From: an uncultured cyanobacterium
GTDB taxonomy: Bacteria; Cyanobacteriota; Cyanobacteriia; Cyanobacteriales; FACHB-T130
Direction: 5' to 3'
Length of the DNA stretch: 50,907 nucleotides
Assembly: GCA_936920195.1 (NCBI GenBank)
Contig: CAKZHE010000218.1
Span: forward strand, 1 to 50,907
The notes beneath the pieces are model-generated. The model ran no database searches. It saw only the letters and a program-made list of their open reading frames with translations, and was not told where the DNA came from. Position 1 is the stretch's first letter. The number at the start of each line of letters is the position of its first letter. Both the position numbers and the translations under genes were made by a program. Positions 1 through 50,907 of the stretch are shown one piece after another.

Positions 1-58
1 TTGCTCCGCATATAGCGTTTATGGTGCGTTACGCTGCGCTAACACACCCTACTAATAG
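1..58. repeat. dispersed intergenic repeat, copy 1
   Basis: This 58-bp stretch recurs at 47886-47943 with only two mismatches. It contains the TGCGTTACGCTGCGCTAAC core often seen in short dispersed cyanobacterial intergenic repeats. It is cut by the left window edge, so its full length is unknown. The following 100 bp, up to the end of the first gene, hold a second repeat-like piece (101-124, related to the one at 30929-30953) and no gene. Confidence 0.75.
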
Positions 59-157
59 AGGTGTTGCGTAAGTCCTGTCTATAAAAAGGCCCAAAGTCAA
101 CAGCCTAGGCAGAGTCTAGGAACCAGTTTAAACCAGTTTAATAGAAGTCAAAGCAAT

Positions 158-1012
158 TTAGCGGCGGCGAAATTCCACCACGTCTTCTTTGATGGTAATA
201 TCGTAGCCATCAAAGAAATCGTGTCCCAACAATCCGGCAGCATTTCCAGGCACAATTGCCACATTAACATTTTTGAGAATCCTTCCACCAGCTTCTATTG
301 AATTCAATCTAGCTACAGACATTTCCACTACTGAGCCATCTGCAATTGTCATCTGTGCTGAACCAATTATTTTTAATTTCAGCGCACTAGCTAGCCGCTC
401 GTTAATCAAGGTGTTGGAAGCCCCAGTATCTAACAGCATTTCAGATGTTTGCTTGCCATTAAAGGTTACATCAATGATTGGAATGCCCCTAGCCCTTCTC
501 TTAATTACTACTTTAAAAAATGCTTTATCTGCCTCTGGTGCCACCGATGCTTGGGGTTTAGGCGGAATCGATCTTTCTTTGGATAGGGCTAAATATCTTT
601 GATATTCGGCTAATTTCTTTTGGGCATTGCCATAATTGCGATTGGAAGCAGGAACCGTTTTCAGCAAAGAGATGACTTGTTCCCATTTACTTGCTGCCAA
701 TTTCCAGTCATCTGAGCCTTCTGCGGATTTGCCAATGGCAACTGCTCCGAAGGCAATATCGATGGCTCGCGTATAGTTGTCTTCTCCGGGGGTTGTGGTG
801 TCAGTAGCGTTGGCTTGAGGAGAGGCAGGGGGAGTTTTGGGAGAGGCGGGGGCAGCTTTGGGAGGAACAGAAGCCGAAGGAGATGGCGAACTATTTTGGG
901 CTGAAGGAGAAGGGCTACTGGCGGGTTCGCTGCTAGAACAGCTAACCACACCTAATGCCAGAGTGCTTGATAAAACAAGCAAAGAGCCAGTTTTTCTATA
1001 AAATTCCCACAT
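158..1012 (-). CDS. retropepsin-like aspartic protease, predicted lipoprotein
   Basis: 284 aa. The N-terminus has a hydrophobic segment (about residues 9-25) ending in a lipobox-like VVSC, so membrane-anchored lipoprotein export is predicted. A long Ser/Pro/Ala-rich linker follows (about 27-75), then a helical region. The C-terminal domain carries LLDTGASNTLI, the DTGA active-site signature of clan AA single-domain (retropepsin-like) aspartic proteases; these work as dimers, so one motif is expected. GLLGHDFFDGYDI near the end fits the second conserved strand of the fold. Role in the cell unknown; substrate cannot be read from sequence. Start is ATG at 1012; no operon partner. Confidence 0.85.
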   Translation of the reverse strand: MWEFYRKTGSLLVLSSTLALGVVSCSSSEPASSPSPSAQNSSPSPSASVPPKAAPASPKTPPASPQANATDTTTPGEDNYTRAIDIAFGAVAIGKSAEGSDDWKLAASKWEQVISLLKTVPASNRNYGNAQKKLAEYQRYLALSKERSIPPKPQASVAPEADKAFFKVVIKRRARGIPIIDVTFNGKQTSEMLLDTGASNTLINERLASALKLKIIGSAQMTIADGSVVEMSVARLNSIEAGGRILKNVNVAIVPGNAAGLLGHDFFDGYDITIKEDVVEFRRR

Positions 1013-1218
1013 GATCGATCCAGCTAAAGTAATATTTATTGGCTATTTAAATAAAGAGCTATCGGATTTGCTTGACCCTACGTTAGAAATTCTACCCTGA
1101 ATTGGCTGAATATAGCAATCCTAGATGGACAATATCGAATTTTAATTTTGGTCAGTGTTGCCTAAAAGACATTTTTCTATTTAAATAAAACCAGAGGAAA
1201 TTTTTTAACTGAGCTTGA

Positions 1219-2418
1219 GTGGCAGAACAACAGCAAAGGTGGTTGGTACTAAATCAATATTTGCAACAGCTAGAAGTTGAGGCAGTATCGCTGAAAAATG
1301 GCAATGGTGATTCAGCGCCTGATGGAGATGAAATATTAAAGTTGGCGTTGGAAGTGCTAGTAAATGGGGATTTTCAAGATCGTTGGGAAGTTGCTAAAAT
1401 ATTTCCGAAGTTGGAAACAGGCGCAATGGGACAAAGCCCAATCGCCCCTTTGGTAGCAATATTAGCAGATGAGGCGGCAGAGGCGGAATTGCGTTGGTTT
1501 GCCGCCCGTATTCTGGGAGAATGTCCCCATCCGGCGGGAATTACGGCGTTGGTGGCATTGCTCAAAACTACCGACGATGAGGATTTAGCGGAAATTGCGG
1601 CGACGGCGCTGACTAATTTAGGTGCGGCAGCGGTACAGGTGCTGATTCCCTTGTTGGCGGTGGCGGAAACAAGGCTGCTGGCAGTACAGGCACTGGTGGG
1701 GATTAATTCCCCAGAGATTGTTACCCCTTTGCTTTCGGTGGCGCAAGATTCCCAAGTGGCTGTCAGAATGGCAGTAATTTCGGCTTTGAGCAACTTTCAC
1801 GAATCTGCGGTAATTCCAGTGTTGCGGCAAGCTTTACGGGATTTTGCGGCTCCAGTTAGAAAGGAAGCAGCGATCGCTTTGGGAATGCGTCCGGAATTGC
1901 TGGTACAATGGGATGTAGTGGCAGATTTGCAACCTTTAATATTTGACTTGAATGGGGAAGTTTGCGAGGCAGCAGCGATCGCCCTGGGAAGATTAAGAAC
2001 GGATGCGGCGGCAACAGCTTTGTTTCAAGCCCTAAAATCTGCGCCTTTACCCTTACAAATTACCATTATCCGCGCCTTGGGTTGGATGGAAACTCCCCCG
2101 GCGCTGGCATATTTGGGGGAAATCCTAGGCGAATTGTCGGCAGTTTGTCAAGTAGAAGCGATCGCCGTTTTGGGCAGAGTTAGCAATCCTGCCATGAAAC
2201 CCCTAGCCGTCCAGATTTTAATTGATTTTTTCCCCAATATCAATGTTCAAGATTCTCAAATAAAATGCGCTTTGGCTCTGGCTTGGGGACAATTGGGGAA
2301 TGAAGCAGCAATTCCTCTACTGGTAGAAATGTTAGCAGATGTTGATTCAGGAGTGAAATTGCACGCGATCGCTGCCCTAAAACATTTTCCTAGCGCTTCT
2401 CAATATCTAGAAGGCTAG
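1219..2418 (+). CDS. HEAT-repeat protein
   Basis: 399 aa starting at GTG. It is almost entirely short alpha-helical repeats of about 31 residues with the pattern (A)xxALGxxxxxxAxxxLxxxLxD, typical of HEAT/PBS-lyase-type repeats; examples are EIAATALTNLGAAAVQVLI and KHAIAALKHF-like units at the C-terminus. Such solenoids are protein-interaction scaffolds; in cyanobacteria some act on phycobilin attachment, but nothing here specifies that. Its stop codon (2416-2418) overlaps that of the convergent gene (2415-2417) through a shared CTAG, so there is no room for a terminator between them. Function unassigned. Confidence 0.85.
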   Translation: MAEQQQRWLVLNQYLQQLEVEAVSLKNGNGDSAPDGDEILKLALEVLVNGDFQDRWEVAKIFPKLETGAMGQSPIAPLVAILADEAAEAELRWFAARILGECPHPAGITALVALLKTTDDEDLAEIAATALTNLGAAAVQVLIPLLAVAETRLLAVQALVGINSPEIVTPLLSVAQDSQVAVRMAVISALSNFHESAVIPVLRQALRDFAAPVRKEAAIALGMRPELLVQWDVVADLQPLIFDLNGEVCEAAAIALGRLRTDAAATALFQALKSAPLPLQITIIRALGWMETPPALAYLGEILGELSAVCQVEAIAVLGRVSNPAMKPLAVQILIDFFPNINVQDSQIKCALALAWGQLGNEAAIPLLVEMLADVDSGVKLHAIAALKHFPSASQYLEG

Positions 2419-3128
2419 GCGATCAAACTGTAATTCCTATTTCTTTTCGGGTTTGATCGCGCTAAATTGCGCCAAAGAATAAAAGTTGTTCCGAGTGTTC
2501 CCGCGACAATCAATCCGAAATCTTCTTTGATCCCGAAATTCAAAGCTGCTGAGGTTCCGACAATCGACCATAAAACTGGGATAATCAATAACCTGAACGG
2601 AACTTTTTTGTCAGTCCAGAGCAGCAGTCCGAACGTGAAAATGGTTGTTGGACAAGGTACACCGAACGTTGGCGATGATGGAAAAATTCGCCCTAGAGCG
2701 TAGCCAATTAACGGATAAATTACCAACGCATAAGTGATAAAAATCGCGCCAAAGATGCCATAGAATTTCTGGCTAATGTGAAAAATCAAACGATTTCTTG
2801 CCACGCCTTCGTATAAAAATAACAAGCCTTGCAAGATGAATAATGTCCCGAAACCATAGGCGGGTGGACTTATTTTTGTGAAAAAGATAAAATGGTAAAC
2901 AATCCCTGCCCACAACCAGAGAAAACCGAGTAATCCCGAAATAGTTTTGTTTGTAAATGGTTTTGGATTTGCTACCAGTAAAACTGATATGATCGCAACT
3001 AAAATCAGTACAAACTGCATTGGAAATACAGTTTGATTGTATTTCTCAAAAATCTGAATAAATTGTTCGGTGGTAAAGGGGATTCTAAGTTGTTCGCCTA
3101 TGGTAGAAGCGATTAGTAACTTTCTCAT
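2415..3128 (-). CDS. multi-pass membrane protein, DUF6064-like
   Basis: About 237 aa from the ATG at 3128; the frame is open up to 3167 but only through non-ATG starts. The N-terminus PFTTEQFIQIFEKYNQTVFP followed by six to seven hydrophobic helices matches my recollection of the DUF6064 family, predicted polytopic membrane proteins of unknown function. No catalytic motif is visible. It is convergent with the HEAT-repeat gene, sharing the CTAG stop. The region 3129-3342 upstream holds no gene I can support. Confidence 0.65.
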   Translation of the reverse strand: MRKLLIASTIGEQLRIPFTTEQFIQIFEKYNQTVFPMQFVLILVAIISVLLVANPKPFTNKTISGLLGFLWLWAGIVYHFIFFTKISPPAYGFGTLFILQGLLFLYEGVARNRLIFHISQKFYGIFGAIFITYALVIYPLIGYALGRIFPSSPTFGVPCPTTIFTFGLLLWTDKKVPFRLLIIPVLWSIVGTSAALNFGIKEDFGLIVAGTLGTTFILWRNLARSNPKRNRNYSLIA

Positions 3129-3342
3129 GTTTTCCTTACAGTTAACTGCTTCCAATTCCCCTTCCACAGCAGCAATCCGCCTAATATTCTCAACGTCAGC
3201 ATCGGCAAGATATCAACCAGAAGACCAAACCCAATCGTGGTCTATCATTGATTTCTTCAGTTCTGGTTGTATCAAGACTTACGGAACTGCTATCTGAAGA
3301 TCGGCTAAATTGAGGCAATAAAAAAATGTAGTCTAAAATACT

Positions 3343-4344
3343 ATGCGACTAGAGCAGTTGCAAGCCTTTCTGAGTGTGGCAGAAACAGGCAGCTTTCAGC
3401 AAGCCGCCAGAAAATGCGGAATCACCCAATCCACCATCAGCCGTCAAATTCAAGGCTTGGAAACCGATTTAGGCATTCCCCTATTCCATCGCAGTACCCA
3501 AGCCAAGCTGACGGTGGCAGGGGAACGATTTTTACCCCGCGCCCAAAGGATTTGTCAAGAATGGCAAAATGCCTCAGAAGAACTTGCCGAGCTATTGGCA
3601 GGTAAGCAACCAGAACTCTGTGTTGCCGCCATTCACTCTGTCTGCGCCCACTATTTGCCACCAGTTTTGCAGCAGTTTTGCCGCGACTATCCCCAGGTAC
3701 AATTGCGAGTGACGGCCTTGGGCAGCGATCGCGCTCTCAAAGTCCTGAAAGATGGTTTAATTGATTTGGCGATCGTGATGAATAATCGCTTTTTAACTAC
3801 CAGCCCAGAAATGGTGGTTGAATCCCTCTACCAAGAACCCATTGAAATTTTAATGGCAGCGGGTCATCCCCTGGCAGAATATCCCCAGGTGTCTTGGTCG
3901 GAACTGATCCGCTATCCTCAAGTAGTATTTAAAGATGGCTATGGAATGCAACGGCTAGTCCAAGAGCGATTTTCCCGTCAGGGAGCCACTCTGCAAGCCG
4001 TGATGGAGTTGAATACTCTAGATGCTTTTCGGGGAGTAGTGCGGCAAGGGGAATTAATTGCTTTGTTACCCCAGTCTGCCCTAGTTGAAGCCCGATTCGA
4101 TCCAACTTTGGCAGTACGCCCCATTGGGACAAAAGCTGGTACAAGTGGTTTAGCCGAGGATCTGAGTTTAACTCGTCAAGTGGTATTGGTGACAACACGC
4201 GATCGCCTCAAAATTCCCCCCATCAAGCATTTTTGCCAATTAGTGCGAGAATTGGGATTGCCCCAGTTTGCCCAAGCCATTCAATCCTCAGAGACATCAA
4301 TTAATCCCCAATCCCTATATGAGTTAGCCCATAGTTGTATTTAA
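3343..4344 (+). CDS. LysR-family transcriptional regulator
   Basis: 333 aa. Residues 1-60 form the LysR winged helix-turn-helix (MRLEQLQAFLSVAETGSFQ, then AARKCGITQSTISRQIQGLE). Residues about 90-300 form the effector-binding domain, with the usual IDLAIV and GELIALLP segments. The target is not identifiable. It precedes the TrpD2-like gene in the same direction, but 250 bp of repeat sequence separate them. The C-terminal extension after about residue 300 is longer than in minimal LysR proteins. It does not closely resemble RbcR/NdhR/CmpR in the N-terminal helix, so I leave it unnamed. Confidence 0.92.
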   Translation: MRLEQLQAFLSVAETGSFQQAARKCGITQSTISRQIQGLETDLGIPLFHRSTQAKLTVAGERFLPRAQRICQEWQNASEELAELLAGKQPELCVAAIHSVCAHYLPPVLQQFCRDYPQVQLRVTALGSDRALKVLKDGLIDLAIVMNNRFLTTSPEMVVESLYQEPIEILMAAGHPLAEYPQVSWSELIRYPQVVFKDGYGMQRLVQERFSRQGATLQAVMELNTLDAFRGVVRQGELIALLPQSALVEARFDPTLAVRPIGTKAGTSGLAEDLSLTRQVVLVTTRDRLKIPPIKHFCQLVRELGLPQFAQAIQSSETSINPQSLYELAHSCI

Positions 4345-4424
4345 AAATATTCAATTTATCAACTCCATTACCGAGCGGGAACCGTAACAATTCAAAATGA
4401 TGAATTGGTAATTTTTAACTACCA

Positions 4425-4592
4425 AATTCCCAAATTCCCAAATTCCCCATTCCCAAATTCCCCGTTCCCTATTCCCCATTCCCAATTCCCTGTTCCCTAT
4501 TCTCTCTCTTCCCTCTCTTCCCTCTCTTCCCTGTTCCCTGTTCCCTGTTCCCTGTTCCCTATTCCTATTCCCCGTTCCCCGTTCCCTTCTTA
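4425..4592. repeat. low-complexity TTCCC-type tandem repeat
   Basis: About 168 bp of imperfect tandem units built on attccc/ttccctgttccc and ctctcttccct. An open frame across it encodes only Pro/Phe/Ser-rich low-complexity peptide and is not a gene. The tract ends 3 bp before the ATG of the next gene, so that gene's ribosome-binding and leader region lies in repeat DNA. Similar tracts occur at 15756-15888 (opposite orientation) and 37430-37510. Confidence 0.85.
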
Positions 4593-4595
4593 ACT

Positions 4596-5669
4596 ATGAA
4601 TGCCTTTCGGGAATTACTAAAAAAAATTGGCAGCGGTCCCCACACAGGTGAAAATTTAACTCGTCAGGAAGCTGCTGCTGCTATGCAAATGATGCTATCG
4701 CAGGAAGCTACTCCGGCTCAAATTGGCGCATTTATGATTGCCCATCGGATTAAACGCCCAACCGGGGCAGAATTAGCTGGGATGCTCGATGCCTGCGACT
4801 TACTCAGTCCGAAATTGTCCCCCAAAAATTCCGAACAATCACCAGTGATGGTGTTAGGCTGTCCCTATGATGGGCGATCGCGCACGGCTCCAATTTCCCC
4901 TTTAACTGCTTTAATTCTAGTTACTGCTGGGCAATCAGTAATTATTCACGGTGGGGAAAGGATGCCCACCAAAGAAGGTTTACCTCTGATTGAAGTTTGG
5001 CAAGGTTTGGGTGTAAATTGGGCAGCGCTGGATTGGCAACAAACTGAACAAGTATTTCACCAAACTGGATTAGGATTTGTTTATTTACCCCGGCATTTTC
5101 CCTTAGCACAGGGCTTAGTTACCTATCGCGAGCAAATTGGCAAGCGCCCCCCGTTGGCAACTATGGAGTTGATTTTCTCGCCATATTCTGGGAAAGTTCA
5201 TCTAGTTTCGGGATTTGTTCATCCTCCGACCGAAATTATGTTTCAGGAAGCCTTTACTTTGCGAGGAATTCCGGAGTATTTTACCACAGTTAAAGGACTG
5301 GAAGGTAGTTGCGATTTACCACGCGATCGCACTACAATTATTGGTTTGGGGAAATTAACTGAAGAACTCAATTCAGAAGTTAAAAAATATCACTTTGAAC
5401 GGCTGCTTTTACATCCCCGCGATTACGATCTTGCTGCCAAGGAAGTTCCCTTAGATTCAACAGCAGAATTATTAACCAAAATGCAAGCCGTTTTGCGCGG
5501 AGAAGTTTCCGAATTGATGTCGGCGGCAATTTGGAATGGAGGTTTTTATCTTTGGCGAGCCGGAATTTGTCAGGATGTAGCCGCCGGAATTGCTAAAGCA
5601 AAAAATTTGTTAGTTTCTGGAAAAGTAGCAGAAACTTTGCAAGGGATTCAAACTGCTGTATCTGCCTAG
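4596..5669 (+). CDS. anthranilate phosphoribosyltransferase-family (TrpD2-like) protein
   Basis: 357 aa. The N-terminal helical domain (LTRQEAAAAMQMMLSQEATPAQIGAF) and the nucleoside phosphorylase-type alpha/beta domain are those of the TrpD/glycosyltransferase family 3 fold. The phosphate-binding GTGGD loop of true TrpD is absent; the equivalent region reads LGCPYDGRSRTAPIS, and the metal-binding signature is also not typical. This matches the TrpD2 (YbiB-type) paralogues, reported to bind nucleic acid rather than make tryptophan. Canonical TrpD activity is therefore unlikely. No trp gene is nearby. The family is clear; the function is inferred. Confidence 0.8.
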   Translation: MNAFRELLKKIGSGPHTGENLTRQEAAAAMQMMLSQEATPAQIGAFMIAHRIKRPTGAELAGMLDACDLLSPKLSPKNSEQSPVMVLGCPYDGRSRTAPISPLTALILVTAGQSVIIHGGERMPTKEGLPLIEVWQGLGVNWAALDWQQTEQVFHQTGLGFVYLPRHFPLAQGLVTYREQIGKRPPLATMELIFSPYSGKVHLVSGFVHPPTEIMFQEAFTLRGIPEYFTTVKGLEGSCDLPRDRTTIIGLGKLTEELNSEVKKYHFERLLLHPRDYDLAAKEVPLDSTAELLTKMQAVLRGEVSELMSAAIWNGGFYLWRAGICQDVAAGIAKAKNLLVSGKVAETLQGIQTAVSA

Positions 5670-5775
5670 CGATCAAAGTTTAGATTCATTAATATATGGA
5701 ATATATGAAAATATTCATCAGGCAGAATTCAAAGTTTATTCCCAATTCGGTGAAGATGGGATTATTCAATTAACT

Positions 5776-5835
5776 AAGTTCGTAGTTGGGCTTCAGCCCT
5801 AATCCGGATTAGGGCTGAAGCCCAACTACGAACTT
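5776..5835. repeat. 60-bp perfect palindromic repeat
   Basis: A perfect 60-bp palindrome centred on AATCCGGATT (5801-5810), with arms containing GTAGTTGGGCTTCAGCCCT. Related copies lie at 8393-8454 and 46235-46285. It could fold into a long hairpin on either strand. The rest of 5670-5936 shows no gene. Confidence 0.95.
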
Positions 5836-5936
5836 TTGCTTTCTTTTATTTGTGACCACCTACTAACTAACTGAACCGTATTGGATTATAATCATAAGTT
5901 TATAGTAAACTTTGATTAGCTTTCGGCGATCGCCAA

Positions 5937-6788
5937 TTAATCGGGCAAATCTGGATCAATTCCTAATGCCCGCAACTTGGCTGCCAAGATTTCAGCCCGT
6001 TGGGATTCCTGTTCAGCCCGTTGACGTTCCTGTTCAGCCCGTTGGCGTTCCTGTTCAGCCCGTTGGGATTCCTGTTCAGCGCGTTGGGATTCCTGTTCAG
6101 CCCGTTGGGATTCCTGTTCGGCTCGTTGACGTTCCTGTTCGACTTGTTCTGAACTCCATAGTAGTAAATTACCCCCTCGATCCCACCAGCGCAACCAGTT
6201 CATTGTTTGTCCCAAGCGTTGCCCTGCCCAAAGTCCCAAATATAGTTCCACTTCAGGAATCCATACTCGTCCTTCAGCATTAGGCAACTCTAGAATATAT
6301 CGCCCATTTTGGCGATAACGGACTTCTAGATTGCCGTCGTAGGGATCGTAGATAATATATGTGGGTACTTGTAGAATCTGTTCGTAGAAGTGGAGTTTCC
6401 CGTATGGCGGAGTTGAGCGAATGGATAATTCTGCCCCATCTTCATCTGAGAGAAACTCCATCACAATTGCCACCGCTGCTCCCTCCGTATGAGGGGTGTA
6501 GCTCCGACGCACAATCCCCTCCGCGACAGGATTGACTTGGGGAACATATAACCAATCGGGCGCTTTGACAACAGTCTTTTTATTGACGGTGGCGACTAGC
6601 CCTAAATTAGTGGCAATCAGCATTTCTGGCTGGATATATCCTGCCGCTCCTAGGGCATCCGTCAGTGCCGCCGCCAGAGCGGGTTGTTGAATGTTTTCCA
6701 CAGGATCGTCTGGTAATACAAAGTTGGCTGGCAGGGGTTCCCAAGTGACGACTGGTTTGGTTTTGATCGATGGGACTTGAAGAACCAT
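5937..6788 (-). CDS. Uma2-family (DUF820) putative endonuclease with heptad-repeat tail
   Basis: 283 aa from the ATG at 6788 (a TTG 15 bp upstream is less likely). The Uma2/DUF820 fold of PD-(D/E)XK type is seen as VKAPDWLYVPQ, then IVMEFLSDED, then GKLHFYEQI, giving the expected Asp, Glu and Lys. After the domain, WWDRGGNLLLWSSEQVEQ leads into seven 7-residue units around QRAEQES (about residues 215-268), a predicted charged coiled coil. The tail LRALGIDPD resembles the end of the other Uma2 gene at the right edge. These proteins are abundant in cyanobacteria; their biological role is unproven. Confidence 0.88.
   Translation of the reverse strand: MVLQVPSIKTKPVVTWEPLPANFVLPDDPVENIQQPALAAALTDALGAAGYIQPEMLIATNLGLVATVNKKTVVKAPDWLYVPQVNPVAEGIVRRSYTPHTEGAAVAIVMEFLSDEDGAELSIRSTPPYGKLHFYEQILQVPTYIIYDPYDGNLEVRYRQNGRYILELPNAEGRVWIPEVELYLGLWAGQRLGQTMNWLRWWDRGGNLLLWSSEQVEQERQRAEQESQRAEQESQRAEQESQRAEQERQRAEQERQRAEQESQRAEILAAKLRALGIDPDLPD
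5990..6140. repeat. 21-bp in-frame tandem repeat within the Uma2 gene
   Basis: About seven imperfect copies of a 21-bp unit (core attcctgttcagcccgttgg) encode the 7-residue coiled-coil repeat. Because 21 is divisible by 3, copy-number change keeps the frame, so the coiled-coil length can vary between strains. Confidence 0.9.
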
Positions 6789-6856
6789 TGCATTAACCCT
6801 CAACCATAAATGTTGGCAACAAACTCAGATATATTATATCAAATTAATGCTAATAC

Positions 6857-8305
6857 TTAGGGTGTGGTTAAAGCGAACTCTACTTTGTAGGTAGTTTCTG
6901 ATATGCCTGGGGGCAGGGTAAATTGAATCGAATATTCTCCTGCTTCTGGTAGTTCCCAATCCCATTTTTGATTTCCTTGAATTTGAGAACTAATCAGTTG
7001 TTGGTTTTTTAAAACTGCAATTACTACGTCGCCGCTGACAACCGTCGCACTAAGCCGCTGTCCCACTTGAGCAGTAAAACTATAATTAACTGGTTCATTA
7101 TTGGCGATCTTTCCTTCTTTGACAAAAGCTGAATTTGCCGGGGTTGGGACTGCGGAAGGAGTGGTGCTTGGCGATGGACTATCTACTGGGGAAGGATTAA
7201 CGAGAGTATTGTCAACAGAGGAAGGATTTGGAGATGAAGGATTTGGAGATGAAACTTTTGAACTTTTGGCAATAGGAGTAGGAGGCTTTTTCATCGAGTT
7301 CATCAACACTCCAAACCCCACAATAGCTACAATAAAGAATCCCCCAGCAATGACAATGGGATTATTAAGCGGGTTAGGAGCAGGCTTTTTGGGAGCCGCA
7401 GTAAAAGTAACGCGGGGTTTGGCAACAGTGCTGCCTGTTGATTTCTTGGCTGGTGCTAAAGTATGAATAAATCCCTGCAAAGCTAAAATTACATCAGTAG
7501 TAGATTGATAGCGATTGTTTGGTCTGGGACTGAGCATTCGGTTTAACAATTGGGCAAAGTCATTGCTGAGAGTGGGAACCCATTGTTGCCAGCGCCAAGT
7601 CATGGTAGATTGATCTAGAAGTTCCTGGGGTTTCTTCCCCGTCATTAGCACCACAGCAGTTACAGCTAAGGCGTAAAGATCGCTATTCGGAGAAACTTCT
7701 CCAGTTTGTAATTGTTCTGGGGGGGAGTAACCCAATTTGCCGACAGTAGTACCTTGCATTCCGGCTTCGCTGTCGCTGGGAACAATACCAGCTTTAACGG
7801 CTCCAAAGTCAATTAATACGGGCAGGCGATCGCCATCTCTTAAAATAATATTATCTGGAGAGATATCGCGATGCACAATCCCTTTTTGGTGAATATAATT
7901 TAGGGCTGGTAATATTTGTTGTAAAAAGAGGGCGACTTCATGGGGCGAAAAGGTTTCCTGTTTTGCCATGCGTTCGTCCAACAAGTCGCGATAGCTTTTC
8001 CCTTGAATGAAATCTTGGACTAAAAATAACCGTTTCTGCTGTTCAAAGGTGGCGTGGAAGTGGGGAATTTGGGGATGCTGAATTTGATAGAGGATGGATG
8101 CTTCCCTTTGAAACAATTCTTGGGATTTCTGTAAGACGTAAGGATCTGTATCATTAGGACAATATTCTTTCAATACGCAGGGTTCGTCAAAGCGGGCAGA
8201 ATCTGCCGCTAGGTAAGTGCGCCCAAACCCACCTCGCCCAATGGTTTTGGTTAAACGATAGCGATTTTGGAGGACTGTTCCTAAAGGCAGGGGTAAGGAA
8301 GCCAT
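6857..8305 (-). CDS. membrane-anchored serine/threonine protein kinase
   Basis: 482 aa. The Hanks-type kinase domain spans about 16-285: glycine loop GRGGFGRTY (23-31), catalytic Lys46 in VLKEYCP, HRDISPDN with H145-R146-D147, DFG at 166-168 and the SPPEQ activation segment end. All key residues are present, so it should be active. A Pro/Lys-rich linker precedes one transmembrane helix (about 315-337), then a Ser/Pro-rich stretch and a C-terminal beta-rich domain (about 390-482) resembling the pre-peptidase C-terminal type, probably extracytoplasmic. Topology suggests a transmembrane sensor kinase. The substrate is unknown. Confidence 0.93.
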   Translation of the reverse strand: MASLPLPLGTVLQNRYRLTKTIGRGGFGRTYLAADSARFDEPCVLKEYCPNDTDPYVLQKSQELFQREASILYQIQHPQIPHFHATFEQQKRLFLVQDFIQGKSYRDLLDERMAKQETFSPHEVALFLQQILPALNYIHQKGIVHRDISPDNIILRDGDRLPVLIDFGAVKAGIVPSDSEAGMQGTTVGKLGYSPPEQLQTGEVSPNSDLYALAVTAVVLMTGKKPQELLDQSTMTWRWQQWVPTLSNDFAQLLNRMLSPRPNNRYQSTTDVILALQGFIHTLAPAKKSTGSTVAKPRVTFTAAPKKPAPNPLNNPIVIAGGFFIVAIVGFGVLMNSMKKPPTPIAKSSKVSSPNPSSPNPSSVDNTLVNPSPVDSPSPSTTPSAVPTPANSAFVKEGKIANNEPVNYSFTAQVGQRLSATVVSGDVVIAVLKNQQLISSQIQGNQKWDWELPEAGEYSIQFTLPPGISETTYKVEFALTTP

Positions 8306-8392
8306 AACAAGTTTTGTTTTACCACTAAGACACGAGGGCAGGATGACAATAATGTACCCTGACTTGGATAAAAACCAGTCATCGGTGTCCTT

Positions 8393-8454
8393 AAAGTTTG
8401 TAGTTGGGCTTTAGCCCTAATCCGGATTAGGGCTAAAGCCCAACTACAAACTTT
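8393..8454. repeat. 62-bp perfect palindromic repeat
   Basis: Second member of the palindrome family, centred on AATCCGGATT (8419-8428), with TTTAGCCCT in place of TTCAGCCCT of the first copy. The substitution is compensated in both arms, so base-pairing is conserved. It lies 9 bp past the cobN stop and may act as its 3' hairpin. Confidence 0.95.
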
Positions 8455-8463
8455 TGTTTTTGC

Positions 8464-11400
8464 TTAACTAGAAGCAAGGGGAATGGTAGACTCAATGGCA
8501 GCTTCGGCTTGACGAGCGATCGCCTTCAATTCTTCCAATATTTCACTACTCGCATTGTCCCACAACCCCCGCTGTTGGGCTTCTAATAATCTTTCTGCCA
8601 TATCCCGCAACGCCCAAGGGTTCTTTTGCTGGACAAATTCCTGCACCGTGGGATCTAATAAGTATGCCTCTGCTACACCTTGATACATAAAATCTTCCAC
8701 GCAGCGAGCCGTAGCATCGTAGGCAAATAAATAATCTACGGTGGCTGCCATTTCAAAGGCTCCTTTGTAACCATGCCGCATCACTCCTGCAATCCATTTG
8801 GGATTGATGACGCGGGAGCGATAGACGCGGAGAATTTCTGCCGATAGTTGGTGTATCTTGGGTGAACTAGGGGTAGAATGGTCTCCGAGGTACGTCTGGG
8901 GATTTTTGCCCGTTAAAGTGCGAATTGACACTGTTAGTCCGCCCTGAAATTGGTAATAATCGTCAGAATCGAGCAGGTCGTGTTCCCTATTATCCTGATT
9001 GTGCAAGACAACTTGCATAGCTCGTAACCTCTGTTCAAAGGCTTCGGGGGCAGCATTGCCCCCTAGCCCTCCCTTAGAGGTGGCGGTGTAGGCGTAGCAA
9101 CTCCAATTGATATAGGCGCGAGCTAAATCGGCATCGGTTTGCCAATTTTGGGCGGCAATTAATCCCTGCAATCCGGCTCCATAGGCTCCCGGTTTGGAAC
9201 CAAAGATGCGATAGTGCGATCGCGCAGTAGCTTGTTCTAGGTTTAATCCCTCTGTTTGCCAATATTGAGTTTCTTGTTGGACTTGAGCAGCTAAGGGGTT
9301 TTGGGCGGGGGATTCTGGTAAGGCGGCGACGGCAATGACGGCACGATCAAATAAATCAATTAAGTTAGGAAAAGCGTCTCGGAAAAATCCCGAAATTCGC
9401 AAAGTGACATCGACGCGGGGACGACCTAAACTTGATAGGGGTAAGATTTCAAAATCTACTACTCTTCTGGCGGCTCCATCCCAAACTGGACGAACTCCTA
9501 ATAAGGCGAGGGCTTCGGCTAAGTCGTCGCCGCCTGTTCGCATGGTGGAGGTTCCCCAAACTGATAAACCGAGGGTTTTGGGATATTCACCATTGTCTTG
9601 AACGTAACTTTCAATCAGAATTTCCGCAGCTTTTCGGCCTACATCCCAAGCGGTTTCGGTGGGAATGGCGCGAATATCTACGGAATAAAAATTGCGTCCG
9701 GTGGGTAATACTTCCGGACGACCTCTGGTTGGTGCGCCGGAGGGAGCGCTGGGAACGAAACACCCATCTAAACCCCGCAATAAGTAAGTTATTTCTTGAC
9801 TGGTTTGTTGTAGGGCGGGGAGGAGGCGATCGCGCAACCATTGCCATTCTTTTAGCAGTTGGGTAGGATCAAAGTTGGCAACTTTTAATTCCTCCTGGGG
9901 ATGGGCAATTAAGTTATCTACGATATCGGCGGCGAGTTCTTCCAAAAAGGCGATCGCATCTCCGATAATTCGTCCTTGGGGAATTTGCCATTCTGGGGGG
10001 ATGGGTTGAGCCGGATTGTCTGTCAGGGGGTCAAAATCCCAACCTAAATCTGCGGCTAAGGCGCGAGTTAAACCCAACCGATTATAACTGGGATGGCGAG
10101 CAATGGCAATGGCTAAATCTCGCAATTGTCTCCCTTGGGGGCATTGCCCCAAAATATGCAAACCATCTCTAATTTGGGCTTCTTTTAATTCGCATAAATA
10201 ACCATCTGCTAAGGCAACTAAAGAATTTTCCAGGGGAGATTGAAAATTGGGACTTAAGGCGATGCCCTTCTTGCCAAAATCCGGCTGCAAATTCTCTTGA
10301 ATGATTAACTGGCAAATGCGATCGCTAATGGCAGGCAACCTAGATGGATTAAGACTTTGGGCTTCGTAATACTCATCAATCAATCCTTCTAATTGCTGCA
10401 ATCCCCCATAGAGTTCTGCCCGAGTCATGGGGGGAGTTAAATGGTCAATAATAACCGCCTGTCCCCGTCTTTTGGCCTGGGAACCTTCCCCCGGATCGTT
10501 GACAATAAAGGGATATAAATGGGGTAATGCTCCTAAAGCAATTTCTGGATAGCAACAGTCTGATAGGGCGACACTTTTACCGGGCAACCATTCTAAATTA
10601 CCGTGTTTGCCGACATGGACGATCGCGTGGACGCTAAAGTGCGATCGCAACCAATAATAATAGGCTAAATAATTATGAGTCGGTTCCAAATCCGGGGCAT
10701 GATAATTTAGACTGGGGTCAAGATCGTAACCTCGCGCTGGTTGAATGCCGACAAAGATATTTCCTAATTGAATGCCGGGAATGGGAAAATTTGTTTCAGG
10801 CACTAATCCCCACCGCTTGGTCATTTCTCCTTGAACTTTGGCAGGCAAACTGGTAAAATACTCTTGATATGCCGGGGCAGATAAACTTTGTAAAATCGGT
10901 CTTTGCTGTCCTTCGGGATCGTTGGTCACACCAGAGGTCAACCGCGCCATCAATTCCTCACTATTTTGGGGAAAATCTCCCACCTGATAACCAGCCAGTT
11001 GTAGCGCTTGCAGAATTTCTACGCAACTAGCGGGAGTATCTAACCCAACTCCATTGGCTAACCTGCCATCGCGATTGGGATAGTTAGCTAAAATTAGGGC
11101 AACTTTCCGTTCAGCGGGGGGAGTTTGCCGCAATCTTACCCAATTCTTTGCCAAATCTGCCACAAAGTTAATCCGACTAACTTCCGGCTGATAGATGACT
11201 ACATCCGTTTGCAAAGCTGGATTTTGAACTTGTACCGCTTTAAAAGAAATTGCCCTGGTAATAATTCTGCCATCTACCTCTGGCAATGCCACATTCATTG
11301 CCAAGTCGCGGGGTGAAAGTCCTTGAAAACGCTCTTGCCATTGTTCCTCTGTGCCACTACTGAGGATAACTTGCAACACTGGCACGTCCAATTTTAGCAA

Positions 11401-12318
11401 CGAATTAGTAAACTGAGAACGATCAACTTTTTCTAAGTCGCGATCGCCTGCATTCCAATTTCCCGAAATCGAAAAACTGGTAGTATTCAGCAACAATTGA
11501 ATTCCCTCCCCCTCCGTCGGACAGAAAAACTTTGCCAATTCCGCTTGCACTTCGGGATCTCGCCCCGAAGACGCAAAAACTGGCACAGGAGTTAATTCTC
11601 GTGCCATCAAAGCTTGACAAAGAATATCAATTGGGGCGGTATTTCCTGCTAAAAAATGAGCGCGGTAAAATAGTACCCCCACTTTGGGATACTGGGGGTT
11701 AGGGGTATGGGGATCAACACTCCAGGGATAAGATCCGGCGCGGGGAACAGTTTGCGGCGCTGGCGGATTGTAGCTTGTACCTAGGCAAACATCCGTCGCA
11801 AACTGTAAAGCATAGGCAAAATTTTCCACCCCGCCTTCAGTAAAATACCGCCATAGGCGATCGACTGCACCCAAAGGAATATTAGAATAACTAAGTAAAT
11901 CAGGATCGGGTCGGTCGTCTCCTGGTAAAACAATTAATGATTTCTTTATGGCGGTATCTTCTAAAATGGTTTTAGATGAGTAAAAATTACTCTCTGCTGA
12001 TTTGACTAGCTCTCGAATTGCTTCTAAACCATAAGACCAGTAAGCACGTCCCCCCAATAGCCTTATGATAATTATCCGCGCTTGTGCCAATACATCCTCG
12101 GCATAGGTATCAATACTCAGTTGTTGCTGTAATTGCAGGAGATTAATGGCTCGCAGATCTGGAAATCCCTCCGGTAGTTTAGTCGCTGCCAACGCCAGGG
12201 TTTGAATATCAGTATCCGCAGCGGTTAAAAATACCACCGGAGCAGGCGTTTGCTCGACAAAAATCACGCCTTCTGTTTGAGGATTCCAGCCTCCAGGAGT
12301 AGCAGCTAATCGATGCAT
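8464..12318 (-). CDS. cobN: cobaltochelatase subunit CobN
   Basis: 1284 aa, the size expected for the large CobN/ChlH-type chelatase subunit. The N-terminus (MHRLAATPGGWNPQTEGV, then VVFLTAADTDIQ) is typical of cyanobacterial CobN. The family signature HVGKHGNLEWLPGK is present at about 565-580, and the C-terminal part contains LGGNAAPEAFE and KNPWALRDMAERLLEA. CobN inserts cobalt into hydrogenobyrinic acid a,c-diamide in aerobic B12 synthesis; many cyanobacteria have CobN beside ChlH, and the N-terminus favours CobN over ChlH here. ATPase partners are not adjacent, but chlI lies 2.3 kb away and could serve. Its start is 11 bp from that of the divergent histidine kinase. Confidence 0.88.
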   Translation of the reverse strand: MHRLAATPGGWNPQTEGVIFVEQTPAPVVFLTAADTDIQTLALAATKLPEGFPDLRAINLLQLQQQLSIDTYAEDVLAQARIIIIRLLGGRAYWSYGLEAIRELVKSAESNFYSSKTILEDTAIKKSLIVLPGDDRPDPDLLSYSNIPLGAVDRLWRYFTEGGVENFAYALQFATDVCLGTSYNPPAPQTVPRAGSYPWSVDPHTPNPQYPKVGVLFYRAHFLAGNTAPIDILCQALMARELTPVPVFASSGRDPEVQAELAKFFCPTEGEGIQLLLNTTSFSISGNWNAGDRDLEKVDRSQFTNSLLKLDVPVLQVILSSGTEEQWQERFQGLSPRDLAMNVALPEVDGRIITRAISFKAVQVQNPALQTDVVIYQPEVSRINFVADLAKNWVRLRQTPPAERKVALILANYPNRDGRLANGVGLDTPASCVEILQALQLAGYQVGDFPQNSEELMARLTSGVTNDPEGQQRPILQSLSAPAYQEYFTSLPAKVQGEMTKRWGLVPETNFPIPGIQLGNIFVGIQPARGYDLDPSLNYHAPDLEPTHNYLAYYYWLRSHFSVHAIVHVGKHGNLEWLPGKSVALSDCCYPEIALGALPHLYPFIVNDPGEGSQAKRRGQAVIIDHLTPPMTRAELYGGLQQLEGLIDEYYEAQSLNPSRLPAISDRICQLIIQENLQPDFGKKGIALSPNFQSPLENSLVALADGYLCELKEAQIRDGLHILGQCPQGRQLRDLAIAIARHPSYNRLGLTRALAADLGWDFDPLTDNPAQPIPPEWQIPQGRIIGDAIAFLEELAADIVDNLIAHPQEELKVANFDPTQLLKEWQWLRDRLLPALQQTSQEITYLLRGLDGCFVPSAPSGAPTRGRPEVLPTGRNFYSVDIRAIPTETAWDVGRKAAEILIESYVQDNGEYPKTLGLSVWGTSTMRTGGDDLAEALALLGVRPVWDGAARRVVDFEILPLSSLGRPRVDVTLRISGFFRDAFPNLIDLFDRAVIAVAALPESPAQNPLAAQVQQETQYWQTEGLNLEQATARSHYRIFGSKPGAYGAGLQGLIAAQNWQTDADLARAYINWSCYAYTATSKGGLGGNAAPEAFEQRLRAMQVVLHNQDNREHDLLDSDDYYQFQGGLTVSIRTLTGKNPQTYLGDHSTPSSPKIHQLSAEILRVYRSRVINPKWIAGVMRHGYKGAFEMAATVDYLFAYDATARCVEDFMYQGVAEAYLLDPTVQEFVQQKNPWALRDMAERLLEAQQRGLWDNASSEILEELKAIARQAEAAIESTIPLASS

Positions 12319-12329
12319 AGATTTTTTAA

Positions 12330-14621
12330 ATGTTCAGCGATCGCAATCCAATTTTACGTCGTTCCTTGTCTAGCGCAACTTTTGAGCAGTTGCGGACTTT
12401 GTGGCGACAAATAGCAGCAAGTCTTGGAGCAGAAGCATTGCTGCTGACAGAAGATATCCTCGTGGGAGAAATTCCATCTCCCCCGCCAGCGCTAAGGTTT
12501 ACACTGTTGGTTTCAGAGCGATTTAGCGCTTTGCTTATGGCTGAGGATGAAGTAGAAGACACTGAGGATGTTTTTCCGCTCCTGCTTAGTATAGGCTTAA
12601 GTTTCGATCCGGGGGCGATCGCCACTTTCGTCAACCAGTTAGGCGAGTCTTTTGCCAACAATGCCGCCATGCTGAATTTATTGGCGCAAGCTAAAGGGAC
12701 TCTCAAACCTAATGATGCCCAATTTCAAAGCGAGTTTACCCTCTCCTTAGTCGAAATCTTGACTAAAAACGACTTCTCTCCCTTAGTCAATCATGCCCTG
12801 CATCAGCAATTAGAACAAGAACGACTGCTAAATCAAGTTACTACCCAAATTCGGCAAAGTTTAGAACTACCTGTAATTTTAACAGCGGCGGTGGAACAAG
12901 CGTGCAATTTTTTACAAGCAGATCGGTTAGTGATTTATCAGTTTGAAGATCCGGCGAATATTTCCCAAACTGCGAATTTTCCTCGTCGCGGGCGAATTAC
13001 CTACGAGGCGAGATCCTCCGAGCAAATCCCTTCGGTATTAGATTGGACAGAAGAGGATAACTGCTTTGTCAAAGAGGATAAATATTTTGCCAAGTATGCT
13101 CAAGGTTTTACTCTAGCTTTAGACGATGTTGCCCTAAGTTATATTTTTTCCCCTTGTTTATCGAATTTGTTGCATAAAGCCCAGGTACGTGCCAAAATAG
13201 TTCTACCAATTTTAGTCCAAAAAAAATTGTGGGGATTGCTAATTGCTCATCAATGTTTTGCTCCCCGGCAGTGGCAAGAAAGCGAAAAGAAATTTCTGAA
13301 ACATATTGCCGAACATTTGGCGATCGCCATTTACCAAGCTCAACTTTATGCCCAACTGCAACAACAAAAAGACACCCTCGAACAGCGGGTAATTGAATAT
13401 ACCCAAGAACTGCGGGATGCGCTGATTGTGGCAGAATCAGCCAGTCGGACTAAAAGTGAATTTCTCGCTGCCATGAGTCACGAATTGCGAACGCCTTTAA
13501 CGTGCGTAATTGGGTTATCTTCCACGCTGTTACGTTGGCCTTTGGGGGAATTGAGTCAAAAGCAACAAAATTACCTGCAAATTATTCATAATAGCGGCGA
13601 ACAACTGTTAGAAACTATTAACGATATTCTAGAATTATCCCAGGTGGAGGCGGGAAAAACGGTTTTAAATTTGAGCAAATTTTCCTTATCCCAAATGGCG
13701 CGACAAACCTTACAAATGTTACGGGAAAAAGCCGATATTCGCGGCATAAAATTGCGGGCTGAAATTAATTTGTCATCTGCCAAAAGGAATCCGAGAGAGA
13801 AAGGTAATGGTAGTTATCAACAGGAAAAAGGGTTTATTGCCGATTCCCGCAGAATTCGACAAGTTTTGCTCAATCTGTTAAGCAATGCCGTAAAATTTAC
13901 GCCGGAAGGGGGGCGGGTAACTTTGCGAGTATGGATGGAAAATAATCATGCCGTATTTCAAGTTGAAGATACCGGAATTGGCATTCCCGAACACCAGCGA
14001 TCGCTTTTATTTCAAAAGTTTCAGCAATTGGATTCTTCCTACAATCGTCAATATGAAGGTACTGGGTTAGGATTGGCTTTAACTAAACAATTGGTCGAAC
14101 TACATAATGGTCGCATTGAGGTAGAATCAACCGTAGGTTCTGGTTCTACTTTTACAGTTTGGCTGCCAGTCCAACCTGTTCCAACAAACATTAATTCTAT
14201 CGGCTTGCGTTCGGTAAATGGCAATGAAACTTTGCCGATTAAACCTGCTGGACAAGTAGTTTTAATTGAAGATCGAGAAGAAGTGGCTATCCTAATTTGC
14301 GATATCTTGACATCAGCCAGTTATCAAGTAGTATGGTTAAGCGAAACAGCCAATGCAGTTGAACAAATCAAGTTATTAGAACCACGTTTAGCCATTGTCA
14401 ATTTGCGGTTAATCGGCTTAGATGACTACGAAGTTACTCATTATCTGCGACACTCTTCTGCTACTCGCCAGATTAAAGTTTTGGCCTTAATTGCCGACGA
14501 AGTGCCGGAAGATTGGGAAAGCGATTTAGTCGCAACTATCGATGATTATTTGCCCCAACCCATCCACCCAGAAAAGTTATTACAAAAAGTTCTGGCTTTA
14601 GCCTCCGGCAACCAAAATTAA
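12330..14621 (+). CDS. hybrid histidine kinase with GAF domain and degenerate receiver
   Basis: 763 aa. Order: an N-terminal domain I do not recognise (1-150), a phytochrome-type GAF domain (about 160-330, LEQACNFLQADRLVIYQFE-like), a short coiled coil, HisKA with phospho-acceptor His about 384 in MSHELRTPL, HATPase_c (about 490-610, with N box, DTGIGIP and GTGLGLAL), and a C-terminal receiver-like domain (about 643-760). The receiver keeps the acidic pair (LIEDREE), but the phospho-acceptor Asp position reads AIVNLRL (Asn) and the conserved Lys is Gln in LPQPI. The receiver probably cannot be phosphorylated. No Cys in the GAF is obviously placed for bilin attachment. Ligand unknown. Confidence 0.92.
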   Translation: MFSDRNPILRRSLSSATFEQLRTLWRQIAASLGAEALLLTEDILVGEIPSPPPALRFTLLVSERFSALLMAEDEVEDTEDVFPLLLSIGLSFDPGAIATFVNQLGESFANNAAMLNLLAQAKGTLKPNDAQFQSEFTLSLVEILTKNDFSPLVNHALHQQLEQERLLNQVTTQIRQSLELPVILTAAVEQACNFLQADRLVIYQFEDPANISQTANFPRRGRITYEARSSEQIPSVLDWTEEDNCFVKEDKYFAKYAQGFTLALDDVALSYIFSPCLSNLLHKAQVRAKIVLPILVQKKLWGLLIAHQCFAPRQWQESEKKFLKHIAEHLAIAIYQAQLYAQLQQQKDTLEQRVIEYTQELRDALIVAESASRTKSEFLAAMSHELRTPLTCVIGLSSTLLRWPLGELSQKQQNYLQIIHNSGEQLLETINDILELSQVEAGKTVLNLSKFSLSQMARQTLQMLREKADIRGIKLRAEINLSSAKRNPREKGNGSYQQEKGFIADSRRIRQVLLNLLSNAVKFTPEGGRVTLRVWMENNHAVFQVEDTGIGIPEHQRSLLFQKFQQLDSSYNRQYEGTGLGLALTKQLVELHNGRIEVESTVGSGSTFTVWLPVQPVPTNINSIGLRSVNGNETLPIKPAGQVVLIEDREEVAILICDILTSASYQVVWLSETANAVEQIKLLEPRLAIVNLRLIGLDDYEVTHYLRHSSATRQIKVLALIADEVPEDWESDLVATIDDYLPQPIHPEKLLQKVLALASGNQN

Positions 14622-14639
14622 AGGAGTATGTCAATAATT

Positions 14640-15746
14640 TTAGCGTCCATTGCTAGCGGTGACGGGACGTTGTTCTTCAGCAACTTCTAAACCAAAAACG
14701 CGGCTAAAGGCTTTTTCCACTTTGTAACCAGAATCAATGGATTCTAGGGGATCTTTTCGCAGGCGATGGCGCAGGCAAAGAGGAATCACTCGCCGAATAT
14801 CATTGATTGTAACTTCCTGCCGTCCTTCCAAAGCGGCGATCGCCTTTGCTGCCCGATTGCTAACAATATCTCCTCGCAACCCGTCTACATCTAGTTCTGA
14901 GCAAACTTGCGAAATTTTCACCCGCAGGTCATATTCAATTTTAACTGAGGGTAATAGCTCTTGGGCGCTAATTAGTTGTGCCTGCAAAGCTGATTGAGGA
15001 GTTTGATATTCTTCCAAAAAAGTTTGGGGATTGCGATCGAATTCTGAACGCTGTTCGACAATTTGCACTCGCAAAGTTGGTTCTTTAACTGTGCGAATTT
15101 CCGCGTGCATTCCAAAACGATCGAGCAATTGGGGACGCAATTCCCCTTCTTCGGGGTTGCCAGAACCTACTAGCACAAATCGGGCTGGATGGCGAATAGA
15201 AATGCCTTCTCTTTCCACAGTATTCCAACCACTGGCGGCAGAATCTAAAAGCACGTCTACCAAGTGGTCATCTAACAGGTTAACTTCATCAACGTAGAGA
15301 ATGCCGCGATTAGCTTTGGCTAGCAATCCCGGCTCAAAGGCTTTGACACCTTCCGATAAAGCTTTTTCAATGTCAATCGTGCCACAAACTCGGTCTTCAG
15401 TTGCGCCTAGGGGCAAATCGACCATAGTGACTTTTTTCTTAGCTACTTTTAGGGAAGCACCACCGATCAATTGTTCTCGAACGACATCGCTCATAATATC
15501 AGGATCGGTGGGATGACTGTTGAAGGGGTCATCGGCTACCACATCAATTTCTGGTAGCAGGTCAGCGAGCGCTCGGATAGTGGTAGATTTGCCAGTGCCG
15601 CGATCGCCCATAATCATCACACCACCAATTTTAGGGTCAATGACATTTAGCAGCAAAGCCAGTTTCATTTCTTCTTGACCAACAATGGCAGTGAAGGGAA
15701 ACACTACTCGACGAGCAGTTAGGGGCGCTTGGGCAGTTGGACTCAT
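14640..15746 (-). CDS. chlI: magnesium chelatase ATPase subunit ChlI
   Basis: 368 aa. AAA+ ATPase with Walker [10 protein letters not shown] (about 47-55), Walker [14 protein letters not shown] (about 150) and the C-terminal helical domain ending in [19 protein letters not shown]. With ChlD and ChlH it inserts Mg into protoporphyrin IX, the first committed step to chlorophyll. Length and N-terminus ([17 protein letters not shown]) fit cyanobacterial ChlI closely. It is convergent with the histidine kinase (18-bp gap) and divergent from the AarF-type gene across a repeat tract. chlD and chlH are not in the window. Confidence 0.97.
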
Positions 15747-15755
15747 AAGATTAAT

Positions 15756-15888
15756 AGGGAACGGGGAACAGGGAACAGGGGGGGGAGAGGGAATGAGGGA
15801 ATTGGGAATGAGGGAATGAGGGAATGAGGGAATTGGGAATGAGGGAATGAGGGAATGAGGGAATTGGGAATTGGGAATTGGGAATTGG
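15756..15888. repeat. low-complexity GGGAAT-type tandem repeat
   Basis: Imperfect tandem units of gggaatgaggga, aattgggaatga and gggaacag fill nearly all of the 145 bp between the divergent chlI and AarF-type genes. Any promoters for either gene must lie in or be flanked by this repeat. The computed frame of the AarF-type gene starts at a TTG inside it. Confidence 0.88.
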
Positions 15889-15891
15889 ATT

Positions 15892-17571
15892 ATGTTAACT
15901 AATACTATGTCTAAACCGTTGCGCTGGCAGCGGTCTAATTACTCGCCGCTGGCAAGGCAAATAGATATTTTCGGTGCAGCTGTAGAATTAATGTTCTATC
16001 TATGGCGCGATAACATCTTTTCTCATAATTCAACCGCGATGCGACAGCGCCGCGCTCAATGGTTAGTTAATAAGCTGCTTAATTTGGGACCCACGTTTAT
16101 TAAAATTGGACAAGCCCTATCAACTCGGATTGATTTACTCCCTTTAGAGTACATTGAAGCTTTGGGGAAATTGCAAGACGGAGTACCAGAGTTTAGCACT
16201 GGGGAAGCGATCGCTCTCATTGAAGCAGAACTTGGTAAATCAATTCATACTCTCTATCGAGATTTTGATCGGTTTCCCTTGGCAGCAGCTAGTTTAGGAC
16301 AAGTCCATAAAGCGCGGCTGCATACCGGAGAAGAGGTAGTTGTTAAAGTACAGCGCCCTGGATTAGAAAAACTCTTTAATTTAGACTTTAAAGTTTTACG
16401 GCAATTGGTTAATTTCTGCCAATATTATTTGCCTTGGACAAAAAGATATAATTTGGAAATGATTTACAATGAGTTTTTCACCATTTTATACCAAGAAATT
16501 GATTATGTCCAAGAGGGAAAAAATGCCGATCGCTTTCGGCAGAATTTTAGCAATTATCCCCTAGTTGTTGTTCCCCAAATATATTGGCAATATACTACCA
16601 CCAAGGTTTTAACGATGGAGTATTTGCCCGGAATCAAAATTGATGACCGCGAAACCATCGAAGCTTGCGGTTTGAGCGTGAAAAAAATTAATCAGATTGG
16701 CATTTGCAGCTATTTAAAACAACTATTGCAAGATGGTTTTTTTCAAGCTGACCCCCATCCGGGAAATATGGCAATTACCCAGGATTGTCGAATCATTTTT
16801 TACGATTTTGGCATGATGGCAGAAGTACCAGCCTTGGCGAAGGAGGAAATGGTCAAGAATTTTTTTGCGGTGATGAAAAGAGATGCGGATCTGGTGGTAG
16901 ATACCTTAATTAGTATGGGGCTAATTGAGCGAGTTGGCGATATGAAACCAATCCGCCGCATGATTACTTTTTTATTAGATCGCTTCCTGGAAAAGCCGAT
17001 TGATATTAAAGCTTTTGGGGAAATGAAAATCGAAATCTATGCCATGTTTGAACAACAACCATTTCGATTGCCGCCCCAAATGACGTTTATTTTAAAAGCT
17101 CTAACTACTTTAGATGGGATTGCTAGAAAGCTCGATCCAGAATATAATCTGATGGTTTGCGCTCAACCCTTTATTAAAAGTATTACTGTTTCTTCCGGTA
17201 AGGGGAAAGCGATTGGGGAATTGGCAAGACAAGCTAGGGATCTTATTAAATATAGGCTGCAACAACCGAGTGCGGGAGAAGTCCTAATTCGGCGCTTAGA
17301 GGAAAAAATCGATCGGGGAGAGTTTGAATTAAGGGTTAAATCCCTGGAAAGCGATCGCACTCTCAAAAGAATCAATTTAGCTCTAAAAAGTTTAATCTAT
17401 GTCTGCCTCACCGGATTTACTTTATTATCTGGGGCAGTATTATTAGTGGGCGGGTATAAAGGAGGTGCGATCGCTTGTTTGACCATTGCTGCTTTAGCAT
17501 TCCTCGCCTTAGTCCGTTCTTTAGTGGATTTAAAAGTCCGGGAAAAACTAGATAGATTTTTGGAAAAATAG
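15892..17571 (+). CDS. AarF/ABC1/UbiB-family atypical kinase
   Basis: 559 aa from the ATG at 15892 (a second ATG at 15907 is equally plausible; the TTG at 15871 falls in a repeat). ABC1/UbiB signatures are all present: KxGQ motif in [11 protein letters not shown], Ala-rich loop [39 protein letters not shown] and DFGMM. Two hydrophobic helices sit at the C-terminus (about 500-545), as in membrane-associated UbiB homologues. The family supports quinone/prenyl-lipid metabolism in bacteria and plastids. Cyanobacteria have several paralogues, so the lipid substrate is not assigned. Confidence 0.93.
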
Positions 17572-17580
17572 CAGATCGAA

Positions 17581-17618
17581 AAGAGGGAGGGAAGTTTTTA
17601 AAAACTTCCCTCCCTCTT
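17581..17618. terminator. 38-bp perfect inverted repeat, probable bidirectional terminator
   Basis: Arms of 19 bp (aagagggagggaagttttt and its complement) start 9 bp after the AarF-type stop. T5/A5 in the centre shortens the effective loop. It sits between a plus-strand gene end and the 3' end of the minus-strand tRNA-Glu (12 bp away), so it can serve both transcripts. No long T-run follows the stem. Confidence 0.6.
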
Positions 17619-17630
17619 CAAATTGCTGGA

Positions 17631-17703
17631 TACCCCCAGGGGAATTCGAATCCCCGTCGCCTCCGTGAAAGGGAGGTGTCCTAGGCCTCTAGACGATGGG
17701 GGC
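17631..17703 (-). tRNA. tRNA-Glu (UUC)
   Basis: 73 nt on the minus strand. The acceptor stem starts GCCCCCA and pairs with TGGGGGT plus discriminator A; the D arm contains TCTAGAGGCCTAGGACA; the anticodon stem-loop is CCTCC-CTTTCAC-GGAGG with anticodon TTC; the T arm is GGGGATTCGAATTCCCC. CCA is not encoded. Charged tRNA-Glu is also the substrate of glutamyl-tRNA reductase, the entry to tetrapyrrole synthesis, which is notable next to chlI and cobN. Confidence 0.97.
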
Positions 17704-17781
17704 GCGTGTTTCGCACCTTTATTACAATAACCGATGCGATTTTAATTTGTCAACCCCCTGAACCAAAATTTTTTCCAGGAA

Positions 17782-18150
17782 TTATTTGGCTAAGGATTTC
17801 AGCACCCAACCCAGGATAACGCCTAATCCACCAAAGCGCACTGCCTGCCAAAAGGGTTCTTTAATACTGCTCCAATTGAACAGGCGGCTTTCTAGGGTGA
17901 GTTCAATGGCTTCTAGCTGCTCTTTGATTTGGTGCAGTTCTTGGCGCAGGTGCTGGTTTTGGCGAGTTTGGCGGATTTCCCGTTGCCGCTCTTGCAATTC
18001 GGCTTGGCGCGACTGACTTTGTTGGACTTCAGCATAGCGCTCTTTTAGGGATAGGAGCGATCGCTCTACTTCGGCAATCTCTTCGGCAAATTCCGCTTCT
18101 GAGTTCGGGTTTTCAATGGGTTCTGGTTGAGCAGATTCAGGACGGGTCAT
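17782..18150 (-). CDS. coiled-coil protein with C-terminal membrane helix, hypothetical
   Basis: 122 aa from the ATG at 18150; the longer frame to 18186 begins at GTG inside a hairpin (18172-18188) and is less likely. The middle is a Gln/Glu/Arg-rich coiled coil (LLSLKERYAEVQQSQSRQAE and following, about 25-90). The C-terminus AVRFGGLGVILGWVLKSLAK forms a single hydrophobic helix, suggesting a tail-anchored membrane protein. No enzyme motif. I do not recognise the family. Confidence 0.75.
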   Translation of the reverse strand: MTRPESAQPEPIENPNSEAEFAEEIAEVERSLLSLKERYAEVQQSQSRQAELQERQREIRQTRQNQHLRQELHQIKEQLEAIELTLESRLFNWSSIKEPFWQAVRFGGLGVILGWVLKSLAK

Positions 18151-18171
18151 CAGAAAAATGGGTTGGAAACC

Positions 18172-18188
18172 CCGTGCTTTTAGCACGG
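18172..18188. repeat. 7-bp-stem hairpin at the edge of the IS-like remnant
   Basis: ccgtgct-ttt-agcacgg forms a perfect stem with a 3-nt loop, just upstream of the omega-RNA-like region. It may be a left-end remnant of the element or the 5' hairpin of the minus-strand coiled-coil gene. Confidence 0.5.
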
Positions 18189-18510
18189 CTTTACATTAAG
18201 ATAGAAATGACACATTGACCTCGAAAGGTGGGTGAAACTCCCAGTAGTGGGACGCTGTAGTTAAAAGGCAGCTAGCCGAAATGGTTAGTTCGGTACTTCG
18301 GTACTCTACCTCTAGCCCCTACAAGCAAAGCCGTCCGAGCGAGTGAATCAAGCCATACCAAAAAAGTAGACCCAATGGTGGTAACACCGGAGGGAGTAGT
18401 GGCAATTGGCATCGCCAAGGGAGTAGGAGTGGTGTCCTAGTTCGTACACAGTGGTTTTCCATGAGTGCCTTCCTGAAGAATCCCCGTGCCTTTTCTCAGG
18501 GGAGTGTCAA
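18189..18510 (+). ncRNA. candidate orphan omega-RNA / IS200-IS605-type right end, no tnpB
   Basis: A 320-bp gene-free, GC-balanced, structure-rich region. It ends at 18476-18510 with a tail whose ends (aagaatccccgt and gggagtgtcaa) match a 35-bp segment at 40775-40809. This arrangement resembles the right end of IS200/IS605 elements, where the RNA guide scaffold of TnpB is encoded. Internal pairs such as cggtacttcggtac and gggagtag/ctaggacacc-like segments suggest folding. No reading frame resembling TnpB or TnpA survives on either side. The omega-RNA call is inference from the shared terminus and architecture. Confidence 0.4.
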
Positions 18511-18546
18511 AAGATAAACTAAGAATAAATCTAAGGTAACTTCAGT

Positions 18547-18828
18547 ATGCCCGAATCAACCCAGCTTTCTCAACTTGCCAGTCTGAAAGAATTCAGCAGT
18601 CTAGAATTGGCGCAAGCTTTGGCAGAAAGTTTAGCGATCGCTCCCCCAGACTGGCATCGGTTAAAATCGAATCGTTCGGCACGCGCCGCCGAGCAAGCCG
18701 CTGCCGCGCTGGTTTTCCTGTTGAAAGATCAACCCCAAGAAGCTCTATCTCGGTTTAGTACCACCGTTGGTTGGCTCGATCGATCCATCTCCGCGCCTCC
18801 TTGCGAACACCACGGACAACGCCATTAA
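18547..18828 (+). CDS. conserved cyanobacterial small protein, DUF6439-like
   Basis: 93 aa, helical. LASLKEFSSLELAQALAESL, then APPDWHRLKSNRSARAAEQA and the ending GWLDRSISAPPC match my recollection of DUF6439, a short cyanobacterial family of unknown function. The start is ATG at 18547. It begins 37 bp after the IS-like right end. No catalytic residues are evident. Confidence 0.7.
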   Translation: MPESTQLSQLASLKEFSSLELAQALAESLAIAPPDWHRLKSNRSARAAEQAAAALVFLLKDQPQEALSRFSTTVGWLDRSISAPPCEHHGQRH

Positions 18829-18903
18829 ACTCACCCAAGTCCTCGGTTAGGAACGTTGATTTAATCATATACTTATCAAGCTGAAACTTTAAGCCTGTTA
18901 AGT

Positions 18904-19338
18904 ATGGAAGATTATCAAGGCGCTTTCATAGAACGCCACACTGATACCGAAACACTATGCCAATCTGGTAGAAAAATCGCCGCCATGCACTTTGGTGGTA
19001 TAACCATCGAGTGTCTATTAAAAGCGATGATTTTTGCATCATTACCAAAGGGTGCTACTCAGGAATGGATGAATGACTCCAACAATCCTGGACATACGAT
19101 TACGAATCCAAAACATAGCTACCACGAAGCATTAAGACGGCATAATCGACTTAGATCGAGAATTGAAAGTTTTCCCACAGTCCGAAGATGGCTAGATGAA
19201 GTAGAAAATCCCATCAGCCAACATTTCATAGATATCCGCTATTCTGGCATTGATCCTGATGATACAAAATACAAACGCTGGTTAAACGCATATCAGCGTC
19301 TCAGAAAATGGTTGCAAAAGCAAGCAACTCAACTTTAA
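18904..19338 (+). CDS. HEPN-like domain protein, first gene of a candidate accessory operon
   Basis: 144 aa, all helical. CQSGRKIAAMHFGGITIECL plus a C-terminal DIRYSG and a long helix are the pattern of HEPN-type proteins. The catalytic RNase motif Rx4-6H of toxin HEPNs is not visible, so it may be a binding or non-nuclease member, or only HEPN-like. The stop is 11 bp before the next ATG, and the strong Shine-Dalgarno of the next gene (AGGGAGG) overlaps this stop, so the two genes are almost certainly co-transcribed. Composition is more AT-rich than flanking housekeeping genes. Confidence 0.65.
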   Translation: MEDYQGAFIERHTDTETLCQSGRKIAAMHFGGITIECLLKAMIFASLPKGATQEWMNDSNNPGHTITNPKHSYHEALRRHNRLRSRIESFPTVRRWLDEVENPISQHFIDIRYSGIDPDDTKYKRWLNAYQRLRKWLQKQATQL

Positions 19339-19345
19339 GGGAGGT
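19338..19345 (+). promoter_or_regulatory. strong ribosome-binding site fixing the ATPase start
   Basis: AAGGGAGG lies 4-5 bp upstream of the ATG at 19350 and overlaps the TAA of the HEPN-like gene. It decides against the longer frame beginning at 19308 inside the upstream gene. Confidence 0.8.
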
Positions 19346-19349
19346 TAAA

Positions 19350-22019
19350 ATGCAAGAAAACTGGCAAGTGCTGCTTAAGCGGGATATTACCAACAAATAT
19401 GTCCAGAATCCGCCCAAAGATTGGGTTGATGTTAATATTTCTACATCTGGCTTGTTGAATCTAACGATTGTCAGCGATCGCTTTATCGGTTTATCCATGC
19501 CCCAGCGCAAAGCTGAAATTTCTAGCTTACTTCAATCTCATCTTCCTCATTTATCTCCGGGATTTCTCTCCCTATATACCCTTCAAGAAGCCGAATCCCT
19601 CAATATTTCCCCACCCCAGGTTTCCAATCCAGTCTTAGTCAATACTTGGCAAGATTTAGCTATTCAAGCTGCAAATCCCCAAAATCAACCTCAACTACCC
19701 CAGCCAGAACTTAGCTTACCCAGAACAGTAACATTTTATTCCTTTAAAGGAGGAGTCGGACGCACTACCGCATTAACTCATGTGGCGGCAATTTTAGCCA
19801 TGCGGGGGCTTAAAATTGTAGCTGTTGATTTAGATTTAGAAGCACCTGGATTGAGTACAGCATTCAACCTCAAACCCCAACCAAAATATGGGATTGTTGA
19901 CTATTTTTATGAGCGTTCCTATTTGCCAGATGGAGTAAAACCGAGTATTTCAATTGCAGAAATATTTGGTGAAGTAAAATTCCCTAATGCCACCGGAAGA
20001 TTATTTGTGGTTCCGGCTGGTTTTCTCGATCTTGATTATATCTCTAAAGTTGACGATCTCCACGCTACTACTATTATTGATGGAAATAAAAGTCTTTGGT
20101 CTATTTTTAAAGAAGAAATCCAAGAACAATTAAAACCAGATATTCTCTTGGTTGACTCAAGAACTGGAATTAATCAATGGGGAGCGATATCATTAATCGA
20201 AGCCGCTGACGAAGCCATCATTTTTCTTTTCCCTAACGAACAAAACAAACAGGGAATAGAATTACTCTTGCAATCGCTTCAGAGCCTAAAAAGTCTATCA
20301 ATTAATTTTGTTTTTTCTCCAGTACCAGATCTTACCAAAACTGGCTTGTCGAAAGTAAAGAAAGTTTATAAATCTTTGCTTGAAAACATTAAAACATTCC
20401 CCAGTGAAAATGAAGACAACGACTTCGATAAATCTGAACTAGAAATACCAGAACCTTTGGTAGTGCCTTACCTACCAACAATTGCTTTAGCAGAAAACTA
20501 TCCTGTGCCAGCTTTACTAGATTATTATAATAAAATTGCTAACTTGATTGATGAAGAAACTGATGAACTCCAACGCAGAAATATTTTAACTAATTCAGAA
20601 AAACGTTGGCCAATCATTGAAAGTCTACAATTTCCTGAAGTAAATGCCGCTAATACAAAAAATTTGAGTTTACTATTTCAGCGCACCACTGATTTTGAAA
20701 AATTTTTAGACGATACAACCTGTTTGATAAGAGGAAGAAAAGGAACAGGGAAAACTGCACTATATTCCCTTTTCCTAAAACACAAAAGCGTTGCTCAAAA
20801 ACTAGCTCATGGACGCTTGGATAATACCACATTTTTGTCAGCACATGGCAGTTTTAAGGAAAGCCGTCCCTCTCGTGATGAATTCCAAACTATTCATGAG
20901 AATTTGCAAGAAAATAATGGATCGTGGGAATCTTTTTGGAGAGCTTATTTACTGCTAAGATGTTATCAAGAAGATTTATTTAAGTTCCCTAGAGATAATA
21001 AATTTAGCGAACTGAAAGAAATTATTAATAAGTTGTCTAAAGATAGATGGCAGTACGAATGTACCGAGGCTTTAATCGAATTATCTACTCGTTCTCATCT
21101 GCGACTTATAGTTAAAGATACCATAGATATCATAAATCAAAAAGCTCAAGATAATTCTCAAAAATTGTGGTTTCTTTACGATGATTTAGATGAGGATTTT
21201 CGGAAAGTAGGAGAACTAAGGCAGCAAGCTCTGGCTGGATTATTCCAATTAATTCAGTCTTGTGATGCTAATAGATTAAGGGCAATTAGGTTTAAAATCT
21301 TCTTAAGAGAAGATATCTGGAATCGTTTAATTTTTGACAATAGAAGTCATTTTAATGGTCGTGATATTCTCTTGCAATGGAATAAGATTGATTTTCTTCG
21401 TTTAGCATTACGCCAAGCAATGCAATCTAATACTTTCAAAAGTTTAGTTGACAGATTTTCTCCGATTGCTATTGAAAGTATTGATAAAGCCAGTGAAGAA
21501 GAAATTGACAAAGCTTTAGAATTGCTTTGGGGCAGTCGTCGCAGAATAGGTGATAAAGCTAAATATGTATCTAGATGGGTTTATGAACGATTAACAGACT
21601 CAAGCGGTACTACTTTTCCTAGAAGTTTAAGCATATTACTAGAAGGAGCGAAAGAGCAAGAATTAAGTTATAAAGGAAAATCATCAATTCAACCACCAAC
21701 CGATCGTTTACTGCGAAGTAAATCTTTAGAAGTTGGGTTGAAGAAAGCATCAGAAAAACGCTGTGAAGAAATTAAAGAAGAATATCCTGATTTGACTCAA
21801 TTTTTTGATTATCTTAAGGGAGAATCAGCTTTTTTAGAAAGACAACAACTGGAAGAAATATGGCATAAATCAGCTTATAATACAGAAGTAAACTTTGAGG
21901 AATTCGCTTCTTCTCTAGGCGAAATAGGCATTGTTGAATGGCGGAAAAAAGAACAACGCTATAAATTTGCGGACATATATGTGTATGGGTTTGAAATGGA
22001 TCGCAAAGGAGCAGTTTAG
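19350..22019 (+). CDS. BolA-like / MinD-ParA-like / Sll1717-type P-loop fusion ATPase
   Basis: 889 aa. Residues 1-90 contain LTIVSDRFIGLSMPQRK, a BolA-like VSDxFxG...R signature without the usual RHR. Residues 125-440 form a MinD/ParA-type NTPase with deviant Walker A FKGGVGRTTAL (about 132-142), VAVDLDLEAPGLS and VDSRTGINQWGA. The rest is a second P-loop ATPase with RGRKGTGKTALY (about 461-472) and a Walker B-like LWFLYDDLDEDF (about 604), as in the Sll1717 ATPase family, followed by helices. The combination suggests a large signalling or defence ATPase, but function is inferred. Its stop overlaps the stop of the convergent RsbW-like gene. AT-rich, with HIP1 octamers almost absent after the first 130 bp. 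Confidence 0.8.
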   Translation: MQENWQVLLKRDITNKYVQNPPKDWVDVNISTSGLLNLTIVSDRFIGLSMPQRKAEISSLLQSHLPHLSPGFLSLYTLQEAESLNISPPQVSNPVLVNTWQDLAIQAANPQNQPQLPQPELSLPRTVTFYSFKGGVGRTTALTHVAAILAMRGLKIVAVDLDLEAPGLSTAFNLKPQPKYGIVDYFYERSYLPDGVKPSISIAEIFGEVKFPNATGRLFVVPAGFLDLDYISKVDDLHATTIIDGNKSLWSIFKEEIQEQLKPDILLVDSRTGINQWGAISLIEAADEAIIFLFPNEQNKQGIELLLQSLQSLKSLSINFVFSPVPDLTKTGLSKVKKVYKSLLENIKTFPSENEDNDFDKSELEIPEPLVVPYLPTIALAENYPVPALLDYYNKIANLIDEETDELQRRNILTNSEKRWPIIESLQFPEVNAANTKNLSLLFQRTTDFEKFLDDTTCLIRGRKGTGKTALYSLFLKHKSVAQKLAHGRLDNTTFLSAHGSFKESRPSRDEFQTIHENLQENNGSWESFWRAYLLLRCYQEDLFKFPRDNKFSELKEIINKLSKDRWQYECTEALIELSTRSHLRLIVKDTIDIINQKAQDNSQKLWFLYDDLDEDFRKVGELRQQALAGLFQLIQSCDANRLRAIRFKIFLREDIWNRLIFDNRSHFNGRDILLQWNKIDFLRLALRQAMQSNTFKSLVDRFSPIAIESIDKASEEEIDKALELLWGSRRRIGDKAKYVSRWVYERLTDSSGTTFPRSLSILLEGAKEQELSYKGKSSIQPPTDRLLRSKSLEVGLKKASEKRCEEIKEEYPDLTQFFDYLKGESAFLERQQLEEIWHKSAYNTEVNFEEFASSLGEIGIVEWRKKEQRYKFADIYVYGFEMDRKGAV

Positions 22020-22471
22020 GACTTTATCCGTGGTTGCCGCCAAAAGCGGTGGTTTAATTGCTTGCAGAGTCGTAATTCTGTGCCTTGGGAATTCCAGTGA
22101 ACTTGGTCAAAAATTTGATGAAGGATGCACATACCCCTACCATTCTCTGCCTCATCTTGGGGGAGGGAAGCATAAGCGTCATCTGAGCAAATATGAGGTG
22201 GCGCAAAACCAGCCCCTTCATCGGAAATTTCCCACCAATATTGGTTGTCTTTCACCGAAAAGCGAACAACCACTGTCTTACTGGGATCGAGCTTATTGCC
22301 GTGTTTAGCAGCGTTGACTAATGCTTCTTGCAGCCCTAGTCGTAATTCCGCCTGCCATTGCGCCGGAATTTGGGCGAGGAGGATATCTAAAATTGGACAA
22401 AGATAGAGTGTGGAAGCGAAGCTAATCGTACCCCAGTTGCGTTCAAGCTGATGCGGTGAAATAGCAATCAC
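22016..22471 (-). CDS. RsbW-like ATP-binding anti-sigma regulatory kinase
   Basis: 151 aa. A GHKL/HATPase_c_2 protein: N box EALVNAAKHGN, G1 box DEGAGF and G2 box GRGMCIL are intact. Such proteins phosphorylate STAS-domain antagonists and/or bind sigma factors in partner-switching circuits. No STAS or PP2C gene is adjacent, so it is an orphan here; a STAS-domain protein and another kinase of this type lie at 32004-33426. The stop codon overlaps the ATPase stop (TTAG at 22016-22019). Confidence 0.88.
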   Translation of the reverse strand: MIAISPHQLERNWGTISFASTLYLCPILDILLAQIPAQWQAELRLGLQEALVNAAKHGNKLDPSKTVVVRFSVKDNQYWWEISDEGAGFAPPHICSDDAYASLPQDEAENGRGMCILHQIFDQVHWNSQGTELRLCKQLNHRFWRQPRIKS

Positions 22472-22731
22472 TTAAAAAACCTCTAGGTGTAATGTACTAA
22501 ACTGGAAACTCCGAGCGATGGATAATCGCGATTTTTCTAGCATCATTATTTTCTAAGCCGCAGTTTCGGCTGTTAATGCTGGAAGTAGTTTCTCCTTGGG
22601 CGATCGCAAGCTAAAATTACCCTGAAATTCGCATAGGAGAAACTAACCTTTCCGATGTATTAGCCGACTAAAAGCCAACTAACTAGCGGATAGGGGAGAG
22701 TAATTCCAAATTCTTACCTCTAGAGGAGTGG

Positions 22732-22758
22732 CTTTTGATTACCAAAAATAATCAAAAG
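22732..22758. repeat. hairpin in the 22472-22889 intergenic region
   Basis: Arms cttttgatta and taatcaaaag around a 7-nt loop. It lies in 418 bp of otherwise feature-free DNA between the RsbW-like gene and the membrane protein gene. No gene, tRNA or clear promoter was seen in that stretch. Its role is unknown; there is no U-tract after the stem. Confidence 0.4.
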
Positions 22759-22889
22759 GTTCACTTCTACTATTCTATCAAAACTTGCTAAAAACACCAA
22801 ATCTTTTTTTCTAATCTATTTACCCCACCTGCCCTTCCTAGCTGAAAAGCTTGTCAAACAAGGTTTTCAGCCTATCGGAGTCCCAGGCA

Positions 22890-24446
22890 CTAGGCATTTG
22901 GATTAGATGTGGAAGGTTCTGGCTTCTTGCCAGAATTGCGGACATTGATAATTTTGCCCAGCAAATCAAACCAAAAGGGCGCACCCATCGACATCGCGAT
23001 GCCGCTAACTATCCAACCAAAAAACCGTCTCAACCAGCCAAAAGAAAAGCCATAAATTTGCCAATGAGCGCTTTCTTCCTCTTGTTGCTTAATATTTTCT
23101 TCGCTTCTACCTAAAGGCAAGGAAACTCCGGCTAAACTATGATTAACATCCTGGCGAATACAATCTAACTGGGAATTTTGTTGTTCTGGACTGGCAGAAG
23201 TTGGACAATTAACTACCGTCTTACCTGCATTTTCTACAATGGCATTGCGGAGTGCCGAATCTTTTGACAGCCGATTAACTATATGAAAGGTATCAGCATT
23301 AGCCACAAAAGCAATCAAAAAGCCAATCACAAAAGCTACCCCTTTGGCATTGCGTTTATAAACGCCAGAGGCTCGCTCCATTGAGCGATCAAACCAGGTT
23401 TCAACCTCTTTTTGAAATTGATATAGTTCGTCTTCTGTTTTAGCAGCGTTTATTTGCGCTCTATTCGCCAAGGCTGACAGACTATTTTGAACTTGTTTCG
23501 GGAATTTACTGGAAATAAGGTGGATTTTTTGTTCTATCCCCTGATAAATTTTGTAAGCCGCAGTATTTTCATCACCCAGATCTTTTTTGATGTCTTCATA
23601 TACTTCATGGCTAGTATTTAGCATATTGATAATTTGGCTAATCCTAGGTTTCAATCTTTGCCCTACTTCATCTATATCGATAAAGACATTATCTTCCAAT
23701 TCCTTTAATTTATTCACAAACTTTTCTTGGGCAGTAGTTTCATTTTCTTGATTAAATTGACTGCTGGAATTCTCAATGAATTTATGCAATCCTTTTTGCA
23801 GCATCATCAAGGCATTTTTAATGCTGATTTTACGAGAATCAAAAAGGTTGAAAATATCATCAAAGCTGCTGCTCAATTCTTCAAGTCGATCGTTAAGTTG
23901 TTGGCGAGTTTCATCACAGATATCTGTTGTTTCATCAATTAGAGTTCTAATTTTAGCTTCGATTTCGTTGTCCTCTAGTTTTTTCAAATTTAATGAATTT
24001 AGATCGTGAGTGATTTCCGGGGTTTTGAGTTTTTCCATCAGAGTGCTGGCGAATGTTTCGGCAGGAATGTATGATGGAGCGCTGGTTCGATCTTTACCAT
24101 TCTCATCTTTCCCCAAATCATGTTTAGCTCCAGTTATTTTCCGGGAAATGCCGCCAATCAGCCAAGTAATTTGCCGAAAGAAAAGAGCTATGCCACCTTT
24201 AGCTTCTTGGTTAATATTTTTGATTAAGGGATTATTGTATAAATCATTAACAATGTTTTTTACGGATTCATCTTCGGGAGTACCTTCTCCACCCGTCAGG
24301 AGAATTTCTACCGATTTTTTTAAGTGGACGGCTCGCCATTGCAAGAGGGTGGTCAACAGTTCCTGGATTTCCGATGATAGCAAGCTGAGGATTAAGTAAA
24401 TAAAAATTAATCCGATGGCAATATCTAGAATGAGAGGGAAATTCAT
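22890..24446 (-). CDS. membrane protein with long cytoplasmic coiled-coil region, hypothetical
   Basis: 518 aa. An N-terminal transmembrane helix (about 6-28, IAIGLIFIYLILSLLSSEIQ) is followed by about 330 mostly charged residues predicted helical/coiled (for example LKKLEDNEIEAKIRTLIDET). Two further hydrophobic segments follow (about 372-392 and about 470-495), with the C-terminal motif GAPFWFDLLGKIINVRNSGK. The first helix plus GAPFWFDLL occur in a conserved but uncharacterised bacterial membrane family I recall without a name. No enzyme motif. Monocistronic, with 200 bp upstream. Confidence 0.8.
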   Translation of the reverse strand: MNFPLILDIAIGLIFIYLILSLLSSEIQELLTTLLQWRAVHLKKSVEILLTGGEGTPEDESVKNIVNDLYNNPLIKNINQEAKGGIALFFRQITWLIGGISRKITGAKHDLGKDENGKDRTSAPSYIPAETFASTLMEKLKTPEITHDLNSLNLKKLEDNEIEAKIRTLIDETTDICDETRQQLNDRLEELSSSFDDIFNLFDSRKISIKNALMMLQKGLHKFIENSSSQFNQENETTAQEKFVNKLKELEDNVFIDIDEVGQRLKPRISQIINMLNTSHEVYEDIKKDLGDENTAAYKIYQGIEQKIHLISSKFPKQVQNSLSALANRAQINAAKTEDELYQFQKEVETWFDRSMERASGVYKRNAKGVAFVIGFLIAFVANADTFHIVNRLSKDSALRNAIVENAGKTVVNCPTSASPEQQNSQLDCIRQDVNHSLAGVSLPLGRSEENIKQQEEESAHWQIYGFSFGWLRRFFGWIVSGIAMSMGAPFWFDLLGKIINVRNSGKKPEPSTSNPNA

Positions 24447-24577
24447 GATTTTGACTCCAATTAATAATGCTAGAGTAGAAAATTATGCAAAAATAACCGA
24501 CATTGCTAGTAGTGTAAGGGCTACCCGTTCAAGCGATCGCATCGCTTAAAATAAATTCAACTAGACCAGCAGGATTG

Positions 24578-24609
24578 CCCCACTGTAGCGGTACTCCGCT
24601 CAGTGTGGG
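24578..24609. repeat. imperfect hairpin upstream of the glycosyltransferase gene
   Basis: Stem formed by ccccactg-tagcgg and ccgct-cagtgtggg with small bulges. It lies 36 bp before the chosen ATG and resembles the short palindromic repeats common between genes in this window. Confidence 0.5.
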
Positions 24610-24644
24610 TAGTTGACACAATATATGCACCCTGGTTCGCTACG

Positions 24645-25931
24645 ATGGATCGTCAAACTTTTGCTGGGGGTGGGGCAAAAAACCGCCTTCGTTGGGGAGA
24701 AAACTGGACAGAAGTATGTTTGGGGCTAGGTTTGTTCCTAGCTGCTCTGGTGCTATTTGGGGCAAACTTGGGCAGTTTGCCGTTACAGACGGTTGAAGGT
24801 GCGATCGCTGAAACAGTAAATCAAATTTGGCAGGATGAAAATGGCTGGCAGGCATGGTGGCAACTGGGGAGAGAACCACCAACATTATTATCGCTGGCGA
24901 TCGCCTTTATTTACTCTCTTGCCGGAACCAGCCTATGGGCGATGCGCTTGCCCAGTGCATTGCTGGCAGCCTTATCAGTAACTCTAGTTTATGGGATGGG
25001 GCGAGAACTTTTTCCGACTCGACTGCCCGCCATTTTCGCCGCCGGAGTCTATTTAACCTTACTACCAATAGTGCAAGCCGGACGGTTAGCCACTTTAGAC
25101 AGTGCAATTTTGTGCTTTTGGACTTGGACAATTTACTGCCTGCTGCGATCGCGGCGGGATTTGCGCTGGGCGGTAGGTATTGGTATGGTTTTAGGATTAA
25201 TCTGCCTCACCAAAGTAGAATTTGGGTTATTATTAGGCGCGATCGCCCTAGTCTTTTTACTCTGGGATACTCCCCGGCTACTCACTTCCGGATATCTGTG
25301 GATGGGTTTCCTACTAGGTATTTTTCCCCTCGCCTTCTGGGAACGTTTGCCAATCCTCTATAGCTATCAGACACTGGTGAATTCCGGAATACTGCCCCCT
25401 TTTTGGCAACCCGCAGGTCAAGAGAGTAGTTCCCCTTGGTACTATCTATTAGAAATGGGTAAATATACTTGGCCTTGGGCAGTATTTTTCCCCCATAGCT
25501 GTCAACTAATTTGGGAAAATCGGCACTTCAGTTGGGCAAAATTGGCGATCGCTTGGACTATCATTTATCTCTGTGTCCTCTCCCTCTTACCCGCGAAATT
25601 ATCCTCCCATCTCCTGCCCATTTATCCCGCCCTCGGATTAATAGTCGGCGCTCAACTAGCTGAAGCTTGGGATTGGAGTTTGAGTCGCCCCTATCCCCGC
25701 ACTTGGATTTTGGGTTTGGGATGGTTGGGTTTAACAGGTTTATTTGGCAGTCTTTATTTTGGCTCTTTAGCTACCCCCATTGACTGGTATTGGCAAATAG
25801 TTCTAGCGTCAGCCGCTTTTACTTGTTTAATTGCTACCATGCTTTTAATCCAAAGAGACAAACAATTTATTTTGATTTTGCTCTGGGGTTCATATATTTC
25901 CCTGTTACTTTCTATTGCGGCTGTCCATTAA
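24645..25931 (+). CDS. PMT/ArnT-like family 39 membrane glycosyltransferase
   Basis: 428 aa from the ATG at 24645; a GTG 42 bp upstream would add 14 residues that fall in hairpin sequence. About ten hydrophobic helices. The acidic residues of the first extracytoplasmic loop, EGAIAETVNQ, and LRLPSALLAALSVTLVY-like segments are typical of the dolichyl/undecaprenyl-phosphate mannosyltransferase (PMT_2/ArnT) superfamily. It would transfer a sugar from a polyprenyl-phosphate donor at the membrane; acceptor unknown. The ClC gene starts 15 bp downstream, so they may be co-transcribed. Confidence 0.82.
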   Translation: MDRQTFAGGGAKNRLRWGENWTEVCLGLGLFLAALVLFGANLGSLPLQTVEGAIAETVNQIWQDENGWQAWWQLGREPPTLLSLAIAFIYSLAGTSLWAMRLPSALLAALSVTLVYGMGRELFPTRLPAIFAAGVYLTLLPIVQAGRLATLDSAILCFWTWTIYCLLRSRRDLRWAVGIGMVLGLICLTKVEFGLLLGAIALVFLLWDTPRLLTSGYLWMGFLLGIFPLAFWERLPILYSYQTLVNSGILPPFWQPAGQESSSPWYYLLEMGKYTWPWAVFFPHSCQLIWENRHFSWAKLAIAWTIIYLCVLSLLPAKLSSHLLPIYPALGLIVGAQLAEAWDWSLSRPYPRTWILGLGWLGLTGLFGSLYFGSLATPIDWYWQIVLASAAFTCLIATMLLIQRDKQFILILLWGSYISLLLSIAAVH

Positions 25932-25946
25932 AATCTAAGTTTTCTT

Positions 25947-27875
25947 ATGACCGCCATCCCTCCCTCAGATCCGCTACATTCGGAATCATCTGTTTCAACA
26001 AGTAGCGATCGCCATCTCACTAGCATTCTCAATCGCCTGCAACCCTCCCCAGAAACTGTTGTCCTACTGCTGGCTGTCTTAATTGGCAGTGGTGCTGGCA
26101 TGGGAGTGGTGACATTTCACTATTTAATTCAATCTATCCACAGTTTGATGCTGGAAGATTTGATGGGAAAAATCTCCGGCTGGGGTGACTGGACTTTAGC
26201 CTGCATTCCCACCCTGGGAGGATTAATTGTCGGCTTAATGCGCTGGCGCTGGCCCGATTTTGGCCCCAATATGGCTTCTTTAATTGCCGCAGCCCAAAGC
26301 GGACGGGAATTGCTCCCCATGCGTCCGGTGACTAAAATGGTGGCAGCTTCTGTTTCCCTAGGGAGTGGAGCCTCCCTCGGACCAGAGGGGCCGAGCGTCG
26401 AAATTGGGGCAACTTTTGGAATGCTCCTCGGTCACATTCTCCAAGTTTCCCGCGAAAGGCAACAATTACTTTTAGGTGCGGGGGCAGCAGCTGGTTTAGC
26501 CGCTGGATTTAATGCCCCGATTGCCGGGGTTTTCTTTGCCCTAGAAATCGTTTTAGGCACTACTTTCGCCACTTCCGCCGCCAGTGTTGTCCTGTTGGCA
26601 GCGGTGGTAGCCTCATTAATTGCCCAAATTGGGTTAGGGGCGCAGCCTGCTTTTGCCCTGCCTGTTTACGAAGTCCGCAGTCCCCTAGAATTGCCTTTAT
26701 ACCTGGGACTGGGCTTATTAGCTAGTTTGGTATCTCTCGGCTATACCCAATTAATTCAATTAGCTCGGAATGCCTTTCGCGGTCAAGTCCCTGGCTTTAG
26801 TTGGTTGGGGCGCTTGCCTCGGCCTTGGCATCCCCTGTTGGGGGGGTTGTGTATTGGTTTAGTAGCTTTAAAATTACCCCAAATCATGGGCATTGGCTAC
26901 GAAACCATTGAAGCTATGCTGCAAGATGTAGAGTTTTCCTTGCGCTTGCTGGTCATACTATTATTAACCAAATTAATTGTTACTGCTATTAGCTTGGGAA
27001 GCGGTTTAGTGGGAGGAGTTTTTGCCCCAGCGATGTTTTTAGGAGCTTCTTTGGGAGCCGCCTATGGCAAAATTTTGGCAGCAATTCTACCCGCAACTAC
27101 CTTTAATATTGCCGCACCGCCCGCCTATGCGATGGTGGGGATGGCAGCGGTACTAGCTGGAACAGCGAGAGCGCCCCTAACTTCAGTTTTGTTAATGTTT
27201 GAGTTGACTAGGGATTACCGGATTGTGCTGCCTTTGATGGCGGCGGTGGGTTTAAGTATGTGGTTGGTGGAGCGGTGGAAACCGACACCAAAAAACCAGA
27301 ATTTGCAACAGTTGGAGTTGAATGTGGAAAAAGACCCCAATCTGGAAATTTTGGCCCAAATTACTGTCGCTGAGGCGATGCAACAGCCAGCGATGTTATT
27401 AAATGGTTCCCTATCAGTATTGGAAGCTGGTTTGGCGCTGACTGCTGCTCAATGCCGCAGCGCTTTAGTAGTCAATGAGGCGGAAGAATTGTTGGGAATT
27501 GTCACTTTACAGGATATTGACCGGGCAATTTCTCTCTGGGAACGTTCCGCGATCGCGACCACGGATCAAAATATATCTACTGCCACTAACCAGTTAGCTC
27601 ACCAACAGTTAACAGATATTTGTACAGCAGAAATTCTCTATGCCTATCAAGATGAATCGGTTGCCGAAGCTCTAGGCCGAATGGCAGCGCGAGGACTTCA
27701 TCAACTACCAGTCATCGACCGCCAGCACCCCAAGCAAATTATTGGGGTTTTAGAGCAGGATGGCATTGCGTTAGCTGGCAATTTGGCAGGTACGCGCCAA
27801 GCATTGCTCCGCCATCTCCCGATACCCCAGGTAGCTGAAAAATTACCCCTGCCAGAACTCCAACAGCTAGTTTGA
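25947..27875 (+). CDS. ClC-family chloride channel/antiporter with C-terminal CBS pair
   Basis: 642 aa. The ClC core spans about 35-440: GSGASLGPEGPSVEIGA holds the gating Glu in GPEGP (the GSGIP selectivity segment is modified to GSGAS), followed by AAAGLAAGFNAPIAGVFFAL and GSGLVGGVFAPAMFLGA. The C-terminal cytosolic region (about 470-620) has two CBS domains (ITVAEAMQQPAML; then LTDICTAEILYAYQDESVAE), which usually bind adenine nucleotides and tune transport. It probably exports or imports Cl- or another anion; direction and coupling are not decidable. Confidence 0.93.
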   Translation: MTAIPPSDPLHSESSVSTSSDRHLTSILNRLQPSPETVVLLLAVLIGSGAGMGVVTFHYLIQSIHSLMLEDLMGKISGWGDWTLACIPTLGGLIVGLMRWRWPDFGPNMASLIAAAQSGRELLPMRPVTKMVAASVSLGSGASLGPEGPSVEIGATFGMLLGHILQVSRERQQLLLGAGAAAGLAAGFNAPIAGVFFALEIVLGTTFATSAASVVLLAAVVASLIAQIGLGAQPAFALPVYEVRSPLELPLYLGLGLLASLVSLGYTQLIQLARNAFRGQVPGFSWLGRLPRPWHPLLGGLCIGLVALKLPQIMGIGYETIEAMLQDVEFSLRLLVILLLTKLIVTAISLGSGLVGGVFAPAMFLGASLGAAYGKILAAILPATTFNIAAPPAYAMVGMAAVLAGTARAPLTSVLLMFELTRDYRIVLPLMAAVGLSMWLVERWKPTPKNQNLQQLELNVEKDPNLEILAQITVAEAMQQPAMLLNGSLSVLEAGLALTAAQCRSALVVNEAEELLGIVTLQDIDRAISLWERSAIATTDQNISTATNQLAHQQLTDICTAEILYAYQDESVAEALGRMAARGLHQLPVIDRQHPKQIIGVLEQDGIALAGNLAGTRQALLRHLPIPQVAEKLPLPELQQLV

Positions 27876-27894
27876 AGTACCTTATATATGGGAG

Positions 27895-27931
27895 AGATAG
27901 GGAATGCGATCGCACTCCCTATCTTTCTTTT
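27895..27931 (+). terminator. rho-independent-type terminator after the ClC gene
   Basis: Stem agataggga/tccctatct encloses a loop containing GCGATCGC, followed by TTCTTTTA. It is placed 20 bp after the ClC stop and just before the convergent cyAbrB gene end. Confidence 0.7.
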
Positions 27932-28355
27932 ATGCGTCGTCGTCGTCGTCGTCTTCTTCGTCGTCGATGATATCTCCTTCTCGATCGAGTTGCCGCAGAT
28001 GAATGTGTTTGCGACCCAAGGAAATTTCAAATTCATCCCCAGGATTCAAGCCCATCTGTTTTGTATAAGCAGAACCAATGAGGAGATTGCCGTTGGATTG
28101 CACGCTAATCCGATAGCTAGCGCTGCGACCGCCGCGACCATTAGATGTTTGTTTGCTGTCTAGCTCAATTCCCTCGGCATCTATGAGGGCATTGAGGAAT
28201 TTCATCATATTCACCCGCTCAACATTACTTTTGGTAATGGTGTAGTAGCCGCAGGCTCTGGCTTTTTCTTCTTTGCTGAGGCTTTCTAGTTCCCTGACTT
28301 TTTTAACCAGGTCTTCGCCGATCAGCGGTTCGATTTTTTTCTTTTTATTCATCAA
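27930..28355 (-). CDS. cyAbrB-family transcriptional regulator
   Basis: 141 aa. GEDLVKKVRELESLSKEEKA, CGYYTITKSN and the C-terminal AbrB fold (SASYRISVQSNGNLLIGSAY...GDEFEISLGRKHIHLR) are the hallmarks of cyanobacterial AbrB-like DNA-binding proteins, which globally regulate carbon and nitrogen genes. The AbrB domain is C-terminal, as usual for cyAbrB. An acidic tail (DDEEDDDDDDA) is encoded by a TCG/TCC trinucleotide run at 27931-27970. I cannot tell cyAbrB1 from cyAbrB2. Divergent from the Rrf2 gene. Confidence 0.9.
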   Translation of the reverse strand: MMNKKKKIEPLIGEDLVKKVRELESLSKEEKARACGYYTITKSNVERVNMMKFLNALIDAEGIELDSKQTSNGRGGRSASYRISVQSNGNLLIGSAYTKQMGLNPGDEFEISLGRKHIHLRQLDREGDIIDDEEDDDDDDA

Positions 28356-28433
28356 CTTGAAGTGAAAACTACTAATTCAGACAGTGGACGGTGTTCTTAC
28401 CTACTTGATATCAAGCCGGGAGAACGAATCTTT

Positions 28434-28480
28434 AGCTTGACATCAATACACTAAACTATATTACACCGATAATGTCAACT
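28434..28480. promoter_or_regulatory. candidate divergent promoters of cyAbrB and the Rrf2 gene
   Basis: Plus strand: TTGACA (28437-28442), 16 bp, TATTAC. Minus strand: TTGACA (complement of 28473-28478), 17 bp, TTTAGT. The two overlap back to back in the 324-bp region between the divergent regulators. Nothing else gene-like is seen in 28356-28679. Confidence 0.35.
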
Positions 28481-28679
28481 TGTTTCCAGCGATCTTCTCG
28501 ATCTGTTCCTTTGGACTAAAACGATCAATCGGGGCGATTAAGTGTCAAGATCTGAGGACAGGGGAGGGGGGAAACTGAGGAACAGGTATTGCCTGCAAGC
28601 TGTAACTTACCCCCCACCAATTCCGCTTAAAAGTGTTGGTATCCTGCCGGAATACATCAAAGCTCAAAAATTAAAAATT

Positions 28680-29123
28680 ATGAAGCTGACGACTCGCGGA
28701 CACTATAGTGTTAAGGCAATGCTAGACTTGAGCTTGCAACCGAACAAGGGATTAACCTCAGTCAAAGCGATCGCCCATCGGCAAGATTTACCCGCGCCCT
28801 ATTTAGAAAAGTTACTGATGGAATTGCGCCGCGCTGGTTTAGTCGAGTCCATCCGAGGATCGCAAGGGGGATATCAACTGGCGCGATCGCCCGATCAAAT
28901 TTCCCTAGGAGAAATCTTAGAAGCAGTCGGTGAAACAATTGAACCCCTGCCTCACCACGCTCCAGATGCCAAACAAGCAGGAGATTGGGTGACTTTTAGC
29001 CTGTGGCAAAGGTTGCATCAAAAACTGAAGGAATCCCTCTACAGTATTTCTTTAGCAGACCTGTACTATGATGCCCGCAGTTGGCAAGCCGCCCAAGGCC
29101 AAGAAACCAGTTTTATTATCTAA
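28680..29123 (+). CDS. Rrf2-family transcriptional regulator
   Basis: 147 aa from the ATG at 28680, chosen because MKLTTRGHYSVKAMLDLSLQ is the canonical Rrf2 start; the open frame extends 138 bp upstream but encodes low-complexity sequence. Winged HTH at about 1-75 (LPAPYLEKLLMELRRAGLVE, then GSQGGYQLAR). The protein has no cysteine, so the IscR/NsrR-type Fe-S cluster is absent and it belongs with cluster-free members such as CymR-like proteins. Target unknown. Confidence 0.92.
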   Translation: MKLTTRGHYSVKAMLDLSLQPNKGLTSVKAIAHRQDLPAPYLEKLLMELRRAGLVESIRGSQGGYQLARSPDQISLGEILEAVGETIEPLPHHAPDAKQAGDWVTFSLWQRLHQKLKESLYSISLADLYYDARSWQAAQGQETSFII

Positions 29124-29218
29124 AAGAATCGCGATCGCCAGATCCTTACCCTTTGTCCAAGCAGAGATACATTAACCTATCTTATAAGTATCGAGGGAAA
29201 AATAAAGTTTTGGTAAAA

Positions 29219-29246
29219 ATATTGGATAGCGATCGCTATCCAATAT
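29219..29246. repeat. 28-bp perfect palindrome centred on GCGATCGC
   Basis: atattggata-GCGATCGC-tatccaatat. It lies about 60 bp before the YbjN-like ORF and 95 bp after the Rrf2 stop. It could be a 3' hairpin or an operator; only the symmetry is seen. Confidence 0.7.
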
Positions 29247-29305
29247 CGCAAAAATAGAATTATGATCTATTCTGGTGGCAATAAATTCTGCTCGCTGAGG
29301 CTGCT

Positions 29306-29866
29306 ATGGGCGCAACGCTACAACAAATCGCTACATATTTGGACAATCGCGGATGGACTTATCGTTTAGAGGAAGAAGCCGCCAGGATTATTACTGGCGT
29401 ACAAGCTGATAACCTTAAGGACTTCCTAATCATTGTCCAATTGGATGAAGATGGGGAATTTTTCAAGCTGTTTGCTCCCCAAGTGATTTCTCAAATTGAA
29501 GACAATCCCTACAAAGCAGCAATCTTGGAAACCATGCTCTGCATTTCCTGGGAAACCAAAATGCTCCAATGGGAGTACGACCCCACTGATGGCGAAATCC
29601 GCGCCATTATTGAATTTCCTTTAGAAGATTCTATTCTTACTGAAAGACAATTTAATCGCTGTTTAGCTGGCTTGGTGCAAATTGTCGATGACGTAGCCAT
29701 GCCGAGATTAACTGCTGTGATGGAAACAGGCAAAGACCCCGGCGATACCGATGTCGGGGAAAGACTGCTGCTCACTTTGCAAGAAGAAGCGCCGGGATTG
29801 CTTTCGATCTTAGAGAAAGCCATGAATGCCCGCAAGTATCGGGGACTTGCTCCCGACTCAGATTAG
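29306..29866 (+). CDS. YbjN-superfamily-like conserved cyanobacterial protein
   Basis: 186 aa, acidic and soluble. The alpha/beta pattern (TLQQIATYLDNRGWTY, then FLIIVQLDEDGEFFKLFAPQ, then MLCISWETKMLQWEYDPTDG) fits the YbjN/type III chaperone-like fold. The C-terminal third is helical and acidic. No catalytic motif. Widely kept in cyanobacteria as far as I recall; function unknown. Confidence 0.75.
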   Translation: MGATLQQIATYLDNRGWTYRLEEEAARIITGVQADNLKDFLIIVQLDEDGEFFKLFAPQVISQIEDNPYKAAILETMLCISWETKMLQWEYDPTDGEIRAIIEFPLEDSILTERQFNRCLAGLVQIVDDVAMPRLTAVMETGKDPGDTDVGERLLLTLQEEAPGLLSILEKAMNARKYRGLAPDSD

Positions 29867-29868
29867 TC

Positions 29869-29940
29869 TGAGAAGATTGCTATTCATCTCCGTTACGGCT
29901 GTAAGGTTTAAGGGGAGATGAATGGCAACCAATTGCTCAG
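29869..29940 (+). terminator. nested hairpin after the YbjN-like gene
   Basis: An inner 15-bp stem (29877-29891 with 29914-29928, one G-U pair) is nested in an outer ctgag/ctcag pair. It begins 3 bp after the stop. There is no U-run, so it may be a processing/stability structure rather than an intrinsic terminator. Confidence 0.45.
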
Positions 29941-30033
29941 AAATATTGCTCCTTGTGTTAAAATCAACTTGGTTTGCAGCAACAATGTCCAGTCAAGCCA
30001 AAGCTATAATGCGGTAATGGGCAGAAAACATCC

Positions 30034-30060
30034 GTGGTTAAAACCACCTGCGTCTTTTTT
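30034..30060 (+). terminator. short hairpin plus T6, possible attenuator
   Basis: gtggtt-aa-aaccac, then seven bases and TTTTTT, located 51 bp before the DUF3318-like start. It could end upstream transcription or attenuate the gene. The stem is short. Confidence 0.3.
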
Positions 30061-30110
30061 CCACGATCGCGAAGACAGCGACTGAGTTTCCAAACATCCG
30101 ATATTTTCTT

Positions 30111-30755
30111 ATGACATCCTATGCAACTTCCAACGCCAAGGCAGAAATGAGCGAACTCCGGCGTTTGAAAGGCTTACTGCCTCCAGAATTACAGAGTTGG
30201 GTCACGGTGGAGGGAACCACGGAGGTTAATCCGCCCCTGCTCCGCTGTGAAGAAATTGGCAAGGATCAGGTTGAAATCCAAGTGGACTTAGTTCGCTGGG
30301 AACAACTAGCCCTAGATCAACGCAACTTGCTGTTTTGGCACGAAGTAGCCCGAATTCAAAACGATACTATTCCCAGAGATGGTTGGGAAATGGCAGCCCT
30401 CGCCATTGGGTTAGGTGGGGCAGTGGGGGAACTATGGGTACAGGATGGTTTGCTACTGCTATTAGCTTTAGCCCTGTGCGGCGTTTCTGGTTGGCGGCTA
30501 TACCAAAAAAATAATGGGGAACGCACTTTAAAGGAATCAGTGGAAGCGGACGAAAAAGCGATCGCTCTGGCTACCCGTTTTGGTTACTCCCTGCCCAATG
30601 CCTATAAGAGTCTTGGTAGTGCTTTAAAAGCTGTGATTGAGCAAACACCTAAGAAAGGATTGCGGAGCAGGTACGAAGCCCGACTGCAAGCGCTCAAGCG
30701 CAGTGCAGCCAAGGCGAAAGCCAAGGTAAAATCTGGCAGAGAAGATTTGGTTTAA
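30111..30755 (+). CDS. DUF3318-like cyanobacterial membrane protein
   Basis: 214 aa. The N-terminal soluble part (MSELRRLKGLLPPELQSWV; RCEEIGKDQVEIQVDLVRWEQ) is followed by two close hydrophobic helices (about 93-128, IGLGGAVGELWV then GLLLLLALALCGVSGW). A C-terminal Lys/Arg-rich region ends in repeated AKAK. The pattern matches DUF3318 as I recall it. Function unknown. Start ATG at 30111. Confidence 0.7.
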   Translation: MTSYATSNAKAEMSELRRLKGLLPPELQSWVTVEGTTEVNPPLLRCEEIGKDQVEIQVDLVRWEQLALDQRNLLFWHEVARIQNDTIPRDGWEMAALAIGLGGAVGELWVQDGLLLLLALALCGVSGWRLYQKNNGERTLKESVEADEKAIALATRFGYSLPNAYKSLGSALKAVIEQTPKKGLRSRYEARLQALKRSAAKAKAKVKSGREDLV

Positions 30756-30770
30756 GAAGGGAATTTTGAA

Positions 30771-30800
30771 TTCAAAATTCAAAATTCAAAATTCAAAATT
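30771..30800. repeat. 7-bp tandem repeat (ttcaaaa)n
   Basis: Four units of ttcaaaa follow the DUF3318-like gene by 16 bp. A common type of intergenic low-complexity tract in cyanobacteria. Confidence 0.85.
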
Positions 30801-30848
30801 AATCAGTATTTAGTAGGGTGCGTTAGCGCAGCCCTTTACTCGTTACTC

Positions 30849-30953
30849 GTTCCCAGGCTCTGCCTGGGAATGCCCATTGAGAGGCTCTGCCTCGTATGAG
30901 CGCCAAGCGAGGCAGAGCCTCTGGATTAGGTTCCCAGGCAGAGCCTAGGAACC
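30849..30953. repeat. cluster of GGCAGAGCC-type palindromic repeats
   Basis: Three nested units: gttcccaggctctgcctggg (30849-30868), gaggctctgcctcg paired with cgaggcagagcctc (30881-30894 and 30908-30921), and ggttcccaggcagagcctag (30929-30948, extending to 30953). A related copy is at 101-124. A further inverted repeat, taggggcaa/ttgccccta (31059-31087), lies before queE. The 348-bp region holds no gene. Confidence 0.85.
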
Positions 30954-31103
30954 AGTTAACCAGTTACGGGGGAACGGACACGGTTATTGCATGAATAATA
31001 TCACTCAAAAAAGCCCAAAGTCAACAGCCTACGCAGAGCCTCTATATATAGCGTTTTGTAGGGGCAATCCCCCCGTGGTTGCCCCTATTTCTTGAGATGT
31101 ATT

Positions 31104-31898
31104 TCAAAGTTGCCCTAACATTTTGTGCGTCTGGGGCAAAACTCTCACCTGCTTCAACTGACGCTTCATCAAAGCTTGCCATTCCAGTACCTGTTCTGGA
31201 GAGGGTGGCAAAAGAACGGGCGGGGGAGCTTGCCAACGGTCTATTTCCACCGCAGTTAGCGGGGTGATAGGCTGGAGAAATACCGGGATTTGAGGACTAA
31301 CTAGGGCAACCAATGACGCGGCTTGCAATAGCTCATCAGTTTTGGTAATACTGGCGATCGCGATCTTCACAAATACCTCTACCCCGCCTTCGTAACAAAG
31401 CTTTAAAAATTCCCCGTGGGCTTGCCAACAGTTTTCCCCACTGGTATTAGGTAACTTAATATCCATGCCAACGGAGTCTAGATAGGTTAAGATTGTTGCC
31501 AATTGGCTAGGACGATGACCACCAGTTTCCAGATAGACAGGCAATCCGGTAGATTTGCGAACTTGGGGCAGAAAATCAACTAAAAATGGGGCGTGTAACA
31601 GCGGTTCTCCCCCAGTTATACTAATACTATCGTGCAGCCCAGGTTGGTCTTGTCGCATCACCCATGCCAGTAAACTATCTAATTTAACTGGGTTATCATG
31701 GGTAGCAAAATCCCGCTGCCCAGGCGTTTGCTCAATCCGACAAGTAGCTGGAGCTAGCCACGTATGGGCGCTATCGCAAAAACGACAGCGCAAGTCACAG
31801 AAGGCAAATCGAATAAAAATTTGTCTTGTCCCAGCATTCAGTCCTTCCCCTTGGATAGCAGAAAAAACCTCAATTAGCTGTGCAGTTTTATAAATCAT
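31104..31898 (-). CDS. queE: 7-carboxy-7-deazaguanine synthase QueE
   Basis: 264 aa from the ATG at 31898; upstream codons to 31958 lack family similarity. Radical SAM enzyme with the 4Fe-4S motif C-x3-C-x2-C in FCDLRCRFCDSAHTW, GGEPLL at the SAM site and the N-terminus VFSAIQGEGLNAGTRQIFIR typical of QueE. It rearranges 6-carboxytetrahydropterin to 7-carboxy-7-deazaguanine for queuosine synthesis. No other queuosine gene is in the window. Divergent from the STAS fusion gene (105 bp between starts). Confidence 0.93.
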   Translation of the reverse strand: MIYKTAQLIEVFSAIQGEGLNAGTRQIFIRFAFCDLRCRFCDSAHTWLAPATCRIEQTPGQRDFATHDNPVKLDSLLAWVMRQDQPGLHDSISITGGEPLLHAPFLVDFLPQVRKSTGLPVYLETGGHRPSQLATILTYLDSVGMDIKLPNTSGENCWQAHGEFLKLCYEGGVEVFVKIAIASITKTDELLQAASLVALVSPQIPVFLQPITPLTAVEIDRWQAPPPVLLPPSPEQVLEWQALMKRQLKQVRVLPQTHKMLGQL

Positions 31899-32003
31899 TG
31901 AACAATTAATCCCACCAAAATAATAATTTTTGATGAAGTTGAAGTACGTGCGACACAATATTTGTCATAACCACCATTGTTGCTATCACCTAAAGAATCG
32001 CCC

Positions 32004-33002
32004 ATGGCTGGCCTAACTCCAGAGACGGATTTTCCCATCGCCTTCTTTAACCAGACTCCCCTAGTGCAACTGCCCCCCCGCTTAAGCGTACTAGAGGCGG
32101 TAGCGTTTAAGAACACTTGCCAGCAATTCCTGCTGCCGACTGCTGTACCCACAGAAATTATTCTCGACTTTAGTCAAACCACTTTCATGGATAGCAGCGG
32201 CGTGGGAGCCTTGGTTAGTAACTTAAAGCTAGCGCGGGAAAAGCAAGTGAAGCTGATCCTCCGCAATGTTCGCCCCCAGGTGAATGCAGTCTTAGAAATG
32301 ACTGGACTTGACCAAATTTTAACTATTGAAGTTACAGAAGCGGCTAGGGATACCCCCACAGACCGCCATAGGGAAGACCAGTTACCAACTACCCATCCCT
32401 CGGTTCGTTCCTGGGTGAAGCGGTTGATCGATATTGTGGGGGCAATAGTAGGCTTAGGGATTACTGCGGTGGCTCTAGGCCCAATTGCGATCGCCATCAA
32501 ATTAGACAGTTCTGGCCCAATCTTTTTTAGCCAAACCCGCTGCGGTTGGTTAGGCAAGCATTTTCGGGTTTGGAAATTCCGCTCCATGTGTACTAATGCG
32601 GAGGAGTTAAAAGCTAAAATTGAGAACCAAGCTCAAGGGGCGTTTTTCAAAAATGAAAAAGACCCCAGAGTAACGAAAGTGGGTCGCTTTTTGCGTCGTA
32701 CCAGTTTAGACGAATTGCCGCAATTTTGGAACGTCTTAAAAGGGGATATGAGTTTGGTCGGAACCAGACCTCCCACTCCCGATGAAGTAGAGCGCTATGA
32801 AGTTCCAGAATGGCAGCGGCTAGATGTCAAACCGGGCATGACTGGGGAGTGGCAAGTAAATGGGCGATCGCAAGTTCTCAATTTTGAAGATGTGATCCGT
32901 CTTGATCTCCGCTATCAAAAAAACTGGAGCTTGCTCTACGACATCAAACTGATCGTGAAAACCATTTTAATTTTGTTCAACAAAAATAGTGGCGCTGTCT
33001 AA
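32004..33002 (+). CDS. STAS domain - initiating sugar transferase fusion
   Basis: 332 aa from the ATG at 32004 (TTG 27 bp upstream less likely). Residues about 10-110 are a STAS (anti-sigma antagonist) domain with the phospho-acceptor motif DFSQTTFMDSSGVGALV; the Ser of DSSG is the usual kinase target. Residues about 135-330 form a WcaJ/PglC-type bacterial sugar transferase: membrane helix, then WKFRSMCTNAEE, RRTSLDELPQFWNVLKG, SLVGTRPP and KPGMTGEWQVNGRS. It should load the first sugar-phosphate on undecaprenyl phosphate for exopolysaccharide. The fusion suggests control by STAS phosphorylation, supported by the overlapping RsbW-like gene. Confidence 0.93.
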   Translation: MAGLTPETDFPIAFFNQTPLVQLPPRLSVLEAVAFKNTCQQFLLPTAVPTEIILDFSQTTFMDSSGVGALVSNLKLAREKQVKLILRNVRPQVNAVLEMTGLDQILTIEVTEAARDTPTDRHREDQLPTTHPSVRSWVKRLIDIVGAIVGLGITAVALGPIAIAIKLDSSGPIFFSQTRCGWLGKHFRVWKFRSMCTNAEELKAKIENQAQGAFFKNEKDPRVTKVGRFLRRTSLDELPQFWNVLKGDMSLVGTRPPTPDEVERYEVPEWQRLDVKPGMTGEWQVNGRSQVLNFEDVIRLDLRYQKNWSLLYDIKLIVKTILILFNKNSGAV

Positions 33003-33426
33003 TTCCCCTCCGAAATATTCATCTCTTCAGGTGCAGACTGATTTGTCAGCTTTAGAAAAAGTTTTGCAGTGGTTTGAGCAGTTTTATTTGTCTCCTCTAC
33101 CTGCAAAAATTTGGGAAGACTGTCAGCAAGTCCTCGTGGAAGGCTTTACTAATGTGGTGCGCTATGCCCACCAGCATTTGCCTTCCACCACTAATATTGA
33201 TATTGAATTAGCAATTTTTGATTGCTATCTAGAAATCAAAATTTGGGATTGGGGACATCCCTTTGATTGGCAAGGGGAATTACAAAGGAGATTAGAAGAA
33301 GAAAATATCGAGCAAGAAGGGGGACGGGGATTAATCTGGATCTATCGACTCACCAATGATGTACAGTATTTCCGCACTCGCGACCATCGCAATTGTCTAT
33401 TAATGCGGAAAAATCTCCCTGGTTAA
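32989..33426 (+). CDS. RsbW-like anti-sigma/STAS kinase paired with the STAS fusion
   Basis: 145 aa starting at GTG 32989, overlapping the previous stop by 14 bp, a translational-coupling arrangement. GHKL ATPase motifs: N box EGFTNVVRYAHQ, a G1 box reduced to DWGHPFDW, and G2 GGRGLIWI. By analogy with RsbW/SpoIIAB it probably phosphorylates the STAS domain of its neighbour; this is inference from gene order. Sequence differs from the orphan kinase at 22016-22471. Confidence 0.87.
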   Translation: MALSNSPPKYSSLQVQTDLSALEKVLQWFEQFYLSPLPAKIWEDCQQVLVEGFTNVVRYAHQHLPSTTNIDIELAIFDCYLEIKIWDWGHPFDWQGELQRRLEEENIEQEGGRGLIWIYRLTNDVQYFRTRDHRNCLLMRKNLPG

Positions 33427-33477
33427 AATTCATGGGTGGGATATTGGATGAGTGAGAGCGTTTAGTTAAGGCGTTAC

Positions 33478-34623
33478 ATGATTAGTAAAACTGAATTCAT
33501 TAGTCTTTTTAGTAGCAGCTTTTGGAAGAAAATCATTGATGAAACTTTAGTTCCATACCTGCAAGACACAAAACCTAATAAAACAGAAACGATTGAGAAA
33601 CTCTATGATGATATTAATCATAGACACTATTATCCTGGACTGCCACGCGAGTATCTAGTTTTTGATAAACACAATTGCGTGTCAAGAATAGTACCAGTCT
33701 TTGATTTGCGTGAAAACTGTACATATTACTTCTGTATCAAACAACTAGAACAAGCTATTGCACTTAATCGGGTTGATGGAACATTCGGAGGGTGGAGTTT
33801 AGGCAATCCAATCCGAAAAAGAGAAGAGGAGGAGTTACAAGAACTGACACCTCCTTCACCAATTCCTCAAAACAGCTATAACTCATTTAAATGGTCAGAA
33901 AATTGGAAGGAGTTTCAAAAACGTGCTTATCTTTATAGTCAAAATCAAAATCACTGCTTTTTTCTGGAATTTGATATTGCAAATTTTTATGACACAATTA
34001 ATCTTTCTCTTTTAGAAGATAAAATTAGACTGATCACTGTTTCCAAAGATGCTTTTGTAGTTGATTTACTTTTTCACTTCCTTAGAAACTGGAATCGCAG
34101 ATTTGAAAGATATTCGCAGAAATCTGTAGGAATACCACAAGATGAAGTTGGTGACTGTTCTCGCATTTTAGCCAACTTTTATTTACAGGATTATGATGCT
34201 TTTATGAAGGCTCAATGTGACAATAACAGGGCTTGCTATCTTAGATATGCTGACGATCAAATTATTATGGCTCATAATGAAGAAATTGCTTATGAAATTC
34301 TTTTTGAAGCTTCAAAAGAGCTATTCAAAATTAATCTAAATATCAATTCTAGTAAGGTTAAACCTTTTTATTCCAGAGAAGATTTTTATAAATACTGGGC
34401 TTTTGAACTTTTTGAATTACTGGATGATCCTAACAATGTGGATAAAGTTAATCAAGGAATAGAGCTTTATTTTAAATGGCTCGATGATGGAGTCCACTTC
34501 CGTCATGATTCTGTATTACGCCGAATAGTTAGTGTTGGTCTTTCCATAGTAAAACCTCATTTAAAACATAGGCTGATGTCGGAAATCAGGATTTCCAGAG
34601 AGCGAAATTATGAAACGTATTGA
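33478..34623 (+). CDS. stand-alone reverse transcriptase (RNA-directed DNA polymerase)
   Basis: 381 aa. RT motifs are in order: FLEFDIANFYDTI (motif A, catalytic Asp, about 163-173), VGIPQDEVGDCSRILANFY (motif B region, about 217-235) and YLRYADDQII with the YADD catalytic box (about 254-263). No group II intron maturase/endonuclease domain and no intron RNA is visible around it, so it is more like the unknown-group/defence-type RTs. The pre-RT region (PVFDLRENCTYYFCIKQLEQ, then FGGWSLGNP) is distinctive. AT-rich, with no HIP1 octamer, unlike both neighbours; this suggests transfer. Class not assigned. Confidence 0.85.
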   Translation: MISKTEFISLFSSSFWKKIIDETLVPYLQDTKPNKTETIEKLYDDINHRHYYPGLPREYLVFDKHNCVSRIVPVFDLRENCTYYFCIKQLEQAIALNRVDGTFGGWSLGNPIRKREEEELQELTPPSPIPQNSYNSFKWSENWKEFQKRAYLYSQNQNHCFFLEFDIANFYDTINLSLLEDKIRLITVSKDAFVVDLLFHFLRNWNRRFERYSQKSVGIPQDEVGDCSRILANFYLQDYDAFMKAQCDNNRACYLRYADDQIIMAHNEEIAYEILFEASKELFKINLNINSSKVKPFYSREDFYKYWAFELFELLDDPNNVDKVNQGIELYFKWLDDGVHFRHDSVLRRIVSVGLSIVKPHLKHRLMSEIRISRERNYETY

Positions 34624-34648
34624 TGAACTCACTCTAAGATTAAGCTAG
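34610..34648 (+). pseudogene. 12-codon overlapping ORF after the RT gene, possible remnant
   Basis: ATG at 34610 overlaps the RT stop (34621-34623) by 14 bp in another frame and reads MKRIDELTLRLS before a TAG. It is either the start of a lost downstream partner gene or the former RT C-terminus after a frameshift. The stretch 34649-34716 shows nothing further. Confidence 0.35.
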
Positions 34649-34716
34649 TGGGGTTCAGAAAAAGCTATAAATCACATAATTGCTTCCATGACTACTCCTG
34701 ATAAACCCTATATACG

Positions 34717-35829
34717 CTACAGATCGGCATCTTGGTAGAACTCCTCTAAATTCTGTTGCTGCAAGCGCCGGGAAATGCGCCGATATTTTTTAGTGTCTAA
34801 CTTCGGTTCATACTGACTCTGACCTTTACCCTTATTTTTAACTTTCATAGTTGACTCTGGATCGCTCTGATGGGCAAGATGTTCTTGCTGTTCCACTGCT
34901 ATTTGCAATAAATCTAAATAATACTCGTAGCGTTCCCAATCTCCTCGCACCGCACAATTAGGTTCATCCCGATGCAGGCAATTACTAAATTGACATCTAG
35001 CTGTCGCTAGTCGCTGACAAGCTTCTGGGAAATAATTAACTAATTCTTCTGGAGAGCAATCTAAATCTGGCTGATTAAATCCGGGGCTATCTGCCAGCAA
35101 TCCCCCCCCAGGAAGTTCAAAAAGTTCTACATGGCGGGTAGTATGACGACCGCGATTTAACTTGCCAGAAACTTCGGCTACCCGTAAATTAATATCAGGA
35201 ATTAATTGGTTAATTAAACTAGATTTGCCTACTCCCGAAGGTCCGGCAACGACAGTAACTTTTCCCATCAGTTGTTGGTAAACTGCTGCCAATCCCTCTC
35301 CGGTATGGAGGCTGAGGAAAGTTGGTTGATAGCCCCAAATCCCCAAGCGATCGCGCCATTGCTGTTGTTTTTCTAAGGAGACTAAATCGCTTTTATTTAG
35401 GCACAACGCTACGGCTAAGTTAGTAGTTTCAGCTTTAACTAAAAAGCGGCTAAGTTGATGGGGATCTAATTCGGGTTCGGCAAAGGCAAAAACTAACAAC
35501 ACCTGTTGGGCATTTGCCATACCGGGACGATCTAATTCCGTAGTGCGAGGTAGCACTTCGGCGATCGCTCCCCTACCTCCCGCCCAGTCAGTATCTGCCA
35601 CTACTACCCGATCCCCTACCATTACTTGCTGCCCGATTTTTTTCAGGAGCGATCGCCGGGTACAAAGCAAATAATTTTGAGTTGAATTGACAGGCAAATT
35701 ATCTAACCGGACTTGGTAGAAATTCGCCTGCACTGCCAAAACAGTTCCCAAGATGCGATCCCCTCCTGGGTTCCCATCTGCCAGTTGTGCTGCTACTTCA
35801 GAACTCAAAACGGACAACTCATAATTCAA
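34717..35829 (-). CDS. rsgA: ribosome small subunit-dependent GTPase RsgA
   Basis: 370 aa. Circularly permuted GTPase: N-terminal OB-fold, then G4 NKSDL, G1 GPSGVGKSSLINQL, G3 DSPGF, in the order specific to RsgA/YjeQ. The C-terminal zinc knuckle CQFSNCLHRDEPNC is complete. It assists 30S maturation by checking the decoding centre. A Lys/Arg-rich tail follows. The start overlaps the stop of the TusA-like gene by 4 bp. Confidence 0.95.
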   Translation of the reverse strand: MNYELSVLSSEVAAQLADGNPGGDRILGTVLAVQANFYQVRLDNLPVNSTQNYLLCTRRSLLKKIGQQVMVGDRVVVADTDWAGGRGAIAEVLPRTTELDRPGMANAQQVLLVFAFAEPELDPHQLSRFLVKAETTNLAVALCLNKSDLVSLEKQQQWRDRLGIWGYQPTFLSLHTGEGLAAVYQQLMGKVTVVAGPSGVGKSSLINQLIPDINLRVAEVSGKLNRGRHTTRHVELFELPGGGLLADSPGFNQPDLDCSPEELVNYFPEACQRLATARCQFSNCLHRDEPNCAVRGDWERYEYYLDLLQIAVEQQEHLAHQSDPESTMKVKNKGKGQSQYEPKLDTKKYRRISRRLQQQNLEEFYQDADL

Positions 35830-36089
35830 AACTTTTGCCGGACTTTTAGGGCAAAAAAACTGCTGCGGTTTTCTAATTGCTCAATTTTATAGCCTTCCAT
35901 TGTCAAACTATCTGGGACTTGCTCAATCGGTTCTCCTGGATCTAACCAGACTTCCAATAAAGCCCCAGCAGGCATTTTTTCTAACCGCAGTTTAGTCCGG
36001 ATAAAGTTGATTGGGCAAGGAGTCCCCCGCAAATCCAGTTGGGCATCTGCCGAGGGCAAATTTGAAATTGGCGATTGAGAATTGGTCAT
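35826..36089 (-). CDS. TusA-family sulfurtransferase-like protein
   Basis: 87 aa from the ATG at 36089 (a TTG at 36107 is less likely). LDLRGTPCPINFIRTKLRLE has the TusA fold and active-site Cys of the CPxx motif, with Asn rather than the usual Pro at the fourth place. TusA proteins carry persulfide for tRNA thiolation or related sulfur transfer. Placed between dnaJ and rsgA (4-bp overlap with rsgA), so probably in the same transcript. Confidence 0.87.
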   Translation of the reverse strand: MTNSQSPISNLPSADAQLDLRGTPCPINFIRTKLRLEKMPAGALLEVWLDPGEPIEQVPDSLTMEGYKIEQLENRSSFFALKVRQKF

Positions 36090-36130
36090 TAATTGCTTCC
36101 AAAACAACAGGTTTGCCCCGATCCTCCAAT

Positions 36131-37252
36131 CTACTTAAACAACCCTCCCAAAAAGCCTTCTAAACCACCTTTGCCCGTGCGATCGCCTTTGATTTTGGCC
36201 AGTTTTTCCAGTAACTCCCGTTCTTCTGGGGTAACGCGAGTGGGAATATCAATCTCGACAGTAATTTGATGATCGCCTCGGCTGACGGGATTTCCCAATC
36301 TTGGCACGCCGCGATTTTCCAAAGTTAGCACCGTATTAGGTTGCGTACCGGGAGGAATCATTAACTCTACTGGTCCATCAACGCTATTCACTTCCAACCT
36401 ACAGCCTAAAATTGCCTGCAAGTAGCTAATTTTAATCTCCGATAGGATACTGATCCCCTCTCGGCGAAACTCAGCATCTTCCTCAATAAACAGATAAACG
36501 TACAAATCTCCCGGCGGTCCCCCCCGCTGTCCTGCATCTCCTTCCTTGGAAACTCGCAGGCGAGTGCCATTGTCTACCCCGGCGGGAATAGTAATTTTCA
36601 GCTTTTTCGTTTCTTGCTTGCGACCATTACCGCCACAGGATTCGCACTTGTCCTCAATTACCTGACCTTCACCGTTACAAGTAGGACAAACTGACACCTG
36701 GGTAAAACTGCCAAAGGGAGTTCTAGTAGCGCGGCGCACTTGTCCGGAGCCGCTACAAGTCGGACAGGTACGGGGACGAGTTCCGGGTTTGGCTCCGGTA
36801 CCATTACAGGCAGCACAAGCTTCTAGATGGGGAATGCGAATTTCTTTTTCGCCGCCAAAAATAGCTTCGCGAAATTCCAGTTTCAGATCTAGCCGCAGGT
36901 CATCGCCCTTAACTGGCCCTCCCCGGCGGCGAGTTGCTTGTCCCGTGCCTCCTCCAGCAAAACCGCTAAAGAAGCTTTCAAAGATGTCGGCAAAGCCCAT
37001 GTCCCCCATATCAGAGAAACCTGCTCCGGCTCCGGATATTCCAGCTTCGCCATAACGATTGTAGCGATCGCGGGTTTCCGGTTCCGAAAGCACTTCATAG
37101 GCGCGATTAATTTCCTTAAAGCGCTCTTCCGCCCCCGGTTCTTTATTAATATCTGGGTGATATTTGCGGGCTAGGCGACGATAGGCGCGCTTAATTTCTT
37201 CTTTGTCAACATCCCTAGATATACCAAGAATTTCATAGTAGTCGCGGGCCAT
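36131..37252 (-). CDS. dnaJ: chaperone DnaJ (type I, Hsp40)
   Basis: 373 aa. J domain at 1-70 with HPD in [14 protein letters not shown]; a Gly/Phe-rich region (about 75-115); zinc region with four CxxCxGxG repeats ([32 protein letters not shown]); then the C-terminal substrate-binding domains. It stimulates DnaK ATPase and delivers clients. Lies downstream of dnaK, separated by a 281-bp repeat-rich spacer. Confidence 0.97.
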
Positions 37253-37264
37253 AGAGCGCTAATT

Positions 37265-37512
37265 GGTGAGTGGATAGTGGGTGCTAGTTTGTAGGTACTG
37301 GGTTCTAGGTTCTAGGTTATCGGTTCTAGGTTCTAGGTCATCGGTTCTAGGTTTTAGGTTATCGGTTCTAGGTCATCGGTTATCGGTACTTGAACATCAA
37401 GGATTGAGCTTTGTTCAGCTATTTTCCTATTCCCTGTTCCCTGTTCCCTATTCCCTATTCCCTATTACCTATTACCTATTACCTATTACCTATTACCTAT
37501 TACCTATTCACT
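37265..37512. repeat. two adjacent low-complexity tracts between dnaK and dnaJ
   Basis: First part (37295-37395): imperfect units of ggttctaggttctagg with atcggttct. Second part (37430-37512): units of ttccctattccc grading into attacctattacct. They occupy nearly all of the dnaK-dnaJ spacer. No gene. Confidence 0.88.
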
Positions 37513-37533
37513 ATAGCATAATCCAGATAAAAA

Positions 37534-39498
37534 TTAAAATGCCTCATAATCGGCAGTTACCGTATCGTCTTCGTCAAAGCTGAAATTAGCATCCTCTTCT
37601 TCCGAAGTAAATTCAGCGCTGTAGCTGAATTCTGAAATCGCGGTATCTCCAGCATAGTCGTCAAACCCCTCTACTGACGGGATTTGGTTAGCCTGTTGAT
37701 AAACCGCTGCACCGATGGCAAACAGATTCTGTTGGAAAATTTCCAACATCTGTTTAATTTCTTCAATCTCAATCAAGGGATTGATCAACGCCGCTTTCAG
37801 TTCAGTGACTTTTTCATCAGCTTGGGCTTTCAGTTCCGGATTAATGAAATCTCCATTTTCTGTCACAGTGGTTTCATAACTGTAGAACAAGCTATCGGCC
37901 TGATTTTTCAGTTCCACTATTTGTACCCGGCGGCGGTCTTCCTCGGCAAAGGTTTCGGCTTCCACCCGCATCCGTTCGACTTCGTTGCCGCTCAACCCTC
38001 CTGTATTGGTAATTCGCACGCTCTGTTCTCGGCCTGTGCCTTTATCTTGGGCGGCAACTTGCAAAATTCCATCCACATCAATCTCGAAGGATACCTCAAT
38101 TTGGGGTACGCCCCTGGGTGATGGCGGGATACCTGCCAGCAGGAATTTCCCTAGGCTCTTGTTATCCCTTGCCATCGCTCTTTCGCCCTGAAGAACGTGG
38201 ATTTCCACTGATGTTTGCCCATCGGTAGCGGTGGAAAAGACTTGGGACTTGCTGGTGGGGACAGTGGTATTGCGTTCAATGATTTTGGTGAACACTTCTC
38301 CCAGGGTTTCAATTCCTAGACTCAGAGGGGTGACATCTAGTAATAATAGGTGTTCAACTTCGCCTCCAATGATTCCCCCTTGAATGGCTGCTCCTAGAGC
38401 TACCGCTTCATCTGGGTTAATGGAACGGTCTGGCGCTCTGCCGCCAAAGAACTTTTTGATCGCTTCTTGAACGGCGGGAATTCTAGTTGAGCCACCCACC
38501 AATAAAATTCGGTCAATATTATCGGGTTTTAAGCCGCAGTCTTTCAACGCTTGACTAACAGGCTCAATTGTGGCTTCTACTAAGTGACCAACCAGTTCCT
38601 CAAACTTCGATTTGGACAATTCCATTTCTAGGTGCTTTGGCCCTGTTTCGTCAGCGGTGATAAAGGGCAGATTGATGGAAGTGTTGCCCATGCTGGAGAG
38701 TTCAATTTTGGCTTTTTCCGCTGCTTCCCGCAGGCGCTGGAGAGCCATTTTATCCGTTGACAGGTCAATGCCTTCCTGTTCGTTGAAGCGGTCGATCATC
38801 CACCGGACAACGCAGTTATCAAAGTCGTCTCCGCCTAAATGGTTATTACCAGCGGTGGCTTTGACTTCAAAGACTCCTCCTCCCAGTTGGAGAACGGAAA
38901 CGTCAAAAGTCCCACCACCCAGGTCAAAAACCAAAATGCACTGTTCTTCGGTCTGTTTGTCCATCCCATAGGCGAGGGAAGCTGATGTGGGTTCGTTGAT
39001 GATCCGGAGAACTTCTAAACCCGCAATTTTGCCAGCATCTTTGGTGGCTTGCCGTTGCGCGTCAGTAAAATAGGCGGGGACAGTAATTACTGCTTGGTCT
39101 ACAGTTTCGCCCAAAAAGTTTTCGGCATCCTGCTTTAACTTTTGCAGGATCATGGCGGATATTTCTTGGGGGGTATAGTTCCTTCCCCGAATTTGCACGT
39201 CTACGGTTTCATCCCGGCCTTTAACGCAGGTGTAGGGGACGCGCGATCGCTCAATTTCAGTATCTTCCCACCGACGACCAATAAAGCGTTTAATACTGTA
39301 GACAGTATTTTCGGCATTGGTGACTGCTTGCCGCTTCGCCAGTTGACCGACTAGGCGATCGCCTGCTTTCCCAAAACCAACAATACTGGGAGTGGTGCGT
39401 CCGCCTTCTGTGTTGGGAATAACTATTGGTTGACCCCCTTCTAAAACAGCAACGCAACTATTGGTTGTTCCCAAGTCGATCCCAATGACTTTTCCCAT
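37534..39498 (-). CDS. dnaK: chaperone DnaK (Hsp70)
   Basis: 654 aa from the ATG at 39498, giving the canonical [15 protein letters not shown] start (the ORF extends 12 bp more). Nucleotide-binding domain with [14 protein letters not shown] and [12 protein letters not shown]; substrate-binding domain with [16 protein letters not shown] and the helical lid; acidic C-terminus ending TADYEAF. Cyanobacteria have several DnaK paralogues; linkage to grpE and dnaJ fits the main stress-responsive form, but the paralogue number is not decidable from sequence alone. Confidence 0.97.
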
Positions 39499-39612
39499 AG
39501 CTAGCGGCAATAAGTGTGTGGAAGGTTAATCAAAACTTTGGTGGAATTGCGGTGAGCATGAATGATAATACTCAGTAATTTTAGGCAACCGCTGCCTAGA
39601 AGTCCTGATAAA

Positions 39613-40350
39613 CTAACTTTCTGGACTATCCGGATGGATTTCCTCTGAGGTTATCACGGGTTCGGCGGCGGCAGCAACTTTCACCATCGAGTGGCGGACA
39701 ACGCGATCGCCCAAAAAGTATCCTCTGACCAGTTCTTCAATTACTGTCCCTTCTGGATATTCGTTGGTTGGCTCTCGCATTACCGCTTCGTGGAGGTTGG
39801 GGTCAAACTCCTTCCCCTCTGGACGCATGGGAGATACTCCCAAGCGCTTCAATGAGTCTACCAATTGTTTGTAGACACTTTGGTAACTTTTATGGATGGT
39901 TTGGGCAGAATCCGTTTGGGGGTTGAGGTGCGATCGCGCCCGTTCAAAATTATCTACCACTGGCAGCAACTCGGTGATGGTGTTGCACTTAATCTGTTCC
40001 TCGAACTCTTCTTTCTCTCTCTGGGTGCGCCGCCGGAAATTATCGAAATCGGCCACAATCCTCGCATACTGTGCCTTGAGCGCTTCCGATTGACTATTGC
40101 TAGCTTCTAGTTGGGCTTTCAGCGCTTCTGTTTCCATAATTAATGCTTCTAAGGCCACCTGCTGACCTTCAGTCGCTGGAGTTGCTACTGACTGTGGGGG
40201 AGTGGCTGGTTGAGCCGATTGTGGCTCCACGTCCAGCACTTTCTCCCCCTCTAATGGAGAAGATGCCTCGGCAGGTATTTCCTCGATCGCTTCTAAAGCA
40301 TTATCGGGCTGGTACGCAGTATTTTCTGGTTGGTTTTCTTCGTATATCAT
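39613..40350 (-). CDS. grpE: nucleotide exchange factor GrpE
   Basis: 245 aa. An acidic, Pro/Glu-rich N-terminal extension (1-75), a coiled coil (about 75-110), then the GrpE core [20 protein letters not shown] and [20 protein letters not shown]-type segment, and a beta domain with [17 protein letters not shown]. Longer N-terminus than the E. coli protein, as usual in cyanobacteria. Promotes ADP release from DnaK. First gene of the grpE-dnaK-dnaJ-tusA-like-rsgA series. I saw no CIRCE element upstream. Confidence 0.96.
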
Positions 40351-40595
40351 CTTGTTGATCCGATCGAGAGACTGCTAGCAAACGTTGAATTATACTTGCT
40401 ATATCAATTTAACCCAGTATTCCCCTATCCTCTTTACCAGTTTCCCGAACCCATTGCGCTAGAATTGCTACTGTCCTAGAACGATGACTAGCCTAGGCAT
40501 AGGAATCAATAGTCAGTTGCTATCTATCAAAACTGCGCCTCAGACGCTGGAATTATGCACAACTTTTGCATTAAACTTGAATCACAACAACATAT

Positions 40596-40809
40596 TTTGA
40601 CATACTCCTCTGGCTAAAGCCTAGAGGATTCTAGGGTCAAACAGTAACAGCAGGCCTAGCCCGTCTTACATCACCTAACCTAAAGGTCGATGCCCCGACA
40701 ACGTAGGATTCTAGTATAGCTTCTTATGCCCTAAAAGGCAGGACTTTAAACGCATTATTTTTGGTAACATTCTAAAGAATCCCCGTCTATTGAGAGCCGG
40801 GAGTGTCAA
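40596..40809. mobile_element. IS200/IS605-derived non-autonomous mini-element
   Basis: About 214 bp. Left end tttgacatactcc with a hairpin (cctctggc-taaa-gcctagagg, 40607-40625); right end 40775-40809 shows aagaatccccgt ... gggagtgtcaa, the same tail as at 18476-18510. Both ends have the subterminal hairpin form of IS200/IS605 elements. There is no TnpA or TnpB between. It lies in the grpE-pilB spacer (40351-41025), otherwise without genes. Confidence 0.55.
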
Positions 40810-41025
40810 CCCCCCGCATCTCTCGGCTCGCAGCCAAATTTTCCCTTCAGAAGAAGCTATTATTTTAGGTACTCCCGATGACCACCCATTCAGGGGGCTG
40901 CTGTTTCCCCGCAAAAGTTCTTTTTCTCTGGCCTCTAATCAAGACTCCAGTCGCCTTTTTTTTCCCCTAGCAATTACGCCCAAGGTTTTTGGGAACAATC
41001 TGTAAGGAGCCACTTTGACGATCCT

Positions 41026-43029
41026 ATGACTCAATCCTCACCCCGAAATCGCGCCCTTGCTGTTCGCAATGATTTTTCGCCCTTCGGTAATAAGCTGATT
41101 CAGGCGGGTTTTGTGGACACCAGCCAGATGCAAAAAGCGCTGATTGAAAGCCGCAAATCTGGTCGTCCTCTAACGGAAGTTCTGGAAACGCTCACTGGTC
41201 GTCAATTACCCCCAGATTTACTCCGCCAATACAAGAAACAACAGCTATTTGAGCTAAAAATTCTGTATGGCGTGGAATCGATGGACCCGGAAGTTAGCGA
41301 AATCTCCAACGCCCAACTAGCCCAACTGATTGAGACTTTAATTCCCATTGATATGTGTCGGCGCTATAAATTAGTGCCGCTATCTAAAACTGATACTCAA
41401 CCGCCTTCAGTCCTGATCGCGATGGTCGATCCCGATAATCTGAATGCCAAAGACGATTTGGATCGGATTCTGCGACCTCAAGGCGTTACGCTTCAAAGGA
41501 TGGTAGTCACCTTAGAAGACTACAATCAACTGATTACCCAGTATCTAGATGATTTAGTTAAAAGAGAAGAAGCGGCGAAAAAAGAAAAGGATTTTGATGT
41601 CAAAGGCGACCTAGCCGGGTTTGAAAACCTGGATATGGCTGATGCTCCCGATGAAATTGAGGACGATCTGGGGGCAATCAACGAGGCGCAAGGCGCTCCA
41701 GTGATCAACTTAGTCAATCGCGTCTTGGCTAAAGCTCTGTCCGAAGGGGTTTCGGATATCCACGTTGAACCCCAAGAAGAATTCCTGCGAATTCGTTTCC
41801 GCAAGGATGGGGTACTGCGGGAAGCCTTCGATCCTTTTCCCAAGAAGATTATTCAGGCGGTCACGGCTCGGTTCAAAATTATTGCTGAATTAGATATTGC
41901 CGAGCGCCGCGCTCCCCAAGATGGTCGGATTCGCCGGATCTTTGAAGGTCGCAAAGTGGACTTTCGGGTAAATACTTTGCCTAGTCGCTACGGCGAAAAG
42001 GTAGTATTGCGAATCCTAGATAACTCTTCTACTCAACTAGGACTAGATAAGTTAATTAGCGACCAAGATACCTTGGCAATTGTCCGAGATATGGCGGCTC
42101 GTCCCTTTGGCCTGATCCTAGTTACTGGGCCAACGGGTTCGGGGAAATCCACCACCTTGTACTCTGTTCTCGCCGAGCGCAACGACCCAGAAGTTAATAT
42201 TAGTACGGCGGAAGACCCGATTGAATATGCCTTACCGGGGATTACTCAGGTACAGGTGATTCGGGAAAAAGGGATGGACTTCTCAGCGATTTTGCGGGCT
42301 TTTATGCGGCAAGACCCGGATGTGATTCTAGTAGGGGAAACGCGGGATAAAGAAACTGCTAAAACTGCGATTGAAGCGGCGCTGACGGGACACTTGGTAA
42401 TGACCACCTTGCACACCAATGACGCAGCTGGAGCGATCGCACGGTTAGATGAAATGGGGGTAGAACCCTTCATGGTGTCCGGGGCGCTAATTGGGGTACT
42501 AGCCCAACGGCTGATGCGTCGAGTATGTAGCGAATGCCGCAGTGCCTATACTCCCAGTCGGGAAGAATTAGGTCGCTATGGACTCTCTGCTTCCGCTGAA
42601 TCCGAAGTCACTTTCTACAAAGCGAATAGCTTGCGTCCCGACGAAATCCAGCAGGCCAGAACGAGCGGTAGTCTTTGTCAAAAATGCGGCGGCATTGGCT
42701 ACAAAGGACGGGTGGGGGTTTATGAAGTGATGCGGATTACGGAACACTTGCAAACCCTAATTAACCAAGGCGCTCCCACGGCAGTAATTAAAGAAGTGGC
42801 AGTGGAAGAAGGGATGAAAACCTTGTTAGCCTACAGCATAGATCTAGTTCGGCAAGGCCATACCACCTTGGAAGAAGTGGAACGGGTAACATTTACAGAT
42901 ACCGGACTAGAGGCGGAACTGAAAGCTAAACGGAAGAGTTCCCTAACTTGTCGCGTTTGTAATGCCGAAGCCAAGCCAGAATGGATTGATTGTCCCTATT
43001 GCTTGACTCCTCGGTTTATCGATCAATAA
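41026..43029 (+). CDS. pilB: type IV pilus extension ATPase PilB
   Basis: 667 aa. N-terminal GSPII_E N-domain (about 20-180), then the secretion ATPase with Walker A GPTGSGKSTTLY (about 367-378), Walker B DVILVGETRD, the His box and the tetracysteine zinc site (CSEC ... CQKC, about 503-548). A second C-terminal zinc ribbon (CRVCNAEAKPEWIDCPYC) is added, which I regard as a cyanobacterial feature. Powers pilus assembly for motility and DNA uptake. AAGGAG lies about 20 bp before the ATG. First gene of pilB-pilT-pilC. Confidence 0.96.
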   Translation: MTQSSPRNRALAVRNDFSPFGNKLIQAGFVDTSQMQKALIESRKSGRPLTEVLETLTGRQLPPDLLRQYKKQQLFELKILYGVESMDPEVSEISNAQLAQLIETLIPIDMCRRYKLVPLSKTDTQPPSVLIAMVDPDNLNAKDDLDRILRPQGVTLQRMVVTLEDYNQLITQYLDDLVKREEAAKKEKDFDVKGDLAGFENLDMADAPDEIEDDLGAINEAQGAPVINLVNRVLAKALSEGVSDIHVEPQEEFLRIRFRKDGVLREAFDPFPKKIIQAVTARFKIIAELDIAERRAPQDGRIRRIFEGRKVDFRVNTLPSRYGEKVVLRILDNSSTQLGLDKLISDQDTLAIVRDMAARPFGLILVTGPTGSGKSTTLYSVLAERNDPEVNISTAEDPIEYALPGITQVQVIREKGMDFSAILRAFMRQDPDVILVGETRDKETAKTAIEAALTGHLVMTTLHTNDAAGAIARLDEMGVEPFMVSGALIGVLAQRLMRRVCSECRSAYTPSREELGRYGLSASAESEVTFYKANSLRPDEIQQARTSGSLCQKCGGIGYKGRVGVYEVMRITEHLQTLINQGAPTAVIKEVAVEEGMKTLLAYSIDLVRQGHTTLEEVERVTFTDTGLEAELKAKRKSSLTCRVCNAEAKPEWIDCPYCLTPRFIDQ

Positions 43030-43133
43030 GCTACAGTTTAGCGATCTGAACAGGCGATCGCTGAACTAAAACTACCCAAGATTATCAACCATACCACTTC
43101 AGTTAACCTCAACCATTCTAAGGAGACAGACAG

Positions 43134-44234
43134 ATGGAATTAATGATTGAAGACCTGATGGAGCAATTAGTTGAGCAAGGCGGCTCAGATATGCACCTTC
43201 AAGCCAGCGCTCCAGTGTACTTCCGAGTTAGTGGCAAACTTGGTCCCATCAACGACCAAATTCTTGGACCCCAAGAATGTCAAAAACTAATCTTTAGTAT
43301 GCTCAATAATCAGCAGCGTAAAGATTTAGAACAAAACTGGGAACTAGACTGTTCTTACGGAGTAAAAGGATTAGCCCGTTTTCGGGTTAATGTTTACAAA
43401 GAACGGGGTTCCTACGCCGCTTGTTTGCGAGCGCTATCTTCCAAAATTCCTAACTTTGATATGCTAGGGCTACCAGATATTGTCCGAGAAATGACCCATC
43501 GTCCGCGGGGGATGGTGCTAGTTACCGGACAAACTGGTTCAGGTAAAACTACTACTATGGCGGCGATGATTGATTTAATCAATCGGACGCGCCAAGAACA
43601 TATTCTGACGGTGGAAGACCCGATTGAATACGTTTTTCCCAACATTAAAAGCTTGGTTCACCAGCGGCAAAAAAATGAAGATACCAAGAGCTTTTCTAAC
43701 GCTTTGAAAGCCGCTTTGCGGGAAGACCCAGATGTGATTCTGGTGGGAGAAATGCGGGACTTAGAAACAATTTCTCTCGCCATATCTGCTGCTGAAACAG
43801 GTCACTTAGTATTTGGAACCCTGCACACTAACTCTGCGGCTGCTACCATTGACCGGATGCTAGATGTATTTCCCCCGATTCAGCAACCTCAAATCCGCGC
43901 CATGCTATCTAACTCCCTCCAGGCAGTGTTTAGTCAATGCTTAGTCTCTAAAAAGAATCCCAAACCAGGAGAGTATGGACGGATTATGGCTCAAGAAATT
44001 ATGGTTGTTACCCCGGCTATTGCCAACTTAATTCGGGAAGGTAAAACTGGGATGGTGTACTCTGCCATCCAAACTGGTGGGAAGTTGGGAATGCAGACAA
44101 TGGAACAAGTGCTAGCTGCCAATATCAAAAATGGCAACATTTCCTTTGAAGCAGCGATGGGTAAAACTTCTAAACCAGATGAACTACAACGACTGATTGG
44201 TGGTGTCCCGGTTGGGGGTAAGTCTGGTCACTAA
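43134..44234 (+). CDS. pilT: type IV pilus retraction ATPase PilT
   Basis: 366 aa. N-terminal PAS-like domain (GGSDMHLQASAPVYFRVSG), Walker A GQTGSGKTTTM (about 131-141), Asp box, Walker B DVILVGEMRDLET, His box GHLVFGTLHTNSA, and the AIRNLIREGK-like C-terminal segment (AIANLIREGKTGM). Retracts pili for twitching motility. A good Shine-Dalgarno (AAGGAGA) precedes the ATG. Lies 104 bp after pilB. Confidence 0.97.
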   Translation: MELMIEDLMEQLVEQGGSDMHLQASAPVYFRVSGKLGPINDQILGPQECQKLIFSMLNNQQRKDLEQNWELDCSYGVKGLARFRVNVYKERGSYAACLRALSSKIPNFDMLGLPDIVREMTHRPRGMVLVTGQTGSGKTTTMAAMIDLINRTRQEHILTVEDPIEYVFPNIKSLVHQRQKNEDTKSFSNALKAALREDPDVILVGEMRDLETISLAISAAETGHLVFGTLHTNSAAATIDRMLDVFPPIQQPQIRAMLSNSLQAVFSQCLVSKKNPKPGEYGRIMAQEIMVVTPAIANLIREGKTGMVYSAIQTGGKLGMQTMEQVLAANIKNGNISFEAAMGKTSKPDELQRLIGGVPVGGKSGH

Positions 44235-44299
44235 ATTTTCGGTCATAATAATCATATAGCGCTTCTCAATGAGTTGTGCAATTGAATAACGATAGATCT

Positions 44300-44370
44300 G
44301 TAGGCCGATGCACTGCTCAGGATCATCGGAGAACGTTATGTTATCCCTGGAGGGCAGTGCATCGGCCTAC
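44300..44370. repeat. 71-bp inverted repeat between pilT and pilC
   Basis: Outer arms of 17 bp are perfect (44300-44316 with 44354-44370; core taggccgatgcactgc), with partial pairing inside. A candidate intra-operon hairpin that could set the PilT:PilC ratio, or simply a dispersed palindrome. Confidence 0.8.
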
Positions 44371-44406
44371 TACTTAACAAAGCCTTTTTTGAGTGAAATA
44401 TGAACT

Positions 44407-45627
44407 ATGCCTACATTCATTGCGGAAGTCAGAGACTCCAAAGGAAACGTTAAAAAAGAAAAAATTGAAGCGCTCAATAGCGGTCAAGTTACTCAGATTT
44501 TACAAAATCAAGGCATGACCTTGATGGGAGAAGTCAAGCAGAGTGGCTTCAATTTTAACCCTGGGGAGTTCATGGAGTCAAAATTCTCCTCAGTGACGGT
44601 GAAAGATAAAGCTGTTTTCTCCCGGCAGTTTGCGGCGATGGTGAATGCTGGGGTGGCAATTGTGCGATGCTTGGGGGTTTTGTCGGAACAATGTACCAAC
44701 CCCAAGTTGAAAAAAGCCCTACTAGATATTAGTGCGGAAGTGCAACAGGGAACAAATCTCTCGGATGCAATGCGAAAACATCCAGAATGCTTTGACAATC
44801 TCTATGTCAGTATGGTGCAGGCGGGAGAAGTGGGGGGGGTGTTGGATGAGGTTTTGAATCGGTTAGCCAAGGTATTGGAAGATATGGCGAAACTACAAAA
44901 CCAAATTAAGGGGGCAATGGCTTACCCGGTGGCAGTGGGTTCTTTGGCAGTAATAGTTTTCGTTGCGATGACTTGTTTTTTGATTCCGATATTTGCCGGG
45001 ATTTTTAAGAATTTGGGGGGAGAACTACCAGCTTTGACCCAATTTATGCTGTTCTGTAGCGAGGTACTGAGAAGTTGGAAAATAATTATTCCGATTGGGG
45101 CGGTGGTTGGGGGGAAATTTGCGCTTGGTTGGTATTATAAAACCCCGATGGGACACCTCCAGATTGACCGTCTGATGCTGAAACTACCCGTCTTGGGAGA
45201 TTTGAATGAAAAGTCAGCTACCGCCCGGTTTAGTCGGACTTTTGGAACGCTAACTCGTTCGGGAGTACCAATTCTCCAATCTTTGGATATTGTGAAGAAT
45301 ACGGCGGGCAATCTGGTAATTTCAAACGCAGTGGAAGCTGCCCAAAAAGAGATTGAGCAAGGGGGGATGATGAGTATTGCCTTGCAGAGGGAGAAGGTGT
45401 TTCCAACAATGGCAATTCAAATGATTAGTATTGGGGAAGAGACGGGACAAATTGATGGGATGTTGATGAAAGTCGCTGATTTTTATGAGGATGAAGTGGA
45501 GCAGGCGGTAAAGGCGCTGACTAGCGTTTTGGAGCCAGCGATGATGGTGGTATTAGCAGGGATGGTAGGGGTAATTCTACTATCAATGTATTTGCCGATG
45601 TTTGCGGTGTTTGATAAGTTGGGTTAG
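44407..45627 (+). CDS. pilC: type IV pilus inner-membrane platform protein PilC
   Basis: 406 aa. Two GspF/PilC domains (about 70-195 and 275-398), each with the FxRxxAxxxxxGVP pattern (FSRQFAAMVNAGVAIVRCLG; FSRTFGTLTRSGVPILQSLD) and three main transmembrane segments (about 172-195, 222-240, 376-398). Platform for PilB/PilT. Starts 172 bp after pilT. Confidence 0.96.
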   Translation: MPTFIAEVRDSKGNVKKEKIEALNSGQVTQILQNQGMTLMGEVKQSGFNFNPGEFMESKFSSVTVKDKAVFSRQFAAMVNAGVAIVRCLGVLSEQCTNPKLKKALLDISAEVQQGTNLSDAMRKHPECFDNLYVSMVQAGEVGGVLDEVLNRLAKVLEDMAKLQNQIKGAMAYPVAVGSLAVIVFVAMTCFLIPIFAGIFKNLGGELPALTQFMLFCSEVLRSWKIIIPIGAVVGGKFALGWYYKTPMGHLQIDRLMLKLPVLGDLNEKSATARFSRTFGTLTRSGVPILQSLDIVKNTAGNLVISNAVEAAQKEIEQGGMMSIALQREKVFPTMAIQMISIGEETGQIDGMLMKVADFYEDEVEQAVKALTSVLEPAMMVVLAGMVGVILLSMYLPMFAVFDKLG

Positions 45628-45636
45628 AGCTAAAAA

Positions 45637-46227
45637 ATGCCTGTTAATAAGTCTGATTACGAAGGATTGTTATCGGAATACAGTAACCCGGAAGCGGCGA
45701 TCGCTCTTTTGAAACAATATCGGGCATACTTGGAGATGATTCCTAGTATGCGCCGACCGGATGAAAGTTTGATTGCGATTCCGCTGCCCGTGGTGCGACT
45801 CCGCCCAATTAATTCTAAGGCAGGAAGTCATAATGCGATCGCGGTAAACGGGGAAGCGATTAATTTGGCCTGCGATATTGCCATTTTGATGTGCGATCCG
45901 GAATGGAAGGTTAAAATGGGGGTAGAAATTTTAGTCTTTATCCATCGTCCCCAGGAAGATTTTTCGGACTTGTTGATGCGTTGGCGACAAACCCAGGTGG
46001 TGCTGTCGAAGGATTATGAATGGTTAATGCCTCCTCGCTATCAACATATTTTTAGCGAAGGAGCGGAAAAAATTTATCCGCTGTTTGTATTGTTGCCCCA
46101 AACAGCCGACAGAATTAAACGAGGTTTAATTGGTGCGTCTCTGCCTTTTGTGGTGGAAACGCCAGCCTATCAAATGGAGGAAGAGATGGAGGTAGCAGCG
46201 GTTTACCATGAAGGTAGTGGGGAATAA
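45637..46227 (+). CDS. conserved hypothetical protein linked to pilC
   Basis: 196 aa, soluble, alpha/beta. It starts 9 bp after the pilC stop, so it is probably in the pil transcript. Recognisable stretches are LPVVRLRPINSKAG, EILVFIHRPQEDFSDLLMRW and PQTADRIKRGLIGASLPF, none tied to a family I can name. No signal peptide or membrane helix. The position suggests, but does not show, a role with pili. Confidence 0.8.
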   Translation: MPVNKSDYEGLLSEYSNPEAAIALLKQYRAYLEMIPSMRRPDESLIAIPLPVVRLRPINSKAGSHNAIAVNGEAINLACDIAILMCDPEWKVKMGVEILVFIHRPQEDFSDLLMRWRQTQVVLSKDYEWLMPPRYQHIFSEGAEKIYPLFVLLPQTADRIKRGLIGASLPFVVETPAYQMEEEMEVAAVYHEGSGE

Positions 46228-46234
46228 TCGCCAG

Positions 46235-46285
46235 TTTGTAGTTGGGCTTGAGCCACTATCCGGTTAGCTCAAGCCCAACTACAAA
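46235..46285. repeat. third, diverged copy of the GTAGTTGGGCTT palindrome
   Basis: 19-bp arms (46235-46253 and 46267-46285) around a 13-nt centre; core gtagttgggcttgagc. Same outer sequence as the copies at 5776 and 8393, but the CCGG centre is no longer symmetric. Lies between two convergent genes. Confidence 0.9.
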
Positions 46286-46296
46286 AGACTCTCTGG

Positions 46297-47316
46297 TTAT
46301 TTGACAAATTGGGGCATGACTTCGGCAGCGGTTAAAAGTCCATAAATACCTTTGCGGTGTAAAGAGATACCAGCTTTAAGATAGCCAAAAGCTGGTCCGC
46401 AAACATTGGCAGCCATGCTGGTTTCATCGCCTAGGGTGAAGGTATGGGTAGAAATTTTACCTTCAAAGGTGCGCCCGGTAACTTGGACATTGGTGCTGAG
46501 GGGTTTTTTGGGATTGCGAGTATCCACTACACCACCTACGGTAACTTGATGGCGATCGCATATTCCTGCCAATTCCAGCATAATATCGTCAGCGTGTTCC
46601 ATATTTTCCAAGCTGAGGATGCCATTGGTTTTGTCCAACAGTTCCCCTACTTCCTTATCAGTCATGGCGCTGGCGCGTTCGACATTATAGCCTGGTAAAT
46701 GGGCAATATCTTCGCGAATGGTGGCGCGATAGGCTTCCCAATTGGCAATCCCGACTCCAAAGGTAATTTTGACGCTATGAATTTCGGCATAACTTTGGGC
46801 TGCCAGGTTAGCAGCGGCAGTTAGTAAACCGGGAGTGGCGCCGCAACCTGTCAGGTAAGTAATCCCAGCAGCTTGTAATTGCTCTTTTAAGTCTAGCAAC
46901 TGCTCGACGGCGCTAGTCCGTTTCAGCGCATCAACTAATACCCCCCGCCAACCGGATTGAATAAATTGTTGGGCTACCGATGCCATAAAGGTATTGGGCA
47001 AATTCGGTAGTGCCAGGAAATATCCATCGACGGCATCGGCGCGAGCAATTAAATCAGCAATGCTGTTGTGACTGAGGTTGCCCGTTGGCTCCAGATAGCC
47101 CAGGGAACCTTGGGAATGGTAGGTTTGAATACAGGTATCGGGATTTAGCCCTCTAGGGTCATAAGCATAGCCCTTTTGGTCAGCGGCGGCTACCCAGAGG
47201 GTTTCCCGTTTCGGGGCAAGAACTCTGGCAGCGGCTTGCCCTAGTCCACCAAATCCTAATAAACCGACTCGTATGGTAGGGGAATTGCGAAAAGCTGTGA
47301 CTTGCTCTGCACTCAT
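46297..47316 (-). CDS. saccharopine dehydrogenase-like oxidoreductase
   Basis: 339 aa. N-terminal Rossmann fold with [17 protein letters not shown] (about 17-33). A middle [20 protein letters not shown] is the loop around the catalytic region in this family, and the C-terminal alpha/beta domain ends [15 protein letters not shown]. The cyanobacterial group is annotated as saccharopine dehydrogenase-like but its substrate is not established; lysine metabolism is not implied by any neighbour. Confidence 0.8.
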
Positions 47317-47582
47317 AAAATTTTCTCCAAAACTGATGCCTATCGTCTTTAGGCATGGGAACTGAGTATTTTAAATCTAATTGAGTCGATGCCACAAATC
47401 ATAGAGCGAAAATGCTGTTTGGGTTGTGTTGCGCTGTTCGAGTGAGATATTTAGCGTTATCGGGACTTAGACAAACTAAATCTTGATGCTGTAACAAATA
47501 TTTATAAGAAATTAAAAAATGTCAAACCGTTCACAATGTATATTTATAATGATTCCATAAATGACTCACTAGGAGAAGAGTT

Positions 47583-47822
47583 ATGCCAGCGGAAATTATT
47601 GCCATCATTATGTCATTTATTCCTGGTATGCTTCAATTGTTTACTTCAGTGATGATTCCAGTCGCTGGAAAACTGCTAAGTTTTACACTTCCAAGATTTG
47701 TAAAAATACCTATATATCTACGCTTCCTATTGACTATTTATCAGGATAAGCAGCTAAACGCCGAGGCTAGAAAGTATCTAACCAGTGCGCTACTGCTTCT
47801 AGGAAGCATTACCGCCGGATGA
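47583..47822 (+). CDS. 79-aa hydrophobic small protein, hypothetical
   Basis: ATG at 47583 follows AGGAGAAG by 4 bp, a strong ribosome-binding site. Residues 3-35 are hydrophobic (IIAIIMSFIPGMLQLFTSVM and following), the middle is basic (RFVKIPIYLRFL), and a second hydrophobic stretch ends LLLLGSITAG. A small membrane or membrane-active peptide is plausible (holin- or toxin-like), but no family is recognised. Monocistronic; the surrounding spacer is AT-rich. Confidence 0.6.
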   Translation: MPAEIIAIIMSFIPGMLQLFTSVMIPVAGKLLSFTLPRFVKIPIYLRFLLTIYQDKQLNAEARKYLTSALLLLGSITAG

Positions 47823-47885
47823 AATTAACCATCGTAATTACAGAAAGAGTGCCAATGACAGTAACAGAATTCAGGACTTACGCAG

Positions 47886-47943
47886 TTGCTCCGCATATAG
47901 CGTTGATGGTGCGTTACGCTGCGCTAACACACCCTACCAATAG
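47886..47943. repeat. dispersed intergenic repeat, copy 2
   Basis: 58 bp, two mismatches to 1-58. It ends 2 bp before the ATG of the radical SAM gene, so that gene's leader and ribosome-binding region consist of repeat sequence. Confidence 0.85.
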
Positions 47944-47945
47944 TT

Positions 47946-48866
47946 ATGGCAAAGTCGCAATATGAAGGTTATACTTGCCAAGCTCCAACTATTTTAGTTC
48001 GAGAAGAATTTGGTGCGGCAAAAATATATGCGAGTCAGGCACAATCTTTGCTCAATAAAGCTACGGGTTTTATTGGCAGTTATGATTTCACGCTCAATCC
48101 CTATCGCGGCTGTCAATATGGATGCAGTTATTGTTATGCTACGGCTTTTAGTCCTAATCCCCAAATGCGGCAAGATTGGGGTAATTGGGTAATTGTTAAA
48201 CAAAATGCAGCGGAACTTTTGGCGAAGGAATTAGCCGCTTGGGATAAAAAGCATCCCGGTATCCCGGCTAGAATTTATATGAGTAGCGTTACCGATCCCT
48301 ATCAACCCATTGAATTTAAAGAGGAATTAACCAAAACATTACTACAGGTGATGCTCCCCTATCAACCAACCTTGGTGATTCAAACTCGCAGTCCGATGAT
48401 TGTGCGGGATATGGAGATTTTAAAGAATTTTCGCCGCCTGCGAGTAAATATGAGTATCCCCACCGGGAGCGAATCGGTAAGAAAGGATTTTGAACCGCGA
48501 TCGCCTAGTATTGCTGCGCGAATCCGTGCTATTGGTAAACTGAAGTATAACATTCCTTTTAATGAAGAACATGAAGCCAAGTTTTCCATTACCATCACGC
48601 CTCTGTTGCCGACTTTCCCAGCCGATCAAATTAAGTTTATCTCCAAGTTAGCCATCGTCGATAGAATCGTCATTCAGGATTTTCACCCCACAGGTAAAGG
48701 TTTGTTAACTGCCTCCACCCGTCCAGAAGCCGAGGCACTGAAAAATAAATACCTTTGGTGGTATGATAATGAAACAGAAAAATATCAGCAATTTAAAGCC
48801 AATCTAATCTCGCAGTTGCCAGACATTGAGATTATGGAAGGGAAGGCAGGATTTGGGTATGATTAA
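47946..48866 (+). CDS. SPL-family (SplB-like) radical SAM protein
   Basis: 306 aa. Radical SAM core with C-x3-C-x2-C in NPYRGCQYGCSYCYA (about 52-66), MSSVTDPYQPIE and TRSPMIVRDMEIL, as in the spore-photoproduct-lyase-like (Rv2578c-type) group. Substrate unknown; these proteins are common in non-sporulating bacteria, so DNA photoproduct repair cannot be assumed. Its last 8 bp overlap the next gene. Confidence 0.88.
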   Translation: MAKSQYEGYTCQAPTILVREEFGAAKIYASQAQSLLNKATGFIGSYDFTLNPYRGCQYGCSYCYATAFSPNPQMRQDWGNWVIVKQNAAELLAKELAAWDKKHPGIPARIYMSSVTDPYQPIEFKEELTKTLLQVMLPYQPTLVIQTRSPMIVRDMEILKNFRRLRVNMSIPTGSESVRKDFEPRSPSIAARIRAIGKLKYNIPFNEEHEAKFSITITPLLPTFPADQIKFISKLAIVDRIVIQDFHPTGKGLLTASTRPEAEALKNKYLWWYDNETEKYQQFKANLISQLPDIEIMEGKAGFGYD

Positions 48867-50184
48867 TCTAGGGAAGGCTATTCAGGGATTTTGGCGATCG
48901 CAGCAGTTTAAATCGGCAGTCAAACATGGTAAAACCCGTCTGGCGGAAAAAATCCTCCAAGACATTGAAAAATCTGGTACTCCCCTGTCTTGGGTAGAGC
49001 AGTTATTTAAAGACAAGCTGAAAGCCGAAATCTATTTAGATTCCCGCAACTCCGAAATAGCATCTTTAACCCAAAGGCTGAATGAAGCTTTAACAAAGAA
49101 TCAGGATTTAGCCTTTAAAGATGAATTTGATTGGTTTGATAATTTTGCCGTTAATCAAGAATTCATTGATTTTATCGCCAAAACCTTCAAATTTGTTGAA
49201 CATGATGACTATAAGTTACAAGTCACTGGCATTGATGAACGGATATTTGATGACTTTGAAGCGGATTTAACAGCCTTTTTAAAAGAGGAACTTAGCCGGA
49301 TTCCGCCAGAACAGTTAAAGGTGGAAATGCAAAAAGCTGTAGACGATCTGAATCAATTAAAACATGGGAAAGATCCTGATTACAGCTTTAGCCTGAGTCC
49401 TCACGTTTATTTAATGAAATATTTCCCCGAAGGTGTTTACTGTACTTATTTGGCTTGGTTTTTAATTTATCAAGCAGGATTTTTGCCGACAAAATTCAAT
49501 GTTCTCGATATTGCTGCTGGACCAGCAACCTCTATTTATGGTTTAGCCTTGTTTTTGCGAAGCAGTAGCGGCTTCTTTCCCCTACCCGCCATGCACATTT
49601 GCTATTATTCTTTGGAAAAACAGCCTCCACTGCAATACCGAGGGTTGCAATTTTGGCGGCGCTATATTGAAAATCAAACTTTGCCAACTAATGCTTATTT
49701 CCGGTTTGATACTTCCGATATTTTAACTTGGGATGAACGCAATAGTAAGCTACCAGAGAAATTCTTTGATTTTATTGTCATTTCCCACTGCTTTTTCAGC
49801 GATCCTGTCACCAGTGTCCAAGCGAATCGGACTTATCAACAGATATTTAATCAAAGTTTAAGCGATCGCGGTTATGCCCTGTTAATTGTCCAAGACAAAA
49901 AAATCTTTAAAATTTACGGTTTCGAGCAAAGTGAAAATATCCAACAAGAGCAGCAAGTAATTTCAAAGCTTTTGGCAGAATTAGGATTAAAATTGGTTTG
50001 GTACAAATATTTAACATCTAGAGATTCAAGAAAGCCTTTATCGGGATCTAGCTTTTCTAAATTCGCTGCGGAAAACTTGCCAAAGCAACCATACATGAGT
50101 CCACTATTACAACAGCATTTTGACCTCAGATTCCAATCAAACTATACTTTAGACGACTATGTAATTCTGGCACAAAAGGCATAA
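48859..50184 (+). CDS. SAM-dependent methyltransferase-like protein
   Basis: 441 aa from the ATG at 48859, which overlaps the radical SAM stop by 8 bp; the open frame begins 33 bp earlier in the other gene. An N-terminal helical region (1-200) is followed by a Rossmann-type motif I, VLDIAAGPATSIYGLALFL (about 214-232), then FRFDTSDILTW and FDFIVISHCFFSD as motifs II-IV of class I methyltransferases. The long helical N-terminus and the glycine motif recall Rsm22-like proteins, but that is weak. Coupled expression with a radical SAM enzyme suggests a joint modification pathway. Confidence 0.72.
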   Translation: MINLGKAIQGFWRSQQFKSAVKHGKTRLAEKILQDIEKSGTPLSWVEQLFKDKLKAEIYLDSRNSEIASLTQRLNEALTKNQDLAFKDEFDWFDNFAVNQEFIDFIAKTFKFVEHDDYKLQVTGIDERIFDDFEADLTAFLKEELSRIPPEQLKVEMQKAVDDLNQLKHGKDPDYSFSLSPHVYLMKYFPEGVYCTYLAWFLIYQAGFLPTKFNVLDIAAGPATSIYGLALFLRSSSGFFPLPAMHICYYSLEKQPPLQYRGLQFWRRYIENQTLPTNAYFRFDTSDILTWDERNSKLPEKFFDFIVISHCFFSDPVTSVQANRTYQQIFNQSLSDRGYALLIVQDKKIFKIYGFEQSENIQQEQQVISKLLAELGLKLVWYKYLTSRDSRKPLSGSSFSKFAAENLPKQPYMSPLLQQHFDLRFQSNYTLDDYVILAQKA

Positions 50185-50202
50185 AAAGCAACAATCAACC
50201 AT

Positions 50203-50907
50203 CTATTCATCGGGGTTGATACCCAGCGCTCTGAGCCTTTCGGCAAGTCGTTGAGCTTTTTGTTCGGCTGTCTGTTTTGCCAACCGCTCTCGTTCGGCAA
50301 TTAGACGTTCTTGCTGGGCAATTAGACGTTCTTGAGTCGCGATCGCCTCCGCATTAATCGCTCTTTCCTTCGCCGTCAGATAGCGATTTCCTGACTCATC
50401 ATACCAATAGAGCCATTCTCGCTCCCAACCAATATGCTCCCCATTTTCATAACCCAACGCTAACTCAATCTCTGGCAACCAAACTCGATTATTTTCACTT
50501 GGCAGCATTTCATATTTCTCGTCTATTAACCGATACACTTCCAATCTTTGTCTATTTTTAAATCGACCTTTTCTGCCCGTCAAGGGATTGTAAATCGCAT
50601 AATAGAGAATTCCTAATTTTTGATAATCTTCTAACTTCTGCTCATATTCGCTGTTATATCTCTCCGAAACTACTTCCAAAGCCAAAATTGGCATAATATT
50701 ATTTTCTGCCCACCGCAAATAGCTTAATCGGCCTTTTTCCCCAGTATCACGTTTGACTCCCACTGCTAAAAAGCCATCGGGAACAATTGCCGCTTCATCA
50801 GGATTGTAATAAACCCCCATATCCACCCCAAAATACCAATCATCCCGATTTGCCCAAATTAAGGCTAATAAGCTCAGAAGGAGATTGGGAATGTCGTTTT
50901 GTAACTG
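50203..50907 (-). CDS. Uma2-family (DUF820) putative endonuclease, 5' end outside the window
   Basis: At least 235 aa; the frame stays open to the right edge (reading LQNDIPNLLLSLLALIWANR before DDWYFGVDMG), so the GTG at 50826 is internal and the true start lies beyond the window. PD-(D/E)XK elements: VPDGFLAVGV, ILALEVVSE and YEQKLEDYQKLG. A C-terminal charged coiled coil with repeated QERLIA units and the tail LRALGINPDE follows, as in the Uma2 gene at 5937-6788. Confidence 0.88.
   Translation of the reverse strand, partial: QLQNDIPNLLLSLLALIWANRDDWYFGVDMGVYYNPDEAAIVPDGFLAVGVKRDTGEKGRLSYLRWAENNIMPILALEVVSERYNSEYEQKLEDYQKLGILYYAIYNPLTGRKGRFKNRQRLEVYRLIDEKYEMLPSENNRVWLPEIELALGYENGEHIGWEREWLYWYDESGNRYLTAKERAINAEAIATQERLIAQQERLIAERERLAKQTAEQKAQRLAERLRALGINPDE

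What the first reader, a model, noticed from the sequence alone, without database searches (positions are those of the whole stretch)
33478..34648. Solitary AT-rich reverse transcriptase unlike intron or retron RTs
Motifs A, B and YADD are intact; there is no maturase domain, no intron RNA, and no DGR repeats noticed nearby. The gene is compositionally unlike its neighbours and lacks HIP1 sites. Stand-alone RTs of this type are often antiviral (DRT/unknown-group). The distinctive pre-RT block (VFDLRENCTYYFCIK ... FGGWSLG) may define its class.
Basis: partly seen in the sequence, partly recalled or inferred. Interest (0 to 1): 0.62.

Follow-up and report, generated by a model that had tools for sequence, protein, structure and literature searches.

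The report
Broken copy of UG13b reverse transcriptase
A cyanobacterial gene resembling known bacterial anti-virus reverse transcriptases is real, but this copy has lost the end of the protein and looks like a decaying remnant, so it is a rare but fairly ordinary member of a known family.

Summary
The reverse transcriptase (RT) is real and belongs to a named family that appears unstudied: PADLOC RT_UG13b, 473.6 bits against 102.1 for the next model. In a 25-row tree it falls inside a supported UG13b clade, apart from the group II intron, retron-like, RT-Cas1, UG13a, UG19, Drt5, Drt8 and AbiP2 rows.

The gene is not intact. Against an 86%-identical Nostoc homologue (446 aa) it lacks 170 bp near the 3' end and changes frame, leaving 381 aa; the family C-terminus survives only in another frame, ending at 34648. 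The third member of this subclade, G442, is also broken, beside a transposase gene. Both broken copies show excess amino-acid change. No intron RNA, DGR-like repeats, known ncRNA or SLATT partner was found.

Best reading: a horizontally acquired, solitary, probably inactivated defence-type RT. By-product: all four alphaproteobacterial-clade UG13b loci have a tail-to-tail SLATT_5 gene, against none of five in this clade.

The parts
33478..34623 (+). Truncated UG13b reverse transcriptase ORF (381 aa); native sequence to residue 368 or so (RLMS), then 13 out-of-frame residues
33697..33741 (+). Family block VFDLRENCTYYFCIK; YY present in all 9 UG13b proteins compared
33784..33804 (+). Family block FGGWSLG; FGGW in 8 of 9 UG13b proteins, 0 of 16 other RTs
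33970..33993 (+). RT motif A, FDIANFYD (motif name recalled)
34246..34257 (+). RT motif C, YADD (motif name recalled); Nostoc and G442 homologues read YSDD
34577..34582 (+). Deletion junction: 170 bp present in the Nostoc homologue are absent here and the frame changes
34580..34648 (+). Remnant of the family C-terminus in another frame (RKSGFPESEIMKRIDELTLRLS, stop)
33449..33477 (+). Only about 29 bp of upstream sequence align with Nostoc; Nostoc and G442 share 84 bp with each other

Best explanation
This is a horizontally acquired, single-gene UG13b-family (UG/Abi, DRT-type) reverse transcriptase that sits alone between housekeeping genes and has been inactivated, or at least C-terminally truncated, by a 170-bp deletion with a frame change. 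Shown: family membership, intact RT core motifs, loss of the C-terminus, excess amino-acid change in the broken copies, and no SLATT gene or recognised RNA partner. Inferred: that intact members (such as the Nostoc copy) act in anti-phage defence by making cDNA, as studied DRTs do, and that the missing C-terminal region, predicted helical in a low-confidence model, is needed for that, so this copy is a decaying remnant.
For: PADLOC RT_UG13b 473.6 bits, next model 102.1. The Nostoc copy scores 517.6 bits over profile 2-427 of 430, the window only over 2-357. UG13b is one clade of 9 rows (98/95) in a 25-row tree. A 170-bp deletion (mod 3 = 2) ends the protein 65 aa short of the Nostoc one, and of the 79-aa Nostoc C-terminal peptide the own genome holds only residues 56-78, at this place in another frame. 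The sister copy in G442 ends 27 bp from a DDE transposase gene, with its 3' part absent from the 14 kb fetched. Over 323 codons the unique amino-acid/synonymous changes are window 25/34, Nostoc (intact) 8/44, G442 (broken) 27/31; Fisher p = 0.003 and 0.0005. Pairwise dN/dS is 0.05-0.11 by two methods, so most of the history was under constraint. Low GC and a patchy spread, 3 of 388 genomes of the order with the own one included, fit horizontal gain.
Against: The 381-codon ORF has no internal stop and keeps its catalytic motifs, so a truncated but active enzyme is not excluded. The assembly is a draft (326 contigs) and the deletion could not be checked against reads. The selection test uses three sequences polarised by majority only; dS is near or above 1 (saturated), and the 330 codons include a few past the break in G442. 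The AlphaFold model of the Nostoc protein is poor (mean pLDDT 59.1), so the role of the missing region is unknown. Antiviral activity of UG13b was not found in the papers seen.
Confidence: 0.78

Rival explanations
1. The shortened 381-aa RT is still functional: the catalytic core is complete and the C-terminal tail is dispensable or replaced, so this is a working minimal DRT.
For: No internal stop codon in 381 codons; RT motifs intact; overall dN/dS well below 1.
Against: The 7 UG13b proteins not known to be broken are 441-482 aa, with starts as chosen here; aligned C-terminal residues are lost and 13 aberrant residues added; excess amino-acid changes in this copy; upstream homology to Nostoc is down to about 29 bp.
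Confidence: 0.13
2. The deletion is an assembly artefact and the strain carries a full-length, working UG13b RT.
For: Draft genome of 326 contigs.
Against: The junction lies well inside a 50.9-kb contig; the junction sequences share only a few bases, so a repeat collapse is not expected; the missing peptide was not found elsewhere in the genome, which is 95% complete; excess amino-acid change in the remaining codons.
Confidence: 0.07
3. It is a group II intron, CRISPR-associated, DGR or retron RT that lost its cassette.
For: The best NCBIfam hit is group_II_RT_mat at 59.9 bits; the best PDB sequence hits are group II intron-type RTs, with retron, Cas1-fused and DRT2 chains below.
Against: That score is far below the curated cut-off of 300; the tree places it outside the group II, RT-Cas1 and retron-like rows; no intron RNA, repeats or known RNA family nearby. 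DGR placement was not tested with a verified DGR row.
Confidence: 0.02

Closest known systems
PADLOC RT_UG13b (UG/Abi reverse transcriptases, DRT group)
   Same: Match over positions 2-357 of the 430-position profile, 473.6 bits; same clade as the eight other UG13b proteins; YY/FGGW block.
   Different: The last 73 profile positions are not matched and the frame is shifted; no SLATT_5 neighbour, unlike the four alphaproteobacterial-type members.
DRT10 (UG17 RT + ncRNA + SLATT protein; PMC12632851, passages and outline seen)
   Same: UG-type RT; SLATT_5 sits next to the RT in the alphaproteobacterial branch of UG13b.
   Different: The RT_UG17 model gives only 60 bits; no SLATT_5 in this genome; no ncRNA found.
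DRT9 (UG28 RT + ncRNA, sometimes SLATT; PMC12483538, passages seen)
   Same: UG RT, sometimes with a SLATT partner.
   Different: UG28/Drt9 is not among the 25 PADLOC models shown of 76 matched; the gap upstream of this RT is 51 bp, little room for an upstream ncRNA.
UG13a
   Same: Shares the UG13 label in PADLOC; motif DVANFYD.
   Different: 88.6 bits only; the two UG13a proteins lack FGGW and the YY block and form their own branch in the tree, where deep forks are weak.

Membership tests
UG13b RT family (PADLOC RT_UG13b) | Best and dominant match to the family profile | tested here: met
   473.6 bits against 102.1 for the next model
UG13b RT family (PADLOC RT_UG13b) | Falls in the UG13b clade | tested here: met
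   9-row clade, 98/95 support, in a 25-row tree
UG13b RT family (PADLOC RT_UG13b) | Catalytic motifs A and C and the YY/FGGW block | tested here: met
UG13b RT family (PADLOC RT_UG13b) | Complete C-terminal region of the family | tested here: not met
   170-bp deletion and frame change; profile covered only to 357 of 430. So: a truncated member, not an intact one
DRT (functional anti-phage system) | Protects against phage and makes cDNA | not testable with these tools
   needs expression and plaque assays
SLATT-coupled DRT (DRT9/DRT10-like) | Adjacent SLATT gene | tested here: not met
   three SLATT queries gave no hit at E 1 in window, L021, L079, L080 or L046, while they did find L022 and L047; none in the whole genome at E 0.1
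SLATT-coupled DRT (DRT9/DRT10-like) | Conserved structured ncRNA in cis | tested here: inconclusive
   no Rfam family at the window nor a usable one in L021, L022, L024; of 10 flanking stretches folded, Nostoc upstream stands out at z -2.53, the rest between -0.96 and 0.44; too few intact relatives to test covariation
Group II intron RT | Clade with intron RTs, maturase domain, intron RNA | tested here: not met
Diversity-generating retroelement | Template/variable repeat pair near the RT | tested here: not met
Retron | Clade with retron RTs and an msr-msd RNA | tested here: inconclusive
   UG13b clade excludes the one retron-like row, itself below NCBIfam cut-offs; no Rfam match; St85 retron model only 38.9 bits against a cut-off of 235

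The most novel reading that the evidence does not exclude
UG13b is an unstudied antiviral RT lineage with two architectures: a tail-to-tail RT + SLATT_5 membrane-effector pair in alphaproteobacterial plasmids and a prophage-like contig (4 of 4 loci), which may work like DRT10 with cDNA controlling a SLATT pore, and a solitary RT in cyanobacteria and one phage-like contig (5 of 5 without SLATT) that must deliver its effect by another route. The cyanobacterial form is costly or dispensable and is repeatedly broken at its C-terminus, as in this window.
Probability: 0.25. Interest if true: 0.55.

Novelty: new member of a known kind. Interest (0 to 1): 0.3.

Why it matters
The window copy itself is mainly a caution: intact motifs do not mean an intact gene. 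The family is worth more. UG13b RTs are named in a defence database, but the searches made here showed no paper that studies them (6 papers, none on bacterial RTs by title and abstract start; no mention of UG13 in three bacterial RT papers). The contrast between SLATT-paired and solitary branches gives a testable way to ask what the SLATT partner contributes to RT-based immunity.

Tried and rejected
Group II intron and CRISPR RT readings: rejected by the tree and family scores. DGR: no repeat pair seen. Retron: no support, but only one retron-like reference row.

HIP1 depletion as evidence of foreignness: rejected, P(0) = 0.22.

Empty-site comparison: in the 11 relatives where rsgA was found, the anti-sigma-type gene was not next to it, and the gene beyond the rsgA 3' end differs among many of them, so no clean pre-insertion site could be read.

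ncRNA search: Rfam gave nothing usable (one search listed two sub-threshold miRNA matches in L022). Comparing intergenic regions of the four alphaproteobacterial-type loci gave one 66-bp match at 71%, upstream of the RT in one locus and of SLATT in the other, plus three shorter ones (14-32 bp); I judged by eye that the 66-bp match is a dispersed repeat and dropped it, which is not tested. Fold z-scores were unremarkable except Nostoc upstream, -2.53.

Structure: the AlphaFold model of the Nostoc RT is poor (pLDDT 59.1) and the 50 Foldseek hits shown have TM under 0.5; they only say "RT" and were not used to assign a UG class. Class 1, 2 or 3 is left open.

Promoter and terminator scan: 8 promoter-like sites against 6.3 expected; 4 terminator-like sites against 1.2 expected, none of them just downstream of the ORF; not used.

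In one search the C-terminal peptide was translated out of frame by mistake; that part is discarded and replaced by the in-frame search. The SLATT comparison and HIP1 figure stand.

Tree rows: 25 were chosen from the RT loci fetched. Duplicates of the same locus (L001, L002, L045, L078, L081, L083, L084, L089) and other RT loci, most of them unclassified, were left out. Labels come; L005, L009 and L014 score 292-295 bits with group_II_RT_mat, just under its cut-off of 300, and the retron-like row is below its cut-offs. The G442 and L046 rows were placed by alignment and tree, not by a PADLOC scan of their own (G442 matched the UG13b profile).

Full report
Observation. An ORF of 381 aa runs from 33478 to 34623 on the + strand. 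It matches RVT_1 and keeps FDIANFYD, SVGIPQD and YADD (known to me as RT motifs A, B and C). Its GC is 0.335 (third position 0.25) against 0.447 for the window, the lowest of 38 non-overlapping ATG-start ORFs of 90 aa or more. Neighbours by Pfam are a STAS/sugar-transferase and an anti-sigma-type HATPase upstream, and RsgA, TusA, DnaJ and Hsp70 genes downstream. The absence of HIP1 octamers is true but expected by chance with probability 0.22.

Identity. In PADLOC the protein scores 473.6 bits with RT_UG13b and 102.1 with the next model, RT_UG21. NCBIfam gives only hits far below cut-off (group_II_RT_mat 59.9 bits, cut-off 300). Relatives are few. Among 100 relatives 27 genomes match at E 1e-3, but apart from the own genome only G075 is strong (4.5e-61); the next is 6.8e-11 and is a UG19 RT. 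The genome-contig scan, which reaches close relatives only, gave one locus (Nostoc sp. B(2019), 86%). There are three plasmid records of Rhodobacterales (24-29%), no match in the phage records, and 19 viral-contig loci of which two match over most of the query (L046 50%, L047 29%) and 17 are weaker. A profile search gave 3 of 388 genomes of the same order at E 1e-30, the own one included; phylum samples gave only the own genome, 1 of 386 at E 1e-25 and 1 of 244 at E 1e-40. A 25-row tree with references labelled puts all nine UG13b proteins in one clade (98/95), apart from the group II, RT-Cas1, retron-like, UG13a, UG19, Drt5, Drt8 and AbiP2 rows; deep forks are weak and several branches long.

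The gene is broken. The Nostoc homologue is 446 aa and fills the family profile to 427 of 430; the window protein stops at 357. A DNA alignment shows colinearity to the codons for RLMS, then 170 bp of Nostoc sequence are missing, which changes the frame. In the own genome the Nostoc C-terminal peptide (79 aa) finds only its residues 56-78, at this place. Upstream, Nostoc and G442 share 84 bp before the start codon; the window aligns with Nostoc over about 29 bp.

A second broken relative. In G442 (two contigs, this one 5.3 Mb) the RT ends near codon 325, 27 bp from a gene with a DDE transposase domain (PF01609, 34.5 bits, cut-off 23), and its 3' part is not found in the 14 kb fetched. So two of the three members of this subclade are truncated at the 3' end. 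Over 323 codons the unique amino-acid versus synonymous changes are window 25/34, Nostoc 8/44, G442 27/31; Fisher p = 0.003 (window against Nostoc) and 0.0005 (G442 against Nostoc). Pairwise dN/dS is 0.05-0.11, with dS at or above 1, so most of the history was under constraint and the decay is later. The test has three sequences and no outgroup polarity.

Partners. Each of the four alphaproteobacterial-type UG13b loci has a SLATT_5 gene (PF18160) tail to tail with the RT: L022, L023, L024 and L047, with spacing from a 20-bp overlap to a 30-bp gap. In L022 (Paracoccus plasmid pMOS7) the SLATT reading frame is split in two. None of the five loci of the other branch (window, L021, L079, L080, L046) gives a SLATT match, and the own genome has no SLATT_5. 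The tree separates these two groups with 100/100 and 100/99 support, so this is one gain or loss, not nine independent facts. SLATT_5 is known with UG17 (82% in complete genomes; PMC8934634, passages seen), a SLATT protein is needed by DRT10 (PMC12632851, passages seen), and DRT9 sometimes has one (PMC12483538, passages seen). For UG13 itself, one search listed 6 papers, none on bacterial RTs by title and abstract start; a wider string search listed 25 of 308 papers, none on RTs by title; and the word UG13 does not occur in the three RT papers searched. The main UG/Abi survey (Mestre et al. 2022) is not held, so the pairing may already be in print there.

Mechanism. Studied DRTs make DNA without a nucleic-acid template (Class 1) or from a cis ncRNA (Class 2) (PMC13174585, passages seen). 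UG13b could not be assigned to a class here: the AlphaFold model is poor, its Foldseek hits are generic and no ncRNA was established. I infer that an intact copy is a single-gene defence RT, and that the window copy, missing its C-terminal region, is inactive or nearly so (confidence 0.78).

Verdict. A real, rare, laterally spread RT of a named family for which I found no study; this copy is a decaying remnant. New member of a known kind; interest 0.3.

Noticed in passing
window 18904-19338 and 19308-22019 (+): A second AT-rich island (GC 0.36 for the large gene) matches PADLOC candidate defence locus M28: PDC-M28A (E 4.2e-8), then a 903-aa protein that looks like a fusion of PDC-M28B (E 8.5e-38) and PDC-M28C (E 5.4e-31) with an AAA_31/ParA-type NTPase domain.
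   Followed up: partly
L022, L023, L024, L047: UG13b RT genes of alphaproteobacterial plasmids and a prophage-like contig each have a SLATT_5 gene tail to tail; in L022 the SLATT frame is split.
   Followed up: yes
L079 (G442) 5414-7560: Close UG13b homologue cut off beside a DDE transposase gene, 3' end of the RT absent.
   Followed up: yes
L082 (G000:C91:632-1267): The only other RVT_1 match of the own genome; its best NCBIfam hits are retron RTs, all below cut-off (Ec67 type 233.7 bits, cut-off 450).
   Followed up: partly
window 22890-24446 (-): 518-aa gene of low GC (0.39) with only weak ZorA-like matches (E 0.002), function unclear.
   Followed up: no
window 50203-50820 (-): Uma2-type gene (PF05685) that also matches PADLOC candidate PDC-S03 (E 3.3e-9).
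   Followed up: no
window 37259-37527: Intergenic tandem repeats between the DnaJ and Hsp70 genes, with copies spaced by 14 or 21 nt (GGTTCTA and TTACCTA types).
   Followed up: no
L003 205-2334 (-), genome G070: Cyanobacterial UG19-type RT of 710 aa (582.4 bits) with YVDD, from the same order.
   Followed up: no
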